NCBI RefSeq assembly: GCF_947654275.1
Contig: NZ_CANTJS010000010.1
Span: 1-64,000, forward strand
From: an uncultured Oscillibacter sp.
GTDB taxonomy: Bacteria > Bacillota > Clostridia > Oscillospirales > Oscillospiraceae
Direction of reading: 5' to 3'
Length of the DNA stretch: 64,000 bases
The notes under the pieces: model-generated
What the model was told of the DNA's origin: nothing
Seen by the model: only the letters and a program-made list of their open reading frames with translations
The model's database searches: none
In this document: one piece after another, positions 1 to 64,000 of the stretch
Position numbering within the stretch: position 1 is the stretch's first letter
Layout of the letters: every line of letters starts with the position of its first letter
Made by a program: the position numbers and the translations under genes

Positions 1-836
1 CCACCATCTACGAGGGCACCAACGAAATTCAGCGGGTGGTCATCGCCTCCCACATTCTGGGCAAGGCCGCCAAAGAGGCCTCCGCCCCCGCCGCGGGCCC
101 CAGAGGCCCTGAGACCGGGGCGAGAAAACGCCAGATTTTCAAGGACGGCGCCCCTCAGGAGAAGGTGGAGGCCCTGGTGGCCAGCCTGAAGAAGGACGGC
201 CACGACTTCACCGTGGGCATCCCCCTGGACACCCCCATCACCCAGGCGGAGCGGGTGGTTTCCGCCGGTCAGGGCATCGGGGAGAAAAAGAACATGAAGC
301 TGATTGAGGACCTGGCCAAAGCCGCCGGCGCCGCCATCGGCTCCAGCCGTCCTGTGGCCGAGACGCTGAAATACGTGCCCCTGAACCGCTATGTGGGCAT
401 GAGCGGCCAGAAGTTCAAGGGAAATCTCTATATTGCCTGCGGCATCTCCGGCGCCATTCAGCACCTGAAGGGCATCAAGGACGCGTCCTGTATTGTGGCG
501 ATCAATAAAAATCCCAATGCGAAAATCTTCAAGAACTGCGACTATGGCATCGTGGGAGATGTGATGGAAATTCTCCCGCTGCTCACCGCCGCCCTGGACA
601 CCGGGGAAAAGCAGCCCGCGCCGCCTATGGTGAAAATGAAGCGGCAGGTTCCCAAAAAGGTCTATCAGCCCCGGAAGCTCTATATCTGCAACGGCTGCGG
701 TCACGAGTACGACCCCATGCAGGGCGACCCGGAGAACGAAGTCAAGCCCGGCACCGCCTTCAAGGACCTGCCCGAGGGCTGGACCTGCCCCCACTGCGGC
801 GAACCGGCAGACCAGTTTATTGAGATCGAGGCGTAA
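1..836 (+). CDS. Acyl-CoA dehydrogenase / EtfA FAD domain / rubredoxin fusion (5' end outside window)
   Basis: The frame is open from base 3 and starts mid-protein with [11 protein letters not shown], the hallmark C-terminal motif of acyl-CoA dehydrogenases. An Ala/Pro linker leads into about 130 residues that match the FAD-binding C-terminal domain of electron-transfer flavoprotein alpha ([48 protein letters not shown]). The last 60 residues are a rubredoxin with two Cys knuckles (CNGCG and CPHCG) and the linker [17 protein letters not shown]. The N-terminal EtfA domain is absent. Known families imply electrons from acyl-CoA oxidation pass through FAD to the rubredoxin iron. The flavodiiron protein two genes downstream is a family that accepts electrons from rubredoxin, so a joint role in O2 or NO removal is inferred. 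Confidence 0.85.
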
Positions 837-845
837 AAAAGAAGT

Positions 846-1682
846 ATGGTCACAAAGGAACAAATCCTGTCGGTTCTGGAGTCCACAAAGCTTCCCTGTG
901 TCCGCATTATCCCAGAGCCTGACGAAACACCCGGTCCCACAGACAGCAGATTCGGTGGGGATTACTGCCTCCCCGCCGGGACGGAAGCGTCCGAGTTGGA
1001 ATTTATGGCACAGATCAACTTTGCCCAGGTCCCCCGTTTGAAGGACTTTCCGGAACGCGGTCTGCTGCAATTCTTCCTCTGCACAGAGGAGGAGAAGTTC
1101 GAGTCTTTCTATGAGGACAGCTTCGCGTGGAAACAGGACGCTGGCTTCTTTCAGGTGCGCTGGTATCCGGAGGTCCCTGAGGACGGCCCCGCCCACCCGG
1201 ATGAGGTCCCTGAGACGCGCTGGGCCATGGACAAGGTCACCGGCGGCATGAAATTTGCCTCCGCAGAGGAGGTTGCTACACTGGGGCTTGGCGTAGAGGG
1301 ATTTTTCTTCGACCTGGGCTCTGAGACCGGGGCAGAAACGGTGGAAAAGCTCTTTCTGGCGGATTACCAGCGTCAGGAGGCCGGCGAGCCGGACGAGAAT
1401 CCCGAAGGCTACGACCTCGGCGACTGCGGCGGCGTGATGGACCTGACCGAGGATTTTGGCAACTGGGGCTTCAAGCTGGGGGGGCACCCATCCCTGCGCA
1501 GCGACGACCTGCGCCTGGAGGACACGGCGTATGCCGCCTATTCCGTCCTGCTGTTCCAGTTCGACCTGACGCTCCTGTCCCAGAGGTGCGATGCAGACAC
1601 CTTCTGCTTCTTCATCAAGCCAGAGGACCTGAAGGCCGGCCGGTTTGACGATATTTTGATGGTACACCACAACTGCTATTGA
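846..1682 (+). CDS. DUF1963 (YwqG-like) protein
   Basis: A 278-residue soluble, acidic protein with no signal peptide or membrane segment. The pattern LGGHPSLRSDDLR followed by LLFQFD and a closing FFIKPEDLKAGRFDD matches the DUF1963/YwqG family, whose biochemical role is unknown. It begins 9 bases after the rubredoxin fusion with only a weak purine-rich ribosome site (AAAAGAAG), so it is probably co-transcribed and poorly translated on its own. It sits between two electron-transfer genes, but nothing in the sequence shows redox chemistry. Confidence 0.7.
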   Translation: MVTKEQILSVLESTKLPCVRIIPEPDETPGPTDSRFGGDYCLPAGTEASELEFMAQINFAQVPRLKDFPERGLLQFFLCTEEEKFESFYEDSFAWKQDAGFFQVRWYPEVPEDGPAHPDEVPETRWAMDKVTGGMKFASAEEVATLGLGVEGFFFDLGSETGAETVEKLFLADYQRQEAGEPDENPEGYDLGDCGGVMDLTEDFGNWGFKLGGHPSLRSDDLRLEDTAYAAYSVLLFQFDLTLLSQRCDADTFCFFIKPEDLKAGRFDDILMVHHNCY

Positions 1683-1703
1683 ACGATAAGGAGGAAACTC
1701 TCT

Positions 1704-2921
1704 ATGTATAATTACCGCATGGTCACCGACGACCTGTACTGGGTAGGCGCGGACGAGCACCGGCTGGCCCTGTTTGAGAACATCCACCCCCTGTACCACG
1801 GCGTTTCCTACAACGCCTATGTCCTGCTGGACGAGAAGACTGTCCTCTTCGACACTGCCGACTGGGCCGTGGGCCGGCAGTTCATCACCAATGTCAAGGC
1901 CGTTCTGGCGGGCCGTCCTCTGGACTACCTGGTCATCAACCATGTGGAGCCGGACCACGCCGCGTCTATCGAGGAAATTCTCCTGCGCTGGCCCGACGTG
2001 AGGATCATCACCACTCCTAAGGCGGTCACTCTGCTCAACCAGTTCGGTTTTGGCCTGGACCCCAGCGCCATTGAAGAGGTGGCCGAGGGGGATACCAAGT
2101 GCTTCGGCAAACACACCGTGGCCTTTGTCTATGCCCCCATGGTCCACTGGCCCGAGGCCATGGTCACCTTCGACACCACCAACGGCGTCCTCTTCTCCGC
2201 CGACGCCTTCGGCTCCTTCCGCTCTCTGGACGGCAAGCTCTTCGCCGACGAGGTGGACTTTGACCGGGAGTGGATCGACGACGCCCGGCGGTACTACACC
2301 AACATCGTGGGCAAGTACGGTCCCCAGGTTGTCGCCCTGCTGAACAAGGCCGCCAGCATCGTGGGCCTGGACAACATCAAGATGCTCTGCCCCCTCCACG
2401 GTCCCATCTGGCGGAAGGACCTGGGCTATATCATCGACAAATACACCCATTGGGCCACCTATGAGCCGGAGGAAAAGGGCGTCATGATTGTCTACGCCTC
2501 CATGTACGGCAACACCGAGGCCGCCGCCGAGGTTCTGGCCTCCAAGCTCACCGCCCGGGGCGTCACCAACACCCGGCTCTACGACGTGTCCAGCACCCAT
2601 GTCAGCTATCTGATTTCGGACCTCTTCAAGTACAGCCACCTGGTTCTGGCCTCCGTCACCTACAACCTGGGGATTTTCCCGCCCATGCACAACTTCCTGA
2701 TGGACATGAAGGCCCTGAACCTCCAGAAGCGCACCGTTGCCATCATGGGCAGCGGCTCCTGGGCCCCCCGCTCCGGCGCGCTGATGCGGGAGGAAATCGA
2801 GAGCCTGAAAAACATGACCGTTCTGGACGAGGAGATGACCGTTACCTCCTCCCTCAAGGCGGATAACGAGTCGGAGATCGACGCCCTGGCCGACGCCATT
2901 GCCGCCTCCATTCAGAAGTAA
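1704..2921 (+). CDS. fprA: Flavodiiron protein (FprA-type A flavoprotein, O2/NO reductase)
   Basis: A 405-residue protein with an N-terminal metallo-beta-lactamase diiron domain and a C-terminal flavodoxin domain. The diiron ligand motif HVEPDH (H80-x-E82-x-D84-H85) is intact and further ligands lie in MVHWPE and CPLHGP. The FMN-binding loop is in IVYASMYGNTEAA, near residue 257. The family reduces O2 to water or NO to N2O in the cytoplasm of anaerobes, usually taking electrons from rubredoxin. A strong AAGGAGG sits before the ATG. The rubredoxin-bearing fusion upstream makes an electron-donor pairing likely. A GC-rich hairpin at 2947-2972 follows the stop. Confidence 0.93.
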   Translation: MYNYRMVTDDLYWVGADEHRLALFENIHPLYHGVSYNAYVLLDEKTVLFDTADWAVGRQFITNVKAVLAGRPLDYLVINHVEPDHAASIEEILLRWPDVRIITTPKAVTLLNQFGFGLDPSAIEEVAEGDTKCFGKHTVAFVYAPMVHWPEAMVTFDTTNGVLFSADAFGSFRSLDGKLFADEVDFDREWIDDARRYYTNIVGKYGPQVVALLNKAASIVGLDNIKMLCPLHGPIWRKDLGYIIDKYTHWATYEPEEKGVMIVYASMYGNTEAAAEVLASKLTARGVTNTRLYDVSSTHVSYLISDLFKYSHLVLASVTYNLGIFPPMHNFLMDMKALNLQKRTVAIMGSGSWAPRSGALMREEIESLKNMTVLDEEMTVTSSLKADNESEIDALADAIAASIQK

Positions 2922-2946
2922 CGCGCTTTGCGCGTCCCCCCGCCGC

Positions 2947-2972
2947 AGGGACCAGCCGGAAGGCTGGTCCCT
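2947..2972 (+). terminator. GC-rich hairpin after fprA
   Basis: A perfect 11-bp stem (AGGGACCAGCC / GGCTGGTCCCT) with a GGAA loop lies 26 bases after the fprA stop. No run of T follows, so it is either a weak terminator or an mRNA 3'-end stabiliser. The rest of 2973-3137 holds no gene; it contains a second hairpin of GGGAGGGG/CCCCTCCC type near 3082-3103. Confidence 0.5.
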
Positions 2973-3137
2973 GTACGCTTCCGTGGCCTTGGGGAGAGGA
3001 ACGCCGGCCCTCCGGCGGAGGACGGAGGCGTGTTCCTTCATGCAGGGGCCGCCCATCCCCTGAAAGCATGGAGGAAGAACGGGAGGGGACAGAGCCCCTC
3101 CCCTGCATGGCATGTTATAAAATGCGGAAATAGGCAC

Positions 3138-3186
3138 GTCCCGCCGGCAGGGAGTCCTTGCGTCCGGCGGGACTTTCTGCTATGAT
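3138..3186 (+). promoter_or_regulatory. Hairpin overlapping a promoter for the downstream pseudogene
   Basis: A 10-bp stem (GTCCCGCCGG / CCGGCGGGAC) followed by TTTCT looks like a terminator ending the fprA region. A sigma-A-like promoter overlaps it: -35 TTGCGT at 3158, 17-bp spacer, -10 TATGAT at 3181. The -35 lies in the loop of the hairpin. An AAAGGAGG ribosome site stands before the ATG at 3249. Confidence 0.55.
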
Positions 3187-3248
3187 AAGGCCAGCGCGTT
3201 GAGAGGCCCCAGGGCCTCCCATCCCCACCTGCAAAGGAGGCTTTACCT

Positions 3249-4093
3249 ATGACCGGAGCCGCGCAGCTCCGGGCCCTGCTGGCCGGGGACCGGATTGTCA
3301 TGGCCCCGGGGGCCTATGATGCCTGGTCCGCCCGGCTGATTGAGGCAGCGGGCTTCCCTGCGGTGTACATGACGGGCTGCGGCGTGTCCGCCAGCGTCCT
3401 GGGCCGGCCGGACATCGGCCTCATCTCCTTTCAGGAGATGGCCGCCGCCCTCCGAAGCACCTGCGCCTGCACCGCCGTCCCCGTCATCGCAGACGCGGAC
3501 AACGGCTATGGCGGAACGTGGTCCGGACCGTGTCGGAGTACGAGGCCGCCGGTGCGGCGGGCATCCAGCTGGAGGACCAGGGCCCAAGCACTGCGGCCAC
3601 ATGGAGGGCAGGCAGCTGATTTCCAGGGAGGAGATGACGGCGAAAATCCGGGCCGCCGTCCACGCCCGGAGGGACCCGGACACCGTGCTGATTGCCCGGA
3701 CCGACGCCGTGGCCGTCACAGGCTTTGACGACGCCTGTCAGCGGGCCGCCGCCTGCCGGGACGCCGGGGCCGACGTGATTTTTGTGGATGCCCTGCAAAC
3801 GCCGGAGCAGGTCCAGAGCGCCGCCGCCCGTGTGGGGGCTCCCCTGATGGCCAACATGGTGGAGCAGGCCCCCCCTGGACACGGCGGACCGCCTTTTCAG
3901 CATGGGCTTCCGCATCGCCATCTGCCCGATGGCTCCCCTCTACGCCGCCACGAAGGCGGCGGGGGACCTGCTGCGGGAAACCGGGGACCTGCGGCCCTGC
4001 ATGGAACGGGAGGTGGATTTCCCCGCCTTCAACCGCATGATCGGTCTGGAGGAGCTCCGGGCTCTGGAAGCCAGCTTTTCCCCCCGGGGCTGA
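3249..4093 (+). pseudogene. Isocitrate lyase/PEP mutase-family gene, disrupted by three frameshifts
   Basis: Pieces in three frames join into one protein of about 280 residues. Frame one gives MAPGAYDAWSARLIEAAGFPAVYMTG and ADADNGYGG; after a missing base near 3513 the second gives VSEYEAAGAAGIQLEDQ; after another missing base near 3584 the third gives PKHCGHMEGR, LIARTDA and ANMVEQ; an extra C in the C7 run at 3868-3875 leads to the last part, MGFRIAICPMAPLYAA. These are motifs of the oxaloacetate decarboxylase / methylisocitrate lyase / phosphonomutase superfamily, including the D-A-D metal site and KHCGH catalytic loop. Promoter and ribosome site are intact, so decay is recent or the sequence has errors. 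Confidence 0.8.
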
Positions 4094-4111
4094 ACATGAA
4101 AGGAGACAGCT

Positions 4112-4858
4112 ATGAACATCCAATACTTTAAGGAATACAGCCGCCACTTAAACCGGGACATGGAATTCAAGGTCTACGGTCAGGGCGGCAAGCCGGTGCT
4201 GGTCTTCCCCTGCCAGAACGGCCGCTTTTTCGACTGGGAGGGCTTCGGCATGCTGGAGACCCTGGGGGACTATCTGGAGAGCGGGAAAATCCAGCTCTTC
4301 ACTGCCGACACCATCGACGGGGAAACCCTCTCCCTGGTGGAGGGCAATCCCTATGACCGGGTCCGGCTTCACGAGGGCTGGTTCAGCTATGTGATGGAGG
4401 AGCTGGTTCCCCGGGTTCGGGAGCTCAACGGCACAGGACAAAGCCTGCTGGTCACAGGCTTTTCCATGGGGGCCTATCACGCGGGCAACTTCTTCTTCCG
4501 GCGGCCGGACGTCTTCGACAGCGTCATCGCCCTCTCCGGCGTTTACGACACCTATGACATGTACAACGGATACATGGACGAGGTGGTCTACGCCAACGAC
4601 CCCTGCGCCAGCATTGCCGGGATGCCGGAGGACCACCCCTATCTCCGGCTGTACAACCAGCGGAAGATTATGATCTGCGTGGGTCAGGGGGCCTGGGAGG
4701 AACCCCTGCTGGCGGGCACCCGCCGTCTGGACGCCGTGCTGCGGAGCAAGGGCGTCCACGCCTGGGTGGACTACTGGGGACACGACGTGAATCACGACTG
4801 GCCCTGGTGGAAAAAGCAGATCCGCTACTTCCTGCCCCATGCCCTGGGGGAGGCCTGA
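4112..4858 (+). CDS. Alpha/beta-hydrolase esterase (esterase D / FrmB-like)
   Basis: A 248-residue cytosolic protein with the serine-hydrolase elbow GFSMGAYH (nucleophile S118) and a C-terminal His in WGHDVNHDW (about H228), typical of the putative esterase family related to S-formylglutathione hydrolase. Its substrate cannot be read from sequence. It starts 18 bases after the stop of the broken PEP-mutase-family gene, preceded by AAAGGAG, so it was probably the second gene of that transcript and may still be expressed from the same promoter. Confidence 0.8.
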   Translation: MNIQYFKEYSRHLNRDMEFKVYGQGGKPVLVFPCQNGRFFDWEGFGMLETLGDYLESGKIQLFTADTIDGETLSLVEGNPYDRVRLHEGWFSYVMEELVPRVRELNGTGQSLLVTGFSMGAYHAGNFFFRRPDVFDSVIALSGVYDTYDMYNGYMDEVVYANDPCASIAGMPEDHPYLRLYNQRKIMICVGQGAWEEPLLAGTRRLDAVLRSKGVHAWVDYWGHDVNHDWPWWKKQIRYFLPHALGEA

Positions 4859-4967
4859 GCGTCAGAGCGGCAGACTAACCCGGCGAAACCACGGGGAAAG
4901 GAGGGCCAGCCATGACCATCGCGCCGGCACGTGAAGCTGGCGGACGGCATGGCCCGGGGACGGCATC

Positions 4968-5627
4968 ATGGAGTTTCAAAGCTGTTTTCCCATATGGGAT
5001 CAACTGACAAAGGCCCAGCAGGACCGCATCCTTGCCGGTCTGGCCTTCCGGCAGATTCAAAAAGGGGCCGTCATTCACAACGGCAGCACGGACTGCGCCG
5101 GGCTGCTGCTGCTGAAATCCGGCCAGCTCCGGGCGTATATCCTCTCGGACGAGGGCCGGGAAATCACCGTCTACCGCCTGTTTGACCGGGATATCTGCCT
5201 GTTTTCCGCCTCCTGCGTGCTGAAAAGCGTACAATTCGACATCACCATCCAGGCGGAGAAGGACACGGAGCTCTGGGTAATTCCCCCGGAGGCATACCGG
5301 AGCCTCATGGAGGAATCCGCCGCCGCGGCCAACTACACCAACGAGGTCATGGCCGCCCGGTTCTCCGAAGTCATGTGGCTGGTGGAGCAGGTCATGTGGA
5401 AAAGCATGGATAAACGGGTGGCCTCGTTTTTGACGGAGGAGTCCGCCATTGAGGGCGGGAACCGGCTGTCCATCACCCACGAGACCATCGCCAGGCACCT
5501 GGGGACCCACCGGGAGGTCATCACCCGGATTCTCCGCTATTTCCAAAGCGAGGGCCTGGTGAAGCTGTCCCGGGGCGTTGTGGAGCTTACCGCCGGGGAG
5601 AGGCTGGCGGAGCTGGGAAACGACTAA
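4968..5627 (+). CDS. Crp/Fnr-family transcriptional regulator
   Basis: A 219-residue protein with an N-terminal cyclic-nucleotide-type beta barrel (residues 15-125) and a C-terminal winged helix whose recognition region is HETIARHLGTHREVITR. It has scattered cysteines (C6, C43, C70, C77) but no classical Fnr Cys cluster, so an oxidant or persulfide signal is possible but unproven. It converges with the rhodanese/thioredoxin operon, which is its likely target. A short frame with a strong ribosome site (AAAGGAGGG before an ATG at 4912) overlaps the start out of frame and would encode a peptide of about 28 residues; it may be a leader or chance. Confidence 0.85.
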   Translation: MEFQSCFPIWDQLTKAQQDRILAGLAFRQIQKGAVIHNGSTDCAGLLLLKSGQLRAYILSDEGREITVYRLFDRDICLFSASCVLKSVQFDITIQAEKDTELWVIPPEAYRSLMEESAAAANYTNEVMAARFSEVMWLVEQVMWKSMDKRVASFLTEESAIEGGNRLSITHETIARHLGTHREVITRILRYFQSEGLVKLSRGVVELTAGERLAELGND

Positions 5628-5651
5628 GCGGAGCTGGAAACAAGCAAACGG

Positions 5652-5689
5652 AATCCCCTCCCTGCGGCTGCCGCAGAGAGGGGATTTTT
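5652..5689 (+). terminator. Rho-independent terminator between convergent genes
   Basis: Stem AATCCCCTC-CTGCGG with a CTG loop pairs with CCGCAG-GAGGGGATT, one mismatch pair, followed by TTTTTG. It ends the Crp/Fnr gene and lies against the stop of the oppositely oriented oxidoreductase. Confidence 0.85.
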
Positions 5690-5690
5690 G

Positions 5691-7385
5691 TCACGGGAGG
5701 TCCATGCCGCACGCCGCGGCCTGTTCAATCAGACGGCGGTCATTGACCACCGCGTCATAGAAGCGGAATCCGCCGGAAAAGTTATAGGTCTCAAAGCCGT
5801 GTCCGGCCAGGATGCGGCAGGCGATGTAGCTCCGCAGGCCGCTCTGGCAGACAACATACACCGGCTTGCCGGCCTCAAGCTCCCCCAGCCGCTCCCGCAG
5901 CGCGTCCACGGGGATGTTCCGGAAGCCCTCAATCCCGCCGCCGGCGTACTCCTGGGGGGTCCGGACGTCCAGCAGCGTCACGCTGCCGTCCCGGGGCAGG
6001 GTCTTCACGTCCTCCAGGCGGAACTGCTTCACAACGCCGCCGGCCAGATTTTCCACCATGAAACCCGCCATATTCACCGGGTCCTTGGCGGAGGAGTAGG
6101 GCGGCGCATAGGCCAGGTCCAGGTCCTTGAGCTGGATGGCCGTCATTCCGGCGCGGATGGCGGTGGCCAGCACGTCAATCCGCTTATCCACGCCCTCATA
6201 GCCCACAATCTGGGCCCCCAGCAGACGGAAGCTTCCCTTTTCAAAGACCACCTTCATGGTCATCACCCTGCCGCCGGGGTAGTAGCCCGCGTGGCTCATG
6301 GGGGACAGCACAACCGCGTCCGCCTCCAGCCCGGCCTTCCGGGCGTTGGTCTCGTTGACGCCGGTGGAGGCCGCTGTCAAATCAAACACCTTTACAACGC
6401 TGCTGCCCTGGCTCCCCGAATACCGGCTGTCCCCGCCGCAGATGTTGTCCGCCGCAATGCGCCCCTGCTTGTTGGCGGGGCCCGCCAGGGAGATCACCGC
6501 GTCCTGTCCGGTGACGAAGTGCTTCACCTGCACCGCGTCGCCTACGGCGTAGATGTCCGGAACAGAGGTCTCCATCCGGTCGTTGACCGCGATACTGCCC
6601 TTCAGGCCCAGCTCCAGGCCCGCCTCCTTCGCCAGGGCGGTGTCCGGGGTGACGCCGATGGCCAGCACCACCATACCGGCATGGAGGGGAGCCCCGTCCT
6701 TCAGCAGCACGTCCACGCCGCCGTCCCGCTCCTCAAAGCCCTCCACCGTCTGCCCCAGGGCCAGCCGGATGCCGTGCCGCCGGGCCTCGCTGTGGATGAA
6801 GGCCGCCATGTCCGGGTCGAAGGGGTTCATCAGCTGGCGGGGCCGCTGGACGACGGTAACCTCCATCCCCAGCTCCCGCAGGTTTTCCGCCAGCTCCAGA
6901 CTGATAAAGCCGCCGCCCGCCAGCACGGCGGACCCGGGATGATGGGCGTTGATAAAGTCCTTGATGCGGAAGGTGTCCTCTACGGTCCGGAGGGTAAACA
7001 CCTTTTCCAGTCCCACGCCGGGAAGCCGGGGCTGTGTGGGCCTGGCTCCGGGGGATAGAATCAGTTTGTCATAGCGCTCCTCAAATTCCGTCCCAGTCTC
7101 CAGATTCTTCACGGAGACGGTTTTCCTCTCCGGGTGAATGGCGGTGACCTCGTGGCGCACCCGCATATCCACCCGGAACCGGGCAAAAAAGCTCTCAGGC
7201 GTCTGGAGGGTCAGGGCCTCGGGGTCCTCAATCACCCCGCCGATGTAGTAGGGCAGGCCGCAGTTGGCATAGGAGACGTATCCCGACCGCTCGAACACCA
7301 CAATCTCCGCCGTCTCGTCCAGCCGCCGCAGCCGGGCCGCCGCCGTGGCTCCTCCCGCCACGCCGCCGATGATGACTACCTTCAT
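5691..7385 (-). CDS. CoA-disulfide reductase-like flavoprotein with C-terminal rhodanese domain
   Basis: A 564-residue protein starting MKVVIIGGVAGGATAAARLRR (Rossmann FAD site), with the class III pyridine-nucleotide disulfide oxidoreductase active-site cysteine in SYANCGLPYYIGG. A second nucleotide site is VLAGGGFISLELAENL. The last 100 residues form a rhodanese domain with catalytic Cys in VVCQSGLRS. The family reduces CoA disulfide, CoA persulfide or polysulfide with NAD(P)H. The start was set at the ATG preceded by AGGAAAGGTGG; an upstream in-frame ATG lies inside the preceding gene. It is the last gene of a five-gene operon with a second rhodanese and a thioredoxin, pointing to sulfane-sulfur or thiol redox control. 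Confidence 0.9.
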   Translation of the reverse strand: MKVVIIGGVAGGATAAARLRRLDETAEIVVFERSGYVSYANCGLPYYIGGVIEDPEALTLQTPESFFARFRVDMRVRHEVTAIHPERKTVSVKNLETGTEFEERYDKLILSPGARPTQPRLPGVGLEKVFTLRTVEDTFRIKDFINAHHPGSAVLAGGGFISLELAENLRELGMEVTVVQRPRQLMNPFDPDMAAFIHSEARRHGIRLALGQTVEGFEERDGGVDVLLKDGAPLHAGMVVLAIGVTPDTALAKEAGLELGLKGSIAVNDRMETSVPDIYAVGDAVQVKHFVTGQDAVISLAGPANKQGRIAADNICGGDSRYSGSQGSSVVKVFDLTAASTGVNETNARKAGLEADAVVLSPMSHAGYYPGGRVMTMKVVFEKGSFRLLGAQIVGYEGVDKRIDVLATAIRAGMTAIQLKDLDLAYAPPYSSAKDPVNMAGFMVENLAGGVVKQFRLEDVKTLPRDGSVTLLDVRTPQEYAGGGIEGFRNIPVDALRERLGELEAGKPVYVVCQSGLRSYIACRILAGHGFETYNFSGGFRFYDAVVNDRRLIEQAAACGMDLP

Positions 7386-7386
7386 G

Positions 7387-7701
7387 TCAGCGTTCCACCT
7401 TTCCTGTATAGGCGGCAATCCCGCCAATATTCTTTACATTCGAATAGCCCATTCGGGTCAGTATCCGTACCGCCTGACTGCTCCGGGCGCCGCTGTGGCA
7501 GTAGACGAACAGGGGCGCGTCCTTCCCTGCCGCCTCCTCCCGGTCAAGGGTCTGAAGCGGCGCGTTCCGGCTTCCGGGGATGTGGCCCTCCCGGTACTCC
7601 TGGGGCGTGCGGACGTCCAGCAGCACCGCGCCGGGGATCTCCCGGAACTCGCTCACGCCCTGGTCAATACGGGGGCCGCTCAGGAAATCAAACAATCCCA
7701 T
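7387..7701 (-). CDS. Single-domain rhodanese
   Basis: A 104-residue protein with the rhodanese pattern LLDVRTPQEYREGHIPGSRN and the catalytic loop YCHSGARS, with Cys as the persulfide carrier. It would transfer sulfane sulfur in the cytoplasm. Its stop lies one base from the start of the rhodanese-fused flavoprotein and it begins just after trxA, so the three are very likely translated from one message and may relay persulfide and electrons. Confidence 0.9.
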   Translation of the reverse strand: MGLFDFLSGPRIDQGVSEFREIPGAVLLDVRTPQEYREGHIPGSRNAPLQTLDREEAAGKDAPLFVYCHSGARSSQAVRILTRMGYSNVKNIGGIAAYTGKVER

Positions 7702-7713
7702 GGCGCGTCCTCC

Positions 7714-8019
7714 TTACAGCAGGGCGAGAATCTGGCTTTTGGGCCTTGCGCCTGTGGCCTGATTCACGACGGTTCCGTCTTTCACCACCACCATGGCGGG
7801 AATGCCCATGACGCCGAACTGTCCGGCCAGCTCCGGCTGCTCATCCACGTTGATCTTGCCCACCTTGATGTCGGCGCGCTCCCGGGCAATCTCATCCAGA
7901 ATGGGGCCGACCATGCGGCAGGGGCCGCACCAGGGGGCCCAGAAATCCAGAAGAACGGGCCGGTCCGAGCGGAGCACCTCGCCGGCGAAGTTATCCTTGC
8001 TAATATTGATGACAGACAT
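7714..8019 (-). CDS. trxA: Thioredoxin
   Basis: A 101-residue classical thioredoxin with the redox motif WAPWCGPCR near residues 28-36 and the cis-proline loop GIPAMVVVKDG. It carries reducing equivalents to disulfide or persulfide substrates. It has a strong AAAAGGAGG ribosome site. In this operon it lies between an iron-sulfur membrane protein and the rhodanese, so it may resolve persulfides formed by those enzymes. Confidence 0.95.
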   Translation of the reverse strand: MSVINISKDNFAGEVLRSDRPVLLDFWAPWCGPCRMVGPILDEIARERADIKVGKINVDEQPELAGQFGVMGIPAMVVVKDGTVVNQATGARPKSQILALL

Positions 8020-8066
8020 TGTATGTCCTCCTTTTCTGATGTGGTGATTCTATGATACCAGAAGCG

Positions 8067-8690
8067 TCACGGCTCTTCCGTGACAATGTCACCCTTCGGG
8101 CTTTTCGCTTTGCAGATCAGCTGGGTCATGGTTCCCATGGGGCAGCAGACGCACCAGCTGCGGGGCTTGAACAGAACCATGGTGATGAGGCCCAGGACGG
8201 TGGAGGTCAGCATGACGCTGTAAAAGCCGAAGGCGAACTGAGCGACGCCGGGGGAAAAGAGGGTGCCGTGATAGGCCCAGTGCCAGGGCAGCTTGAAGGT
8301 CCACAGCAGCGTCACCGCCTGCCTGAGCGTCCGCGCCCCGGCAAACACCAGATACGTGTTCCAGAGCATCTGGAAAAACATGACGAAGAAGAACAGCAAA
8401 AATCCATAGCGGAATCCCCTGCTCTTCATCCACCTGGGAATATCCTTTTTTCGGGACAGCCCAAACCGGCCTCCCAGCAGGCCGAACAGCTGTCCCCGGC
8501 CGCAGTACCGGTTGCAATAGCCCTTGGTGCCTTTGACCAGTGAAATGATAAGCGGAATGCAGAAAAACAGCATGCCCAGCCAGGCAAACAGGATATTGAA
8601 AAAACCCAGCGCCATATAGGTCAGCTCTACCATCCACAGATAGTCATACCAGCGTTTTTTCTGGTTTTTCGGGTTTTTTGTGCTTTTCAT
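8067..8690 (-). CDS. Membrane 4Fe-4S protein (NapH/polyferredoxin-like)
   Basis: A 207-residue protein with about four hydrophobic helices and two cysteine clusters, CNRYCGRG early and [14 protein letters not shown] near the C-terminus. This layout is typical of the NosR/NapH/CcoG-like half-ferredoxin membrane family that moves electrons across or along the membrane. It overlaps the ferredoxin gene by 4 bases and so is translationally coupled to it. Its electron acceptor is unknown. A GTCACGG/CCGTGAC hairpin lies at its stop codon (8066-8084). Confidence 0.8.
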
Positions 8691-8899
8691 GCCTGCGCCT
8701 CCCGAATCTCAATGACGGACGCGGGGCATTCCCTTGCGCACTTCCCGCAGCCCACGCAGCGCGTCCTGTCCACCCGGGCGTAAATTCCGTTCCGAATCTG
8801 TATGGCGTTCATCGGACAGACCCTGGCGCAGCAGCCGCAGGCAACGCAGAGATCAGTGTCAGCGAAGGCCTTTCGTCTCGTTCTTGTTTTGGGTTCCAT
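8687..8899 (-). CDS. 2x[4Fe-4S] ferredoxin
   Basis: A 70-residue protein with two CxxCxxCxxxC clusters: [12 protein letters not shown] and [12 protein letters not shown]. The start at 8899 was chosen because GAGGGAGGGC precedes it at correct distance; a longer in-frame extension upstream has no ribosome site and crosses a large palindrome. It overlaps the start of the membrane iron-sulfur gene by 4 bases. It is probably the soluble electron partner of that membrane protein and the first gene of the redox operon. Confidence 0.88.
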
Positions 8900-8923
8900 A
8901 ACATGCCCTCCCTCATGGATTGT

Positions 8924-9004
8924 ACGGTCAGCACACCTGAAAATCAGTATATACCGATTTTCAGGCAGCGGCGGGCCGTCCGGATTTTCCCGGGTGCTGA
9001 CCGT
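8924..9004. promoter_or_regulatory. Nested palindromes upstream of the ferredoxin operon
   Basis: A 30-bp near-perfect palindrome at 8936-8965 has arms CCTGAAAATC and GATTTTCAGG around GTATATAC. It is flanked by an outer perfect 11-bp inverted repeat, ACGGTCAGCAC at 8924-8934 and GTGCTGACCGT at 8994-9004. The inner palindrome lies 37 bases before the ferredoxin start and contains a TATACT -10-like hexamer on the minus strand. A regulator operator, perhaps for the Crp/Fnr protein, is the simplest reading. No gene is seen in 8900-9286. Confidence 0.6.
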
Positions 9005-9286
9005 GAGGTCCGCCGCAGGGCTGAACGGAAGCCTCTGCTTCGCTTCAGCTGCGGTGACTGTACGCATGATATCAGAAATCATGGGCGGCTTCCGTGACAA
9101 GATCACAGAAGCGGAAGCGCCGGGCGAACACGATGGCCGGAACCGGAGAAATGCCCGGCGGGCAGGGCCCGTGAGGCAGCAGGGAAACAGGCTGAACCGG
9201 CAGGCCCTTCCAGGAACCGCCGGGTTGTCCGGCGGCCGGGGAGGGGGCTGTTTTCTTTGTGGGAGGGAGGACGTGGGTGCAAAGCA

Positions 9287-9313
9287 AAAATCCCGCCCTG
9301 AGGGCGGGATTTT
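9287..9313 (-). terminator. Terminator after scrB
   Basis: AAAATCCCGCCC pairs with GGGCGGGATTTT around a TGA loop; on the minus strand it is followed by TTTTTGC. It lies 60 bases beyond the scrB stop and ends the sucrose operon. It is symmetrical enough to work on both strands. Confidence 0.88.
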
Positions 9314-9372
9314 CTGAACCGGGGTCAGCGCGTCTAATTGATTGCAAATGAACCGTCAACGTGAACGTCGAT

Positions 9373-10857
9373 TTAGAAAAAGTCCAGGTCGTACTTCTCT
9401 ACGTCCATCATCACGGAGCCGCCGGCCTCGAAGGTAATGGCGTCCGCCTCCTGCCGGGTGTAAATCACCGCGCTGGCCGCCTGCTCACCGTCGTTGACGA
9501 AGACCTCCAGACTATAGCGATCCAGAATGATTCGCAATTTGATTTCACCATTCCGGGGCCGCACTAAAAAAGAACGGGTATGGACAATATCACGGGGCAG
9601 GCCGCTGCGGATGCGGTCCAGCTTCAGCGTGCCCTGGTCCGGGCGGTATCGAATGCTCGTCTCATGCTCCCCGTCCTTGGCCACCCGGACACGGAACCAG
9701 CGGTAGAGCTCCGGACCGGTGGGACGGACGGTGACGGTCATGTCCAGCACCCGGCCCCGGACGCCGGGGAGGTTGATTTCGCCGCAGACGGGAATGTTCT
9801 GATGGATCGCCCGGGCCCCCCGGTACGCCTCCAGCTCCCGGACGGGGTTCTGAATCAGCCGCCCGTCTTTCAGGGACAGCTCCCGGGGCAGGGTCATCTG
9901 CCCAAACCACCGGCAGTGATAGGGCTTGGAGTTGACCGTGTCCCAGTTCTGCATCCAGGCGATCATGATCCGCCGCCCATCCGGGGCCTCCAGCGTCTGG
10001 GGGGCGTAGAAGTCCAGGCCGTAGTCAATGGCCTGCGCACTCTGCCGGAAAAATCCTTTTTCAGGGTCGTATTCACCAATCAGGCAGAGGGTCCCGTTTC
10101 CGGCGTGGAACTCCAGACCTACGGGCTTCATGTCCTGGGGGCTGGTCATCAGCACCTGCTTCCCGTCCAGAGGAAAGAAATCCGGGCACTCCCACATCTT
10201 TCCATACTGGTTGTGACACTGGTCCAGCGTGCGGACAAACTCCCCTTTGAAGTCTTCAATGCCCCGATAGAGGAGAATTGCGCCGCTGCCGTCGGCGGTC
10301 CGGTTGCCAATGACGGCGTAGAAATCCCCGTCCTTGTCCCGCCAGACCTTGGGGTCCCGGAAATCGGTGGTGCTGCCGCCCTCGGGCAGATCCTTCCCAT
10401 CCAGGACGGGGTTGCCTCCCCACTTCTCGTAGTTCACGCCATCCCCCACGGCCACGCACTGAGTCTGCACATCCTGGAGGAAACCGTCGGCATTGTGGCT
10501 CCGCTGAACGCCGGTGTACATCAGCAGCTGCCGTCCGTCGGGCAGCTCTACCGCGCCGCCGGAGAAGCACCCGGAAGAATCATACTCCTGGTCCGGGGCC
10601 AGGGCGGCGGGCAGGCGTTTCCATCGGAGGAAATCCCGGGTTTTCAGATGCCCCCAGTGCATGGGGCCCCATTCGTTGGAATAGGGGTAATATTGGTAGA
10701 ACAGGTGACATTCGCCCTTATAGAAGGAAAAGCCGTTGGGATCGTTCATCCAGCCGATGGTGGGAGTGGCATGGAACGCGGGACGCTCGCTGTCGGGAAT
10801 ATGGGGGCCGTATTGGGCCTCAAACGCCCGGGCTTTCTGCAATGTTTCGCTGATCAT
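9373..10857 (-). CDS. scrB: Sucrose-6-phosphate hydrolase (GH32 invertase)
   Basis: A 494-residue GH32 enzyme. The nucleophile motif WMNDPNG (D39), the FRDPKVW motif and the acid/base motif WECPD are all present, followed by a C-terminal beta-sandwich. It cleaves sucrose-6-phosphate from the PTS into glucose-6-phosphate and fructose. GGAGGAACC precedes the chosen ATG; a 39-residue upstream extension lacks a ribosome site. It is the last gene of the sucrose operon, separated from the rest by a 330-base stretch that holds a gene relic. Confidence 0.93.
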   Translation of the reverse strand: MISETLQKARAFEAQYGPHIPDSERPAFHATPTIGWMNDPNGFSFYKGECHLFYQYYPYSNEWGPMHWGHLKTRDFLRWKRLPAALAPDQEYDSSGCFSGGAVELPDGRQLLMYTGVQRSHNADGFLQDVQTQCVAVGDGVNYEKWGGNPVLDGKDLPEGGSTTDFRDPKVWRDKDGDFYAVIGNRTADGSGAILLYRGIEDFKGEFVRTLDQCHNQYGKMWECPDFFPLDGKQVLMTSPQDMKPVGLEFHAGNGTLCLIGEYDPEKGFFRQSAQAIDYGLDFYAPQTLEAPDGRRIMIAWMQNWDTVNSKPYHCRWFGQMTLPRELSLKDGRLIQNPVRELEAYRGARAIHQNIPVCGEINLPGVRGRVLDMTVTVRPTGPELYRWFRVRVAKDGEHETSIRYRPDQGTLKLDRIRSGLPRDIVHTRSFLVRPRNGEIKLRIILDRYSLEVFVNDGEQAASAVIYTRQEADAITFEAGGSVMMDVEKYDLDFF

Positions 10858-10960
10858 AACGGTTCCTCCGACTCCTGTTTGATAAAGTGCAGTGGCCCTG
10901 TGCCCCTGCACTGTTTTAGTTTCTGGCTTCTTTTTTTGGGGGGACAGCACTCCGGCTGTT

Positions 10961-11155
10961 TCAGGTTTTTGCAATGGACTTGCGAATCTCCGCCCGGAGA
11001 GGCAGGACTGAGGCGGGGAAGATGGATAGCCCGTCGATGCCGATGGTCAGGAAGGTCTCCGGCCGGAAGAGGCTGCCGTCGGCCATGCCCTCGGCAGCTT
11101 CTTCCGGCAGGCCGGCGGGACTGGCGGGAATGCCGGGGAATCGGTGACAGCGCAC
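10961..11155 (-). pseudogene. Probable relic of PTS enzyme I (ptsI), internally deleted
   Basis: A short frame reads GIPASPAG, which resembles the N-terminus of PTS enzyme I, and then jumps to ADGSLFRPETFLTIGIDGLS and FPASVLPLRAEIRKS, which resembles its C-terminus. The catalytic centre is missing. It therefore looks like an enzyme I gene that lost its middle by deletion, lying between the MBL hydrolase and scrB on the same strand. Identification rests on motif memory only; it could instead be chance. No other gene is seen in 10858-11187. Confidence 0.4.
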
Positions 11156-11187
11156 TCAAGGCTTTTTGCGGGGATACTTCCTTTCTG

Positions 11188-12021
11188 TTAAAATTCAATT
11201 TCCATGCCGTCATAGGCCGCAAGAATATTTCGTTCGGCGCCCCATGCGGCCAATTGGTCGTGAGTCATCCCGCCATTGTGGCTGAAGTGGTTGATTACCT
11301 TGACCGTGTGTTCGTCCGCGCATCCCAGCTCCGTCAGCCTTTGAAACATAGCTTCATCGTTGGGCAGGCCCATGTGATAGCCCGGAATCGTCTTTTTGCC
11401 CATCGTGGCGTCCAGACTGATGAGGTCGTAGTGTTCAGCTGTGATAAGCGCCCATGCATCAGGACTCAGGTTGACGCCGGTATCATGGCCGTAAAAAACC
11501 GTTTTACCGTCCTTTTTGCAGATGTAAACCAGACATTCCTCACGCTTGTCATGGTCGGCGGGGACGGCGGCAATCTCCCAGCCATTTGCCTGGATGCGGT
11601 CGCCGCCGCGGATAACATGGAAATTCACCACACCGTCAATGGGGTGGGGCTTGAAGCGGTCAATAAGAATATGCGCGTCAAAAGTGTCCTTGACCGCCTG
11701 ACTGCCGTAGATCTCCAGAGTACCTGCCGCCCCATGGCCGAAGTGCTCATGGCGGTGAATTAAATCGGTGGGAAACCAGTGATCCATATGGCTGTGGGTC
11801 ACCAACAGAGTGTGGATTTTAGCCAGCTCCAAACCGTATTGCAGAGCGTGGCAGTAGGTGTCCGGAGGAAAATCAATCAGCAGTTCACCGTCCAGAATGG
11901 CCTGGGTGCGGGTGCGCAGGTTTTTGCCGCCCTGTATCCGTGCATGGGTGCAGATGGGGCAGGAGCAGAAGAGGGCGGGCCAGCCCTCGGCTGCGGCAGT
12001 ACCCAAGTAGCGTATTTTCAT
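11188..12021 (-). CDS. MBL-fold metallo-hydrolase (PhnP-like)
   Basis: A 277-residue protein with the zinc motif THSHMDHW (H76, H78, D80, H81) and an N-terminal CSCPIC cluster near residues 19-24. Such a cluster occurs in PhnP-type cyclic-phosphate phosphodiesterases as a structural zinc site. Its ATG overlaps the amylosucrase stop (ATGA), and AAGGAGG precedes it, so it belongs to the sucrose operon. A phosphodiesterase or lactonase acting on a sugar-phosphate by-product is possible, but the substrate is not visible from sequence. Confidence 0.75.
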   Translation of the reverse strand: MKIRYLGTAAAEGWPALFCSCPICTHARIQGGKNLRTRTQAILDGELLIDFPPDTYCHALQYGLELAKIHTLLVTHSHMDHWFPTDLIHRHEHFGHGAAGTLEIYGSQAVKDTFDAHILIDRFKPHPIDGVVNFHVIRGGDRIQANGWEIAAVPADHDKREECLVYICKKDGKTVFYGHDTGVNLSPDAWALITAEHYDLISLDATMGKKTIPGYHMGLPNDEAMFQRLTELGCADEHTVKVINHFSHNGGMTHDQLAAWGAERNILAAYDGMEIEF

Positions 12022-13886
12022 TGAGATGCCTCCTTTTCGGGATGTTCCGTATCTCTCAGCAGCCATGCAAATCCATTGGGCCACAGCTCAACCCGGCGGA
12101 TATCATCATAGCGCGTGCCATACATCAGTTCCGTGTAGCGCCCCGGCCGGTCTGCGCCGGCCCGGACAAACTGATTGCTGAAGTTGAACAGGCAGATCAG
12201 CTCCCGGTCTCCCATCCGGCGGCACAGGGCCAGCACCCGGGAATCTCCGCTGTCCTCCACCCTCACGTCCGCCTGCGCGTCAAAGCAGGGTTCCGACCCG
12301 CGGATGGACTCCAGCCGCCGCAGGCCCTGGAAGAGTCTGCCCTGGTAGGTATCCGGGTCCTTCCGCCCATCCGCCAGGTCCCACTGGAAGGCCCCCCGGT
12401 GGATATACCGGCTGTCGTCCCGTTTGTCCGGATCGTCATGATAGGTATAGTCGTTGAACCGGCCTACCTCGTCCCCGCTGTAGATAACCGGGATGCCGCT
12501 CTGGGACAGCATCCAGGCGTGGAGGGTCAGGTCACAGGCAGCGGCCCGTTCCCGCTTGAAGGGGTCCCCCTCGTATTCCGCCGTTTCCAGTCCGCAGAGG
12601 GAGGCGGTGGTGCCGCAGAGCCTGGCGTCGCCCAGACGGGGGTCGTCGTTATACAGCTCTCCTCTCGCGTCGCTGCCGGGGAATTTCCCGGTAAACCAGT
12701 CGTTCAGATAGCGCTTGTGGGCCACCTCGCCGGCGCCGGAGTTCTGCGCCAGCCAGGGATAGTCCAGTCCCCAGCCGATATCATCGTGACAGCGCAGGTA
12801 GTTGAGGAACAGAAAGTCCCTGGGCAGGGCACAGACCGCCTCCATCTGCCGCTGCAGCAGGGAGACGTCCCCGGTGGCCAGGGTGTGCCAGGTGGTGGCC
12901 ATGGTGGTGACGTTGTAGAGCATGTGACACTCCGGCTTTTCCGGCGTGCCGAAGTAGGGCGCCACCTTGGCCGGCTCCATCACCACCTCCCCCAGCAGCA
13001 GCACGCCTGGGCACACGATTTCGCACACCATCCGCAGCAGCCGGGCCAGGGTGTGGACCTGGGGAAGGTTCCGGCAGTCGGTGCCCAGCTCCTTCCAGAT
13101 GTATGGAATGGCGTCCAGGCGGATGACGTCGATTCCCCGGTTGGCCAGGAAGAGGAGGTTTTCCGTCATGTCGTTGAATACCGCGGGGTTGGCATAGTTT
13201 AAATCCCACTGATAGGGGTAGAAATTGGTCATGACAATCTGCCCGTCCTCCAGCTGGGTAAAGCTGCCGGGGGCGGTGGTGGGAAACACCTGGGGGACGC
13301 TCTTCTCAAACTCCCGGGGGATATCCCAGCTGTCATAGAAGAAATACCGCTCCCGGTAACCCGGTTCTCCGGACCGGGCTTTTTTTGCCCATTCATGATC
13401 CTCGCTGGTGTGGTTCATTACAAAATCCAGACACAGGCTGATCCCCTGCCTCCGGCAGGCATCGGCCAGCTTTTCCAGGTCCTCCATGGTTCCCAGGTCG
13501 GGACGGACGGCCCGGAAGTCGCTGACGGCATAGCCTCCGTCGCTGCGTCCCCTGGGGGTATCCAGCAGGGGCATGAGATGGAGATAGTTCACGCCGCACT
13601 CTTGAAGATATCCCAGCTTTTCCTTGACGCCCCTCAGGTTCCCCGCGAAGGCGTCCACGTAGAGCATCATGCCCAGCAGGTCCGGCCGGCGGTACCAGTC
13701 CGGGTCCGCCTCCCGCTTCGCGTCCTGGTTCCGGAGGGCCTGTTTCCGGTCCTTCCAGCAGCGCTCCAGCATCCCCGTAAAATAGCTGAAAGCGCCCTCG
13801 TCCCGATACAGCTCCAGATACAGCCATTTCAGCTCGTCATAGTGCCGCGCCAGACGGCGAGTAAATTCTGTTTTGGCGTATTTCAT
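12018..13886 (-). CDS. Amylosucrase-like GH13 enzyme
   Basis: A 622-residue protein, close to the usual amylosucrase length of about 630. It has an N-terminal helical region (1-70), then a (beta/alpha)8 barrel with MPLLDTPRGRSDGGYAVSDF, LDFVMNHTSEDHEW, nucleophile D258 in IRLDAIPYIW, acid/base E300 in LLLGEVVMEP and H367-D368 in RCHDDIGW. GDEVGRFNDYTYHDDPDKRD also fits that family. Amylosucrases transfer glucose from sucrose to alpha-glucan and release fructose; sucrose phosphorylase-like or phosphorylated-substrate activity remains possible because sucrose enters here as the 6-phosphate. GGAGG of the ribosome site overlaps the scrK stop region. Confidence 0.82.
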   Translation of the reverse strand: MKYAKTEFTRRLARHYDELKWLYLELYRDEGAFSYFTGMLERCWKDRKQALRNQDAKREADPDWYRRPDLLGMMLYVDAFAGNLRGVKEKLGYLQECGVNYLHLMPLLDTPRGRSDGGYAVSDFRAVRPDLGTMEDLEKLADACRRQGISLCLDFVMNHTSEDHEWAKKARSGEPGYRERYFFYDSWDIPREFEKSVPQVFPTTAPGSFTQLEDGQIVMTNFYPYQWDLNYANPAVFNDMTENLLFLANRGIDVIRLDAIPYIWKELGTDCRNLPQVHTLARLLRMVCEIVCPGVLLLGEVVMEPAKVAPYFGTPEKPECHMLYNVTTMATTWHTLATGDVSLLQRQMEAVCALPRDFLFLNYLRCHDDIGWGLDYPWLAQNSGAGEVAHKRYLNDWFTGKFPGSDARGELYNDDPRLGDARLCGTTASLCGLETAEYEGDPFKRERAAACDLTLHAWMLSQSGIPVIYSGDEVGRFNDYTYHDDPDKRDDSRYIHRGAFQWDLADGRKDPDTYQGRLFQGLRRLESIRGSEPCFDAQADVRVEDSGDSRVLALCRRMGDRELICLFNFSNQFVRAGADRPGRYTELMYGTRYDDIRRVELWPNGFAWLLRDTEHPEKEASQ

Positions 13887-13902
13887 AACAAATATGCGCC
13901 TC

Positions 13903-14841
13903 CTATTTGTCACTCAACTCATCCAGTAAGGGCATGGCGGGGATTGCACCGCTGCGGGCGCAGGTGAGGGCGGCAGCCCGGTTGGCGAAGTCCAGAATGT
14001 CCCTCAGCTCAGCCCCGGTCAGGCCCTCCAGAGGCCTCTCCCCCCGGCGGCTCAGTCGGCTGAGGACCGCGCCCAGGAAGGTGTCCCCCGCACCGTTGGT
14101 GTCGGTAACCTTCACGCTGACGCCCGGGACAGTGAAGCACTCCCCCTGCCAGCGGCAGAAGCTGCCCGTGCCGCCCAGGGTGACAAGCACCAGGGAGATG
14201 CCCTGCTCCGCCAGCAGACGGCTGCCCTCCTCCAGATCGGAGGAACCGGTGAGGAGGGGCAGTTCCTCCTCCGACAGCTTAATGACATCTACCAGGGGCA
14301 GGGGAACCCGCATCCACTCCGCCGCCTCGGCCTCACTGCGCCACAGGGCGGGGCGGTAATTGGGGTCGTAGCTCACCAGCACCCCTGCCAGATGGGCGGC
14401 CCGGGCGGCAAAGATGGTTCCGCCGCGGGCGATCCCCCGGGTCAGGCTGACCGATCCGAAGTGGAGAAATTTGCTCCGGCAAACGGCAGACTCGTTGATT
14501 TCGTCGGGGGAAAGCTCACAGTCCGCTCCCCGGACAAAGCTGAAACTGCGCTCCCCGGTGCTGTCCACCGAGACGATAGCCATGGTGGTGGGCTGGTCTC
14601 CAGTGTGCATCCCGGAGCAGTCCACAAAGTCGTCTTCCAGTACCCTGCGCAGATAGGCGCCGAACGGGTCTCTGCCTGTCTTGCCGATGAATGCCGTGGA
14701 GGCCCCCAGGCGGGAGGCCGCTACAGCCACATTGGCCGGCGCCCCACCGGGGTTGGCTGCGAACAGGGGGACTCCCGCTTCGCTGAGACCGGTCTGGGTC
14801 ATGTCAATCAGAATTTCTCCAACAGCAGTGATGTCCTTCAT
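13903..14841 (-). CDS. scrK: Fructokinase (PfkB family)
   Basis: A 313-residue ribokinase-family kinase with the N-terminal sugar-binding pattern GGAPANVAVAASRLG and the C-terminal catalytic loop TDTNGAGDTF. It phosphorylates the fructose released by ScrB or by the amylosucrase. The start follows GGGAGG; upstream sequence is a hairpin-rich non-coding stretch after scrA. The stop is 16 bases before the amylosucrase ATG. Confidence 0.92.
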   Translation of the reverse strand: MKDITAVGEILIDMTQTGLSEAGVPLFAANPGGAPANVAVAASRLGASTAFIGKTGRDPFGAYLRRVLEDDFVDCSGMHTGDQPTTMAIVSVDSTGERSFSFVRGADCELSPDEINESAVCRSKFLHFGSVSLTRGIARGGTIFAARAAHLAGVLVSYDPNYRPALWRSEAEAAEWMRVPLPLVDVIKLSEEELPLLTGSSDLEEGSRLLAEQGISLVLVTLGGTGSFCRWQGECFTVPGVSVKVTDTNGAGDTFLGAVLSRLSRRGERPLEGLTGAELRDILDFANRAAALTCARSGAIPAMPLLDELSDK

Positions 14842-14898
14842 ATAAAAGCGGCCTCCCTGGAAAATTTTTGCGGATTTGCTGCTATGGTCACCGCAGTT

Positions 14899-15050
14899 GA
14901 AAAGAAGCATCCGCTTCTTTTCAGCAAGCGCGGCGATCATTCGCCGCGCAGGCCGCAAAACGGCCTTGCGGTGGACTTCATAGCCGGCACAGGGGTTTGG
15001 TCTTACCCGTCAGCGGCTCTGCCGCTGTTTGAAAACCGGTATCTGCCGGT
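14899..15050 (-). repeat. Array of five hairpins between scrA and scrK
   Basis: Successive stems are GAAAAGAAGC/GCTTCTTTTC (14899-14922), GCGCGGCGA/TCGCCGCGC (14928-14949), CCGCAA/TTGCGG (14953-14971), CAGCGGC/GCCGCTG (15011-15027) and ACCGG/CCGGT (15035-15050). The loops are 3 to 7 bases. They lie in the transcribed spacer of the sucrose operon on the minus strand. Partial termination or protection of the scrA message would fit. Confidence 0.6.
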
Positions 15051-15075
15051 GTTCAGCTGTGCCGCCTATATCATA

Positions 15076-16959
15076 TCAGACCTGAATGACCTTGTCCAGC
15101 ACATTGCAGGCTCCGGTTTGAATGGTGAGATTCTCGTAATCATCGGAGTTGGTTACCAGAATCACTACCACGTCGGGGTGTCCGGCGGCGGCGATTTTCT
15201 CCCGGTCAAAGGCAATCAGTTTGTCTCCGGCCTTTACCTGCTGGCCCTCCTGAACGAAGCATTCAAAGCCATCACCGTTCATGGCGACGGTGTCTATACC
15301 CACGTGGATGAGCAGCTCCATGCCGTCGGGGGAGGAGATGCCCACTGCGTGCCTGGTGTCGGTGACAGAGGAGATTTCTCCATCGAAGGGGGCAACCACA
15401 ACCCCGTTTTCGGGCCGGATTCCCACGCCCTGGCCCAGAACGCCCGCGGCAAAGGTTTCGTCGGGAATCTCCTCGGAGGGGATGACCGTACCGGACACGG
15501 GGGCGTACACGGCGCCGGGCCGGCACTGGATCGCGGGGACGGCGGGTTGGGGCTGAGCAGCTTTTTTCTCCGCAGGGGCGGCGTCCTTGTAGCCGAACAT
15601 CCAGGTGAGGGCGAAGGACACGCCGATGGCGATGGCGGCCATGATGATGTAATTGATGGGGTCATTGAGACAGAGCAGCAGGCCGAACAGACCGGTCACG
15701 CCAGTGCCGCTGGCCCCCAGGCCTGCCAGGGAGGCGTACATAGCGCCTGCCGCCCCGCCAATGGCGCCGCAAATAAAGGGCTTGAAGTGGCGCAGATTGA
15801 CGCCGAAGATGGCGGGCTCAGTGATGCCCATGAAGCAGGAGAAGGCAGAGGGCAGAGCTACGGACTTGGTCTTGCCGTTTTTAGTCTTGAGGGCCACCGC
15901 CAGGGTGGCTGCTCCCTGGGCCATATTGGCGGCGGAGGCCAGGGGGAGCCAGTAGGTTACGCCGTACATGGACAGCTGGCCCATGTCGATGACCGTGTAC
16001 ATATGGTGGATGCCGGCCACCACGGTGGTGGAGTACAGGCCGCCCATCATGAGACTGCCCAGGCCCAGGGGCAGAGTGAGCAGGGTCTGAATACCGCCGA
16101 TGACGCTGTTTTCAATGGTGACAAAGATGGGACCGATGACGGAGTAAGTCAGATAGCCGGTGACGAACACGCTGACCAGGGGGGTGACAAACAGGTCAAA
16201 CATGGCCGGGACGATTTTGTGCAGTCTCTTTTCGATAAAACACATCACCCATACGGCGATGATCACCGGAATCACATGGCCCTGATAGCCCACCAGGTCC
16301 ACCTCATACAGTCCAAACCACACGCTCTGGGTCCGAAGCACGCCTTCTGTAGCCACCGTCCAGGCGTTTTGCAGGTCGGGATGAATCATCAGCATACCGA
16401 TGACCGCACCTAGGTAGGGATTGCCGCCAAAGGCTTTTGCGGCGGAATAGGCGATTAAAATCGGCAGGAATACGTATGCTGTATTGGCAAAAAGATTGGC
16501 GAAAACATAGATTGAGCCGGAGGTGTCAATATTCAGGAAGCCGTTGTTTACCATGAAGTTCAGCGCTTCCATAATGCCCATGAGGAAGCCGCTGGCTACG
16601 ATGGCGGGGATGATGGGAACAAAGATATCTCCCAGGCACTTGATGGCCCGCTTGAAGATGTTCTGTTTGGCGGCGGCGGCAGCCTTCACCTCTTCCTTGG
16701 TGGCGGCGGTGAGACCGGAGATGGCGATAAACTCGTCATAGACCTTGTTTACCGTACCGGTGCCCAGGATGATCTGGAGCTGGCCCGAGGCGCTGAACAC
16801 CCCTTTGACCCCGTCGATGTCCTCCACAGCCTTGGCGTCGCACCTGGCGTTGTCCGCCAGCACAAGCCGCAGCCGGGTGGCGCAGTGAGCGGCGGAGACG
16901 AGGTTCTCCTTTCTGCCTACCTTTTCATAGATTTCCTGGGCTGTTTTTTTGTAGTCCAT
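15076..16959 (-). CDS. scrA: Sucrose-specific PTS enzyme IIBCA
   Basis: A 627-residue three-domain permease. IIB comes first with phosphocysteine C26 in SAAHCATRLRL, then IIC with about ten membrane helices, then IIA with phosphohistidine H552 in LLIHVGIDTV. Substrate sucrose is assigned from the neighbouring scrK, scrB and scrR; by domain order alone it could be a beta-glucoside transporter. AAGGAAGGG precedes the start, and a 16-bp palindromic operator lies 60 bases upstream. The EI and HPr partners are not in the window. Confidence 0.92.
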   Translation of the reverse strand: MDYKKTAQEIYEKVGRKENLVSAAHCATRLRLVLADNARCDAKAVEDIDGVKGVFSASGQLQIILGTGTVNKVYDEFIAISGLTAATKEEVKAAAAAKQNIFKRAIKCLGDIFVPIIPAIVASGFLMGIMEALNFMVNNGFLNIDTSGSIYVFANLFANTAYVFLPILIAYSAAKAFGGNPYLGAVIGMLMIHPDLQNAWTVATEGVLRTQSVWFGLYEVDLVGYQGHVIPVIIAVWVMCFIEKRLHKIVPAMFDLFVTPLVSVFVTGYLTYSVIGPIFVTIENSVIGGIQTLLTLPLGLGSLMMGGLYSTTVVAGIHHMYTVIDMGQLSMYGVTYWLPLASAANMAQGAATLAVALKTKNGKTKSVALPSAFSCFMGITEPAIFGVNLRHFKPFICGAIGGAAGAMYASLAGLGASGTGVTGLFGLLLCLNDPINYIIMAAIAIGVSFALTWMFGYKDAAPAEKKAAQPQPAVPAIQCRPGAVYAPVSGTVIPSEEIPDETFAAGVLGQGVGIRPENGVVVAPFDGEISSVTDTRHAVGISSPDGMELLIHVGIDTVAMNGDGFECFVQEGQQVKAGDKLIAFDREKIAAAGHPDVVVILVTNSDDYENLTIQTGACNVLDKVIQV

Positions 16960-17019
16960 AGCGCATGTTCCCTTCCTTTTTATTTCAGCTCCACTTGGAG
17001 CAGATAGGCAAGCCATTTA

Positions 17020-17035
17020 AAGAATACGTATTCTT
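17020..17035. promoter_or_regulatory. ScrR operator O1 upstream of scrA
   Basis: AAGAATACGTATTCTT is a perfect 16-bp palindrome in the scrR-scrA gap. On the minus strand it directly follows TTGTCA, a good -35 hexamer, so bound repressor would block the scrA promoter. The same half-site recurs before scrR. Confidence 0.82.
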
Positions 17036-17046
17036 GACAATCCCAA

Positions 17047-17075
17047 AAAAAGGACAACCAGACGCCGTCCTTTTT
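17047..17075 (-). terminator. Terminator of scrR
   Basis: AAAAAGGAC pairs with GTCCTTTTT, with an 11-base loop; minus-strand transcript ends in TTTTTTT. It overlaps the scrR stop and separates its transcript from the scrA promoter. Confidence 0.82.
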
Positions 17076-18042
17076 ATGTGCTCTCCCGCAGCACCAGTTC
17101 CGCTGAAAGTGGGTAATCCAGAACCTCCCGCTGCCCAGGGTGCTCGATCCGGTCCAGCAGACGCGCTACAGCTTCCTGCGCCATCTGTGCAATGGGCTGG
17201 GATACGCTGCTCAGCCGGGGATTGAGATAGCGGCCGGTAGAGGTGTCGTCAAAGCCGATGACGCCGACCTCCTCCGGGATGGAAACATCCAGCTTGCGCA
17301 GGGCGTCCAGCACCCGCAGGGCGTAAATGTCGTTGCCGGCAAAGACGGCCCCGCGCTCTGAAGCTTGACGGAACCAGCCTTCCAGGGCTTGCTTCAGCTG
17401 GACATCGTCCTGATAGACAAGATTTGCCGTCTGTTCGCCATAGCCCGTTTGAACAAGCTTCTGACGAAATCCCACATATTTCCCATCGTAGTCCTTTCCG
17501 ATAAAGAGGAAACGGCGGAAGCCCTGTTCCAGCAGGTGCGACGCCACCATGGAACCGGCCTGGATGTGATCCACATAGACTGAATCCAGGCCCTTGGCCC
17601 GGCGGGTAACGGTGACAATGGGGACATCCAGCTTTTTAACATATTCCTGCCACTCGGCGCTGGTTTCCCGGATGGGAACCGCCAGGACGCCGTCCACCCG
17701 ATAGCGGCGGACCACATCCAGGTACTCCTGTTCATTCTGAGGGTTGTAGTCGCTGTTGAACAGGATCATGCTGTACCCGCGTTTCCGGGCCGCCGTCTCA
17801 ATCTGTTTGGCAAGGTCAGCAAAAAAGCCGTTGGAGATGTCGGTGACCAGCACTCCCAGAAGCTGGGTCTTGCTGCCTTGCAGCCCTTTTGCCAGGGCGT
17901 TGAACTGATAGTCGTGTTCCCTGGCGCAGGCCAGCACTCGTTCCCGAATCTCCGGAGCGACTGTTTGGCTGCCATTAAGCACCCGGGATACTGTGGGCTG
18001 GGATACGTGGGTCAGCCTTGCAATTTCAGTCATTGTAATCAT
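17074..18042 (-). CDS. scrR: LacI-family sucrose repressor
   Basis: About 322 residues. The N-terminal helix-turn-helix reads MTEIARLTHVSQPTVSRVLN, followed by a hinge and a periplasmic-binding-type sugar domain (GVLVTDISNGFF, GVIGFDDTSTGRYL). It should bind the two AAGAATACG-type operators and release them on a sugar effector, probably sucrose-6-phosphate or fructose. The exact start is uncertain: three in-frame ATGs at 18054, 18042 and 18033 lack a good ribosome site, so translation may begin near the message end. Confidence 0.88.
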   Translation of the reverse strand: MITMTEIARLTHVSQPTVSRVLNGSQTVAPEIRERVLACAREHDYQFNALAKGLQGSKTQLLGVLVTDISNGFFADLAKQIETAARKRGYSMILFNSDYNPQNEQEYLDVVRRYRVDGVLAVPIRETSAEWQEYVKKLDVPIVTVTRRAKGLDSVYVDHIQAGSMVASHLLEQGFRRFLFIGKDYDGKYVGFRQKLVQTGYGEQTANLVYQDDVQLKQALEGWFRQASERGAVFAGNDIYALRVLDALRKLDVSIPEEVGVIGFDDTSTGRYLNPRLSSVSQPIAQMAQEAVARLLDRIEHPGQREVLDYPLSAELVLREST

Positions 18043-18054
18043 AGCTATTACCAT

Positions 18055-18111
18055 GTGAATTCGTATTCTTGAGGACAAATACAATATAACATGTCCTCAA
18101 CCGGGGTTCAA
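18055..18111 (-). promoter_or_regulatory. scrR promoter with autoregulatory operator O2
   Basis: -35 TTGAAC (18106-18111), 17-bp spacer and -10 TATATT (18083-18088) form a good promoter on the minus strand. The operator at 18055-18070 matches the scrA palindrome at 13 of 16 bases and lies just after the expected start point. A second inverted repeat, TTGAGGACA and TGTCCTCAA (18069-18077 and 18092-18100), brackets the -10. Confidence 0.72.
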
Positions 18112-18687
18112 TTCGCAGAGCGCATAAAATTTTGAATATTTTTTTGTGATTTCGCCGGAACGGGCACAGAGAAGGAATTTCTATTTTACGGCCGCTGATT
18201 GGGGAGATGTGTTGATCATGAACTGCAGACCGCTGTCCTGGGAAAAAGTGTCTCCTCTGCAGGCTTTTCATTAGCTGCCGGAGAGGAAATTCCCCGCCGC
18301 CGGATTCCCGTCCGGGGCGGCAGCCGCCTTTTCCGGCCACTCTGAAAAAACAGCCAAAACAGGTCCATACATGACCAACGAGGCTGTTTTGGTCAATCGA
18401 GCCTGTGCCCCAAGGCGAGACACACAGATTCCGGCGCGGGAAACCTGAAAGCCCTGGAATGGATACCGGCGTTCCGCCCGTATCCCCGTTTTCATACATT
18501 GCTCCAATTTCAAGACGGGGTTTTATGAGCAAAGGGTTCCGTTTTTTCCAAACCAGGCCCGTGGTCTGCTTTTATCATCCGCCAGGCGCCGCCCGAGATT
18601 GTTCCCCGCGGAAACGGAACCACCGCTGCGCACTCCGCAGTCCCGTTATGTCCTCCATATTCTACATAAGACGAAAAACCGTCAAAA
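18112..18687. other. Long intergenic stretch without a recognisable gene
   Basis: About 580 bases hold no frame with a ribosome site and familiar protein. Visible structure is limited to a TGACCAA/TTGGTCA inverted repeat near 18371-18393. Decayed sequence or an unannotated RNA are both possible. Confidence 0.45.
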
Positions 18688-18716
18688 GCCCCTGGAATGC
18701 CTCAGATTCCAGGGGC
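18688..18716 (-). terminator. Terminator after the PII-like gene
   Basis: GCCCCTGGAAT pairs with ATTCCAGGGGC, 7-base loop. The minus-strand transcript ends in TTTTG and the plus-strand one in CTTTCTTTT, so it may act both ways. It lies 156 bases after the PII-like stop; the gap shows no gene. Confidence 0.75.
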
Positions 18717-18872
18717 CTTTCTTTTCGTGATGATACGGACCGCCGTCGCCGGCTTCCGCCGGTCTGAAACCGGCGCTTGTGAACGGGTGCGCCCTGCCGG
18801 CTTCCGGCCTTCCAAAAAAAGCAGCCCCGGCGGCGGAAAAATCCGCGCCGGGACAAGTCCGCTTCATGCGCG

Positions 18873-19550
18873 CTATGCCTGGGGCGGGTGCTCCAGGTCC
18901 AGCCGCCGGAGTCCCGCGATGTCCGTCACCGGCAGGGAGAACACCAGGGACTGGGCCTCGGTCTGCATCCCGGCCTGATCCATCACCGCCTTCATGATGG
19001 GGCGGCGTTTCTCCGCCTCCGCCAGGATAAAAACCAGCTCCTTTTCCGCCGCAATGGACACGCCGAAGAATTTCTTGGCAAGCTCCGTACCGGTGCCCTT
19101 GGCGTGAATGCTGGTGCCGCCGCCGGCTCCGGCGGACCGGGCGGCGTTCATCACCTGGTCGGTCCGGCCCCGGTTGGTGATGACGATAATCAGCTCGTGG
19201 GTGCGTTCCTGCTCCATGGATTCCTCCCCCTCCTGCGGCAATAGATAGTCCCGGGCACGGGCCCCGCCGATGCTGGCAATGGGCACGGTCATCAGAATGC
19301 CCCGGCCCGGCACGTCCAGCCACAATTCCCGCTCCGCCCGGCGGACCAGGCGGCGGGAATTGGGGGCCGCCAGCATCAAAACGGCCTTTTCCGTGGCCTC
19401 CAGACCCAGACAGTCCAGAATCTCCGTGGTGGCCGTGCCCCGGCCCGGCGCAGCCAGCACCAGGGGGATGCCCTGGCTCTGAAACCAGGCGGCGAACTCC
19501 CCGCCCCGGCTCCGGTCCGTTATGGTAATCATGAGAACGGCTCCGCCCAT
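18873..19550 (-). CDS. PII-like regulator, tandem domains
   Basis: A 225-residue protein with two ferredoxin-fold PII-like halves. The second (from residue about 117) begins HELIIVITNRGRTDQVMNAARSAGAGGGTSIHAKGTG-like, the standard PII opening with a glycine-rich T-loop. The first half is more diverged. PII-like proteins bind adenine nucleotides and gate transporters. It starts 66 bases after the DUF1538 gene on the same strand, with GGGGGAGAGGG before the ATG, and almost certainly regulates that membrane protein. Confidence 0.8.
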   Translation of the reverse strand: MGGAVLMITITDRSRGGEFAAWFQSQGIPLVLAAPGRGTATTEILDCLGLEATEKAVLMLAAPNSRRLVRRAERELWLDVPGRGILMTVPIASIGGARARDYLLPQEGEESMEQERTHELIIVITNRGRTDQVMNAARSAGAGGGTSIHAKGTGTELAKKFFGVSIAAEKELVFILAEAEKRRPIMKAVMDQAGMQTEAQSLVFSLPVTDIAGLRRLDLEHPPQA

Positions 19551-19616
19551 GGCCCTCTCCCCCTTTTTCGTTTCTATGTATGGCGGACGGTTTTCGGAAG
19601 CGCCGCGGACCGGCGC

Positions 19617-21152
19617 TCACAGCTCAATGATGTCCTCGTCTGCCGCCGCGGCCTCGCTCCCGGCCCGCTTCAGCTTCCGCTGATAGACCAGACCCAGCAG
19701 CTGGATGGTCAGCAGCGGCGTCATGGCCACCATAGCCACCACGCCAAAGGCGTCGGTGACGATATTGCCCCCCAGGGCCTCGCAGGCCCCCTGGGCGAAG
19801 GGCAGCAGGAAGGTGGCCGTCATGGGGCCGGAGGCCACGCCGCCGGAGTCGAAGGCGATGGAGGTGAACATCTCCGGCACAAAAAAGGACAGCACGACGG
19901 CGATCAGATACCCGGGTATCAGGAACCAGAGGATGGAAACCCCCGTCAGCACCCGGGCCATGGCCAGGCCGATGGAGACGGCCACGCCGATGGAGAGGCT
20001 GGCGGACATGGCGCTGCCGGGAATGGCCCCGGCGGTGATCTCCTCCACCTGCTTGTTCAGCACGTGGACCGCCGGCTCCGCCTGGACGATGTACCAGCCC
20101 ATCAGCATGCCGATGGGCGCCAGCACCCACCGCCCGGGCAGGGCGGCAATCTGCCGGCCCAGATACATGCCCGCCGGCAGGAAGCCCACATTGACCCCTG
20201 TGAGGAACACGGCCAGCCCTATATAAGTATACAGAAGACCCACCAGGATGCGCAACAGTTTTTTTCGTTTCAGACGCAAAGATATGACCTGAAACACCGC
20301 GAAGAAGACGGCGATGGGGAAGAGGCACTTCAAAACCTCCCAGGCATATTCCGGGAAAGCCGAGACGAAGAGCCCGCCCAGCTCCCGGCTGTCCCCCGCC
20401 TGGGGAATGGCCGGGGGAATATAGGACCCGGAGGCCGGGAAGATCAGCGCCAGAACCAGCACCGCCAGAATGGGCCCCACGGAGCACAGGGCCACCAGAC
20501 CGAAGCTGTCCTGTGCGGCGCTGGCGTCGCTCCGGATGGAGGACACGCCCAGGCCCAGAGCCATGATGAAGGGCACCGTCATGGGTCCGGTGGTGACGCC
20601 GCCGGAGTCAAAGGCCACCGCCAGAAAATCCTTTGGGATGAAGGCCGCCAGCAGGAACACCAGGGCGTAGCTTCCAATCAGCATCCACTGAAGCCGAACC
20701 TGAAACAGGATGCGCAGCAGCGCCGCCACCAGGAAGACCCCCACACCCAGGGCCACGGTTCCCACCAGCAGCATATTGGGGATGCCGGGAACCTGATTGG
20801 CCAGAACCTGCAAATCCGGCTCGGACATGGTGACCACCACGCCGATCAGAAAGCTGACGGAAACAACCACCCACAGCTTTCGGGACCCCGCCATTTTGGA
20901 GCCCAGCTGCTGGCCGATGGGGCCCATGGCCATGTCCGCCCCCAGGGTGAAAAAGCCCATGCCCAGAATCAGCAGCACCGCCCCCGCCAGAAAGGCCAGC
21001 AGCACGTCCGCGGGCACCGGGGAAATGGTGAAGCACAGCGCCAGCACAATGGCGGTAATGGGCAGGACGGAGGCCAGCGCCTCCCGAGTCTTCTCCCCCA
21101 GGACCGTTTTTGTCTGACCCATCTGCTCCCGCCAGCGTCCAATGCCGTCCAT
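19617..21152 (-). CDS. DUF1538 membrane protein (tandem, putative ion antiporter)
   Basis: A 511-residue protein with about 12 helices arranged as two homologous halves. Each half carries the same signature, AFDSGGVTTGPMTVPF and AFDSGGVASGPMTATF. This is the DUF1538 family; a two-gene DUF1538 pair has been reported to work as a monovalent cation/proton antiporter, and here the two are fused. GGGGAGG stands 8 bases before the chosen ATG; a GTG three codons upstream is an alternative. The adjacent PII-like gene suggests nucleotide-dependent gating. Confidence 0.82.
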   Translation of the reverse strand: MDGIGRWREQMGQTKTVLGEKTREALASVLPITAIVLALCFTISPVPADVLLAFLAGAVLLILGMGFFTLGADMAMGPIGQQLGSKMAGSRKLWVVVSVSFLIGVVVTMSEPDLQVLANQVPGIPNMLLVGTVALGVGVFLVAALLRILFQVRLQWMLIGSYALVFLLAAFIPKDFLAVAFDSGGVTTGPMTVPFIMALGLGVSSIRSDASAAQDSFGLVALCSVGPILAVLVLALIFPASGSYIPPAIPQAGDSRELGGLFVSAFPEYAWEVLKCLFPIAVFFAVFQVISLRLKRKKLLRILVGLLYTYIGLAVFLTGVNVGFLPAGMYLGRQIAALPGRWVLAPIGMLMGWYIVQAEPAVHVLNKQVEEITAGAIPGSAMSASLSIGVAVSIGLAMARVLTGVSILWFLIPGYLIAVVLSFFVPEMFTSIAFDSGGVASGPMTATFLLPFAQGACEALGGNIVTDAFGVVAMVAMTPLLTIQLLGLVYQRKLKRAGSEAAAADEDIIEL

Positions 21153-21191
21153 CACGGCCACCTCCCCTCAGCGCAGTGTACAATTTTTTTC

Positions 21192-21221
21192 ATAATAGCA
21201 TAAATATGCCGGCTCCGGCAA
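21192..21221 (-). promoter_or_regulatory. Promoter of the DUF1538-PII operon
   Basis: -35 TTGCCG, 18-bp spacer and -10 TATTAT on the minus strand, 40 bases before the start codon. Confidence 0.55.
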
Positions 21222-21312
21222 GGAATTCCCCCTGTTCTTTACGGGAAATTTACACCCTCCTGATCTCCAGACCGTTCATCAGCACCCCGCCCTTTTCCGA
21301 AAAAAGAAATGG

Positions 21313-21341
21313 TTGATTTCACCTGGCCGCAATGCTATACT
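21313..21341 (+). promoter_or_regulatory. Promoter of the small membrane-protein gene
   Basis: -35 TTGATT, 17-bp spacer, -10 TATACT, about 42 bases before the ATG at 21383. Confidence 0.65.
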
Positions 21342-21382
21342 TGTTCTATTCCATGCCTGACGGGCGGAAAGGAGACAGCGGA

Positions 21383-21766
21383 ATGGACTGGATGGCGATT
21401 CTGAGCACCCTGTTTGTCTTGGGCCCCGTCATTGCGATTCTGGTGATTTTTGCAATGGCGCGGAGGAAATACAAAAACCGGGGCGGCGCCGGGGCCTTTT
21501 TCTTTGAGAACGGATGTCTGGTGCTCAATACCGGTCTGCCCTATCCCATTCCGCTGGAGGATATCCGGCTGGTCGAGCTGGACTGCAGCGCCTGGGAATT
21601 GGAGCATCAGCTCTCCTACAGCCTGACCGTCAAGGTCACCCGGAAAAACGGGAAAACCAGGCGCGTGTTCTATAAGGGCTACCGCACCGCCAAGCTGGCC
21701 CTGCCCTCCGACATGGAGGCGGCGCTTCGGGAGCGGGGCGTTCCCTGTGTGTTGAACGCCCGATAA
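21383..21766 (+). CDS. Small membrane-anchored protein, PH-like
   Basis: A 127-residue protein: one N-terminal helix (residues 5-25, LSTLFVLGPVIAILVIFAMA), a basic RRKYK stop-transfer, and a cytoplasmic beta-rich domain with alternating strands (SLTVKVTRKNGKTRRVFYK). This resembles membrane-anchored PH-like domains of Firmicutes, but I do not recognise a named family. The start was chosen for AAAGGAGACAG 6 bases upstream. It is followed after 45 bases by the DUF4317 gene. Confidence 0.65.
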   Translation: MDWMAILSTLFVLGPVIAILVIFAMARRKYKNRGGAGAFFFENGCLVLNTGLPYPIPLEDIRLVELDCSAWELEHQLSYSLTVKVTRKNGKTRRVFYKGYRTAKLALPSDMEAALRERGVPCVLNAR

Positions 21767-21811
21767 CGGCAAAATAAACCGGCGCATCTCCGCCGGAAAG
21801 CGAGGTATACC

Positions 21812-22969
21812 ATGAATCAAAAGGAAATCAGCGAGCTGCGCCGCCGCTTCCGCCCGGAGAAGTGCGCCGTCAGCCGAATCTACGGGTGCTATGTCAACGG
21901 CTCCAGCCGGGAGGTCATCTCCTATCTGGACGAGTCCCTGGGCCTGCTGCCCCAGGAGGAGGCGGAGAAGTACCTGGGCCTGCTGAAAAAGAGCCTGTCC
22001 GGACGTCTGGGCAGGAACCTCATCGACGTGGTGTTTTCCACTAAGCAGGTGGCCGAGGGGGACGAGCACCGTCTTCTGATGGACCTGCGGGACTCGGAGC
22101 TGAAGAACGCCGAGGCCCGGGACCTGTTCTATCAGAAGGTCATGGACAGTCTGGACATGGGGGACTCCAACTACATCATCCTCTTGGCCCACGACGCCTA
22201 CGACGTGCCCCACCGGAACAAAAACGATGAGGTGGACGGCTCCGACGAGGTCTTTTCCTATATCCTCTGCTGTGTCTGCCCGGTGAAGGGCTGCAAGATG
22301 GAACTGGGCTATTTCCCCGGCGAGAACGAATTCCACAGCTGCGCCGCCGGGCAGATTGTCTCCGCCCCGGACCTGGGCTTCCTGTTCCCCGCCTTCGATC
22401 AGCGGTCCGCCAACATTTACAACGCCCTCTATTACGCCCGGAAGCCCGAGGACCTGCACCAGGAGTTCATCGACGCGGTCTTCCGCACCGAGCCCCCCAT
22501 GTCCGCCGCCGAGCAGAAGGAGAGCTTCCAGTCCGCCCTCACCGGGGCCTTGGGAGACGCCTGCGGGCTGGAGGTGGTCCAGGCGGTCCACGGCGGTCTC
22601 CTCAGCAAAATCGAGGCCCACAAGGAGAGCCGGGACCCGGAGGCCCCCGCCGTCACCGCCGGAGACGTGGAGGACATTCTGGCGGACTGCGGCGCGGCCC
22701 CGGAGCAGACTGCCGCCTTCCTGGAGCAGTGGAACGACCGCTTTGGCGAGGGGGCCGTGCTGAACCCGGAAAATCTGATCGACAGCAAACGCTTCGACAT
22801 CAAAAGCGACCTTGTGACCATCTCCATCGACCCGGAGCACAGCGCCATGGTGGAGACCCGGATGATCGACGGGCGGCGCTGCCTGCTGATTCCCATTGAG
22901 AGCGACGTGGAGATTAACGGCATTCCCATGGGACTGGGGACGGAAGCGGCGGAGCAGGAAGCTACATAA
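21812..22969 (+). CDS. DUF4317 family protein
   Basis: A 385-residue cytosolic protein starting with ISELRRRFRPEKCAVSRIYG and GCYVNGSSREVISYLDESLG, the conserved opening of DUF4317, a family of unknown function widespread in Clostridia. It has no signal peptide or catalytic motif I can name. AGCGAGGTATACC precedes the ATG. It is probably co-transcribed with the small membrane protein upstream. Confidence 0.8.
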   Translation: MNQKEISELRRRFRPEKCAVSRIYGCYVNGSSREVISYLDESLGLLPQEEAEKYLGLLKKSLSGRLGRNLIDVVFSTKQVAEGDEHRLLMDLRDSELKNAEARDLFYQKVMDSLDMGDSNYIILLAHDAYDVPHRNKNDEVDGSDEVFSYILCCVCPVKGCKMELGYFPGENEFHSCAAGQIVSAPDLGFLFPAFDQRSANIYNALYYARKPEDLHQEFIDAVFRTEPPMSAAEQKESFQSALTGALGDACGLEVVQAVHGGLLSKIEAHKESRDPEAPAVTAGDVEDILADCGAAPEQTAAFLEQWNDRFGEGAVLNPENLIDSKRFDIKSDLVTISIDPEHSAMVETRMIDGRRCLLIPIESDVEINGIPMGLGTEAAEQEAT

Positions 22970-23032
22970 ACGCATACGCGCCGCCTGATTTTGACAGAGG
23001 GGCAAGGCCCCTGTGCGAAAGGAGTTTTTGCA

Positions 23033-24238
23033 ATGAACAAACAGCTCGGCTCCCTCTTCCTGGCGCTGGCCCTTTGCCTGGGGCTGGCAATCCCGGCCAG
23101 GGCGGCGGAGCTCTCGGATGTCCCGGCGGACCACTGGGCGTATCAGCAAGTCAGCCGCTGTGTGCAGGACGGCATCGTCTCCGGCTACCCCGACGGCGCC
23201 TTCAAGCCCACCAATCCCGTTTCCTATGGGGCCTTCTCCATCATGCTGGCCCGGGCCTTCTATGCCAGCGAGCTGGCGGGTTACTCCGACCAGGGGACGG
23301 CTGCCGGCGAGGCCATCATGAATAAGCATGGCATCCTGAAAGGCACCAGCCGCTCGTCTGCCTCTATCGGGGCTTCCCTCCCCCGCGAGGACATGGCGCA
23401 GGTTATGTATAACATCCTGGTGGATAAGGGGGCAAAAATTCCCTCTGTAAATGAGCAGAATGCAGCAATTTCTGCCATAAGCGACTTTTACTCCATCTCC
23501 TACAACTGCCGCACCGGTGTGCTCGTTTGCTACACCCTGGGTCTGCTGACCGGGCAGAATGACGGCAGTTTCGGCCCCAAGAACCCCATGAACCGGGCGC
23601 AGGGATGTGTCGTCATCAATCGACTGCGGGATTACATGGGGAACACAACCGAGCCGCCTGTGGACCCGGTTGACCCCTCCGAACCCACTACTCCCACCGT
23701 AACAGAGCTGCCGGCTTTCAAGCTGGAGGCCGGGGAGAATGTCCAGCAGATGATGAACCGTCTCAACGCGGCGACCCCTGCGTATACGGCGGGATATTTA
23801 AGCAACGGGAAGCCCATTATGGAGGCTAACATCCAAGAGATTCTCAACTCCGCAAGGGAAAGCATGCCGGAAGGTATTCGTTGGGACACAGATTCTTTTT
23901 ATAACTATAACTCTCCCAAACTTTTTTCTGGCCCAGCCTGCTCAAGCTTCGCATGCGGGCTCTCTGATTACATCTTTGGCGAGGACGCACCTGTCACCAA
24001 ACATCAAAACTTCGACCAGCTCAAGGTTGGCGATGTGGTGTGGATGAAGAATTCCACAACAGGATATAGCCATGCATTTGTTATCACTTCGCTTACAAAT
24101 CCCTATTATGGGTCTGATTATTACTCTGCTTGTGATGGCAACAGTGGCGGTGAAGTCTCTTGGAGTAGTCAAGGGAAATATACCACGTTCGACAAGCCAG
24201 AGGTCGCTTCCGGAACCTACATCTACTCCAGATATTGA
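23033..24238 (+). CDS. S-layer-homology protein with C-terminal Cys/His peptidase-like domain
   Basis: A 401-residue secreted protein. A signal peptide (1-25, ending ARA-AE) leads into SLH repeats (DVPADHWAYQQVSRCVQDGIV, GYPDGAFKP, a degenerate second and a third ending GSFGPKNPMNRAQ), which bind cell-wall polymer. A Pro/Thr-rich linker (residues 205-225) precedes a C-terminal domain with Cys in GPACSSFACG and His in GYSHAFVIT, a pattern like NlpC/CHAP amidases. Codon usage from about 23740 onward is more AT-rich than the front, which suggests that the tail was acquired. AAAGGAG precedes the ATG. Confidence 0.75.
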   Translation: MNKQLGSLFLALALCLGLAIPARAAELSDVPADHWAYQQVSRCVQDGIVSGYPDGAFKPTNPVSYGAFSIMLARAFYASELAGYSDQGTAAGEAIMNKHGILKGTSRSSASIGASLPREDMAQVMYNILVDKGAKIPSVNEQNAAISAISDFYSISYNCRTGVLVCYTLGLLTGQNDGSFGPKNPMNRAQGCVVINRLRDYMGNTTEPPVDPVDPSEPTTPTVTELPAFKLEAGENVQQMMNRLNAATPAYTAGYLSNGKPIMEANIQEILNSARESMPEGIRWDTDSFYNYNSPKLFSGPACSSFACGLSDYIFGEDAPVTKHQNFDQLKVGDVVWMKNSTTGYSHAFVITSLTNPYYGSDYYSACDGNSGGEVSWSSQGKYTTFDKPEVASGTYIYSRY

Positions 24239-24258
24239 CCCTTGCGTACTTTCTCTGA

Positions 24259-24294
24259 CCCCGGTTTGACAACCGGGGCCGGGGTTTTCTTTTT
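24259..24294 (+). terminator. Terminator after the S-layer protein gene
   Basis: CCCCGGTT/AACCGGGG stem with a TGAC loop, then CCGGGGTTTTCTTTTT. Confidence 0.8.
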
Positions 24295-24409
24295 GGCGGC
24301 AGAACCATCATACCGCGCCCGGGAACACATCCGGAAACAAGAAAAGGTGGATTTTTCCCATGGAATGTGGTATGCTTGCGTGAAACCATCGCTGAGAGGA
24401 GGCGCGGAG

Positions 24410-26137
24410 ATGGACGGTTTTCAGGCGCTGACGGAGGCCCTGGCGGCGGTCCCCCGGCTGGGGGGCTGGTTCACCGCCGCTGTCCGGGTGCTGTTCCCCC
24501 TGCTGGCGGGGCTCATCCTCTTCCGGGCTGTCCGCTCCCTGCTGAAGATTCCCCACACGCCGGAGACCTGGGGCCAGCTGAGCCTGCCCGGCGGCGGCTC
24601 CATCCCCCTGACCCACTGGGAGAACATCATCGGCCGGGGCCGCAGCGCCGACGTGCGGCTGAACTACCCCAGCATCTCCCGCCAGCACGCCGCCCTCTGC
24701 CGGGGGGACGGGGGCCGGTGGACCCTCTATGAGCTGGGCTCTACGGGGGGCACCCAGGTAAACGGCGAGACGGTGGAGGATTCCGCCCCCGTGGCCCTGG
24801 GGGACACCATCACCCTGGGGGGCGTGCCCCTGCTCTTCCTGCCCCAGACGGCGGAGGAGCGGAAGGCCCTGGAGGAGGCCCGGCGGAAGGAACGCCCCGC
24901 CGCCGTCTGGCCCTCCTTCCTGTGGCTGACCCTGTTCCAGGCGCTGACCTGCCTGCAATTGACCGCCGCCGCCGGGGCGGAGACCTCCCCCATGATTCCC
25001 CTGGCCTTTTTCGGGCTGACGGCGCTGATGTGGCTGTATTTCATTGTCCTGCGGCTGGGACGCTGCGTGGGCTTCGAGATGGAGACCATCGCCTTCTTCC
25101 TCACCACCCTCTCCCTGGCGGTGACGGCCTCCAGCGCGCCGGGGAGCCTGCCCAAGCAGCTGCTGGCCGCGGCCCTGGGCCTGGGGCTGTTCCTGGTGCT
25201 GGGCCTGTTCCTGCGGGACCTGGAGCGGACCAAACGGACCCGCTGGCTCATGGCCGCCCTGGCCATCGGCCTGCTGGGCGTCACGCTGGTGCTGGGGAAC
25301 CGGAAATACGGCGCGGTCAACTGGATTTCCCTGGGCCCTCTGTCCTTCCAGCCCTCGGAAATTGCCAAAATCTGCTATATCTTCGCCGGGTCCGCCACCC
25401 TGGAACGCCTCTTCCGCCGGCGGAACCTGACCCTCTTCATCGTGCTCACAGGCATGTGCATCGGCCTGCTGGGCCTTATGAGCGATTTCGGCACGGCGGC
25501 GGTCTTCTTCGTCACCTTCCTGGTCATCGCCTATCTCCGTTCCGGGGACTTCGCCACGCTGTCCCTGATCTGCGGCGGGGCGGTGTTCGGGGCGGGCATC
25601 ATCGTGAAATTCAAGCCCTATATTCTCAGCCGCTTCGCCTCCTGGGGCCGGGCCTGGGCCGACGCCTCCGGCGGCGGCTATCAGCAGACCCGGACCATGT
25701 CCGCCGCCGCCTCCGGGGGCCTGCTGGGCATGGGCGCGGGAAAGGGCTGGCTCCACCGCGTCCCGGCGGCGGACACCGACCTGGTCTTCGGGATGCTCTG
25801 CGAGGAGTGGGGACTGCTGATTGCCCTGCTGGCGGCGGGGTCCATCGTCACGCTGGCGGTGTTCTCCGTCCGGGCCTGCCGGGTGGGCCGGTCCAGCTAT
25901 TACACCATCGCCGCCTGCGCCGCCGGGTCCCTGCTGGTGTTCCAGACCTGTCTGAACGTCTTCGGCTCCGTGGACCTGCTGCCCCTCACCGGAGTCACCT
26001 TCCCCTTTGTGTCCAACGGCGGCTCCGCCATGATGTCCTCCTGGGGACTGCTGGCGTTTTTGAAGGCCACGGACACCAGAGAACACGCCAGCTTTGCCAT
26101 ACGGCGGCAGAAACCGCGCTCCGCTCCCCCCGGCTGA
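24410..26137 (+). CDS. FHA-domain FtsW/RodA/SpoVE-family glycosyltransferase
   Basis: A 575-residue membrane protein. One N-terminal helix (20-42) is followed by a cytoplasmic FHA domain (about 62-145: IIGRGRSADVRLNYPSISRQH, GSTGGTQVNGE) and then a ten-helix SEDS domain. SEDS features include GNRKYGAVNWISLGP, FQPSEIAKI, LMSDFGTAAVFF and LTGVTFPFVSNGGS. SEDS proteins polymerise peptidoglycan glycan strands with a partner class B PBP, which is the next gene. The FHA domain suggests control by a Thr/Ser kinase, as for FhaA/FhaB of Actinobacteria, where the FHA and RodA are separate genes. GAGAGGAGG precedes the ATG. Confidence 0.88.
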   Translation: MDGFQALTEALAAVPRLGGWFTAAVRVLFPLLAGLILFRAVRSLLKIPHTPETWGQLSLPGGGSIPLTHWENIIGRGRSADVRLNYPSISRQHAALCRGDGGRWTLYELGSTGGTQVNGETVEDSAPVALGDTITLGGVPLLFLPQTAEERKALEEARRKERPAAVWPSFLWLTLFQALTCLQLTAAAGAETSPMIPLAFFGLTALMWLYFIVLRLGRCVGFEMETIAFFLTTLSLAVTASSAPGSLPKQLLAAALGLGLFLVLGLFLRDLERTKRTRWLMAALAIGLLGVTLVLGNRKYGAVNWISLGPLSFQPSEIAKICYIFAGSATLERLFRRRNLTLFIVLTGMCIGLLGLMSDFGTAAVFFVTFLVIAYLRSGDFATLSLICGGAVFGAGIIVKFKPYILSRFASWGRAWADASGGGYQQTRTMSAAASGGLLGMGAGKGWLHRVPAADTDLVFGMLCEEWGLLIALLAAGSIVTLAVFSVRACRVGRSSYYTIAACAAGSLLVFQTCLNVFGSVDLLPLTGVTFPFVSNGGSAMMSSWGLLAFLKATDTREHASFAIRRQKPRSAPPG

Positions 26138-26255
26138 AGCCGGGCAGCCCTTTCGTTCCGTTTTCTCCGCCTCTCCCTCCGCGGCCGCCGCGACCGGGCC
26201 GCGCCGGGGAGCAGGGGCCCCGTAAAACATCGTCAGACGTCTGAAGGGAGAATCC

Positions 26256-27620
26256 ATGAAGAAAATCGAGAACCGGGCGTTGGTCTGCCTCCTGCTGGCC
26301 CTGGCGCTGACGGCGGGACTGGGCCTGTTTACGGTCCGCTATGTCACTGAGGGGGGCAGGTGGGCCTCTGCCGCCTTTAACCGCCATCTGTACAACACCG
26401 AGGGCGTTCTCTCCGCCGGAACCGTGCTGGACCGGGACGGGGACGTGCTATCCGCCGTGGAAAACGGGAAACGGACCTGCTATGACAACGCAACCGTCCG
26501 GAAAGCCACCCTTCATGCCGTGGGAGACCTGCGGGGAAACGTGGGCACCGGGGCCCTCAACGCCTTCGCCCATCATCTGACGGGCTGGAACCTCCTCAAC
26601 GGCGCGTTTTCGGCGGGCCGGGGCGGCGGAGAGCTGACCCTGACCATTGACGCCCGATACAATTACGAGGCCTATCAGGCGCTGAACGGCCGGGCCGGAG
26701 CCGTGGCGGTATACAACTATAAAACCGGCGAGATTCTCTGCATGGTCTCCGCCCCCAGCTACGACCCCCTGAACGTCCCGGAGGACATCGAGACCAGCGA
26801 GCGCTACAGGGGAGCCTATCTGAACCGCTTCCTCTCTTCTGTCTTCACACCCGGCTCCGTCTACAAAACCGTCACCCTGGCGGCAGCCCTGGAGAACCTT
26901 CCCGATTTGGACAGCCGGACCTGGACCTGTACCGGCTCCGTTCAGCTGGGGGAGGAGACCGTCGTCTGCTCCGGCGTCCACGGGACGCAGGACATCGGGG
27001 ACGCCTTTGCCAACAGCTGCAACACGGCCTTCGCTGAAATCGCGGCGGAGCTGGGGGCGGACGTCCTCCGGCGGTATACGGAACAGGCCGGGCTTACAGA
27101 CAGCTATGAGGTGGACGGCCTTGCCTCCGCCAGGGGCTCCTTCGGCTGGGAGGGCATGACCGGGGGCCGCCTGGGCTGGGCCGGTGTGGGCCAGGACCAG
27201 GACCTTGTGAACCCCTGCGCCCTGATGGTCTACATGGGGGCCATTGCCAACGGGGGAAAGGCGGCGGAGCCCTGCCTGATTCTGAGGACGAAGGGCCTTC
27301 TGCCCTCCCTCCCCCGGCGGCCCCGGATGACCGGGACCCTGATCCGCCGGGACACGGCGGAGCGGCTGACGGAGCTGCTGGCGGGCAACGTGGAACAGAC
27401 CTATGGACACAGCCGTTTTCCCAACATGGACCTCTGCGCCAAGTCCGGCACCGCCGAGGTGGGAGAGGGCCAGCCGCCCCACGCCTGGTTCGCCGGGTTT
27501 TTGCGGAACGAGGACGCGCCCTATGCCTTCGTGGTGCTGGTGGAGAACGGCGGCGGGGGAAACACGGCGGCAGGCAGCGTGGCGGGAAAGGTGCTGGACG
27601 TGATGGTCAACGGCTATTGA
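26256..27620 (+). CDS. Class B penicillin-binding protein (PbpA/FtsI-like transpeptidase)
   Basis: A 454-residue protein with an N-terminal signal anchor (residues 8-28) and a transpeptidase domain with all three motifs: SVYK (S201-K204), SCN (254-256) and KSGT (396-399). It lacks much of the usual N-terminal pedestal domain, which makes it short, like mycobacterial PbpA. It cross-links peptidoglycan outside the membrane. It follows the FHA-SEDS gene and is its expected partner for glycan synthesis coupled to cross-linking. Confidence 0.88.
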   Translation: MKKIENRALVCLLLALALTAGLGLFTVRYVTEGGRWASAAFNRHLYNTEGVLSAGTVLDRDGDVLSAVENGKRTCYDNATVRKATLHAVGDLRGNVGTGALNAFAHHLTGWNLLNGAFSAGRGGGELTLTIDARYNYEAYQALNGRAGAVAVYNYKTGEILCMVSAPSYDPLNVPEDIETSERYRGAYLNRFLSSVFTPGSVYKTVTLAAALENLPDLDSRTWTCTGSVQLGEETVVCSGVHGTQDIGDAFANSCNTAFAEIAAELGADVLRRYTEQAGLTDSYEVDGLASARGSFGWEGMTGGRLGWAGVGQDQDLVNPCALMVYMGAIANGGKAAEPCLILRTKGLLPSLPRRPRMTGTLIRRDTAERLTELLAGNVEQTYGHSRFPNMDLCAKSGTAEVGEGQPPHAWFAGFLRNEDAPYAFVVLVENGGGGNTAAGSVAGKVLDVMVNGY

Positions 27621-27680
27621 TTCAGAGTGGAGAGTGGAGATACGAGATAGACCCGGTATAAAAACAGGAAGGGGATACCC

Positions 27681-27962
27681 ATGAAAAAGAGCTTTTTGCT
27701 GCAAACAATCCGGCAGATGAACGCCGGGGCCGTGGTTTCCGGCCTGGGCTTTCTGCTGTATCTGGGGGCCGCCGCCCTGGGGCCGGAGGGCGTCCGGGAC
27801 GGCGTGGCCCTGGTCTTCGGCCTGATCTCGCTGTATGTCTTCGTCTCCGTGGCGGAGGGCCGCCGGCGGGACAGGGAGGCGGTGAGCTATAACCTCCTCT
27901 GGGGCCAGGGGGCACTGACGCTGCTGCTGTGCATGTGCGCCGCGCTGGCGCTCCGGCCCTGA
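27681..27962 (+). CDS. Small three-helix membrane protein
   Basis: A 93-residue protein with hydrophobic segments at about 17-36, 42-58 and 72-90 and a basic N-terminus MKKSFLLQT. AGGAAGGGGATACCC precedes its ATG. It is not a family I recognise. It lies downstream of the SEDS-PBP pair in the same direction and could be a small accessory subunit, but that is only position-based. Confidence 0.5.
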   Translation: MKKSFLLQTIRQMNAGAVVSGLGFLLYLGAAALGPEGVRDGVALVFGLISLYVFVSVAEGRRRDREAVSYNLLWGQGALTLLLCMCAALALRP

Positions 27963-28020
27963 GGCGGAGGGAAACCGGCGGGAAAACGGAAATTTTTCCA
28001 GGAACAATGTCGGAATCGGA

Positions 28021-28049
28021 TTGCAGAACCGGGGCAAAACTGCTATTAT
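28021..28049 (+). promoter_or_regulatory. Promoter of the DUF368 gene
   Basis: -35 TTGCAG, 17-bp spacer, -10 TATTAT; leader of about 115 bases before the ATG at 28172. Confidence 0.6.
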
Positions 28050-28171
28050 GATTTCAGCCGTTCCGCCTGCCGCCGCATCCGGGGGCAGGTGCGGAACCCG
28101 GCGCGGTTTTTGATGAACAGACGCCCGCGGCGCCCGAAAGCCGGGGCCGGGGGAAGGGAGGAGGACCGGGA

Positions 28172-29032
28172 ATGACCGGAGATCAGCTCAGACGGATGCA
28201 GTGGCTGCGGAATCTGCTCTGCGGCGCGCTGATCGGCGTGGGCGCCATACTTCCCGGCGTCTCCGGCGGCGTGCTGGCGGTGGTGTTCGACATCTACCGT
28301 CCCTTTATGGAGGTGCTGACCCACCCCCGCCGGGCCCTTCCCAAATACTGGAGAATGATGGTCCCCCTGGGCGTGGGCTGGTGCCTGGGCTTCCTGGGGG
28401 TGGCCAGGGGCATCGCCGCCGCCATTTCCGTCTCCGCCTCTGTGACCACCTGGCTGTTCATCGGCCTGATTGTAGGAACGGTGCCCGCCCTCTTCCGTGA
28501 GGCGGGGAAGGAGGGCCGGACCGGCGGCGCCTGGGCCAGTCTGATTCTCTGCGCCCTGGCGGTGTTCGGGGGGCTCTTTTATGTCAGCCGGGTGGCCGGG
28601 GTGACGGTGACGCCCTCCTTCTGGTGGTATAATTTCTGCGGCGTCCTCTGGGGCGTGGGCATCGTGGTCCCCGGCTTCACCTCCTCCTCGGTGATGATGG
28701 CCCTGGGGCTCTACAGGCCCATGCTGGAGGGCCTGGCCGCCATGGATATCCAGGTTCTGGCGGCCTCCCTGCCGGGGCTGGGACTGTCGGTGGCGCTGCT
28801 GGCCCGGCTGGTGAACTGGTTTTTCCGGCGGCACTACGCCCTGGCCTTTCACGGCATCCTGGGCTTCGTGCTGGCCTCCACCCTGGTTATTATCCCCTCC
28901 TCCTACGGCGGAGCCGGGGAGATCGCCCTCTCGGCCCTGTGCGGAGCCGGCGGCTTTGTCCTGGCCTTTCTGCTGGACCGGCTGGACCGGAAGCTCCAGG
29001 GGACGGCAGCCGGCAGCGGAGATAGCCAGTAA
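28172..29032 (+). CDS. DUF368 transporter (PopT-like undecaprenyl-phosphate translocase)
   Basis: A 286-residue protein with about eight helices and the DUF368 signatures GALIGVGAILPGVSGGVLAV and WGVGIVVPGFTSSSVMMALG, an inverted-repeat pair. DUF368 proteins have been shown in other bacteria to recycle undecaprenyl phosphate across the membrane, returning the lipid carrier used for peptidoglycan precursors. This fits the SEDS and PBP genes just upstream, although it has its own promoter. GGGAGGAGGACCGGG precedes the ATG. Confidence 0.85.
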   Translation: MTGDQLRRMQWLRNLLCGALIGVGAILPGVSGGVLAVVFDIYRPFMEVLTHPRRALPKYWRMMVPLGVGWCLGFLGVARGIAAAISVSASVTTWLFIGLIVGTVPALFREAGKEGRTGGAWASLILCALAVFGGLFYVSRVAGVTVTPSFWWYNFCGVLWGVGIVVPGFTSSSVMMALGLYRPMLEGLAAMDIQVLAASLPGLGLSVALLARLVNWFFRRHYALAFHGILGFVLASTLVIIPSSYGGAGEIALSALCGAGGFVLAFLLDRLDRKLQGTAAGSGDSQ

Positions 29033-29145
29033 AGCTGAAAACCGGCAAAACACACATTGACTGAACGATGAAGTCAAATAAACCAGCCGCTTTCAGCAGC
29101 TCCGGCGGAACGCATGCTCTTTGCTTTTCAAGTTTATTGACTATA

Positions 29146-29184
29146 AAAAACGCTCTGCGGAATGTAGTTCCGCAGAGCGTTTTT
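29146..29184. terminator. Bidirectional terminator
   Basis: A perfect 17-bp stem, AAAAACGCTCTGCGGAA pairing with TTCCGCAGAGCGTTTTT, loop TGTAG, between convergent genes. It serves the DUF368 gene and the SUKH gene. Confidence 0.92.
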
Positions 29185-29197
29185 CTCTCTATTCCCG

Positions 29198-29584
29198 CTA
29201 TTCCCGGCAGAAAAAGTCCGCCAGGGACGGCGCGGCAGCTGTCTCTGTGCCGTCTATGGCATCGTAACAGACAATACTGCCGCCGGGCTTCATCAGGAAG
29301 GGGTTCCCGCAGCCGTCCGTTGCAAAGGCAGCCCCCTCCAGACCGTACTCCTCCCGGTAAAAGGCGGTTTCCTCCAGCATCTGGGCCAGGGGATACAGGA
29401 CCCAGGAAATCGTCAGGTCCCCGCCGCCCGCCGGGTCCGGCATGGTCTCCGCAATGCCGTCGCTGATTCGGAGCAGGTCATACAGCGCCTTTGGTATTTC
29501 CGGGGGCCGGTCCGCTCCACAGGGCGGAAAGAGTCGGATGCGTCCCTTGTACAGGGCCGAAATCTCAGAGAGCATTCGACTCAT
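29198..29584 (-). CDS. SMI1/KNR4 (SUKH) immunity-like protein
   Basis: A 128-residue protein with the SUKH pattern: EIPKALYDLLRISDGI near residue 28 and FATDGCGNPFLMKPGGSIVCYD near residue 85. SUKH proteins often act as immunity factors for polymorphic toxins, but many are housekeeping. No toxin is adjacent. Its ATG overlaps the stop of the PLP-enzyme gene (ATGA), so the two are translationally coupled. Confidence 0.7.
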   Translation of the reverse strand: MSRMLSEISALYKGRIRLFPPCGADRPPEIPKALYDLLRISDGIAETMPDPAGGGDLTISWVLYPLAQMLEETAFYREEYGLEGAAFATDGCGNPFLMKPGGSIVCYDAIDGTETAAAPSLADFFCRE

Positions 29585-30882
29585 TCCTCTGTATGGGGAA
29601 GGCGGACCAGACCCGCCTCCGTCAGCTTCTGGAGGCTCATGAGGATACCCAGCTTGGCGTGCTGCCAGGTGAGGCCCCCCTGGAAATAGACGGCGTAGGG
29701 CGGGCGGATGGGCCCGTCGGCGGAGAGCTCGATACTGCTGCCCTGGATAAAGGCCCCGGCGGCCATGATGACCTCGCTGTCATAGCCCGGCATGGCCCAG
29801 GGCACGGGGGTGACGTAGCTGTCCACCGGGGCGGCGGCCTGAATCCCCAGGCAGAAGGCCTCCATGGCCTCCCGGCTGCCCAGGGTCACGGCCTGGATGA
29901 TGTCGTGGCGCTCCTCCGATGCGTTGGGCACGCAGGCAAAGCCCAGCTTCTCATAGAGATTGGCGGCGAAAATGGCCCCCTTCAATGCCCCCGCCGTCAC
30001 CGTGGGGGCCAGGAAGAAGCCCTGATAGAGGGCGGGCATCAGCCCCAGGCTGGCCCCCACCTCCTGTCCCAGGCCCGGGGCGGAAAGACGGTAGGCACAG
30101 CGGTCCACGCATTCCCTTGTGCCGCAGATGTAGCCGCCGATAGGAGCCAGGCCGCCGCCGGGGTTTTTGATGAGACTGCCCACCACCATGTCCGCGCCGC
30201 AGTCCGAGGGCTCCACGGTCTCCACAAATTCGCCGTAGCAGTTGTCCACCATGACCTTCACATCCGGCTTCACAGACCTGCAGAAGGCGATGAGCTCCCC
30301 AATCTGCTTCACGGAAAAGGTGGGCCGGGTGGCGTAGCCCTTGGAACGCTGGATGGTGACGAGTCTGGTCCGCTCGTTGATTCTGGAGCGGATGGCCTCG
30401 TAATCAAAGCCGCCGTCCGGCAGGAGGTCGGCCTGGGCGTAGGTGACGCCGTACTCTCTCAGGGAACATTTGCTCTCCCGGATGCCGATGACCTCCTCCA
30501 GGGTGTCATAGGGGGCCCCCACGGGGGACAGCAGCTCGTCCCCCGGCAGGAGGTTGGCGGACAGGGCCACCGCCAGGGCGTGGGTGCCGCAGGTAATCTG
30601 GGGCCGGACCAGGGCAGCCTCGGTGTGAAACACACTGGCGTAGACCCGTTCCAGGTTGTCCCGGCCCTCGTCGTTATAGCCGTAGCCGGTGGTAGCGGCA
30701 AAGTGGGCGGCGCTGACCCGGTTGCTCCGCATGGCCGCCAGCACCTTGGCCTGATTGTATTCGGCAGTCCGGTCAATGGCGTCGAAGCGGGGCCGGAGGG
30801 CCCTCAGTACGTCCTCGCCATAGCGGTAAACCGCCGGGCTGATGCCCAGGGTCAGATAGATTTGCTTCAGTTCCTCATCCAT
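29581..30882 (-). CDS. YnbB-type PLP enzyme (methionine gamma-lyase family / 'aluminium resistance' protein)
   Basis: A 433-residue fold-type I PLP enzyme. The likely Schiff-base lysine is K239 in GSLIKNPGGG, with D213 in MVDNCYGEF for the cofactor nitrogen. GYGYNDEGRDNLERVYA and QITCGTHALAVALSAN are typical of the YnbB family, annotated as methionine gamma-lyase-like or aluminium-resistance proteins; the true substrate is unsettled. AGAGAGGATACCCC precedes the ATG. The following SUKH gene is coupled by an ATGA overlap. Confidence 0.85.
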   Translation of the reverse strand: MDEELKQIYLTLGISPAVYRYGEDVLRALRPRFDAIDRTAEYNQAKVLAAMRSNRVSAAHFAATTGYGYNDEGRDNLERVYASVFHTEAALVRPQITCGTHALAVALSANLLPGDELLSPVGAPYDTLEEVIGIRESKCSLREYGVTYAQADLLPDGGFDYEAIRSRINERTRLVTIQRSKGYATRPTFSVKQIGELIAFCRSVKPDVKVMVDNCYGEFVETVEPSDCGADMVVGSLIKNPGGGLAPIGGYICGTRECVDRCAYRLSAPGLGQEVGASLGLMPALYQGFFLAPTVTAGALKGAIFAANLYEKLGFACVPNASEERHDIIQAVTLGSREAMEAFCLGIQAAAPVDSYVTPVPWAMPGYDSEVIMAAGAFIQGSSIELSADGPIRPPYAVYFQGGLTWQHAKLGILMSLQKLTEAGLVRLPHTEE

Positions 30883-30935
30883 GATGGGGTATCCTCTCTT
30901 TCCGGTATATTAAAAGCAGTTGATATGGATGGGCC

Positions 30936-31931
30936 TCAGAGGCCCGCCAGCCGCCGCTGGGGGTCCAGGTCTCCGTCTTCCGCCAGGGCATAGGGATAGG
31001 GACCCAGGACCGGGAACGCCTCCCGGAGGGACTCCAGCGCCGCCGCCAGGGCGGCGGCAAAGCGGCTGTCCGTCAGGACCCCGCCGTCCTCCCGGACCAC
31101 TGCCGCGGAGGTATACAGCCGTTCCGTCTCCCCCAGCACCGGCAGTTCCCTCTCCAGGGCGGCGGGACGGCCCAGGCCCCGGACGCCCCGTTCGTCGGTC
31201 CGGGAGGGGGCCAGGGTCCAGGCCTCCGCCCAGTCCCTCCGGACGCCGTCCCACAGGGGCAGAACGTCGATTTCCTCCGCCGCCGCGGCCCGAAGCAGGT
31301 CTTCGTAGCTGTCATAAACCGACAGGGCCAGATGGGCGGAGGTCTCGCCGTCATAGCGGTCCCACAGCCACAGGTCCACCGCCTGCCGGCCCAGCAAAGA
31401 CCCCTCCTCCAGCACGCCCCAGCGGGCGGCAGCCAGATCCTCCCAGGACGGTCCGCCTGCCTGTTGAGCCAGCATTTTGCCGTACTCCGTGGGGGCGGCG
31501 CAGATCAGCGCCGGGGCCCCGGGGCGGTCTTCCCCATTCTCCGCCGGGGAAACGGGTCCCGCCGCCAGAATCAGCCGGGGCGGGGTCTCCAGGGCCGCGA
31601 AGGCCTCCGCCGGGAGAATGGCCGCGTCCACCCCTCCCTCCTTTGCCGCCTGAACCGTGGCGGACACCGAGGCCCCCACGGAAACCGTCGCCGTCTCCAC
31701 GGCCACGCCCTGGTCCGCCAGGGCGCTTTTCAGGGCCTGGGGCAGGTCCCGGACCGCCTGGGCCAGAGCCTCCGGCGGCAGTCCGTTCCGGGAGAGCTCC
31801 AGATTCAGCCGCTCCAGGCGGAGGGGCTCCGGGGCCTCCGGCTCCTCCGGAGGGGCGGCGGGCCCGCAGGCGGACAGGGCCAGGAGAAGCAGGGCGCAGG
31901 CCAGGGAGAGCGGTTTCATCAGCTTTTTCAT
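30936..31931 (-). CDS. PhnD/SsuA-type substrate-binding lipoprotein
   Basis: A 331-residue exported protein with a lipobox LALSAC (C22) and a periplasmic-binding type 2 fold: VSVGASVSATVQAAKEGGVDAAILPAE-like sequence near residue 85 is the usual phosphonate/taurine-binding signature. It has no permease or ATPase beside it, so it is an orphan receptor or serves a distant transporter. AAAAGGAG lies before the ATG. Very high GC and Ala/Glu content in the front linker. Confidence 0.7.
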   Translation of the reverse strand: MKKLMKPLSLACALLLLALSACGPAAPPEEPEAPEPLRLERLNLELSRNGLPPEALAQAVRDLPQALKSALADQGVAVETATVSVGASVSATVQAAKEGGVDAAILPAEAFAALETPPRLILAAGPVSPAENGEDRPGAPALICAAPTEYGKMLAQQAGGPSWEDLAAARWGVLEEGSLLGRQAVDLWLWDRYDGETSAHLALSVYDSYEDLLRAAAAEEIDVLPLWDGVRRDWAEAWTLAPSRTDERGVRGLGRPAALERELPVLGETERLYTSAAVVREDGGVLTDSRFAAALAAALESLREAFPVLGPYPYALAEDGDLDPQRRLAGL

Positions 31932-31995
31932 AGAAACTCCTTTTCCGCCGGGGCAAAGCGGGGTGAAAATATGGGGTCCATCTGAGACTTTTTTA

Positions 31996-32024
31996 TGGAC
32001 AATCCATGCAGGCTCTGTTATATT
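31996..32024 (+). promoter_or_regulatory. Promoter of the Imm22-like gene
   Basis: -35 TGGACA, 17-bp spacer, -10 TATATT, with a leader of about 130 bases before the ATG at 32159. Confidence 0.55.
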
Positions 32025-32158
32025 ATTGGTAGAAACGGCGGGTGCGGCTTCCAGTTTACCACGTCCCCGCCCGCCGCGCAAGGGCGCATTCGCTCCGGCT
32101 GGATACATAAAGGCGAAGCGGCCCGGTCCGCCATATCAATTCAAACAGGAGGATCACC

Positions 32159-32554
32159 ATGGAAGAAGAAGGCATTGTTTCCATTTGGCTGGGTAATTTC
32201 GAGAATCAGGACGCTTTGACGGCCTATGCCGAGGCCCGTTTTCAGAGGGATGAAAACGGCGAACCGGTCTCGTCCTTTACACAGGATTTTTTCAACGGCG
32301 ACCTCTGGCCCTTCGAGCCGGACGTCTTTGACTATGAGTTCATCGGCGGCACGTCTCAGGACCCCGCCGTGGTGGCGGCCCCTCTGGGGGAGACCATGGC
32401 CAACGCGCTGGCGGACCTGTATCCCAGGGGGCTGGACCAGGCCTGCAACGCCATCCTCGTGGTCTATGACTATGTATTCGAGGGCAGCCGCTACGTCCCC
32501 GGCGCTCCGGTGCGCTTCGCGGCCTCCATCCCCTATTCCGAGCATTTCCAGTAA
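32159..32554 (+). CDS. Immunity protein 22 (Imm22)-like
   Basis: A 131-residue acidic cytosolic protein. The opening VSIWLGNFENQDALTAYAEARF and a later LVVYDYVFEGS resemble the Imm22 family of immunity proteins that protect against polymorphic toxins. There is no toxin next to it, so it may be an orphan immunity gene. AGGAGGATCACC precedes the ATG and the gene ends at a strong terminator. Confidence 0.65.
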   Translation: MEEEGIVSIWLGNFENQDALTAYAEARFQRDENGEPVSSFTQDFFNGDLWPFEPDVFDYEFIGGTSQDPAVVAAPLGETMANALADLYPRGLDQACNAILVVYDYVFEGSRYVPGAPVRFAASIPYSEHFQ

Positions 32555-32614
32555 TCCGCGTTCCGGTCGGAAAAAGCCGCGGAAAGCTGCGAAAAGTTGC
32601 GACAAATTCCGAAG

Positions 32615-32642
32615 AAGCCCCCTCCTGCCGAGGGGGCTTTTT
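32615..32642 (+). terminator. Terminator after the Imm22-like gene
   Basis: AAGCCCCCTC pairs with GAGGGGGCTT, loop CTGCC, followed by TTTTT. Confidence 0.88.
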
Positions 32643-32649
32643 CGCGGCG

Positions 32650-33430
32650 TTTCCCGCCCGGTTTACAGCCCCGCAGAGCTGGCGGAGATCAACCGCCGGA
32701 GCACGGAGCCGGTGGAGTGGAAGGGGCGGGAGATGACCCGCTATGAGGCCAGCCAGAAGCAGAGACAGCTGGAGACAAAAATCCGGTAAGCCAAGGATGA
32801 GCGGGACGCCCTGAAAGCCGCCGGGGATACGCTGGGAGCCAGGGAGGCCGGGAACAGGGCGGCAAAGTATCAGCAGGAATATAAAGCGTTCTGCGGGAAA
32901 ACGGGGCTGACGCCCCGGTACGAAGGAACGCGCTCCATGACGGGGAAGGTTGCCGGAGGGAAATGTGCAGCAAGCCTTGCAAAAAGTGAAAAACCGGTAT
33001 AATAAAAACCGGAGGCATCAGCGGGGCGTTGAATCCCCAAAGTGCCCGCGCAGAAGCCCACGCAGAACGCTATTACGCGGCTGTCCGGAAGATGACGACA
33101 GATGTGAAGCAGATTGCAGAAAATACTGGTTATACAGCGTCTGACATTCAGCGCATCAAGAACTTCATTTTCCTGGATAAGCATGATTTGGGAGATGGAA
33201 AAATCTCGCAGTTTGACGCATCTTTTGAAATGGCGGAATCCTGGCAAAGATTGATTGACGGGAAGAATATTCAGCCTCATGATTTGACTTTGCTGAAACA
33301 TGAGATGATGGAAAGAGAACTTATGCTGCAAGGATTCACCCAGGATGAAGCACATGTTATTACATCTCGAAAATACAATTATGCGCAGGAGGCGTATGAG
33401 TACTACTATGGTAAAACTGGAACGAATTAA
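32650..33430 (+). pseudogene. Decayed phage minor-capsid protein C-terminus with toxin-like tail
   Basis: The first part reads YSPAELAEINRRS, WKGREMTRYEASQKQRQLE and YKAFCGKTGLTPRYEG, matching the end of phage minor capsid protein 2. It carries an in-frame TAA at 32787-32789. One extra base near 32958 and another in the A5 run near 33006 bring in VQQALQKVKNRYN and then SGALNPQSARAEAHAERYY. The last 130 residues, starting RKMTTDVKQIAENTGYT and running to 33430, are AT-rich relative to the surroundings and form a compact helical domain seen as a fusion on such capsid proteins, possibly a toxin. The 3' domain alone could be expressed from TTG 33029, but no ribosome site fits well. Confidence 0.72.
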
Positions 33431-33647
33431 GCGCAAAGGGGAATATATTACTTGTACTGCCTATATAGAGGACTGTACAGAACCCGTAGAGATTGAACTC
33501 CATATACCCGATGGACAAATGCAGAATACACCTCTTCCGCCTGGCTATGAATGGTGCAGAGCACACCTTTCTCACGCAAAAAAAGCGTTAGGGGAAATTG
33601 CGCGAAAAGAGCTGCCGGAGACGAGGCGGACGGTAATGTGGTACTAA
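33396..33647 (+). CDS. Small partner of the capsid-borne toxin-like domain (putative immunity)
   Basis: An 83-residue protein overlapping the end of the toxin-like domain by 35 bases. Features: KRKGEYITCTAYIEDCTEPVEIELHI-like beta strands (shown here only in part), LPPGYEWCRAHL and a terminal RRTVMWY. Similar small frames follow capsid-toxin fusions in other Firmicutes prophages, as I recall, so an antitoxin role is inferred. AGGAGG lies 3 bases before the ATG at 33396; ATG 33408 is an alternative start. The stop abuts the MITE. Confidence 0.5.
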   Translation: MSTTMVKLERIKRKGEYITCTAYIEDCTEPVEIELHIPDGQMQNTPLPPGYEWCRAHLSHAKKALGEIARKELPETRRTVMWY

Positions 33648-33807
33648 GGCCTGTTCACATAAGCCCACGCGCACGTCTTTTCGGCAAATTTTGCCGCCTG
33701 CTTCGTTAAAAATTTTTGCCGTACGCCAGTACGCCTGCAAATTTTTGCCTCGCATCCGGCTAAAATTTGCTCGAAAATCCGCACATGTGGTTTATGTGAA
33801 CAGCCCC
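33648..33807. mobile_element. MITE, copy 1 (160 bp)
   Basis: Terminal inverted repeats GGCCTGTTCACATAA and TTATGTGAACAGCCCC enclose a sequence that folds back on itself through AAAAATTTTTG / CAAATTTTT arms around GTACGCCAGTAC. A nearly identical copy lies at 53974-54132. It contains no gene. Flanks CTAA and CTAG fit a YTAR target like that of IS5-type elements, though the two flanks are not identical. It directly abuts the stop of the small gene upstream. Confidence 0.88.
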
Positions 33808-33889
33808 CTAGGGGGACAGGGCGGGACAGAGCCCGCCCCCTACATAAAATCTCCGAAAAGGACACTCCCTTTCCCCATGCCGCCCAGGA

Positions 33890-33922
33890 CCCCGCGTTTC
33901 CGGAAGGGAGCGCGGGGTTTTT
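33890..33922 (+). terminator. Terminator-like hairpin
   Basis: CCCCGCG pairs with CGCGGGG, 14-base loop, followed by TTTTT. No complete gene precedes it after the MITE, so it may be a leftover of an earlier gene end. Confidence 0.6.
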
Positions 33923-33981
33923 CGCAGATTTTTTCGCATACCCTTTTCGCAAGACCCTTTTCGCAGAACCCTTTCGCATGG
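33918..33981. repeat. Short tandem repeat with TTTTCGCA core
   Basis: Five degenerate units of 12 to 14 bases, the clearest being CCCTTTTCGCAAGA, CCCTTTTCGCAGAA and CCCTTTCGCATGG. It lies about 100 bases before the sigma-factor gene and may be a binding array or simple slippage repeat. Confidence 0.6.
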
Positions 33982-34074
33982 CTTCCCCTTTTTCAAAAAA
34001 ATTTTTCCGAGGCTGAAAGTTTCCGCCCCGCTGAATCGTATCCATTACGAGAGCGCTCCAAAGGAGTTGATGCC

Positions 34075-34572
34075 ATGAACACGAACCAGCAGGCGGAACG
34101 TCTGGCGAACGCCTACGCCGACGCCATTCTCCGCCTCAGCTATACCTATCTGAAAAATACCGACGACGCCCAGGACATCTGTCAGACGGTGTTCGTCAAG
34201 CTCCTGACGGAGCCCCGGGTGCTGGAAAAGTTTGAAAGCGCGGAGCACGAGCGGGCTTATGTGCTCCGCATGGCGGCCAACGCCTGCAAGGACCTTTTGA
34301 AAAGCCCCTGGCGGAAACGGACCTGCGGCCTGGAAACCGTGCTGGAGGTCCCGGCCCCGGAGGCGGGGGACGGAACCGTGCTGGCTGCGGTGAATGAACT
34401 GCCCACCCACTATCGGACCGTCATCTACCTCTTTTACTACGAGGGCTATCAGGCGGCGGAAATCGGGAAGATTCTCGGCGTGCCTGCCGCCACCGTTCAC
34501 ACCCGCCTGGCCCGGGGCCGGGCAAGGCTCAAGGACATCTTAGGAGGGACCGACTATGAGCGATCTGTTTGA
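34075..34572 (+). CDS. ECF RNA polymerase sigma factor
   Basis: A 165-residue protein with sigma region 2 (AYADAILRLSYTYLKNTDDA, QTVFVKLL) and region 4 (VIYLFYYEGYQAAEIGKILG, TVHTRLARGRARLK). It directs transcription of an extracytoplasmic-stress regulon. AAAGGAG precedes the ATG. A TGAAAGTTT / CGTAT pair about 60 to 40 bases upstream resembles ECF promoters and may be autoregulatory. It overlaps the anti-sigma gene by 17 bases. Confidence 0.9.
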   Translation: MNTNQQAERLANAYADAILRLSYTYLKNTDDAQDICQTVFVKLLTEPRVLEKFESAEHERAYVLRMAANACKDLLKSPWRKRTCGLETVLEVPAPEAGDGTVLAAVNELPTHYRTVIYLFYYEGYQAAEIGKILGVPAATVHTRLARGRARLKDILGGTDYERSV

Positions 34573-35608
34573 TTACAAAAAGGAGATGAGCGCATTGCGT
34601 TTTACAGAGATTCAGAAGAAAGCCCTGGCGGAGGCCGCAGCCTCTGCCGCCCGGGGGAGAAAGGCGAAGCGCCCCGTGTTCCGCACGGCCCTGATTGCCG
34701 CCGTGCTGGCCATGGCCCTGGCGGTGGGGTCCAGCGCGGCGGGCATCCTGCCGGAGCCCATCGACGTCTTCGCCCCCCTCTTCGGCGGGGCCGCGGCTCA
34801 GACGGAGGTCATTGACAAAATCGGGCGTCCCATCGGGGCCAGCGACTCGGACGGCGGCATCACCATCACGGCGGACGCCATCATGGGCGACCAATACAAC
34901 GCCGTCATTGTCTACACCCTCACCCGGGACGACGGGGAGCGGTTTCTGCCCCAGGGCGCGGACGCGGCCTCTCTTCTGATGGGCGGCTTCGGCGGGGCCA
35001 GCTGGGTCAGGGGCGGCACCCACGGCGGGTCCTGGTTTGTGGACGAGGACCCGGAGGACAACAGGGTTCAGCTGGTGGAGACCGCCAGCTCCGACACGGC
35101 CATGACCAAGGGCACCGCCAGCGCGAGGTTTGAGAATCTGCAATATTGGAACGCGGAGACCGGGCAGGCCGAGCCCCTCTATTCCGGCACATGGAAGCTC
35201 CGCTTCGAGGTGGACTACGAGGACTGTTCCGTCCGTCTGGGCGGCGGCGAGACCTTCTCCCAGGACGGCCTGAACTTCACCATTGACGAGATCAGCGTCT
35301 CCCCCATCGCCGTCCGGGCGGCCTATACGGCGGACGAGGCGGTGGTCTGGAGCGACGCCCCCAGCGGGCGGCAGGACCCGGAGGATGGCCGCCAGGCCCA
35401 GCGGTATCTGGAGAACGTCGAACTTCTCCTGACCAAAACCGACGGCACGGTGGTCGACCTGAGCCTTTCCGGCGGCGTCATCAGCCCGGACGCCGGGCAG
35501 GACGTCTCCCGCTGCGTCAAGGGCCAGGTGCTGGAGGAGATCATTCCCCTGGAGGAGCTGCGGAGCATTTCCGTAGGCGGCGTGGTGTATGACATCCCCC
35601 AGGCGTAA
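34556..35608 (+). CDS. DUF4179 membrane-anchored anti-sigma factor
   Basis: A 350-residue protein: a short cytosolic N-terminal part (1-42), one helix (43-62, TALIAAVLAMALAVGSSAAG) and a large extracellular beta-rich DUF4179 domain. DUF4179 proteins pair with ECF sigma factors and hold them at the membrane until a signal arrives. The start lies inside the sigma gene, so the ratio of the two proteins is probably fixed by coupled translation. A terminator follows the stop. Confidence 0.82.
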   Translation: MSDLFDYKKEMSALRFTEIQKKALAEAAASAARGRKAKRPVFRTALIAAVLAMALAVGSSAAGILPEPIDVFAPLFGGAAAQTEVIDKIGRPIGASDSDGGITITADAIMGDQYNAVIVYTLTRDDGERFLPQGADAASLLMGGFGGASWVRGGTHGGSWFVDEDPEDNRVQLVETASSDTAMTKGTASARFENLQYWNAETGQAEPLYSGTWKLRFEVDYEDCSVRLGGGETFSQDGLNFTIDEISVSPIAVRAAYTADEAVVWSDAPSGRQDPEDGRQAQRYLENVELLLTKTDGTVVDLSLSGGVISPDAGQDVSRCVKGQVLEEIIPLEELRSISVGGVVYDIPQA

Positions 35609-35623
35609 CCCCAAGGACACGGA

Positions 35624-35655
35624 CGGGACCCGGCAGGGTCCCGTTCTCCGTTTTT
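35624..35655 (+). terminator. Terminator after the anti-sigma gene
   Basis: CGGGACCC pairs with GGGTCCCG, loop GGCA, then TTCTCCGTTTTT. Confidence 0.82.
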
Positions 35656-35663
35656 CAGAAAAT

Positions 35664-35703
35664 TTGAAAACTTGAAAGTTTCTTGAGATTTGTGTGGTAC
35701 AAT
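35664..35703 (+). promoter_or_regulatory. Response-regulator promoter with TTGA repeats
   Basis: The box TTTCTTGAGATTTG (35679-35692) stands 5 bases before -10 TACAAT (35698). Three TTGA half-sites occur at 35664, 35672 and 35683. There is no good -35, as in promoters that need an OmpR-type activator. The same box at the same distance precedes the ABC transporter operon. Confidence 0.7.
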
Positions 35704-35733
35704 AAACAAAACCACTCGGAGAGGAGCATCCCC

Positions 35734-36405
35734 TTGAAACAGACGCTGCTGATTGTAGACGACGAGCCCGGCATTGTGGACACCATGAACGCCTATTTCT
35801 CCCCCCGGTATGAGGTTCTCACGGCCCGCTCCGGGCCGGAGGCCGTTCAGAAGGCGGAGAGGCAGCCGGATTTGATTCTGCTGGACATCAACATGCCGGA
35901 CATGGACGGTCTGACCGTCTGCCGGACCATCCGGGAGCATGTGGCCTGCCCCATTTTATTCCTGACGGCCCGCATTGAATCCGCCGACCAGATCATGGGC
36001 TTTCAGGCGGGGGCGGACGACTACATCGTCAAGCCCTTCGACCTGGACCAGCTCTCGGCCCGGGTCGCCGCCCACCTCCGCCGGGAGCGGCGGCGGAACC
36101 GCTCCTCCGCCGTCCGCTTTTTCGGGGACTGCGCCGTGGACTACTCTGCCCGGACCGTCACCATCCGGGGCGAGGCCGTCCCCCTCTCCCGGCGGGAGTT
36201 TGACATTCTGGAGCTGCTGAGCCTGAACGGGGGCCAGGTCTTCGACCGGGAACGGATTTATGAAGCCGTGTGGGGCATCGACGGCGAGGGCAGCAGCGCC
36301 ACGGTCATGGAGCACATCCGGAAAATCCGGGCCAAGCTGGCCCGCCATACGCTGCACAGCTACATCGAAACCGTCTGGGGGTGCGGATACAAATGGAACG
36401 GCTGA
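35734..36405 (+). CDS. OmpR-family response regulator
   Basis: A 223-residue protein with a receiver domain (phosphoacceptor D51 in LLDINMPDMDG, T78, K100) and a C-terminal winged helix (SRREFDILELLSLNGGQVF, VWGIDGEGSSATVMEHIRKI). Starts at TTG because GAGAGGAGCATCCCC precedes it and the alternative upstream start lies in the promoter. It should bind the TTGA repeats of its own promoter and that of the ABC operon. It overlaps the kinase gene. Confidence 0.9.
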   Translation: MKQTLLIVDDEPGIVDTMNAYFSPRYEVLTARSGPEAVQKAERQPDLILLDINMPDMDGLTVCRTIREHVACPILFLTARIESADQIMGFQAGADDYIVKPFDLDQLSARVAAHLRRERRRNRSSAVRFFGDCAVDYSARTVTIRGEAVPLSRREFDILELLSLNGGQVFDRERIYEAVWGIDGEGSSATVMEHIRKIRAKLARHTLHSYIETVWGCGYKWNG

Positions 36406-37496
36406 AACAGATGCGCCTGCGGCGGGCCTTCTTCCTGCTGGCCCTCTGCGGCCTGCTGGCGGCGGCGGCCCTGGCGGCGGCGCTGTGGATGGGGTGCAGG
36501 GCCGTTTACTCCCGGTATCCCCTGGGCGGGGTGAGCATCGACGTCGACGGAACCATAACGCCCCTGCCCCAGCCCACGCCGGAGCAGCTGCGGATGCTGC
36601 GGGCGCTGGACATCGCCGGCCTGCTGGGCTGGATCCTGTTTCCGGTGATGGGGCTGGCGGCGTCGGGGGCCCTCTTTTACCGCTGGAAGCTGAAGGAGCC
36701 CATTGCCCTGCTGCTGGAGGGGACCCGGCGCATTCAGGCCCACGACCTGGATTTTTCCATCCCTCCGACGCCGCCGGACGAGCTGGGGCAGATTTGCGCC
36801 GCCTTTGAGAACATGCGGCGGGAGCTGCTGAAAACGAACCGGGAGCTGTGGCGGCAGGCGGAGGAGCGCCGCCGCCTCAACGCCGCCTTCGCCCACGACC
36901 TGCGCAACCCCATCACGGTTCTGAAGGGCAGCGTCAGCCTGCTGCGGCAGAATCCCTCCGACGAACAGGCCCTGGACCGGCTGGAGCGCTATACGTGGAG
37001 AATCGAACAGTATGTGGAGGCCATGAGCTCCATCCAGCGGCTGGAGCAGCTGCCGGTGAGGCCGGAGACGGTCTCCCTGTCCGTGCTGAAAACGGAGCTG
37101 GAGGAGACGGCCCGGCTGCTGGCCCCGGCGCTGGAAACGGCGGTCCGGGGGCCGGAGGAGGGCACGGCGGAGCTGGACCACGGGATGTTTCTCACCGTGG
37201 CGGAAAACCTCACCGGCAACGCCGCCCGGTTCGCCCGGAAGCGGCTGGCGCTCACCCTGACCCTGGAGCGGGACCATCTCCTTCTCTCCGTCGAGGACGA
37301 CGGCCCCGGCTTTCCCCCGGAGCTGCTGAAAGGCGGCCCGAAGCCCTTCGGGAAAACCGGGGAGGGGCATTTCGGCATGGGACTGTACTCCAGCGCCCTT
37401 CTGTGCCGGAAGCACGGCGGCGGGCTCCGGCTGGAGAACCGGCCGGGAACCGGCGCTGCCGCCCTCGCCTCCCTGAAAATAAATCGTGAATTCTGA
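36393..37496 (+). CDS. Sensor histidine kinase
   Basis: A 367-residue kinase with two membrane helices (13-33 and 74-95) around a short, 40-residue outer loop, a HAMP-like linker, a dimerisation domain with phospho-accepting H168 in AFAHDLRNPIT and an ATPase domain (ENLTGNAARFA, VEDDGPGFP, GMGLYSSALL). The small outer loop is typical of kinases that sense through a partner transporter or the membrane, as in Bce-type systems. The start overlaps the regulator stop by 13 bases. Confidence 0.88.
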   Translation: MERLKQMRLRRAFFLLALCGLLAAAALAAALWMGCRAVYSRYPLGGVSIDVDGTITPLPQPTPEQLRMLRALDIAGLLGWILFPVMGLAASGALFYRWKLKEPIALLLEGTRRIQAHDLDFSIPPTPPDELGQICAAFENMRRELLKTNRELWRQAEERRRLNAAFAHDLRNPITVLKGSVSLLRQNPSDEQALDRLERYTWRIEQYVEAMSSIQRLEQLPVRPETVSLSVLKTELEETARLLAPALETAVRGPEEGTAELDHGMFLTVAENLTGNAARFARKRLALTLTLERDHLLLSVEDDGPGFPPELLKGGPKPFGKTGEGHFGMGLYSSALLCRKHGGGLRLENRPGTGAAALASLKINREF

Positions 37497-37502
37497 AGCT
37501 TT

Positions 37503-37571
37503 TTGAGATTTTCCTGATTTTTTCGATTTTTTGATTTTCTTGATACTTTCTTGAGATTTGCCCCTTACACT
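37503..37571 (+). promoter_or_regulatory. ABC-operon promoter with the same regulator box
   Basis: TTTCTTGAGATTTG at 37547-37560, then 5 bases, then -10 TACACT at 37566. TTGA half-sites at 37503, 37531, 37540 and 37551, the last three with 9 and 11 base spacing compared with 8 and 11 at the regulator promoter. Confidence 0.7.
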
Positions 37572-37602
37572 CTCCTTATTCCATATAAGGAGGGTGTATT
37601 TT

Positions 37603-38274
37603 ATGAACATCGAAGCAAAGGACCTTTCCAAAGTCTACGGCGGAGGCGAAAACCGGGTGACGGCCCTGGACCGGGCATCCCTGTCCATCGCCCCCGGGGA
37701 TTTTATCTCCATCATGGGCCCCTCCGGCAGCGGGAAAAGCACGCTGCTGCACCTGCTGTCCGGTCTGGACCGGCCCACCTCCGGCCGTCTGACCTATGAC
37801 GGCCGGGACATCTACAGCCTGTCCGACAGGGAGCTGTCCGCCTTCCGCCGCCGGCGCATCGGGTTCATCTTCCAGCAGTTCCGCCTGCTGCCCGTGCTGA
37901 CCGCCCGGGAGAACATCATCATGCCCCTGCTTCTGGACCGGAAGCAGCCCAACGAGAGATATCTCCAGGAGCTGGCCGGCATGCTGGGCATCCGGGACCG
38001 GCTGACCCACCTGCCCCATGAGCTCTCCGGCGGGCAGCAGCAGCGGACGGCCATTGCCCGGGCCCTGATTGCCGGGCCCGACGTCATCTTTGCCGACGAG
38101 CCCACGGGGAATCTGGACAGCAAAAGCGGCGGCGAGGTGATGGAACTGCTGAAAACCGTGGGGAAGGAGCTGGGGAAGGCCCTGGTGGTCATCACCCACG
38201 ACAGCCGCATTGCGGCCATGGCGGCCCGGCGGCTGACCATTGTGGACGGCGTTTTGTCGGAGGTGGCGGAATGA
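37603..38274 (+). CDS. ABC transporter ATP-binding protein (MacB/LolD/BceA type)
   Basis: A 223-residue ATPase with Walker A GPSGSGKST (39-47), signature LSGGQQQR (141-148), Walker B VIFADEP (161-167) and the switch histidine in VITHDSR. It belongs to the group that powers FtsX-type permeases for peptide antibiotics or lipoproteins. AAGGAGG precedes the ATG. Its stop overlaps the permease start (ATGA). Confidence 0.92.
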   Translation: MNIEAKDLSKVYGGGENRVTALDRASLSIAPGDFISIMGPSGSGKSTLLHLLSGLDRPTSGRLTYDGRDIYSLSDRELSAFRRRRIGFIFQQFRLLPVLTARENIIMPLLLDRKQPNERYLQELAGMLGIRDRLTHLPHELSGGQQQRTAIARALIAGPDVIFADEPTGNLDSKSGGEVMELLKTVGKELGKALVVITHDSRIAAMAARRLTIVDGVLSEVAE

Positions 38275-40766
38275 GGCGCTGGCATACCCTGGCCCTGAGG
38301 GAGCTGCTGGCCCAGCGGGTCACCTCGGTTCTGATTCTTCTGGCCGTGGTCCTGTCCACCATGATGACGGCGGTCATCGGCCAGTCCCTGGGGGTCCTCT
38401 CCGCCATGCGGCAGCAGCAGGCCATTGCCATCGGCGGCAACCGCCACGCCGGCTTTGTCCAGATGGACGCCGCCCAGGTGGAGACCCTGAGAAACGACCC
38501 CCGCCTGTCCTTTGTGGGCACCACGGTGGTGCTGGGCAACGTCCGGCTGGACAACACCCTGAACTTGGGCCTCAGCGAGTTTCAGGAGGACGTCAGCGCC
38601 GTTTACCCCTCCATCTCCTCGCTGAAATCGGGCCGTCTCCCCGAGGCCCCCATGGAGATTGCCCTGCCGGAGGATGTACTGGGCTATCTGGGCTTTGCGG
38701 GCCGTCTGGGGGACACCCTGACCCTCTCCCCCTCCAAGGCCCTGCGCCACGGCGTCATGACGCAGACCTTTGATTTCACCGCGGAATTCACCCTGGTTGG
38801 AATCACCGAGAGCAATTACATGAACTACGCCGCCGGAGTCGTCAACGGCATCGTGGGACCGGGGACGGTGGAGGCCCTTCTCCCGGAGGACTATATCTAT
38901 TATAACGTGGACGTCCGCATGGCGGACAAGGGGACCTTCCAGGCGGTTATGGACGATATCGTGTCCGCCCTGAACGTCCACGAGCTGGACGCCCTCTATA
39001 ACATTCCGCTGCTGGACGCCCTGGGCATCCGGTACAGCGCAGAAGCCGCCGGTGACGTCTCCGGGGACGGGTTCCCCTTCATGGCGGCGGCAGGGGCCCT
39101 GGTGGGCGGCCTCGTCCTGCTGGCGGCGGGTCTGGTGATTTACAACATTCTGAAGATCGCCGTCTCCCGGCGCATGACCCAGTACGGCGTCCTCCGCTGC
39201 CTGGGGGCGGACCGGAGACAGCTCTATTCCCTTGTGACCGGGCAGGTTCTGCTGCTGTGCGCCCTGGGCATCCCCTTGGGCCTGCTGCTGGGGGCCCTGT
39301 CGGCAAAAGGCATCCTCACTGCCGCCACGGGGCTGCTGTCCCCGAAGATCTTCCTGGTGAATGACGCCGGGGAGCTGAACCGCCTGATTGCGGAGAACAG
39401 CGGCGGCAAGGGCGCCTTCCTGCTGGCCAGCGCCGCCGTCACCCTGGTCTTTGCCCTGGCCGCCGCCCTCCCTGCCGCCCGGTACGCCGCCAGGGTGGCC
39501 CCCACCGCCGCCATGGCGGGGCCCCGGGTGCGCATCCGCCGCCGGGGCCGGCGCGCAAAAAGCATTCGGAATTTCGAGGCCTTCTATGCCCGGCTCAATC
39601 TCAGGCGCAGCCCGGGCCGCACCGCCATCACCGTTCTCTCCCTGGTCATGAGCATCACCGTGTTCATCACCCTGCAAAGCGCCGTGGGTCTGCTGAACAG
39701 CGCCGGAGAACGCACGGCGGAGCACTACGGTGACTACTCCATCACCAACGAGACGGCGGGCTTCTCCCCGGAGGAGTACCGGGCCATGGCGGAGGACCCC
39801 CGGGTGGAGACGCTGGCCGCCATGCAGTTTTCCCTCTATGAGCAGGGAAGCGGCGGCTGTCCGGAGGGCATCGGCTTCAGCGTCCCCCTCCAGCCGGCGG
39901 AGACCTTTCAGGTGGTCGGGCTCAACGGGGCCTACTGGGACCGGGCCTTTTCCGCCCTGCCCCCGGAGACTCTGGAACGCTTAAAGGCCGGGGAGGGCTG
40001 CATGGTCCGGAACCCCATTCCCCTGGTCTATGAGGGCCAGGAGATTCCCCGCACCAGCATCCGGACCGGCGATACCGTCACCGTGGCGGGCCGGGAGCTG
40101 ACGGTGCTGCACACTCTGGACGGCTATGACACCTATCTGAGCGTGGGCAACAACGGCTTTACCAACGGGGTTCAGATGATTGTGAACGAAGAGCTGTACG
40201 CCGCCCTCACAGGGCGGAGGGAATACAACTGGCTGCTGCCCGCCCTGGCGGAGGGGACGGACCGGGCGGAGTTTGACGCCGCGGCGGAGGCCCTGGCGGG
40301 GCGGGTCCCCGGCACCCTCTGGCTGTCCTTTGAGGACACGGACCGGCAGCTGGCGGAGAGCTTCCGGCAGATTCAGCTTCTGGCCTGGGGGCTGATTCTG
40401 TTCGTGGCGCTGATCGGCCTTCTGAACATTGTCAACACGGTCTACACCAACATCCACACCCGGGTGGCCGAGATTGGGATGCAGAGGGCCGTAGGCATGA
40501 GCGCGGGGAGCCTGTTCAGGGTCTTTTTGTGGGAAGGGGCCTATTACGGCATCATCGCGTCGGCGGCGGGGAGCATCGCCGGGTATCTCTGCACGGTGCT
40601 TGTGGAGGCCGCGGTGACGGACGAACTGCGGCTTGCCGCCGTGCCGGTCCTGCCCATGCTGGAGGCCTCGGCGCTGGCCACCGCCGCCTGCCTGCTGGCC
40701 ACCTGCGTCCCTCTGAGGAGAATCAGCGCCATGAGCATTGTGGACTCCATAGAGACGGCGGAATAA
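38271..40766 (+). CDS. FtsX-type ABC permease
   Basis: An 831-residue permease with two FtsX modules: an N-terminal helix (about 18-40), an outer domain, three helices near 270-420, then a second helix and outer domain, and a last set of helices near 700-825. It is of the BceB/YtrF/MacB kind and would move or displace a peptide or lipid at the membrane surface. With the upstream kinase, regulator and ATPase it forms an antimicrobial-peptide sensing and resistance module by inference. Confidence 0.85.
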   Translation: MRRWHTLALRELLAQRVTSVLILLAVVLSTMMTAVIGQSLGVLSAMRQQQAIAIGGNRHAGFVQMDAAQVETLRNDPRLSFVGTTVVLGNVRLDNTLNLGLSEFQEDVSAVYPSISSLKSGRLPEAPMEIALPEDVLGYLGFAGRLGDTLTLSPSKALRHGVMTQTFDFTAEFTLVGITESNYMNYAAGVVNGIVGPGTVEALLPEDYIYYNVDVRMADKGTFQAVMDDIVSALNVHELDALYNIPLLDALGIRYSAEAAGDVSGDGFPFMAAAGALVGGLVLLAAGLVIYNILKIAVSRRMTQYGVLRCLGADRRQLYSLVTGQVLLLCALGIPLGLLLGALSAKGILTAATGLLSPKIFLVNDAGELNRLIAENSGGKGAFLLASAAVTLVFALAAALPAARYAARVAPTAAMAGPRVRIRRRGRRAKSIRNFEAFYARLNLRRSPGRTAITVLSLVMSITVFITLQSAVGLLNSAGERTAEHYGDYSITNETAGFSPEEYRAMAEDPRVETLAAMQFSLYEQGSGGCPEGIGFSVPLQPAETFQVVGLNGAYWDRAFSALPPETLERLKAGEGCMVRNPIPLVYEGQEIPRTSIRTGDTVTVAGRELTVLHTLDGYDTYLSVGNNGFTNGVQMIVNEELYAALTGRREYNWLLPALAEGTDRAEFDAAAEALAGRVPGTLWLSFEDTDRQLAESFRQIQLLAWGLILFVALIGLLNIVNTVYTNIHTRVAEIGMQRAVGMSAGSLFRVFLWEGAYYGIIASAAGSIAGYLCTVLVEAAVTDELRLAAVPVLPMLEASALATAACLLATCVPLRRISAMSIVDSIETAE

Positions 40767-40777
40767 CGCCGCAAAAT

Positions 40778-40820
40778 CACCGAGACGCCCAGCCGGACAG
40801 TCCGGTTGAGCGTCTCGGTG
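40778..40820 (+). terminator. Hairpin after the permease
   Basis: CACCGAGACGC pairs with GCGTCTCGGTG, with an inner CCGGA/TCCGG stem. No run of T follows. The rest of 40821-41092 contains a second hairpin (ACCGGCGGGCC / GGCCCGCCGGT at 40868-40890) and a gene relic. Confidence 0.55.
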
Positions 40821-40927
40821 GAGAAAAAGATATGTAAAGCGAGTGGGCCGCCTTACAGCTGTGTCATACCGGCGGGCCTGGCCCGCCGGTTTCCCCGGAG
40901 ATTGCGGCGGTCCGGGCCGCCTCCGGC

Positions 40928-40996
40928 CTACGGAAGTTCCCGCCTGATGCGCTCCAGGGCCTCGGGGTCCTCGCCGTCAGAAATTCCGGTCCGCTT
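40928..40996 (-). pseudogene. Relic of a second sugar-isomerase C-terminus
   Basis: The minus strand reads DPEALERIRRELP and stop. The intact isomerase 100 bases upstream ends in APEALERIKKELL and stop. The match covers the last 13 to 15 residues only. It is probably the end of a lost paralogue or of a tandem duplication. Confidence 0.5.
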
Positions 40997-41092
40997 CGCC
41001 CGCCCTTTTGGGCAGGCGTCCGTTCCGCTTCATTTCCTCCGGCTCTCACTCAAACATCCGCGGATTTTTGAGCGGCCAGGACTGCCTCCAGT

Positions 41093-42007
41093 TTACAAAA
41101 GCTCCTTCTTAATGCGCTCCAGGGCTTCGGGGGCCTGTTTGTCCATCTTCTCCGGGAAGCCGAAGTAGCTGACGCAGATGATGTTGTCCCCGCCCGCCTT
41201 GGGGGCGTCGGACTTCAGCTGTTTATTGACGAAATCCATCTCCCGCAGGGTCTCGAAGATGCCGTCGAAGTCCACTTCCCCCTCGCCCATGGCGGTGTGC
41301 TGGTGGATGGTGGCGTCCGCACGGCCCCGCTGGTTCAGCCAGGGGGGATTCAGGATATAGCGGCAGTCCTTGGTCTGGTTCCAGGTATCCGCCAGAAGCA
41401 CGTGGGTCAGCTCGTCCCCGGCGCACTTCAGCATGTGCCGCACGTCGCCCTTGCCCTGGTCGTAGAAAAAGCCGTGGGACGCGGAGTAGACATAGCCCAG
41501 GTTCTTGGAGCGGAAGGACTTCACAATGTCGCAGGTCTCGTCGTTGAGCTCGCAGAAGTCATAGGGATGGGACTGGATTTCCACCCGGAGGCCCTCCCGC
41601 TCAATGATGGGCAGAAGCTCCTCCATGGAGCGGAAGAACATGCCGTTGCAAATCTCCTGCTGATTGGGGTCTCCGGAGAACTCCGTGTTGATGACGGGCA
41701 CGCCCATGTCCACGGCAATCTGAATCATCCGCTTCCAGTTGGCCACGGCGTGCTGGCGCTGCTCCTCGGTGGGGCCGGACCAGCGGTAGACCACGATGAA
41801 GCTGGAGATTTCCACGCCGGTCTCCTTCAGGGCCTTGCGGTACTCCTCCTCGCACTCCCTGGAGAACAGGGGATGCTTGTAGAAGGGATTGATGCGGGGA
41901 TGGGGGGACTGCTCGATGTACTTGTAGCCCCAGTCGGCCACCTTCCGGACATAGTCCCGAATGGGCATCTGCTTAGCCAGTACGTCCACGTCAAAAGCGA
42001 TTTTCAT
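41093..42007 (-). CDS. Sugar phosphate isomerase/epimerase (AP endonuclease 2 / xylose-isomerase-like TIM barrel)
   Basis: A 304-residue TIM-barrel enzyme starting MKIAFDVDVLAKQMPIRDYV. Typical metal-site stretches are INTEFSGDP, VEIQSHPYD and HVLLADTWNQ. It interconverts a keto sugar or polyol; the substrate is not visible. AAAGGAG lies before the chosen ATG. It is the last gene of a four-gene catabolic operon with an SSS transporter and two further sugar enzymes. Confidence 0.78.
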   Translation of the reverse strand: MKIAFDVDVLAKQMPIRDYVRKVADWGYKYIEQSPHPRINPFYKHPLFSRECEEEYRKALKETGVEISSFIVVYRWSGPTEEQRQHAVANWKRMIQIAVDMGVPVINTEFSGDPNQQEICNGMFFRSMEELLPIIEREGLRVEIQSHPYDFCELNDETCDIVKSFRSKNLGYVYSASHGFFYDQGKGDVRHMLKCAGDELTHVLLADTWNQTKDCRYILNPPWLNQRGRADATIHQHTAMGEGEVDFDGIFETLREMDFVNKQLKSDAPKAGGDNIICVSYFGFPEKMDKQAPEALERIKKELL

Positions 42008-42028
42008 GTCAATTGCTCCTTTCCGCAA

Positions 42029-43657
42029 TCAGCCGATTCCCAGGGGGGAGAAAATGATATACATGACCACCACCACGCCGACGCCCACGGCGGCCCAGAT
42101 TTTTCCGGTTTTCCAGGGGGTCATATCCATGACCCCGGCGTCGGGCATCTCCCAGGCTTCCTTCCGGGGGCAGACCTTGATGCACACGGCGTAAATCACA
42201 CACTCCAGAACGAACAGGGCGAAGACCACATAGAGGTAATGGAACCGGTCGAAGAAGGGAATCACCTTGCTCAGGCCGTAGAGCACCATGTGAATGGGCA
42301 CCACAATCTTGGGGGCGATGGCGGGAGCCCGCCGGGTCAGCAGTCCGAAGAGCACCGCCGTCAGCAGAGGCATGGAGAAGAAGCCCCAGCACTCGTTGAT
42401 GAAGTTCATGATGCCGGTGCCGAAGTACATGACAAAGGGAGAAATGGCAATGGCCACCACGCCAACCACCGTGCCGAAAATCTGGCCGGTTTTCACCACC
42501 TTTTTGGCGTCCGCATGTTTGCCCCAGATGGGCTGCCAGAGGTTCAGGCTGAAAATGGTGGAGGCGGAATTCAGCACGGAGTTGAAGGAGGACAGAATCG
42601 CGCCGAACATCACGGCGGCGAAGAAGCCCATCAGGGGTTTGGGCAGGACCTCCATCACCAGCAGGGGATAGGCCTGGTCGGCGGCCAGACCCACGGTGGC
42701 GTCCATCTGGCCCTCGGCGGCCAGAAGCTGGAAGGCCATGACGCCGGGGATGACGATGACGAACACGTCCAGGCACTTGAAAAAGCCCGCCCAGATGGCG
42801 CCCTTCTGGCTCTCGGCCAGGTTCTTTCCTCCCAGGGAGCGCTGGATGATGGACTGGTTGGTGGCCCAGTAGAAGAGATTGTTGACGAACATGCCGGTGA
42901 AGAGCAGGGGCCAGGGAATCTCGGGAGGCAGAGCGCCGGGGGCGGACCAGGCGTTCATCTTCTCCGGCGTGGCGGTGATGAAGTGCTCCACGCCCGCCAT
43001 GAAGCCGCCGCCGTCCAGTCTGCCCAGGGCCACAAAGGCCAGAATGGGAATGGCGAAGCCGCCGATAATCAGGCCCACGCCGTTGATGGTGTCGGAGTAG
43101 GCCACGGCCTTCAGGCCGCCGAAGACGGCATAGCACATGCCCACCATGCCGGTGCCCACGCAGATCCAGGTGATGGCCGTGAAATAGCTGATGCCGAACA
43201 TGCTCTCAATGTCGAAAATCTTCACCAGGGCCACCGCTCCGGAGTAGAGAATGGTGGGCAGCATGGTGATGACATAGGCCACCAGGAACAGCAGGGAAAA
43301 CAGGCGCATGGTGAAGGTGTCATAGCGCATCTCGAAGAACTCCGGAATGGTGGCGATGCCGCCCCGGAGGAGCCTGGGCAGGAAGCTGAAGGCCAGCACC
43401 ACCAGGGCAAAGGCCGAGGTGGCCTCCCAGGCCATGGTGCTCATGTTGCCTGCGAAGGACTGGCCGTTGGTGCCCACCAGCTGTTCCGCCGACAGGTTGG
43501 TCATCATCAGGGAGCCGGCAATGACGATGCCCGGGAGCCCCCGGCCCGCCAGGAAATAGCCCTCCTTGGTGGAGAGGTCGTCGTCCCGGGTCTTCCACCA
43601 GGAGAGCACGGCCACCAGTACGGTAAACGCCACAAAAGTTACGACGGTAAATAGCAT
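42029..43657 (-). CDS. Sodium:solute symporter (SSS family)
   Basis: A 542-residue transporter with about 13 helices. SSS signatures: YFLAGRGLPGIVIAGSLMMT, QSIIQRSLGGKN, and GAILSSFNSVLNSASTIFS with the sodium-site serines. It imports a sugar, polyol or sialic-acid-like compound driven by sodium. GAAGGG precedes the ATG at 43657. The next gene begins 21 bases after its stop. Confidence 0.88.
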   Translation of the reverse strand: MLFTVVTFVAFTVLVAVLSWWKTRDDDLSTKEGYFLAGRGLPGIVIAGSLMMTNLSAEQLVGTNGQSFAGNMSTMAWEATSAFALVVLAFSFLPRLLRGGIATIPEFFEMRYDTFTMRLFSLLFLVAYVITMLPTILYSGAVALVKIFDIESMFGISYFTAITWICVGTGMVGMCYAVFGGLKAVAYSDTINGVGLIIGGFAIPILAFVALGRLDGGGFMAGVEHFITATPEKMNAWSAPGALPPEIPWPLLFTGMFVNNLFYWATNQSIIQRSLGGKNLAESQKGAIWAGFFKCLDVFVIVIPGVMAFQLLAAEGQMDATVGLAADQAYPLLVMEVLPKPLMGFFAAVMFGAILSSFNSVLNSASTIFSLNLWQPIWGKHADAKKVVKTGQIFGTVVGVVAIAISPFVMYFGTGIMNFINECWGFFSMPLLTAVLFGLLTRRAPAIAPKIVVPIHMVLYGLSKVIPFFDRFHYLYVVFALFVLECVIYAVCIKVCPRKEAWEMPDAGVMDMTPWKTGKIWAAVGVGVVVVMYIIFSPLGIG

Positions 43658-43742
43658 GTGCATACCCTTCTTTCTCGATTGTTTCATGGGGAAGCGCGGT
43701 CCGCGCAGGAACAGGCTGACAGCGTCAGCCTGTTCCCGGGAT

Positions 43743-44921
43743 TCAGTTGAAGCTCACCCAGCAGGCGCCATGGTCCGCGGATTCCACGCATTTTTCAATC
43801 CACTTCACGCCCTGCGCCCCGGATTCCACGCTGGGATACCAGAAATCGCCGTACTCCTCTTGTCCCGCGCCGGACATGGCGATGGCAAACCGGCGGTACA
43901 GGTTGGCCCAGGCCTCAAACAGGCCTTCGGCATGGCCGCCGCCGATGCGGTCCTCCACCCTGGCCTCGGGATAGAGGTAGCCCGCGCCCCGCTCCAGGAC
44001 CCGCACCGGCTCGCCCTCAATCTCATAGGTCATCTGGTTGGGCCGCTCATCGTCCCACTCAAGGGACGCCCGGGAGCCCACGATGCGGATTTTGTGGTCG
44101 TGCCGGGCGCCGCAGTTGATGGAGCTGGCCCAGCAGTAGACCTGAGCGCCGGCCTGGACGGATGTGCTGCCCTTGAGATTCATGATGACAAAGGCGTTGT
44201 CCTCCAGCTGCCGCCCCTCTACAAAAGCCCGCTTCGTGCACATGAGACTGTCGATTTCCAGGTCCGGAATCATGGCCTCGATGATGAACAGCGGGTGGGT
44301 GCCCACATCCCCCAGGGCGAAGGAGGGCCCTGCCTTCTCGGGGTCAAAGCGCCACCTGGCGGCGGGCACCGTATCCTCCACCTTCACGTTGTACCCGCCG
44401 AAGGCGAAGCTCATGTTGATGACCCGGATTTCCCCCAGGTCCCCATGGCGGATCATCTGCCGGGCCTGCTGAATCATCTGGTGGCCGGAATAGCCGTAGG
44501 TCACGCCCACGACCTTATTCTTCGCCTTCGCCAGGGAAACCAGCTCCTCCGCCTGGGCGGAGGTAAAGCACAGGGGTTTTTCACAGACCACATGGAGGCC
44601 CGCCTCCAGAGCGGCCTTGCAGATGGCGTAATGGGTGCCGTTGGGGGTGGCGATGGACACCGCCTCAATGCCGTCGGGCCGCCCGGCCTCGGCGGCGAAC
44701 ATGGTCTGGTAGTCCGGGTAGCAGCGGTCCGGGGCCACACCCAGCTCCCGGCCGAAGGCAATGCCCCGCTCCGGCACGATGTCGAAAGCCCCCGCCGCCA
44801 GCTGGAAGGAATGGTCCCGCAGGGCGGCGGAACGGTGGATATAGCCGATCTGGCTGCCCTTGCCGCCCCCCACCATGGCCCAGCGGATGGGATGATCCAG
44901 GACCTTGGAGCCGTTAATCAT
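43743..44921 (-). CDS. Gfo/Idh/MocA-family oxidoreductase
   Basis: A 392-residue dehydrogenase with an N-terminal Rossmann fold (MVGGGKGSQIGYIHR), the family motif CEKPL near residue 118, and a C-terminal alpha/beta domain with GGGHAEGLFEAW. It oxidises a sugar or inositol-like hydroxyl with NAD(P). It sits between an IolE-like enzyme and the symporter, consistent with an inositol-like oxidation to a keto compound. AAGGAGAGATG precedes the ATG. Confidence 0.85.
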   Translation of the reverse strand: MINGSKVLDHPIRWAMVGGGKGSQIGYIHRSAALRDHSFQLAAGAFDIVPERGIAFGRELGVAPDRCYPDYQTMFAAEAGRPDGIEAVSIATPNGTHYAICKAALEAGLHVVCEKPLCFTSAQAEELVSLAKAKNKVVGVTYGYSGHQMIQQARQMIRHGDLGEIRVINMSFAFGGYNVKVEDTVPAARWRFDPEKAGPSFALGDVGTHPLFIIEAMIPDLEIDSLMCTKRAFVEGRQLEDNAFVIMNLKGSTSVQAGAQVYCWASSINCGARHDHKIRIVGSRASLEWDDERPNQMTYEIEGEPVRVLERGAGYLYPEARVEDRIGGGHAEGLFEAWANLYRRFAIAMSGAGQEEYGDFWYPSVESGAQGVKWIEKCVESADHGACWVSFN

Positions 44922-44962
44922 AGTACATCTCTCCTTGCAGTGTTTATATGCTGTCTGCTCAA

Positions 44963-45892
44963 TCAGATTTGATAGCCCACGCCTTTCAGGTATTCCACGC
45001 TGGCTTTTACATCCCTCAGGCTCCCCTCCACATTCCGGGGGTCCCGCTCCTGCTCAATGGTGATGTAGCCGCTGTAGCCGATGTCCTCCAGGGCCTGCTT
45101 GATGCCGGGATAGTCCAGGCTCCCCGTGCCGATGGGGCACATGGCCCCCTTGCCGCAGCCGTCGAAGAAGCGGATGCGCTGCCCCAGAACCTCCTGATAG
45201 ACGGCCTCGTTGACGTCCTTGAAGTGGACGTAATCCAGACGGTCCGCGTACTTTCTCAGGAAGGCCGCCGGGTCCATGCGGGAGTAATACAGGTGCCCGG
45301 TGTCCAGGCACAGCCCGGCGGTCTCATAGGGGATATCCCGGACCACCGCCTCAATCTCGTCCTCAAACTCGATGTAGCCCCCGGCGTGGGGATGGATGAC
45401 GGGCCGGACGCCGTACTGGTTGGCCCGCTCACAGACCGCCCAGAGGTTGTCCATGAAGCCCGCCCATTCCTCCGGAGAGAGACGGGGGGCCCGGTCCGGG
45501 TGTCCGGCGGCGTAGTCCCGCTCGTCATGGCCCCAGTCCATGACGGTCATATAGGGCGTGGGGAACTTCTGGCCCTCATGAACCGGCAGGCCCGGCAGGG
45601 CCGGGTCCGTAATCAGGCGGCAGATGTCGTCCGCCGCCTTCAGGACGTTTTCCTGATTGGCGGGGTCCAGCAGGTCGTGAAAAATGGTGCCCGCCACAAT
45701 GGCGATGCCGTTCTTCCTGAGCTCCGCAGACACCGCCGCCGCGTCAATGGGCAGATAGCCGTAGGGCCCCAGTTCGATGGCGCTGTAGCCGGCCTGACCG
45801 GCCTCCTCCAGCACCCGCCTCCAGGGGGGCAGATAGGGATTTTTCGGGTCGTCCACCCCCCAGCAGCAGGGTGCGCCGCAAATCTGAATCAT
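44963..45892 (-). CDS. IolE/hydroxypyruvate isomerase-like TIM-barrel enzyme
   Basis: A 309-residue TIM barrel with GPYGYLPIDAAAV, HPHAGGYIEFEDEIE, CLDTGHLYYS and VHFKDVNEAVY, which resemble myo-inosose-2 dehydratase (IolE) metal and substrate sites. With the Gfo/Idh enzyme this suggests breakdown of an inositol or related polyol. The start at 45892 has GGGGAGG seven bases upstream; an ATG two codons earlier is too close. It is the first gene of the operon. Confidence 0.78.
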   Translation of the reverse strand: MIQICGAPCCWGVDDPKNPYLPPWRRVLEEAGQAGYSAIELGPYGYLPIDAAAVSAELRKNGIAIVAGTIFHDLLDPANQENVLKAADDICRLITDPALPGLPVHEGQKFPTPYMTVMDWGHDERDYAAGHPDRAPRLSPEEWAGFMDNLWAVCERANQYGVRPVIHPHAGGYIEFEDEIEAVVRDIPYETAGLCLDTGHLYYSRMDPAAFLRKYADRLDYVHFKDVNEAVYQEVLGQRIRFFDGCGKGAMCPIGTGSLDYPGIKQALEDIGYSGYITIEQERDPRNVEGSLRDVKASVEYLKGVGYQI

Positions 45893-46081
45893 GGTCATTC
45901 CTCCCCAATATACAAGTTTTCTCCATGCTGTATCCGTTCTCTTCCTGAATCTTCTCTCCTGAACAATTTTGATTTTAGCAGAAGAGCCAGCGGAATGTTT
46001 ACGGTTTCTTGCGGGGCATTTCTGATAAATCCGCTGTAAACTGCACAAATTTTGTTCAAAATTTTTGGACATTACTGATTC

Positions 46082-46110
46082 TTGCGGTTCCGCCTGAATT
46101 CTGCAATAAT
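46082..46110 (+). promoter_or_regulatory. Promoter of the AraC regulator
   Basis: -35 TTGCGG, 17-bp spacer, -10 AATAAT, 40 bases before the ATG. The 260-base divergent region 45893-46150 is AT-rich and holds the control sites of both directions. Confidence 0.5.
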
Positions 46111-46150
46111 GGTGGCGCAGGGCGATTTGCCGGCGCAGGGAGGATATGCC

Positions 46151-47118
46151 ATGAATGCCCATACGTCGTTTGCTCACCGTCAGCCCACTCTGCTGTACGC
46201 CACGCTGCAGCGGGAGGAGGACCCCAAGATCAACCGGGTTCTCCACTCCCACAGCCATGTCTGCGAGCTGGTATTTGTCAACGCGGGAGAGGGCTATTAC
46301 ATTCTGAACGGGCGCAGCAGCCCCATTTATCCCGGGGATTTTCTGCTGAGCAACCAGGGGGACCTCCACGAGGTCCAGTCCGCCACCCACAGGGAAATCG
46401 GAACCATCTGCTTCGGCATTGGAAACCTGGCGCTGAAGGGGCTGCCGCCCGGCTGTCTGACCCAGGCGGAGGACGGCTTTATCCGCCCGTCCGGGGGAAG
46501 CCGGGAGCAGATGAAAGCCCTGTGCCGGCTGCTGTACGACCAGCTGGAGCTGGGCACCGCCCAGGGCAGAACCGTGGCCCAGCATCTGTTTTCGGCGCTG
46601 CTGCCTCTGGCGCTGAGTCTTCCCGCCGACGACAGAAACGGGGCGCAGACGGGGTCCGTGATTCTGGTCAACCGGATTGGCCAGTACATCGCCGCCCATT
46701 ACGCAGAGCCGCTGGCCCTGGAGCGCATCGGAGAGGCGGTCTCCCCCTGTCACGCCGCCCATGTGTTCCGGGAGATCACCGGCTCCTCCCCCATTCAGTA
46801 CGTCATTCGCTGCCGGATGGGCGAGGCGCAGAACCTGCTGATTTCCACGGACTTCAGCGCCGCCCGGATTGCCGTCATGGCGGGCTATGACAGCGCCAGC
46901 CATTTCAGCAGCATGTCCAAACAGGTCGCGGGCCTGCCGGCGGTCCAATACCGGCGGTGGTATCTGGAAATGATGCGGGGGAAGCAGGCCGCTTTTCCGC
47001 CGCTGCCCGGATTTCCCAGGACGCCGGCTATCACAGTCCCTTCCTGTATTTCCGGAAAAGGAGACAGGGAAAAGCCGTTCCCGGACGATTCTTTGCAATC
47101 GTTCGGGAACGGCTTTTT
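46151..47118 (+). CDS. AraC-family regulator with no stop codon before its terminator
   Basis: An N-terminal cupin domain (HSHSHVCELVFVNAGEGYYIL, GDFLLSNQGDLHEV) and two C-terminal helix-turn-helices (LALERIGEAVSPCHAAHVF, ARIAVMAGYDSASHFSSM) are complete by about residue 275. The frame then stays open through the terminator and deep into the antisense of the malic enzyme gene, up to 48331. A second HTH-like string, RISQDAGYHSPF, is visible in another frame at about 47000. So the 3' end is either altered or a nonstop message results. It should regulate the divergent polyol operon. Ribosome site GGGAGGATATGCC. Confidence 0.75.
47069..47118. terminator. Bidirectional terminator
   Basis: AAAGCCGTTCCCG pairs with CGGGAACGGCTTT, extended by ACGATT/AATCGT inside. 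TTTTT on the plus strand, TTTTCCC on the minus strand. It ends both the AraC and malic-enzyme transcripts. Confidence 0.88.
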
Positions 47119-47152
47119 CACAGAGAGCGTGTCCGCCCTGGTCCGACGGCGC

Positions 47153-48325
47153 TTACAGACGGGCCACGCCGGAGGCCCGGGCGGCCTCGGCCACGGCCTT
47201 GGCCACAGCGGGACCCACCCGCTTGTCGAAGGCCTTGGGAATGATGTAGTCGGCGTTCAGCTCCTCGTCGGAGATCAGCTCCGCCAGGGCCCGGGCGGCG
47301 GCCATTTTCATCTCCTCGTTGATGTCGCTGGCCCGGACGTCGAAGGTCCCCCGGAACACGCCGGGGAAGGCCAGAACGTTGTTGATCTGGTTGGGGAAGT
47401 CGCTGCGGCCGGTGGAGATGACCGCCGCGCCGCCGGCCCTGGCCTCGTCGGGGAAAATCTCCGGCGTGGGATTGGCGCAGGCGAAGACGATGGCGTCCCT
47501 GTTCATGGTTTTCACCATGTCCGCGGTGACGGTGCCCGGGGCGGAGACGCCGATGAACACATCCGCGCCCACCAGGACGTCGGCAAGGGAACCGGCCTTC
47601 TTTTCCAGGTTCGTCACCTGGGCCATTTCCTCCTTGATCCAGTTCAGACCCTCACGGCCCTGGTAAATGGCGCCCTTGCGGTCGCACATGGTGACGTTTT
47701 TGAAGCCCGCGGACAGCAGCAGCTTTACGATGGAGATGGCGGCGGCTCCTGCGCCGGAGGTGACCACCTTCACGTCCTCCTTTTTCTTTCCGACCACCTT
47801 CAGGGCGTTGGTCAGGCCCGCCAGGGTGATGATGGCGGTGCCGTGCTGGTCGTCATGGAAGATGGGAATATCGCACTTTTCCTTCAGCTTCCGTTCAATC
47901 TCAAAGCAGCGGGGGGCGGCGATGTCCTCCAGGTTGATGCCGCCGAAGGACCCGGACATCAGATAGACGGCGTTGACAAACTCGTCCACGTCGTGGGTCT
48001 TCACGCAGAGGGGGAAGGCGTCCACGCCGCCGAAGGCCTTGAAGAGGACGCATTTGCCCTCCATGACGGGCATACCGGCCTCGGGGCCGATGTCTCCCAG
48101 GCCCAGGACGGCGGAGCCGTCGGTGATGACGGCGCAGAGGTTGTGCCGCCGGGTGAGCTCATAGCTCTTGCTGATGTCCTTCTGAATCTCCAGGCAGGGC
48201 TGGGCCACGCCGGGGGTGTAGGCCAGGCTCAGGTCGTCCTTGGTCTCCACGGGAACGGTGGCGATAACCTCGATTTTACCCTTCCACTCGCCGTGGAGCC
48301 GAAGGGATTCCTTTGCGTAATCCAT
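47153..48325 (-). CDS. NAD(P)-dependent malic enzyme
   Basis: A 390-residue bacterial malic enzyme: AYTPGVAQPC with the catalytic Tyr, the Lys in VLFKAFGGVDAFPL, the metal-site DDQHGTA and a Rossmann GAGAAAISIVKLL. It converts malate to pyruvate and CO2. AGGAGGAAGATC stands before the ATG. It lies downstream of an Ldh-family malate/lactate-type dehydrogenase, with a broken small gene between, so both probably serve C4-acid metabolism. Confidence 0.92.
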   Translation of the reverse strand: MDYAKESLRLHGEWKGKIEVIATVPVETKDDLSLAYTPGVAQPCLEIQKDISKSYELTRRHNLCAVITDGSAVLGLGDIGPEAGMPVMEGKCVLFKAFGGVDAFPLCVKTHDVDEFVNAVYLMSGSFGGINLEDIAAPRCFEIERKLKEKCDIPIFHDDQHGTAIITLAGLTNALKVVGKKKEDVKVVTSGAGAAAISIVKLLLSAGFKNVTMCDRKGAIYQGREGLNWIKEEMAQVTNLEKKAGSLADVLVGADVFIGVSAPGTVTADMVKTMNRDAIVFACANPTPEIFPDEARAGGAAVISTGRSDFPNQINNVLAFPGVFRGTFDVRASDINEEMKMAAARALAELISDEELNADYIIPKAFDKRVGPAVAKAVAEAARASGVARL

Positions 48326-48572
48326 AATTGATCTTCCTCCTGCATTTCTCCATTTTTATTGTAACGGTTCAGCGCCCGGTCACAGGTGCTGAGAATTTTC
48401 TCTCTTACGTCCTCTTCGGAAACGCCGGCGTGCCGGAGCAGCATAAATACGGTGGCCGGCACGCCGCAGTCTTCGGAGAAGATGGCATCCTCACGCTGAT
48501 GGGAATTCCCTCCCGGACGTCCATATCCGCGACGGCCTGAACGGCCGCCTTCGGCGCGGGACTGACGGGCAT
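48326..48572 (-). pseudogene. Small frameshifted gene of unknown family
   Basis: Starting at an ATG 8 bases after GGGAGA, and 4 bases past the stop of the upstream dehydrogenase, the frame reads MPVSPAPKAAVQAVADMDV and GIPISV. After a missing base near 48497 it continues in the next frame as EDAIFSEDCGVPATVFMLL, HAGVSEEDVREKIL and NRYNKNGEMQEEDQ up to the malic-enzyme start. Together about 83 residues make a plausible small acidic protein I cannot name. The fusion frame does not stop before the next gene. Confidence 0.4.
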
Positions 48573-48575
48573 CTC

Positions 48576-49688
48576 TTATGTCTCCCAGGGGAACTTGTAC
48601 TGGGCCAGGCCCAGCTTGTCCCGGACCTCCAGAATTTCCTTCTGGACGGACTCGCTGACGGGCACGCCCTTGTCCCTGCGGTCCTGCCAGGCCAGCCATT
48701 CCTTCTCGCCGGCGGTGTAGATGCGCTCGGCGCCGGGGGCCTTTTTGGAGTTCCGGAGGCCGCGGCAGATGTCGCCGGCAGTCTTCCTGAAGGTGTCCAG
48801 ACCCATGAAGAATTCGGGGTTGATGACAAAGAAGAAGTGGCCCAGGCGGTACATCTGATTGCTTCCGTCGGGAGCCTTGCCGCTGAGCTCCTTCAGGCTC
48901 GGGCCTCCGGCCAGGGCGGCGGAGAGAATCTCAACAATGGTGGTAAAGCCGTAGCCCTTATAGCCGCCGGTTTCCTCGCCGGGGCCGCCCACGGACACCA
49001 GCGCGCACTTGCCGGCCCGCATATCCTTGAGAATCTGACCGGAGTCGGTCATGGTGCCGCCGTCGGCGGTGACCACCAGACCCGCCGGCGTCTCGTGGCC
49101 GATGCGCTGATAGTACTCAATTTTGCCGTTCTGGATGGTGGAGGTGGCGCAGTCGAAGTTAAAGGGGAATTCCTCGTCGGTAGGCATGGTAAACGTCAGG
49201 GGATTGGTGCCCATCATGGGCTCCACGCCCCAGGTGGGGGCCACGGAGGGCCGGGCGTTGGTGCCGGTTATGCCGATCATGCCCGCCTTTTCCGCCATGG
49301 TGGTCCAATAGCCCGCGATGCCGTAGTGGGTGGAGTTGAAGACCGCGCCGCCGGCCATGCCGTATTTGGCGGCCTTTTCAATCAGCAGCTCCATCATGTG
49401 GTAGCTGGCCACCATGCCCATTCCGTTGTTGGCGTCCATAACCACCGTCGTGGGGGTGTCCTTTACGATGTCCATTTTGGTCTCCGGCAGCAGGGTGCCG
49501 TTGACGATACGGTCAATATAGATGGGCTTGAAGCGGTTGCAGCCGTGGCTTTCGATGCCCCGGCGGTCGGATTCCAGCAGGACGTCGGCGCAGATCCGTG
49601 CGTCGTCCTCAGGCACGCCGTAGCCCTTAAAGGCGTCGATGAGGAAGCTGTTCATCAGCTCCCAGGATACATAAGGTCTTGTCTCCAT
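48576..49688 (-). CDS. Ldh-family (malate/L-lactate/ureidoglycolate-type) dehydrogenase
   Basis: A 370-residue NAD(P) oxidoreductase of the type-2 malate/lactate dehydrogenase fold. Motifs: DRRGIESHGCNR, catalytic His in FNSTHYGIAGYW, ITGTNARPSVAPTWG and NPLTFTMPT. Substrates in this family include malate, lactate, sulfolactate and ureidoglycolate. AAAGGAG precedes the ATG. The malic enzyme gene downstream favours malate. Confidence 0.85.
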   Translation of the reverse strand: METRPYVSWELMNSFLIDAFKGYGVPEDDARICADVLLESDRRGIESHGCNRFKPIYIDRIVNGTLLPETKMDIVKDTPTTVVMDANNGMGMVASYHMMELLIEKAAKYGMAGGAVFNSTHYGIAGYWTTMAEKAGMIGITGTNARPSVAPTWGVEPMMGTNPLTFTMPTDEEFPFNFDCATSTIQNGKIEYYQRIGHETPAGLVVTADGGTMTDSGQILKDMRAGKCALVSVGGPGEETGGYKGYGFTTIVEILSAALAGGPSLKELSGKAPDGSNQMYRLGHFFFVINPEFFMGLDTFRKTAGDICRGLRNSKKAPGAERIYTAGEKEWLAWQDRRDKGVPVSESVQKEILEVRDKLGLAQYKFPWET

Positions 49689-49744
49689 AGCGTTGATCTC
49701 CTTTTATTTTTTGGTGTGCGCCAATGCGGGGCGCACATGGCAAA

Positions 49745-50971
49745 TCAAGAGGCGGGCTCTCCGCTCCGGCGGGAGTAAATTCGGGCAAGGCCGCCCTCCG
49801 AGGTCTCCCGGTATCCGCGGTTCAGATGAATCCCCGTTTCATACATGGTCCGGAGCACCATGTCATAGCTGATGCGCCGGGTATCGGACAGGAAATAGGC
49901 CAGGTTCGCGGAGTTAATGGCCCGCATGGCGGCGACGGCGTTGCGCTCGATGCAGGGGATCTGCACCAGCCCGCAGATGGGGTCGCAGGTCAGACCCAGG
50001 TGATGCTCCAGAGCCACCTCGGCGGCGTACTCAATCATTTTAATGGAGTAGCCGAAGAGATAGCCCAGCGCCGCGGCGGCCATGGCGCAGGCCACGCCGA
50101 TTTCCGCCTGACAGCCGCACTCCGCTCCGGACACGGAGGCGTTGCACTTGGCCAGCTCACCGAAGAGGCCCGCCACGCCCAGTGCGTGAATCACGTCCTC
50201 GTCGCTGAGGCCCCGTTTATTTTTGATATAATACAGCACTGCCGGAAGAACCCCGCAGGCGCCGCAGGTCGGGGCCGTGACCACCGTGCCGTTGTCGGCG
50301 TTCTGCTCGGAAACCGCGTAAGCGTAGGAGCAGACCATCTGACACTCCACAATCTCCGGGTGTTTGTTGACCAGAATGTGGTCATAAATGGATTTGGCCT
50401 TGCGGTTGATGCGCAGTCCTCCGGGCAGCTCGCCGGAGGCGGCCAGCCCCTCCCGGATGGACTTCTGCATGGTCTCCCAGACCTCTGCCAGATAGTCCCA
50501 GATTTCCCTTCCCTCGTTCATCTCCACGTAGTCCACCAGACTGACATAGCGGAAATTGCAGAACTCCTTGATTTCGGCAAAGGAATTTTCGGGATAGGTC
50601 TCCTCGGCCTTCTGTGGCTGCGGACGGCCCTCAACCGTCAAATCGCCGCCGCCGATGCTGTAGAACCGCTGCCGGGCAATTTCCTCCCCCTCCCGGAGGG
50701 CAACGAAGTCCAGCGTGTTGGGGTGGGGCAGGTTCTCCTGCGCCTCCTGGGAAAACACCACTTCTGTTGGGACAGGAGCCAGGGTGTCGGTGACCGCCCG
50801 ATCTGTACCGTGGCCCTTTCCGGTTTTGGCGAGGGAGCCGTAGAGAAAAACGCGGTAGGCGTCGGCTTCCGGCGTCTCGCTCCGGAAGATCGCGGCGGCC
50901 TTGACCGGCCCCATGGTGTGGGAGCTGGAGGGTCCCTTGCCGATTTTGTAGATGTCGCGGATAGACTTCAT
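49745..50971 (-). CDS. sdaA: L-serine ammonia-lyase, iron-sulfur type, single chain
   Basis: A 408-residue fused alpha/beta serine dehydratase. The N-terminal beta-type domain begins SIRDIYKIGKGPSSSHTMGP; the C-terminal alpha-type domain has cluster cysteines in TCGACGVLP, GAECGCQ and CDPICG. It deaminates serine to pyruvate and is oxygen-sensitive. AGGAAGGAG precedes the ATG. With the malic enzyme and the dehydrogenase downstream this region makes pyruvate from several acids. Confidence 0.92.
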   Translation of the reverse strand: MKSIRDIYKIGKGPSSSHTMGPVKAAAIFRSETPEADAYRVFLYGSLAKTGKGHGTDRAVTDTLAPVPTEVVFSQEAQENLPHPNTLDFVALREGEEIARQRFYSIGGGDLTVEGRPQPQKAEETYPENSFAEIKEFCNFRYVSLVDYVEMNEGREIWDYLAEVWETMQKSIREGLAASGELPGGLRINRKAKSIYDHILVNKHPEIVECQMVCSYAYAVSEQNADNGTVVTAPTCGACGVLPAVLYYIKNKRGLSDEDVIHALGVAGLFGELAKCNASVSGAECGCQAEIGVACAMAAAALGYLFGYSIKMIEYAAEVALEHHLGLTCDPICGLVQIPCIERNAVAAMRAINSANLAYFLSDTRRISYDMVLRTMYETGIHLNRGYRETSEGGLARIYSRRSGEPAS

Positions 50972-51091
50972 GGTGTGTCACTCCTTCCTGGTCCGGCCGG
51001 GCGGGACAGCGCCTGCCGGAGCCTCACAGCGGTTCTTTTGTTTTTTGCTTTTTTAGCTTATATTGCTTTTTTGTTTATTTTGTTTGCGTTC

Positions 51092-51823
51092 TCAGCTCTG
51101 CAAGGAAGCCAGCACGTCCCGGGTCATTTCGGGGAAATTCCCGATGACGGCGTCGATTCCCTTGGCCGCCAGGTCCCGCACGTCCTCCTCTGTGTTGACG
51201 GTGTAGGTATTGATTTCCAGGCCGTATTGCTTGAGCTCCGCCACCGCCTCTTGAGTCAGGCTGCGGAACATCGGGTGATAGCAGGCGACGCCGTGCTCAT
51301 GGCAGTACCTGCCCGCGTCGATGATCCAGGTCTCGCTGAGGAAGCCGTACTTCAGCGCCGGCGCAAGCTCCCGCATCCGCAGAATGGTGTAGTGGTTGAA
51401 GCTGGAGATGATAACCTTTTCCTCCAGATGGTACTCCTGAATCATGTCCCAGACCTTTTCATCCATGCCGGGATACTCAAAAACGCCGGTTTTCATCTCG
51501 ATATTGGTAATAACCGGCAGGTCCCTGATGAATTCGCAGTACTCCCGAAGGGTGGGAACCGGATTGAACCCATACTGCCCGGTATAGAGATAGGAGGCGT
51601 CCAGCTTCCGAAGCTCCGCGAGGGTCAGCTCCTTCACCCAGCCCGTTCCGTCCGTGGTGCGGTCCACCTGCTCGTCGTGAAGGATGACGGGCTCCCCGTC
51701 CCGGGTGAGCTGAACGTCCAGTTCAATGCCGTCCGCGCCGGCCTCCACCGCCTTGCGGAAGGCCAGCATCGTATTTTCGGGATATTTGCCGCTGTAGCCG
51801 CGGTGTGCAAAATTTTTCGTCAT
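51092..51823 (-). CDS. Glycerophosphodiester phosphodiesterase
   Basis: A 243-residue GDPD: catalytic H7 in FAHRGYSGKYPENT, metal ligands E34 and D36 in GIELDVQLT and H49 in ILHDEQVDRTTDG. It cleaves glycerophosphodiesters to glycerol-3-phosphate and alcohol. No signal peptide, so cytosolic. The start at 51823 has only a weak CAGG site; an ATG 14 codons upstream is equally weak. The promoter lies 350 bases upstream, giving a long leader. Confidence 0.85.
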   Translation of the reverse strand: MTKNFAHRGYSGKYPENTMLAFRKAVEAGADGIELDVQLTRDGEPVILHDEQVDRTTDGTGWVKELTLAELRKLDASYLYTGQYGFNPVPTLREYCEFIRDLPVITNIEMKTGVFEYPGMDEKVWDMIQEYHLEEKVIISSFNHYTILRMRELAPALKYGFLSETWIIDAGRYCHEHGVACYHPMFRSLTQEAVAELKQYGLEINTYTVNTEEDVRDLAAKGIDAVIGNFPEMTRDVLASLQS

Positions 51824-52178
51824 GATGCCTGTTCGTTCAAACCGCTCCAGTCCGCCCGGGCCCATGCCGGCCGGGAAGCGGTTGGGACGTACCTCCTTAT
51901 AGTCAGAATTTCCCTGTTTCGGCCTCCGTCGGTTCCGCCGGGCCCCACGGACCCGGCATACAGAGATGCCTGCGTTCGCTGCCTGTTCCCGTGTGAAAAT
52001 TGAAAGAAAAACACGACAACAGGCACCGTATGTCTACGGTGTCAATTGCCATGTCTCACAAACTCCATGCGGCGATACTCTTTTTGGCAGCTGCGTCCAT
52101 TCCGTCCATCTGCGCGGTCCGCCTGAAATTCCGCCGGCGTCTTTCAGCGGGCTGCGCTCCAGAATTGACGATAGCCCG
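51824..52178 (-). other. Long 5' leader of the GDPD gene
   Basis: About 350 transcribed bases without a recognisable gene. On the minus strand, hairpins include CACCGTA/TACGGTG (near 52028-52044) and GCCGGGTCC/GGCCCGGC (near 51939-51958), and AAGGAGGTACG at about 51893 looks like a ribosome site with no ATG nearby. A cis-regulatory RNA is possible, but I could not match a known riboswitch. Confidence 0.45.
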
Positions 52179-52207
52179 ATTATAGCATCCCGGCGTCTCT
52201 CTGGCAA
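52179..52207 (-). promoter_or_regulatory. Strong promoter upstream of the GDPD leader
   Basis: -35 TTGCCA, 17-bp spacer, -10 TATAAT on the minus strand, one of the best promoters in the window. Confidence 0.72.
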
Positions 52208-52330
52208 GGGGATTTCTCAAATCCGCAGGTAATTCATACAAAAGGCACAGGATTCATGGGGCGGCTTTGGGTGTTTTGCCGGTCCGGGATGCTGAGAGCC
52301 GCCCTGTCCAGGGCGGCTCTTCCCGGGGCT

Positions 52331-53029
52331 TCAATAGCGGTTGCGGATGGCCTCCCGGCAGGTTCCGTCCGCCAGGGAGACAAAGCGTACGAACAGGGAC
52401 ACCTTATTTTCCGGATTCAGGGCGGCCCACACCCGGTCCGCCAGCGCCTCCGGCGTATCCTCCTCCAGAGCCACCCGCTTCGGCTCCCCCTCGAAGGAGG
52501 GCAGAGGGTTCCCATCGCCGGTGTAGGTGTGAATAAAGCGGCCCTCGCCGGGAAGAGGAGCGTCATAGTGGTAGAAATAGCGGCAGCAGCAGTCGGGATT
52601 TCCGTCGGCGCTTTTCAGAATGGACAGCTGGAAGCTGCCGTCGGGGCTCAGCAGGCCGGAGATGCGGGGGGTCCAGTTGGGGCCGTCGGGCTCGAAGGTC
52701 CGGCTTTTCAGGGCCTCGGCAAAGGTGCGGCCCCTGAAAATATAGTCTCGGATGGTGTCGGTCTGGTCGCCGTTGGTGACGATGAGGCCCCGGCCCGCCT
52801 CACGGACAGGATGGTAGATGATGAGGCTGGGATCCGTCATTTTAGAGGGGTCATGGGCCTGGGTGCGGATGCCGTCCTCCGTGGGGACGAACACCCGGTT
52901 TCGGGAATTCTCGCTGCGGCCCATGATGAAGTACACCGCCACGGCGCTTTCGCCGCTCTTCCCCAGAACGATGCCCCGGCCGGGATAGGGATTGCTTTCC
53001 AGAAGGGCGGACAGATTCTCTTTTTTCAT
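52331..53029 (-). CDS. purO: IMP cyclohydrolase (PurO type)
   Basis: A 232-residue enzyme of the archaeal-type IMP cyclohydrolase family: LESNPYPGRGIVLGKS, YFIMGRSENSRNRVF and RGLIVTNGDQTDTI. It closes the purine ring from FAICAR to IMP, the last step of de novo IMP synthesis. Firmicutes with this family often lack the PurH cyclohydrolase domain. AAGGAG precedes the ATG. A GC-rich hairpin (52295-52320) follows. It starts 10 bases after the upstream lipoprotein gene. Confidence 0.88.
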   Translation of the reverse strand: MKKENLSALLESNPYPGRGIVLGKSGESAVAVYFIMGRSENSRNRVFVPTEDGIRTQAHDPSKMTDPSLIIYHPVREAGRGLIVTNGDQTDTIRDYIFRGRTFAEALKSRTFEPDGPNWTPRISGLLSPDGSFQLSILKSADGNPDCCCRYFYHYDAPLPGEGRFIHTYTGDGNPLPSFEGEPKRVALEEDTPEALADRVWAALNPENKVSLFVRFVSLADGTCREAIRNRY

Positions 53030-53039
53030 AACAAGCTCC

Positions 53040-53948
53040 TTATGTTTCTTCTCCTTTTGGATTCTTCCAGACCGTTTCCAGCTCCCGGGAATCACGGCCG
53101 TTGTAGAGGTACACGGACCAGACCCGCCGCGCCCCGTCCCCGAAATCATGGGTGTAGATGTGGACGTACCGGGCCTGCCCGTCCTCGGGAACCAGCTCGT
53201 AATAATAGCCTGTGCCAAGCCAGCCTTCCGCGTTGGGCGGGCCGAAGCGGGCGGTGAAGCCCTCCCAGCTGTCGTCCGTTTCCAGGAATGCCGGCAGCTC
53301 CTCCCGGGTGACGGTCCGGTCATAGGGCGTGAAGGCGAAGGGCTCGTCTCCGATGCGGCGGGTCTCCCCCTCCGCGGCGGGGGCGGTGACGACGCTGAGG
53401 CCGTCCTCCAGGTCCAGGCTGTTCTGGTAGTAGTCCGGGTGGCACCTCGCCGCCTCCGTGGCGACGACCACCTTTCTCAGTCCCACGTTTCCGGGGTCCT
53501 CCTCGTCCTTCGTCACATAGCTGAAGGAACAGTAGTAGTTCACGCCCCCGCAGACCGCCGGCAGGGAATTGTGCACATCCACCATGGTCTGCCGTCCGTA
53601 TTCCAGGTGCTTGGAGGCCCCCACGGGGGTCAGCATCTCGCAGTCCTCCGTGGGGCCGGGATACAGGTCCAACAGGGCCTGAATGCTCTCGTCCAGGTCC
53701 CCGTCCGCCTCCCGGACATTGGGGGAGAACAGAGCCCGGACGGCCTCCGCGTCCCGGGCATCCACGGCGGCAAAAAATTCGTCGATGGGGTCCTGCAGGC
53801 TCCACCGGCTGCCGGACAGGCCTTCCAGGGCCCCCAGGGCCGCGTCCCGGAGCCCCTCGGAAAGGCCATCTGCGGTCCGCTGAACCAGGCCGCAGCCGGT
53901 CAGAAGAAGCAGGAGACCCAGCAGCACCGCCGGTGCGGTCTTTTTCAT
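53040..53948 (-). CDS. DUF5104 lipoprotein
   Basis: A 302-residue lipoprotein, lipobox LLTGC (C19), followed by an SLQDPIDEFFAAVDARDAEAVRALFSP-type stretch near residue 50, which fits the DUF5104/NTF2-like lipoproteins of Clostridia. The C-terminal half holds a second domain with RYVHIYTHDFGDG. The ligand is unknown. AAAGGGAGGG precedes the ATG. A MITE begins 25 bases upstream and may have separated it from its old promoter. Confidence 0.7.
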   Translation of the reverse strand: MKKTAPAVLLGLLLLLTGCGLVQRTADGLSEGLRDAALGALEGLSGSRWSLQDPIDEFFAAVDARDAEAVRALFSPNVREADGDLDESIQALLDLYPGPTEDCEMLTPVGASKHLEYGRQTMVDVHNSLPAVCGGVNYYCSFSYVTKDEEDPGNVGLRKVVVATEAARCHPDYYQNSLDLEDGLSVVTAPAAEGETRRIGDEPFAFTPYDRTVTREELPAFLETDDSWEGFTARFGPPNAEGWLGTGYYYELVPEDGQARYVHIYTHDFGDGARRVWSVYLYNGRDSRELETVWKNPKGEET

Positions 53949-53973
53949 AGGCAGCGCCCTCCCTTTCCATTAG

Positions 53974-54132
53974 GGCCTGTTCACATAAGCCCACGCGCAC
54001 GTCTTTTCGGCAAATTTTGCCGCCTGCTTCGTTAAAAATTTTTGCCGTACGCCAGTACGCCTGCAAATTTTTGCCTCGCATCCGGCTAAAATTTGCTCGA
54101 AAATCCGCACATGTGGTTTATGTGAACAGACC
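53974..54132. mobile_element. MITE, copy 2 (159 bp)
   Basis: Internal sequence identical by eye to the copy at 33648-33807. Ends GGCCTGTTCACATAA and TTATGTGAACAGACC, with flanks TTAG and CTAG. No gene inside. Confidence 0.9.
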
Positions 54133-54136
54133 CTAG

Positions 54137-54208
54137 AAATCAGAAGCTGAGAATCAGGAATCAGCCATCATAAGGGGGCAATTCCTCACCCCTCATTCCT
54201 AATTCATA
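54137..54208. repeat. Short inverted AATTAGGA-type repeat
   Basis: GAATCAGGAATCAG-like sequence on one side and CACCCCTCATTCCTAATTC on the other make a loose inverted repeat. A richer version of the same motif lies at 56110-56237. Confidence 0.5.
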
Positions 54209-54720
54209 AAAAGCTGTTTCTTCCGCTCCCGCCAGTCCGGCAGATACGTCTCCAGCAGCGCGTAAAACCCGGGGCCGTGGTTCTTCTCCCGGATGTGGCA
54301 CAGCTCGTGGACCACCACCAGCTCCACCGCCTCCGGCGGGCAGTTCATCAGGAAGCAGGAAAAGCACAGGCTGTTCTTTGCCGAGCAGCTGCCGTAGCGC
54401 CGCCGGGCCGCCGTGACCTTGAACCCGGTGGGGCTCACGCCCATTTTTTCGCTCCAGTATGCCACTTTTCCCGGCAGCTCCGCCCGGGCTCTCTCTTTCA
54501 GAGCCTGAATTTCCGCCTCGGTGGGGGGCGGTGGGCGGAGGGCCGCCCTCTGCCGCTGGGTCTCCAGGTGCTTTTCAATCCAAGCGGCATGGCTTTTCAC
54601 AAAGGCGTCGATCCGGGCCCGGGAGCAGCGCAGGGGGGCCCGGACCAGCAAACGGCCCTCCCGGGTGATTTCCAGGGCCAGGGTCTTCCGCCGGGAGCGG
54701 ATCAGCTCAAAGGATTCCAT
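54199..54720 (-). CDS. YgjP-type M48-like metallopeptidase (SprT-like)
   Basis: A 173-residue protein with the zinc motif HELCH (H138, E139, H142) followed by H148, and the family string RRYGSCSAKNSLCFSCFL upstream of it. The family is widespread, often beside type I restriction genes or alone; function unknown. It has no signal peptide. Its start is 10 bases after the pyrI stop, so it could be the last gene of the pyr transcript. Confidence 0.82.
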   Translation of the reverse strand: MESFELIRSRRKTLALEITREGRLLVRAPLRCSRARIDAFVKSHAAWIEKHLETQRQRAALRPPPPTEAEIQALKERARAELPGKVAYWSEKMGVSPTGFKVTAARRRYGSCSAKNSLCFSCFLMNCPPEAVELVVVHELCHIREKNHGPGFYALLETYLPDWRERKKQLFMN

Positions 54721-54729
54721 ATGCTCCGG

Positions 54730-55155
54730 TCAGCGCTTCCGGTCCTTGGCGGTGTCGCAGTAGGCGCAGCGGTAGGTGTGGCGGGCGGGGTCGCTGAGGA
54801 GAAACACGGCGTCCAGCTGGGGTTCCGCCACGGTGATGCACCGGGGGTTCTTGCAGCGGATGATGTTCACCAGCTTTTGGGGCAGCTCCAGATGGGTTTT
54901 CTCCACCCGCACGCCGTCCCGGATGACGTTGACGGTGATGTTGGCGTCGATATACCCCAGTACGTCCAGGTCCAGCTCCAGAGGCGTGTCGATTTTGATG
55001 ATGTCCTTTTTCCCCATCCGGCCGCTGCGGACGTTTTTGATGATGGCCACGGAGCAGTCCAGCCGGTCCAGGTGGAGGTATTTGTAGATGTCCATGCTTT
55101 TCCCGGCCTGGATGTGGTCCAGAACCACGCCGTTTTGGATGCTGTCGATATTCAT
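54730..55155 (-). CDS. pyrI: Aspartate carbamoyltransferase regulatory chain
   Basis: A 141-residue PyrI: N-terminal nucleotide-binding domain (NGVVLDHIQAGKSMDIYKYL) and C-terminal zinc domain with four cysteines in IIRCKNPRCIT and YRCAYC. It gives allosteric control of PyrB by CTP and ATP. GGGGGAGGAG precedes the ATG, 16 bases after pyrB. Presence of PyrI in a Firmicute is restricted to some Clostridia and fits the enteric-type pyrBI arrangement. Confidence 0.95.
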   Translation of the reverse strand: MNIDSIQNGVVLDHIQAGKSMDIYKYLHLDRLDCSVAIIKNVRSGRMGKKDIIKIDTPLELDLDVLGYIDANITVNVIRDGVRVEKTHLELPQKLVNIIRCKNPRCITVAEPQLDAVFLLSDPARHTYRCAYCDTAKDRKR

Positions 55156-55171
55156 AAGCTCCTCCCCCTTT

Positions 55172-56092
55172 TTACACATGGATGTCCAGCAGCTTCAAAA
55201 TCAGGGCCATACGGATAAACTTTCCGTTTTTCACCTGCTTCCAGTAGGCGGCCCGGGGGTCCCTGTCCACCGCCACGGCAATCTCGTTGACACGGGGCAG
55301 GGGGTGCAGGATGGAGAGGTCCGCTTTGGCCCGCTCCAGCTTTTCCGGGGTGAGGATATAGCTGTCCTTCAGACGGAGATAATCCTCCTCGTTGAAAAAG
55401 CGCTCCTTCTGGACCCGGGTCATGTAGAGCAGGTCCAGCTCCGGCATGACGGAATCCAGGTCGGTGGTCTGGACATAGGGCAGGTTCCGCTTTTTCAGGG
55501 CCTCCTCCTTCACGTAGCGGGGGAGCTTCAATTCTGCCGGGGATACCAGCACGAATCTGATACCGTCGTACCGGCTCAGGGCGTTTACCAGGGAGTGGAC
55601 CGTCCGGCCGAATTTCAGGTCGCCGCAGAAGCCCACGGTAAAGCCGTTCAGCCGGCCCTTTTCCCGGTGGATGGTGAGCAGGTCGGTAAGGGTCTGGGTG
55701 GGGTGATTGTGGCCGCCGTCTCCGGCGTTGATGATGGGCACTTCGCTGAACTGGGCGGCGGCGTAGGGAGCGCCCTCCTTGGGGTGGCGCATGGCGATGA
55801 TGTCGGCATAGCAGCTGACCGTGTGGACGGTGTCCCCCACGGTCTCGCCCTTGGCGGTGGAGCTGGAATTGGCCTCGGAGAAGCCCAGCACGCTGCCCCC
55901 CAGGGCCAGCATGGCGGACTCGAAGGAGAGCCGGGTCCGGGTGGAGGGCTCGAAGAAGAGGGTGGCCAGCTGCCTGTGCCGGCAGGCCTCCTGATATTTG
56001 GCGGGGTTTTGAATGATGTCCTCCGCCGTGGCAATCAGTTCGTCGATTTCCTCCACGGTGAGGTCTACCACGTCAATGATGTTTCTGGGCAT
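55172..56092 (-). CDS. pyrB: Aspartate carbamoyltransferase catalytic chain
   Basis: A 306-residue ATCase: carbamoyl-phosphate site FEPSTRTR, then [11 protein letters not shown] and [10 protein letters not shown]. It condenses carbamoyl phosphate and aspartate. GAAAGGACG precedes the ATG. Between pyrE and pyrB there is a 144-base spacer filled by an AATTAGGA repeat, which might weaken or separate expression. Confidence 0.96.
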
Positions 56093-56109
56093 AATTCGTC
56101 CTTTCTGTC

Positions 56110-56237
56110 AATTAGAAATCAGGAATTAGGAGGTAGAAATTAGAAATTAGGAATTAGGAGTTAGGAATTAGGAGTTAGGAATTAGGAATAACTGAAATGA
56201 TGGAAAAATTCCTCATTCCTCATTCCTTATTCCTAAT
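56110..56237. repeat. AATTAGGA/GTTAGGA tandem and inverted repeat
   Basis: At least eight near-tandem units of AATTAGGA or GTTAGGA type (56110-56190), followed after a short spacer by the inverse TCCTCATTCC and TTCCTAATT. The RNA would form a long imperfect hairpin between pyrE and pyrB. Confidence 0.75.
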
Positions 56238-56875
56238 TATTTCAGAATCCAGCTTTCGTCCGACGGGTTCGCCCGGAACTTTTTCAGCCGCTCAATGTCC
56301 TCGGGGCGGATTTTTCCCTCGTCGGCGGCAATCTGGCACACTGCGTCGAAATTGGACAGGCTGTAGTTGGTCACGTTGGCCGCCGCCAGCCGGTCCAGAC
56401 CCTTCTGGAGTCCGTAGGTGAAGATGGACGCGATGCCCAGCACCTCTGCCCCCGCTTCCCGCAGGGCCTCCACCACGTCGATGCAGCTGCCGCCGGTGGA
56501 GATGAGGTCCTCCACCACCACGACCCGTGCGCCGGGCTCCAGTTTTCCCTCAATGCGGTTCTGCCGCCCGTGGTCCTTGCCGCTGGACCGGACATAGCCC
56601 ATGGGCAGGCCCATGAGGTGGCCCACAATGGCGGCGTGGGCGATGCCCGCCGTAGAAGTGCCCATGAGGACCTCCACGCCGGGATAGTGCCTGCAGATGA
56701 GGTCCACCAGGCCCTCCTCCACGTGGGTGCGGACGGCGGGGGCGGTGAGGGTCAGGCGGTTGTCGCAGTAGATGGGGCTCTTGATGCCGCTGGCCCAGGT
56801 AAAGGGCTGGTCGGGCCGGAGAAAGACCGCTCCGATGGAGAGCAGGTCGTGGGCAATGGTCTGTTCACGGGTCAT
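56237..56875 (-). CDS. pyrE: Orotate phosphoribosyltransferase
   Basis: A 212-residue enzyme with the PRPP motif [13 protein letters not shown] and a C-terminal [16 protein letters not shown]. It converts orotate and PRPP to OMP. AAAAAGGAGG precedes the ATG, 16 bases after the lipoprotein gene that interrupts the pyr series. Confidence 0.95.
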
Positions 56876-56891
56876 ATCAATATCCTCCTTT

Positions 56892-57614
56892 TTATGGTTC
56901 CGTCAAAAGGGGCAGGGACGCCAGCGGGGCTTCCAGAACATAGTCATACCTGCCGTCGGAGACAATCAGGCACAGGCTGTCCTCCGTCAGGTAAAACCCG
57001 CCGCCTTCATTCCAGGCCGGGGAATCCGCGCAGAGGTCCGCCAGCTCCTCCAGGGACGGCTGATCGGACCGGTTCCCCAGGGCCGTGAAGGTCTCCGGAA
57101 TCAGCCGGGCCAGGTCCTCCGGGCCGCTCAGGTCCAGAAGGCCGGAGAGGCGGACGGGCTCGTCCGTCCTGCGGTCGATGGTGACGGCGTACTCGCTGGA
57201 AGACGGGTAAGCGCCGCCCTGCGTCACATAGAAGAAGAGAAAGGCCGCTGAAAAATACGCCATGTCGCACCGCGTGACCTCATAATCAACGGTGACACTG
57301 GTATGGGGCCGCTCTGTAAGCGCCTCCATGGTCCACCCGTTATAGGCGGTCTGCCGGATCAGCTCCGCCGTGCCGTCTCCGTCGGACCGGCCGTAATCAG
57401 GATAGTTGATGAACACAGAGACGCCCCTGCCGGGGTCAAGATAGTAGTCGCAGAGCCGCTGGGGGCCCACCGTGTTTCCGAACGCGTACCGGACGGTTCC
57501 GCTGACGGTCTGCCCGGTCTGAACGCCGTCGGGGATATCCGGCGCTTCCCGTCCGCCGCAGCCGGTCAGAACCAGCAACAGCAGCAGGGCCGGCAGTGCC
57601 GCCTGACGGGTCAT
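56892..57614 (-). CDS. Lipoprotein embedded in the pyr operon
   Basis: A 240-residue lipoprotein (lipobox VLTGC, C19) with a domain resembling DUF3298/DUF4163: [21 protein letters not shown] and [17 protein letters not shown]. Its ATG overlaps the pyrF stop (ATGA), so it is translated with the pyr enzymes. Nothing links such a surface protein to pyrimidine synthesis, which makes its position odd. Function unknown. Confidence 0.65.
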
Positions 57615-58315
57615 GCGCCTGAGAATTCCCGCACCGCCCGGCGGTAGGCCTCCACCGGGTCCGCCGCCTGGGTGATGGGCCGGCCCATGACGACGTAGTC
57701 GCAGCCGCTCTGTCCGGCCTTCTCCGGGGTCATGACACGCTTCTGGTCCCCCGTGTCGCCGCCGGCGAAGCGGACGCCGGGGGTGACGGTGCAGAACCTG
57801 TCCCCGCAGCGCTCCTTGACCAGGGCCGCCTCCAGGGGGGAGCAGACCACGCCGTCCAGGCCGCTCCGGGCGGCGGTCTGGGCATAGGAGAGGACGGTCT
57901 CCGCCATGGGGGTGTCAATCAGCAGCTCGTTTTTCAGGGTCTCTGCGTCGGTGCTGGTGAGCTGGGTCACGGCAATCAGCAGCGGCCTCGTCCCGTCGGG
58001 CCGGGTGAGGCCCTCCAGGGCGGCCTTCATCATGGAGGAGCCCCCGGCGGCGTGGAGGTTCACCATGTCCACGTCCAGGCCAGAGAGAACGGACATGGCC
58101 CGCTTCACGGTGTTAGGAATGTCGTGGAGCTTCAGGTCCAGGAAAATCCTGTGGCCCCGGGCCTTGATCTCCCGGACGATGGACGGCCCTTCGGCGAAAT
58201 AAAGCTCCATACCGATTTTCACAAAGGGCTTTTCTCCGCCGGGAAAGCGGTCCAGAAAGGTCAGGGTCTCCTCACGGGTGGGGAAATCCAGTGCAATGAT
58301 CACGTCACGCGCCAT
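57611..58315 (-). CDS. pyrF: Orotidine-5'-phosphate decarboxylase
   Basis: A 234-residue OMP decarboxylase with [16 protein letters not shown] and the catalytic [11 protein letters not shown]. It makes UMP from OMP. AGGAGGAGCACACC precedes the ATG, which lies inside the end of pyrD (11-base overlap). Confidence 0.96.
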
Positions 58316-59231
58316 GGTGTGCTCCTCCTGTCAATTCAGATATTTGGGAAACGCCCAGCCGCTCACAGACGGCAGGCAGGTCCTCGATGATTTTTTTGCA
58401 GGCCCAGGGGTCCCGCAGGCTGGCGGCCCCCACCTCCACGGCGGAGGCGCCCGCCAGCATCATTTCGGCGGCGTCCTCCGCGGAGCTCACGCCGCCACAG
58501 CCGATGACGGGAATTTTCTCCCCCACCGCCTCATATACGTCCCACACCATCCGCACCGCCACCGGGAACACGGCAGGACCGGAGAGACCCCCGGTGCGGT
58601 TGGCAATCAGGGGGCGTTTCGTCCTCAAGTCGATCCGCATTCCCAGCAGGGTGTTGATGAGGCACAGGCCGTCGGCCCCCTCGGCCTCGCAGGCTTTGGC
58701 AATCTCCGCGATGTCCGTCACATTGGGGCTGAGCTTCATGAAGACGGGCTTTTTCGTCGCCGCCCGGACGGCCCGGGTGACGGCGGCGGCGCTCTGGGGG
58801 TCGGAGCCGAAATTCTTCCCGCCGGCGTGGACGTTGGGACAGGAGATGTTGACCTCCAGTATCCTCACCTGCTCCGCGTCGTTCAGACGTGCGCAGTTCT
58901 CCGCGTACTCCTCCAGAGAGAAGCCGCAGACATTGGCAATCACCGGCCCACGGAAAATTTTGGCGATGTTGGGAACCTCCTCCCGGAGAACCGCCTCCAT
59001 GCCGGGGTTCTGGAGCCCCACGGCGTTCAGCATCCCGCCCGGGGTTTCGGCAATGCGGGGCTGGGGATTGCCGGGACGGGGGTCCCGGGTGGTGCCCTTC
59101 CAGGAGAAGGAGCCCAGGATATTCAGGTCGTAAATCTCAGCGAACTCCCGGCCATAGCCGAAGGTCCCCGAGGCGGGGATAATGGGGTTTTTCAGCGTCA
59201 CACCCGCCAGACTGACGGATAAATCTACCAT
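58305..59231 (-). CDS. pyrD: Dihydroorotate dehydrogenase B, catalytic subunit
   Basis: A 308-residue class 1B enzyme with FMN-site strings [13 protein letters not shown], the catalytic Cys in [11 protein letters not shown] and VKLSPNVTD-like [10 protein letters not shown]. It oxidises dihydroorotate and hands electrons to PyrK and NAD. It overlaps pyrK by 7 bases. AAGGAGGAAATTCT precedes the ATG. Confidence 0.96.
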
Positions 59232-59980
59232 AGAATTTCCTCCTTCCGGAACACGGGCCCGTCCTTGCAGACCCGGCGGAGGCCGTTTTTCGTCTCGATG
59301 GTGCAGCCCACGCAGGCCCCGAAGCCGCAGGCCATCCGGGCCTCGAAGCTGAACTGTCCCCCGGTGAGCTGAGGCAGGGCGTGGACGGCCTTCAGCATGG
59401 CCGTGGGGCCGCAGGCCAGCACATAGGAGCAGTCCGGCAGGGTGTTCAGGGCGTCTGTGACAAAGCCCTTGACCCCCAGGCTCCCATCCTCGGAGGCAGG
59501 CAGAACCGGAATGCCCAGGGCGGCGAACTCCTCCAGGTAAAAGCTGTCCGCCCTGGAGCGGAAGCCCAGAACGGCCCGGGGGCTCTGCCCGTTCTCCAGC
59601 ATCCGCTTTGCCAGCCCGTACAGCGGCGCGACGCCGATGCCGCCGCCCACCAGAACCGGGGCGGGGCCCACGGTCTCCGGCGCGAAGTCAAAGCCATTGC
59701 CCAGGCCCGCCAGCACGTCCAGCTCCGTTTCCGGAGGCAGGCGCACCAGCTCCTTCGTGCCCTCTCCCGCCTCCTTCACCAGCAGGGTCAGGTGATACTT
59801 CCCCCAGTCGCAGACGGAGATGGGCCGCCGGAGAAATTTCCCCGGCAGGGCCAGGTTGACAAACTGGCCCGGGGCGGTGACGGCGGCGGCGTCCTGGGAA
59901 TTGAGGGCCATCAGGACCAGCTCCCAGGTATCCGGCGTAAGCTGCCGCCGGGACCTCCAAATGAATGTGCACTGCTTCAT
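59225..59980 (-). CDS. pyrK: Dihydroorotate dehydrogenase B, electron-transfer subunit
   Basis: A 251-residue ferredoxin-reductase-like protein. FAD site RRPISVCDW, NAD site VLVGGGIGVAPLYGLAKRM and a C-terminal [2Fe-2S] cluster, CGFGACVGC plus a later Cys in RRVCKDG. It moves electrons from PyrD FMN to NAD. It overlaps the end of pyrC by 4 bases. Confidence 0.95.
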   Translation of the reverse strand: MKQCTFIWRSRRQLTPDTWELVLMALNSQDAAAVTAPGQFVNLALPGKFLRRPISVCDWGKYHLTLLVKEAGEGTKELVRLPPETELDVLAGLGNGFDFAPETVGPAPVLVGGGIGVAPLYGLAKRMLENGQSPRAVLGFRSRADSFYLEEFAALGIPVLPASEDGSLGVKGFVTDALNTLPDCSYVLACGPTAMLKAVHALPQLTGGQFSFEARMACGFGACVGCTIETKNGLRRVCKDGPVFRKEEILW

Positions 59981-61311
59981 GGTGTTTCTCCTTCCGGCCG
60001 GTCACAGCCCCGGATGATGCCGATGATTCCCGACGGGGACGGCTTCAGTCCCTCCGGGAACACAACGGTTCCGTCCACAATGGTCATGCGGACGGCGGCG
60101 TCCACCCGGCGGCCCTCGAAGGGGGTGGCCCGGCCCAGGGAGCGGAAGCCCTCCGGGTCCACAACGCCGGGGCACTCCAGGTCCAGCACCGTCAAATCGG
60201 CGGGCTGGCCCTCCGCAATCTCGCCGCCGGGCAGGTTGAAAATCCGGCGGGGGTTGACGCACAGGGCATTTAAAATCACTTCCAGCGGGACCTTTCCGGT
60301 TTGTACCAGCTCTGTGTACAGCACCGGGAAGGCGCATTCCAGACCCACCACGCCGTTGAGACTGCCCCGGAGACCGCCGGCCTTCTCCTCCGCCGAGTGG
60401 GGGGCGTGGTCCGTGGCAATGCAGTCCACCGTCCCATCCAGAAGGCCCGCCACCAGGGCGTCCCGGTCTTCCGCCGAGCGGATGGGGGGATTCATCCGGA
60501 AGCGGCCATGGTCCTGTAAATCCTCGTCGCAGAGGCAGAGGTAGTGGGGCCCCGTCTCACAGGTGACGGGAAGGCCCTCCGCCTTGGCCCGGCGGATGAG
60601 GGCCACGCTCTCTTTTGTGGAGACGTGGCAGACGTGATACCGGCAGCCGGTCTCCCGAACCAGACGGATGTCCCGCTCCACCTGCCGCCACTCGCTGGCG
60701 GGGTCGTTGCCGGGAAGACCGTTGCGGCGCGCATACGCTCCGTCGTGAACGGCCCAGCCCTTTTCCAGCAGGGATTCGTCCTCACAGTGGGCCACGATGG
60801 GCCTGTCCAGCTGTTTGGCCAGCAGCATGGCGGCCCGCATCATGTCCTCAGACTGGACGCCCCGCCCGTCGTCGGAGAAGCCGGGGACGAAGGGGGCCAG
60901 GGCGGCCAGGTCCGCCAGGTCTCCGCCCTGTTCCCCCCGGGTGATGGTCCCATAGGGATGGACATGGACCCGGGCGTCCCGTTCAATGGCCTCCAGCTCC
61001 CTTTCAAGGTTCTCCCGGCTGTCCGGCGCGGGGTTCAGATTGGGCATGGCGCAGACCGCCGTATAACCCCCCGCGGCGGCGGCGGCGGTGCCGGAGGCAA
61101 TGGTCTCCTTATAAGAAAATCCAGGCTCTCGCAGATGGACATGAACATCAACGAAACCTGGAACGACCAAGCAGTGATTCAATTCAATAACCTGAGCGCC
61201 GCCCTTGGAAAGGGAGGGGCCAACGGAAACAATGCGGCCTTTGGAAATGGCAATGTCCAGGGGCTGAAAGCCTCCCCCGCAGAACACGGACCCGCCGGTC
61301 ATAATCATCAT
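59977..61311 (-). CDS. pyrC: Dihydroorotase (class I)
   Basis: A 444-residue amidohydrolase: metal motif DVHVHLREPG, NLNPAPDSRENL, MNPPIRSAEDRDAL and ATDHAPHSAEEK. It closes carbamoyl aspartate to dihydroorotate. It heads the pyr operon. Three Met codons cluster at the start; ATG 61311 lies 9 bases after GAGAGGAG and is preferred. Confidence 0.94.
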   Translation of the reverse strand: MMIMTGGSVFCGGGFQPLDIAISKGRIVSVGPSLSKGGAQVIELNHCLVVPGFVDVHVHLREPGFSYKETIASGTAAAAAGGYTAVCAMPNLNPAPDSRENLERELEAIERDARVHVHPYGTITRGEQGGDLADLAALAPFVPGFSDDGRGVQSEDMMRAAMLLAKQLDRPIVAHCEDESLLEKGWAVHDGAYARRNGLPGNDPASEWRQVERDIRLVRETGCRYHVCHVSTKESVALIRRAKAEGLPVTCETGPHYLCLCDEDLQDHGRFRMNPPIRSAEDRDALVAGLLDGTVDCIATDHAPHSAEEKAGGLRGSLNGVVGLECAFPVLYTELVQTGKVPLEVILNALCVNPRRIFNLPGGEIAEGQPADLTVLDLECPGVVDPEGFRSLGRATPFEGRRVDAAVRMTIVDGTVVFPEGLKPSPSGIIGIIRGCDRPEGETP

Positions 61312-61345
61312 ATAGGCGTTCTCCTCTCCGATTTTTCGGGATAAA

Positions 61346-61374
61346 ATACTACACGAAAATCGCTCTGCTGTCAA
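61346..61374 (-). promoter_or_regulatory. Promoter of the pyr operon
   Basis: -35 TTGACA (perfect), 17-bp spacer, -10 TAGTAT on the minus strand. The leader is under 35 bases, so there is no room for the PyrR attenuator seen in Bacillus. Confidence 0.82.
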
Positions 61375-61491
61375 GTCCTCTTTTGGGGGAAAGGGCGCGT
61401 CCGTTTCCGCGGTTTATACTGAAAAATCACAGCGGCAAAGCACAAAAACGGCCTGCCGGAACAAAGCCAAAGCCCCCACGGCACAACGAAC

Positions 61492-61545
61492 AGCCCGCCG
61501 GGCCAGACCGCGGAAACCCCACGCGCCTGTCCCGGCGGGCTTTTT
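61492..61545 (+). terminator. Orphan terminator-like hairpin on the plus strand
   Basis: AGCCCGCCGGG and CCCGGCGGGCT with a long loop, followed by TTTTT on the plus strand, where no gene precedes it. It may mark the edge of the AT-rich island. Confidence 0.5.
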
Positions 61546-61555
61546 AAGTACGCTT

Positions 61556-61858
61556 CTACGGCTGCGGAGGCTGATAGTCCCGTATACCCGGAAAGTACAC
61601 AATCGTATCCGAACCAATCAAATCCGTAGCGGTTCCCTCAAATTCCTCCATCATGGGATTGCTGGGATCATTAAACCCCTTTGCCTCCAGATAGCTGCCC
61701 AGCTGGTCCAGTACATCAAAAATATTGCGGTCCTGTTTTACGATGATGCCTAACGTGATCACCGTCTCACCCAGCATCGTACGGCCTGAGTAATTTTCAC
61801 AAACCTCATAGTCGTTGTCAGGTTCATTGCAGAACGCCCGAATCATGTCTGCCAGCAT
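61556..61858 (-). CDS. Hypothetical protein
   Basis: A 100-residue acidic protein starting MLADMIRAFCNEPDNDYEVC with a later TVITLGIIVKQDRNIFDVLDQLGSYLE. GAAGGG stands 9 bases before the chosen ATG at 61858; an ATG 3 codons upstream is too close to it, and a longer extension to 62155 has GC-rich, low-complexity composition. I do not recognise the family. It lies between the pyr operon and the AT-rich island. Confidence 0.55.
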   Translation of the reverse strand: MLADMIRAFCNEPDNDYEVCENYSGRTMLGETVITLGIIVKQDRNIFDVLDQLGSYLEAKGFNDPSNPMMEEFEGTATDLIGSDTIVYFPGIRDYQPPQP

Positions 61859-62311
61859 GAGAATCATCCCTTCATAAAAATGTACTGTACAAGCGCCGGT
61901 TCTGCACGCAATTGGCAGTTGGCATACCTGACGCGGCGTCAGCGCGCGGATGCCTCCGGCTTCTTGGCGGAGGTTTCCGCCCCTTCCGTAAAACAGAGAG
62001 AGGGGAACGACAGGATGAGCGCGCTCCGACTCGTCTGGCGCCGGCAAAAAAGATGCAGCCCTCAACCCGCATCCCCCGTCCCTCTCGGACCCGAATCCAG
62101 CGGAGCAAATTGGGACCGAAGGCGAAGAAATTCCCAACATAGCGCAGTTTTCCACCCAAAGGCGGGAAACGAAGCGGTGTTGGGAATTTCTGAGCTGTGT
62201 TTCGTTGACAAAAAAGATGCTCTTGAAATGTGCTACATTACCCCAACATCCTTTTTTATCAAATAGGGTATTATTCTACCTGCTCAAAGAATTGTATCCT
62301 GCAGGCATTTC
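61859..62311. other. Intergenic stretch with a long hairpin at the island boundary
   Basis: No convincing gene. A perfect 14-bp inverted repeat, AGAAATTCCCAACA at 62126-62139 and TGTTGGGAATTTCT at 62178-62191, encloses a shorter TTTCC/GGAAA stem. GC content falls sharply just after it. Confidence 0.55.
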
Positions 62312-63352
62312 TCAAAAATCATATGGGTCATCTACTGCAGCATCTGTATATGGGTATTCGTAGCCAGTTTGTGCTTCAATTACCTTAATCGCAGTATTAG
62401 CAGTTCTGGAAAAGGTATCATTTAACCCATTGCGAATGGCTGTATGAAAGTCTTTATACATAGAATGAACTAATGCTTCAAATTCAGGGTTATTACCTTC
62501 TTGATTTTCAGAAAATATTTTAGAGGCTTTACTTAAAGCTAAAAGCAGAAAAGCATAACTGCTATTAATATCTGGTTGTGGATTAAATGTATTAATACAG
62601 CACTTCTGTAAATTCTCAATCGATTTTTGGTATTCTCCTTTATCAAACATGATATCAGCCAAGCGCAACGCACACTTAGGTGCAACTCTCACTTGCTCTA
62701 ATCCAATTTGTAGAACGTCCCCCTCAGTTAATTCTTCCTCGCCTTCGCCATAAAATACACTTAATATATTTGCTTTTTTAAAATAAGCTTGATCCGACTT
62801 CTCCTTCTCAATAAATTGATCTGCCAAGACGAGAGCTTGGTGTTTCAATTTATATTGTTCTTCATCTGTTTCAATATGGTTTATTTTTTCTATCAAATAG
62901 TCTATTGAAAAAGAAAATGCTCTCCAATTCCATCTACTTTTTGAGATTTGAGAAAGAGTGAGATATGGCTCATCGCAAAGATGATATTGTCCACTAGAAA
63001 TGCCATACCGAATCAAATCCGCTAGCATATCAATTGAAAATGGTATGCGCTGCAACCCACACTGTAGAATCATACAAGCACAATCAAAAATGTTTTGTCT
63101 CGCATAACTAACCGCAACATTATGATAGTCATCTGCTGTACCTAGAATCTGTAAATCACTATTATTAAATAGTCTTGAAATATCTCGTAATTTTTTCCTA
63201 GGACTATTTAAATAATCAACATCCCCAAATTCCTCATCCTCTGAATCTAAACCACAGATTAGGTCATTTACTACCGTTTCAACGTCAGATAAATTTACTA
63301 GCTTTTCTTCTGAAGCTATTTGTATTAATTCTTCGTATTGGATTTTTCTCAT
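62312..63352 (-). CDS. Unknown 346-residue helical-repeat protein
   Basis: An acidic, helix-rich protein in DNA far more AT-rich than the rest of the window. Repeated patterns such as DYHNVAVSYARQNIFDCACM and LADIMFDKGEYQKSIENLQK look like TPR/Sel1-type helical pairs. No catalytic motif, signal peptide or membrane segment. It starts 6 bases after the coupling-ATPase gene, so the two are one operon. An adaptor or effector of that ATPase is the best guess. Confidence 0.6.
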   Translation of the reverse strand: MRKIQYEELIQIASEEKLVNLSDVETVVNDLICGLDSEDEEFGDVDYLNSPRKKLRDISRLFNNSDLQILGTADDYHNVAVSYARQNIFDCACMILQCGLQRIPFSIDMLADLIRYGISSGQYHLCDEPYLTLSQISKSRWNWRAFSFSIDYLIEKINHIETDEEQYKLKHQALVLADQFIEKEKSDQAYFKKANILSVFYGEGEEELTEGDVLQIGLEQVRVAPKCALRLADIMFDKGEYQKSIENLQKCCINTFNPQPDINSSYAFLLLALSKASKIFSENQEGNNPEFEALVHSMYKDFHTAIRNGLNDTFSRTANTAIKVIEAQTGYEYPYTDAAVDDPYDF

Positions 63353-63358
63353 ATATAA

Positions 63359-64000
63359 CTAGCCCCTTTCGTCCTCTGTGCCCTTGGAGATGCGAATTTC
63401 TTCACGCATCGTTTGATTCTTTTTTTGCATTTCTTCCTTTTCCAATTCAGCAATTTTACAATCAATTGATTTAAGCATTGAATCAATATCCACACCCTGT
63501 ATCAGATCAAGGGCTTGCCTTTTTTCAGGTGGTATATCGAATTCCAAAAGCTTTATTTTTTTCGCTCTCCTAGGGCAAACAGACCTTTGAACAAAGGCAT
63601 TATGATCATATTGCTCAATATCAGGCAACCTTGTTATGCATGGCTTCGCACGCCCACATAATAGCAATGCTTCTCCACTTTCCTTTTTTAGCCTCTGTAA
63701 TGCGGAAATGGATAAAACTGGCTTTTGTATATCCGATGAAGTTTTACCGCACATGGATGAGATTTCTTCTAAAAGCTGAATCTCTCGGCTTGTAAAGAAA
63801 ATCCAATTATTGCAATTTGTTTGGATTGTATCTGTTTCCTCTCCATATCGTTGGAGAAGTTGATGTTTACTTTGTATTACTAGTGTAAAACGAATATTCC
63901 TACTCCTTGCAGCGGTAATCATAGCAGGGAAATCCTGAATAGTTGGCAACGATGAAAATTCATCTAATACATAATTTAACCTATTAATGAGTGTACCTAC
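63359..64000 (-). CDS. VirD4/TraG-type coupling ATPase, C-terminal part (5' end outside window)
   Basis: The frame is open to the window edge. It contains the Walker B string YVLDEFSS, then PTIQDFPAMITAARSRNIRF, LVIQSKHQLLQRYGEE and QTNCNNWIFFTSRE, which is the classic end of the TraG/VirD4 ATPase domain, followed by a charged C-terminal tail (EKEEMQKKNQTMREE). These ATPases move DNA or protein substrates to type IV secretion channels. Whether a complete conjugation system follows cannot be seen. The gene is AT-rich and belongs to a mobile or defence island. Confidence 0.75.
   Translation of the reverse strand, partial: VGTLINRLNYVLDEFSSLPTIQDFPAMITAARSRNIRFTLVIQSKHQLLQRYGEETDTIQTNCNNWIFFTSREIQLLEEISSMCGKTSSDIQKPVLSISALQRLKKESGEALLLCGRAKPCITRLPDIEQYDHNAFVQRSVCPRRAKKIKLLEFDIPPEKRQALDLIQGVDIDSMLKSIDCKIAELEKEEMQKKNQTMREEIRISKGTEDERG

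Follow-up and report, generated by a model that had tools for sequence, protein, structure and literature searches.

A probable butyryl-CoA oxygen oxidoreductase locus with an upstream Rrf2 gene in a probable Oscillospiraceae bacterium, and relatives with cysteine-less rubredoxin domains

Introduction

Butyryl-CoA oxygen oxidoreductase (BOOR) was reported from Fusobacterium nucleatum as a complex of a BCR subunit and a flavodiiron protein (FDP), encoded by FN1423-FN1424 (Bystrom & Wolthers 2024, as cited in the available parts of PMC12288474, PMC12630350, and PMC13404960). The BCR carries an acyl-CoA dehydrogenase, the C-terminal part of EtfA, and a rubredoxin in that order, with the FDP encoded in an adjacent gene (PMC12288474 and PMC13404960, available parts). 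In the same partial sources, the published BOOR is an α4β4 complex, and the F. nucleatum BCR-FDP complex reduces O2 and is without NO reductase activity (PMC12288474). Papers citing the 2024 study describe BOOR, in the parts available, as conserved in butyrogenic Firmicutes, and a July 2026 preprint links an Rrf2 gene to BOOR, with Eisenbergiella tayi among the Rrf2-BOOR neighborhoods (PMC13404960, Fig. 5 legend; available in part).

Here, we describe a further probable BOOR locus, accompanied by an Rrf2 gene, from a probable Oscillospiraceae bacterium related to gut anaerobes. The locus lies at the start of the window, the whole stretch of 64,000 nucleotides that was analyzed. Like F. nucleatum BOOR, as far as that system is described in the parts consulted, it has a fusion of acyl-CoA dehydrogenase, C-terminal EtfA, and rubredoxin with a two-domain FDP encoded downstream, and the genome also carries candidate Bcd/Etf-type genes and RnfC. 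Unlike the bicistronic F. nucleatum operon, it has a DUF1963 gene between the pair and an Rrf2 gene just upstream. The likeness to FN1424/FN1423 is to their published domain description. The locus is ordinary in that its kind has already been described in Fusobacterium.

Results

Base 1 of the window is the start of a contig (G000:C10), and bases 1 to 55 match the final 55 bases of a second contig, C83, without a difference, so that the two contig ends overlap. Joining C83:6176-7250 to window bases 1 to 836 gives a single ATG-started frame of 636 amino acids; the junction was drawn from this overlap and from uninterrupted homologs. Because the same protein is encoded without interruption in 12 of 24 genomes of the genus and is split at contig ends in 2 more, the fusion is not a product of chance, and we rejected a truncated or chimeric assembly artifact: the gene is interrupted by a contig end, not truncated. 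The BCR was not found in the other 10 of these 24 genomes, 4 of which are at least 90% complete. The features of the locus are collected in Table 1.

Table 1. Positions of the BCR-FDP locus and its parts (window coordinates unless a contig is named)
Feature	Position	Strand	Details
BCR fusion gene, 5' part	contig C83 from base 6176		residues 1-359
BCR fusion gene, 3' part	3..836	+	residues 360-636 and stop; frame open from the window's first bases
Glu363 codon, motif IYEGT	12..14	+	E363 invariant in alignment
EtfA C-terminal FAD domain	234..605	+	residues about 437-560
Rubredoxin domain, CxxC...CxxC	681..818	+	residues 586-631; Rubredoxin PF00301, E 8.8e-18 (Pfam)
DUF1963 protein gene, between fusion and FDP	846..1682	+	278 aa; Pfam E 7.9e-24
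Two-domain (class A-like) flavodiiron protein	1704..2921	+	405 aa; Pfam ODP/lactamase and flavodoxin
FDP lactamase/diiron domain	about 1806-2402	+	
FDP flavodoxin domain	about 2487-2765	+	

The original prediction of an acyl-CoA dehydrogenase/EtfA FAD domain/rubredoxin fusion was confirmed by the joined frame and its Pfam domains. With the 5' end recovered on C83, the dehydrogenase core is intact, its N-terminal, middle, and C-terminal models falling at residues 6-377, and ETF_alpha (PF00766) matches residues 438-518 with an E value of 6.7e-28. Glu363, which we take to be the catalytic base expected from acyl-CoA dehydrogenase enzymology, is invariant across 37 aligned sequences, 2 of them two-domain fusions, and the rubredoxin keeps its four cysteine ligands (CNGC/CPHC). 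The EtfA part aligns with the last ~120 residues of 1efp_A, 5ol2_A, and 1efv_A, and no model of the EtfA N-terminal domain matched among the 7 Pfam families listed; the EtfA part is thus C-terminal only, as originally predicted. The nearest solved chain to the dehydrogenase part by sequence is Clostridioides difficile Bcd (5ol2_C), which was also closest in a fold search with a structure model of a BCR 93% identical to the window's (L121; mean pLDDT, 85.9; pTM, 0.70).

The bifurcating Bcd-EtfAB of C. difficile (5ol2) shares a homologous acyl-CoA dehydrogenase domain and the EtfA FAD domain, whereas the window's protein is without EtfB and the EtfA N-terminal domain and has gained a rubredoxin. 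A BCR so built would presumably leave no place for the bifurcating flavin. No etfB gene lies beside the fusion or upstream among the C83 open reading frames read, which agrees with the earlier suggestion that an EtfB partner may be unneeded; the next gene upstream encodes an Rrf2 regulator instead. With no EtfB beside the fusion and an EtfA part that is only C-terminal, we rejected a bifurcating Bcd-Etf complex as the identity of this protein.

An FDP had been predicted beside the fusion. A two-domain FDP is indeed encoded on the same strand, but the DUF1963 gene stands between the two. Seven positions that we take to be the diiron ligands are identical in all 156 aligned FDPs, including that of the window and a second FDP of the same genome. 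Conservation of fprA beside the fusion had been chosen beforehand as the point on which the prediction could fail, and it did not fail there: of the three-domain loci followed by at least 1 kb of DNA, 155 of 155 have the FDP next, on the strand of the fusion. We therefore rejected the FDP as a chance neighbor. Two further loci, L129 and L163, show no FDP within the 428 bp and 214 bp, respectively, that follow the fusion. The pooled locus count omits L187-L200, which match in the EtfA part alone; L008-L037 and L056-L085, which are weaker matches or duplicates with shorter flanks; L236, L237, and L258 (a partial second copy in G484); and two-domain matches without a locus. Around the same genome's other acyl-CoA dehydrogenases (C38, C66, and C11; that of C39 excluded), a small control over 8 to 12 kb gave no FprA match.

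The two proteins also vary together. There are 135 distinct BCR-FDP pairs with a BCR of at least 590 amino acids, the window's included, and distances among BCRs correlate with those among FDPs (r = 0.83; 88 proteins each), a value that none of 2,000 permutations reached. The pair is kept tightly together across loci of Clostridia, Fusobacterium, and Brachyspira. The window's BCR is 76.5% identical to that of Eisenbergiella tayi and, over residues 1-633, 73.3% identical to that of Fusobacterium gastrosuis, each with an FDP downstream; a three-domain BCR occurs in 22 of 61 genomes of the F. gastrosuis family. Judged by this identity, which was measured against F. gastrosuis rather than FN1424, the window's BCR is of the same family by descent as the Fusobacterium BCR.

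The DUF1963 gene sits at the same place in only 3 of 116 relatives' loci, most relatives having the FDP directly next. The end of the Rrf2 gene and the start codon of the fusion are 39 bp apart; with the window's Rrf2 as query, and with little upstream DNA at some loci, an Rrf2 gene was found upstream in only 27 of 116. Three cluster-type cysteines are common to the window genome's Rrf2 and those of other loci (30, 30, and 29 of 30), as is an aspartate (29 of 30). In the available parts of PMC13404960, Rrf2 proteins of the UniRef C0FN14 type likewise adjoin BCR-FDP in gut Clostridia and have the three cysteines and the NsrR-like aspartate, NsrR being an NO sensor. Those neighborhoods differ from ours in their rubrerythrin/RNR genes: none was present among the C83 genes read or in a Pfam scan of window positions 3249-9106. 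This upstream iron-sulfur regulator probably controls the BCR-FDP pair. Thioredoxin is encoded about 4.8 kb downstream.

We assign the fusion and the FDP, with a probability of roughly 0.9, as the BCR and FDP subunits of a butyryl-CoA oxygen oxidoreductase. In this enzyme, butyryl-CoA, a fermentation intermediate, or another short-chain acyl-CoA like it would be oxidized to crotonyl-CoA by the dehydrogenase domain. The FADH2 of that domain would hand its electrons to the FAD in the tethered C-terminal part of EtfA; because this part would stand in for a free ETF, no EtfB would be needed. The rubredoxin iron would come next in the chain, followed by the FDP with its FMN and diiron site, where O2 would be reduced to water. 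Crotonyl-CoA would be re-reduced by the cell's separate Bcd-EtfAB enzymes, and together with Rnf this recycling would make O2 removal energy conserving. We infer for this bacterium the reaction shown in F. nucleatum, the sequence of electron transfers just given, and the recycling of crotonyl-CoA; this acyl-CoA-to-O2 mechanism is probably correct for the locus but is already published. Flavorubredoxin, NADH-rubredoxin oxidoreductase fusions, and Moorella Hrb, as described in the available parts of PMC12288474, also have a rubredoxin iron feeding an FDP, but their donor is NAD(P)H where here it would be acyl-CoA.

The published system works in a cell that makes butyryl-CoA and has Bcd-EtfAB and Rnf. 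In the window's genome, RnfC, the Rnf subunit tested, scores over its cut-off, as do two proteins from C38, EtfB and EtfA, and another EtfB from C66 against NCBIfam models of acryloyl-CoA reductase electron-transfer subunits. The best 3-hydroxybutyryl-CoA dehydrogenase, Bcd-type, and crotonase matches fall below those models' cut-offs, so the bacterium likely, though not certainly, forms butyryl-CoA.

The route first proposed ended in O2 or NO. If the pair were mainly an NO reductase for nitrosative defense, with acyl-CoA as donor, this would suit the names of the FDP's best PDB sequence matches (6etb_A and 1ycf_A, called nitric oxide reductase flavorubredoxin or nitric oxide reductase) and an upstream Rrf2 with three cysteines and an NsrR-like aspartate. 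To our knowledge, however, membership in the FDP family does not predict O2 over NO or the reverse. Because BOOR of F. nucleatum was active on O2 and inactive on NO (PMC12288474, available parts), the NO half of the route is unlikely by analogy and the pair very unlikely to be mainly an NO reductase, while the O2 half matches the described enzyme. The couple of butyryl- and crotonyl-CoA lies near -10 mV (same source), so the chemistry could run in either direction, and the fusion could be imagined as a crotonyl-CoA reductase fed through its rubredoxin beside an FDP with a separate job. Set against the 155 of 155 adjacency, the covariation of BCR and FDP, the published F. nucleatum complex (known from partial sources), and the separate Bcd-EtfB-EtfA-type genes of this genome, that arrangement is improbable in the extreme.

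Relatives with an apparently metal-free form raise a new question about the path of electrons through BOOR. In the genus Anaerococcus, the fusion is present in 29 of 31 genomes, and all 29 BCRs keep the rubredoxin domain and the FDP without any of the four iron-binding cysteines, whose positions hold Asp or Ser; this looks like one event of loss. The domain nevertheless remains under purifying selection (dN/dS of 0.11 versus 0.15 to 0.27 in three cysteine-bearing groups), and one Tissierellia MAG encodes a BCR without the domain and an FDP without a fused rubredoxin. With the domain cysteine-less or absent in these relatives, the family as a whole may not depend on electron passage through rubredoxin, and the domain could be chiefly a docking module, in the family and possibly here, with electrons going from the EtfA-domain FAD directly to the FDP FMN. 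Yet 127 of 161 three-domain loci retain CxxC...CxxC, as does the window's copy; a short free rubredoxin, encoded in 31 of 31 Anaerococcus-genus genomes, could replace the fused domain; and BCR linkers in Anaerococcus are also slow (dN/dS of 0.15), which makes the constraint on the domain ordinary when set against theirs. A chiefly docking role is rather unlikely. Less doubtful, though still less likely than not, is the proposal that BOOR can dispense with rubredoxin iron: throughout Anaerococcus, the domain would be a metal-free docking piece under purifying selection, with electrons passing from EtfA FAD to FDP FMN directly or via a docked free rubredoxin. By extension, the rubredoxin fold of the window's BCR may matter as much for docking as for electron transfer.

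The cysteine-less Anaerococcus domain is an addition beyond the published BOOR descriptions consulted in part, and the open-access literature searched, with its BOOR papers available in part, yielded no account of one. It amounts to a natural experiment on whether rubredoxin iron is required or replaceable in BOOR. A structure model of a cysteine-less BCR, made from an alignment that included cysteine-bearing sequences, reached a mean pLDDT of 84.8 and a pTM of 0.67; over the rubredoxin region, this model and that of L121 both gave pLDDT blocks of about 70 to 83.

Reconstruction of the fusion and its match to BOOR

The genome assembly comprises 111 contigs (3.05 Mb), and the window starts at base 1 of its contig, C10, within a gene. 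The last 55 bases of another contig, C83, are the first 55 bases of the window, and joining the two gives a single frame of 636 amino acids from an ATG. The original prediction, made from the 3' end alone, was of a fusion of acyl-CoA dehydrogenase (ACAD), the C-terminal FAD domain of EtfA and rubredoxin; this fusion is real, with all its Pfam assignments over cut-offs and a complete ACAD core, its 5' part lying on C83 (see table). No NCBIfam model (0 of 25 listed) exceeded its cut-off.

Features of the fusion, its neighbors and candidate metabolic genes
Feature	Location	Evidence or remarks
ACAD N, middle and C-terminal domains	fusion residues 6-377	Pfam, over curated cut-offs
ETF_alpha	fusion residues 438-518	Pfam, over curated cut-off
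Rubredoxin	fusion residues 586-631	Pfam, over curated cut-off
Rrf2-family regulator gene	C83	PF02082; ends 39 bases ahead of fusion start codon
DUF1963 gene	window 846-1682	starts 9 bases past fusion stop
Flavodiiron protein (FDP) gene	window 1704-2921	starts 21 bases past DUF1963 gene; Pfam ODP/lactamase and flavodoxin
3-Hydroxybutyryl-CoA dehydrogenase (best match)	C38	NCBIfam, below cut-off
Acryloyl-CoA reductase/Bcd-type dehydrogenase (best match)	C38	NCBIfam, below cut-off
EtfB and EtfA	C38	NCBIfam models of acryloyl-CoA reductase electron-transfer subunits, over cut-off
Second Bcd-type gene	C66	NCBIfam, below cut-off
EtfB	C66, with second Bcd-type gene	NCBIfam, over cut-off
Crotonase	C66	NCBIfam, below cut-off
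Third EtfB-EtfA pair	C39, beside an ACAD	by reading
RnfC	C70	over cut-off

The closest sequence to the ACAD part is Clostridioides difficile Bcd (5ol2_C), which is also closest by fold to the structure model of a relative 93% identical to the fusion (L121). Glu363 in the motif IYEGT, invariant across 37 aligned sequences, is presumably the usual ACAD catalytic base. The EtfA part aligns with only the last ~120 residues of 1efp_A, 5ol2_A and 1efv_A (EtfA of Paracoccus denitrificans, C. difficile and human, respectively), confirming that the N-terminal EtfA domain is absent. The rubredoxin domain carries the motifs CNGC and CPHC. No etfB was seen among the genes flanking the fusion in C83 and the window; the nearest upstream gene encodes the Rrf2-family regulator. 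The FDP has the set HxExDH...H...D...H, assumed here to be the ligands, and these seven positions are identical in 156/156 aligned FDPs, including the window's and a second one from the same genome (C37; L006:3278-4492). The 8 kb of DNA surrounding that second gene showed no fusion.

In Fusobacterium nucleatum, a Bcd-EtfA(C)-rubredoxin fusion (BCR) gene is bicistronic with an FDP gene, the two forming butyryl-CoA oxygen oxidoreductase (BOOR), which many Firmicutes, butyrogenic gut bacteria among them, encode (PMC12288474; role restated in PMC12630350). The window's system has the same architecture, although a DUF1963 gene separates its pair, and it belongs to this already known type. The electron route originally predicted (acyl-CoA to FAD to rubredoxin to FDP) would thus be that of BOOR, judged by architecture, and for the window and other cysteine-bearing loci the published route is the best explanation. 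To this the present analysis adds the 5' end regained from C83, the strictness with which the two genes are paired, the DUF1963 gene lying between them and a cysteine-less rubredoxin lineage that serves as a test case.

The BCR gene is consistently followed by an FDP gene

Pooled loci numbered 168, with the C-terminal part present in 166 and the rubredoxin end reached in 161. Absence of the FDP gene from related loci would have spoken against the original prediction; it is next, on the same strand, in all 155 rubredoxin-end loci with at least 1 kb downstream. The remaining six have less than 1 kb: the FDP start is visible in four (L048, L154, L185, L242), and no FDP is visible in the short downstream DNA of L129 (428 bp) and L163 (214 bp). 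Some genomes were counted twice (two collections); distinct pairs with a BCR of at least 590 amino acids number 135, including the window's. Pairwise BCR and FDP distances correlate (r = 0.83, 88 proteins each; reached by 0/2,000 permutations, highest 0.25), which is not proof of contact because shared species history contributes.

Besides the window, 3/116 loci have a DUF1963 gene between BCR and FDP (L039, L040, L121); the gap of L040 holds a further ORF, and that of L042 a different small gene. An extra same-strand FDP gene upstream leaves the fusion flanked by two FDPs in L090, L096 and L098.

An Rrf2 gene like the window's lies upstream of the fusion in 27/116 loci. Among 30 aligned sequences (the window's included; distant matches L135 and L136 excluded), three Cys are common to 30, 30 and 29, and an Asp to 29. 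An Rrf2 gene beside BOOR is described for gut Clostridia including Roseburia inulinivorans, Eisenbergiella tayi and Faecalibacterium prausnitzii in a July 2026 preprint (PMC13404960).

The 40 genomes surveyed comprise the one that holds the window, 24 congeners and 15 genomes from its order. Among the congeners, 12/24 have a full-length fusion, 2 have one divided by contig ends and 10 showed none, four of these 10 being at least 90% complete; in the order, 1/15 has it at full length. In one congener (G018), the BCR-FDP pair occurs twice, on separate contigs (L048, L051). At class level, the EtfA-rubredoxin part matched at 1e-35 in 32/391 genomes, the window's own counted, so most Clostridia examined are without the fusion; 31 of the 32 have all three domains, and G352 has only an ACAD-EtfA(C) protein. 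Among the best 80 of at least 595 stretches in named genomes, Oscillospiraceae are closest, with Lachnospiraceae, Clostridium, Tissierella, Peptoniphilaceae, Fusobacterium gastrosuis, Brachyspira, a Synergistaceae MAG and others also present; the last 14 (L187-L200) match roughly the EtfA part alone and were excluded from counts.

A BCR lineage without rubredoxin cysteines retains its FDP

The genus Anaerococcus encodes a full-length fusion in 29/31 genomes, and in all 29 (L204-L232) the four rubredoxin Cys are replaced by Asp, Ser, Ser and Ser, in the pattern (I/V/L)DxGSGYEY...WVSPVSGE. The same cysteine-less domain occurs in L110, L112 and L175-L177; the BCR of A. provencensis L176 is identical to that of G366, one of the genomes of this genus. 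The domain still exceeds the Pfam cut-off, and the downstream FDP is kept in 29/29 genomes. Its dN/dS (NG86; pairs with dS of 0.05 to 1.5, not independent) is 0.11; three groups that retain the Cys give 0.27, 0.17 and 0.15. These ratios indicate that the domain is under purifying selection, not decaying, although its constraint relative to the linkers is ordinary, because the linkers of this genus are also slow (0.15). Cysteine loss looks like a single event, since cysteine-less BCRs (12 of 28 distinct sequences taken in) form one group (SH-aLRT 99) in a tree of 119 sequences.

In a Tissierellia MAG (L186), the fusion stops after the EtfA domain (86-1771), before any rubredoxin, and is directly followed by a two-domain FDP (404 amino acids, 1886-3097) without rubredoxin. 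Because the cysteine-less BCRs keep their FDP and L186 has no rubredoxin domain, the rubredoxin iron would be either dispensable, with electrons passing directly from FAD to FMN, or replaceable by free rubredoxin. Every Anaerococcus genome (31/31) has one or more short rubredoxin ORFs apart from the fusion.

Two-domain ACAD-EtfA(C) proteins of ~560 to 590 amino acids (L116:4972-6690, L117:2660-6656, L233) have neither rubredoxin nor an FDP match in the DNA examined; they may represent Bcds that carry their own FAD wire; by reading, the L117 gene sits between 3-hydroxybutyryl-CoA dehydrogenase and CoA-transferase genes. A. provencensis G366 has an ACAD-EtfA(C) frame that is broken by a stop and divergent to an FDP gene (L115:3626-4849).

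Metabolic setting

In a published energy-conserving model, crotonyl-CoA from BOOR would be reduced again by Bcd-EtfAB. The candidate Bcd- and Etf-type genes and RnfC of the window's genome (see table) fit this model as far as annotation goes. Elsewhere in the window, a PEP mutase-family gene (3249-4131) lies in two overlapping frames and looks frameshifted, and at 4968-9106 a Crp-type regulator gene stands beside an oppositely oriented group encoding a pyridine nucleotide-disulfide oxidoreductase with a rhodanese domain, a rhodanese, a thioredoxin, a Pfam-less protein and a 4Fe-4S protein.
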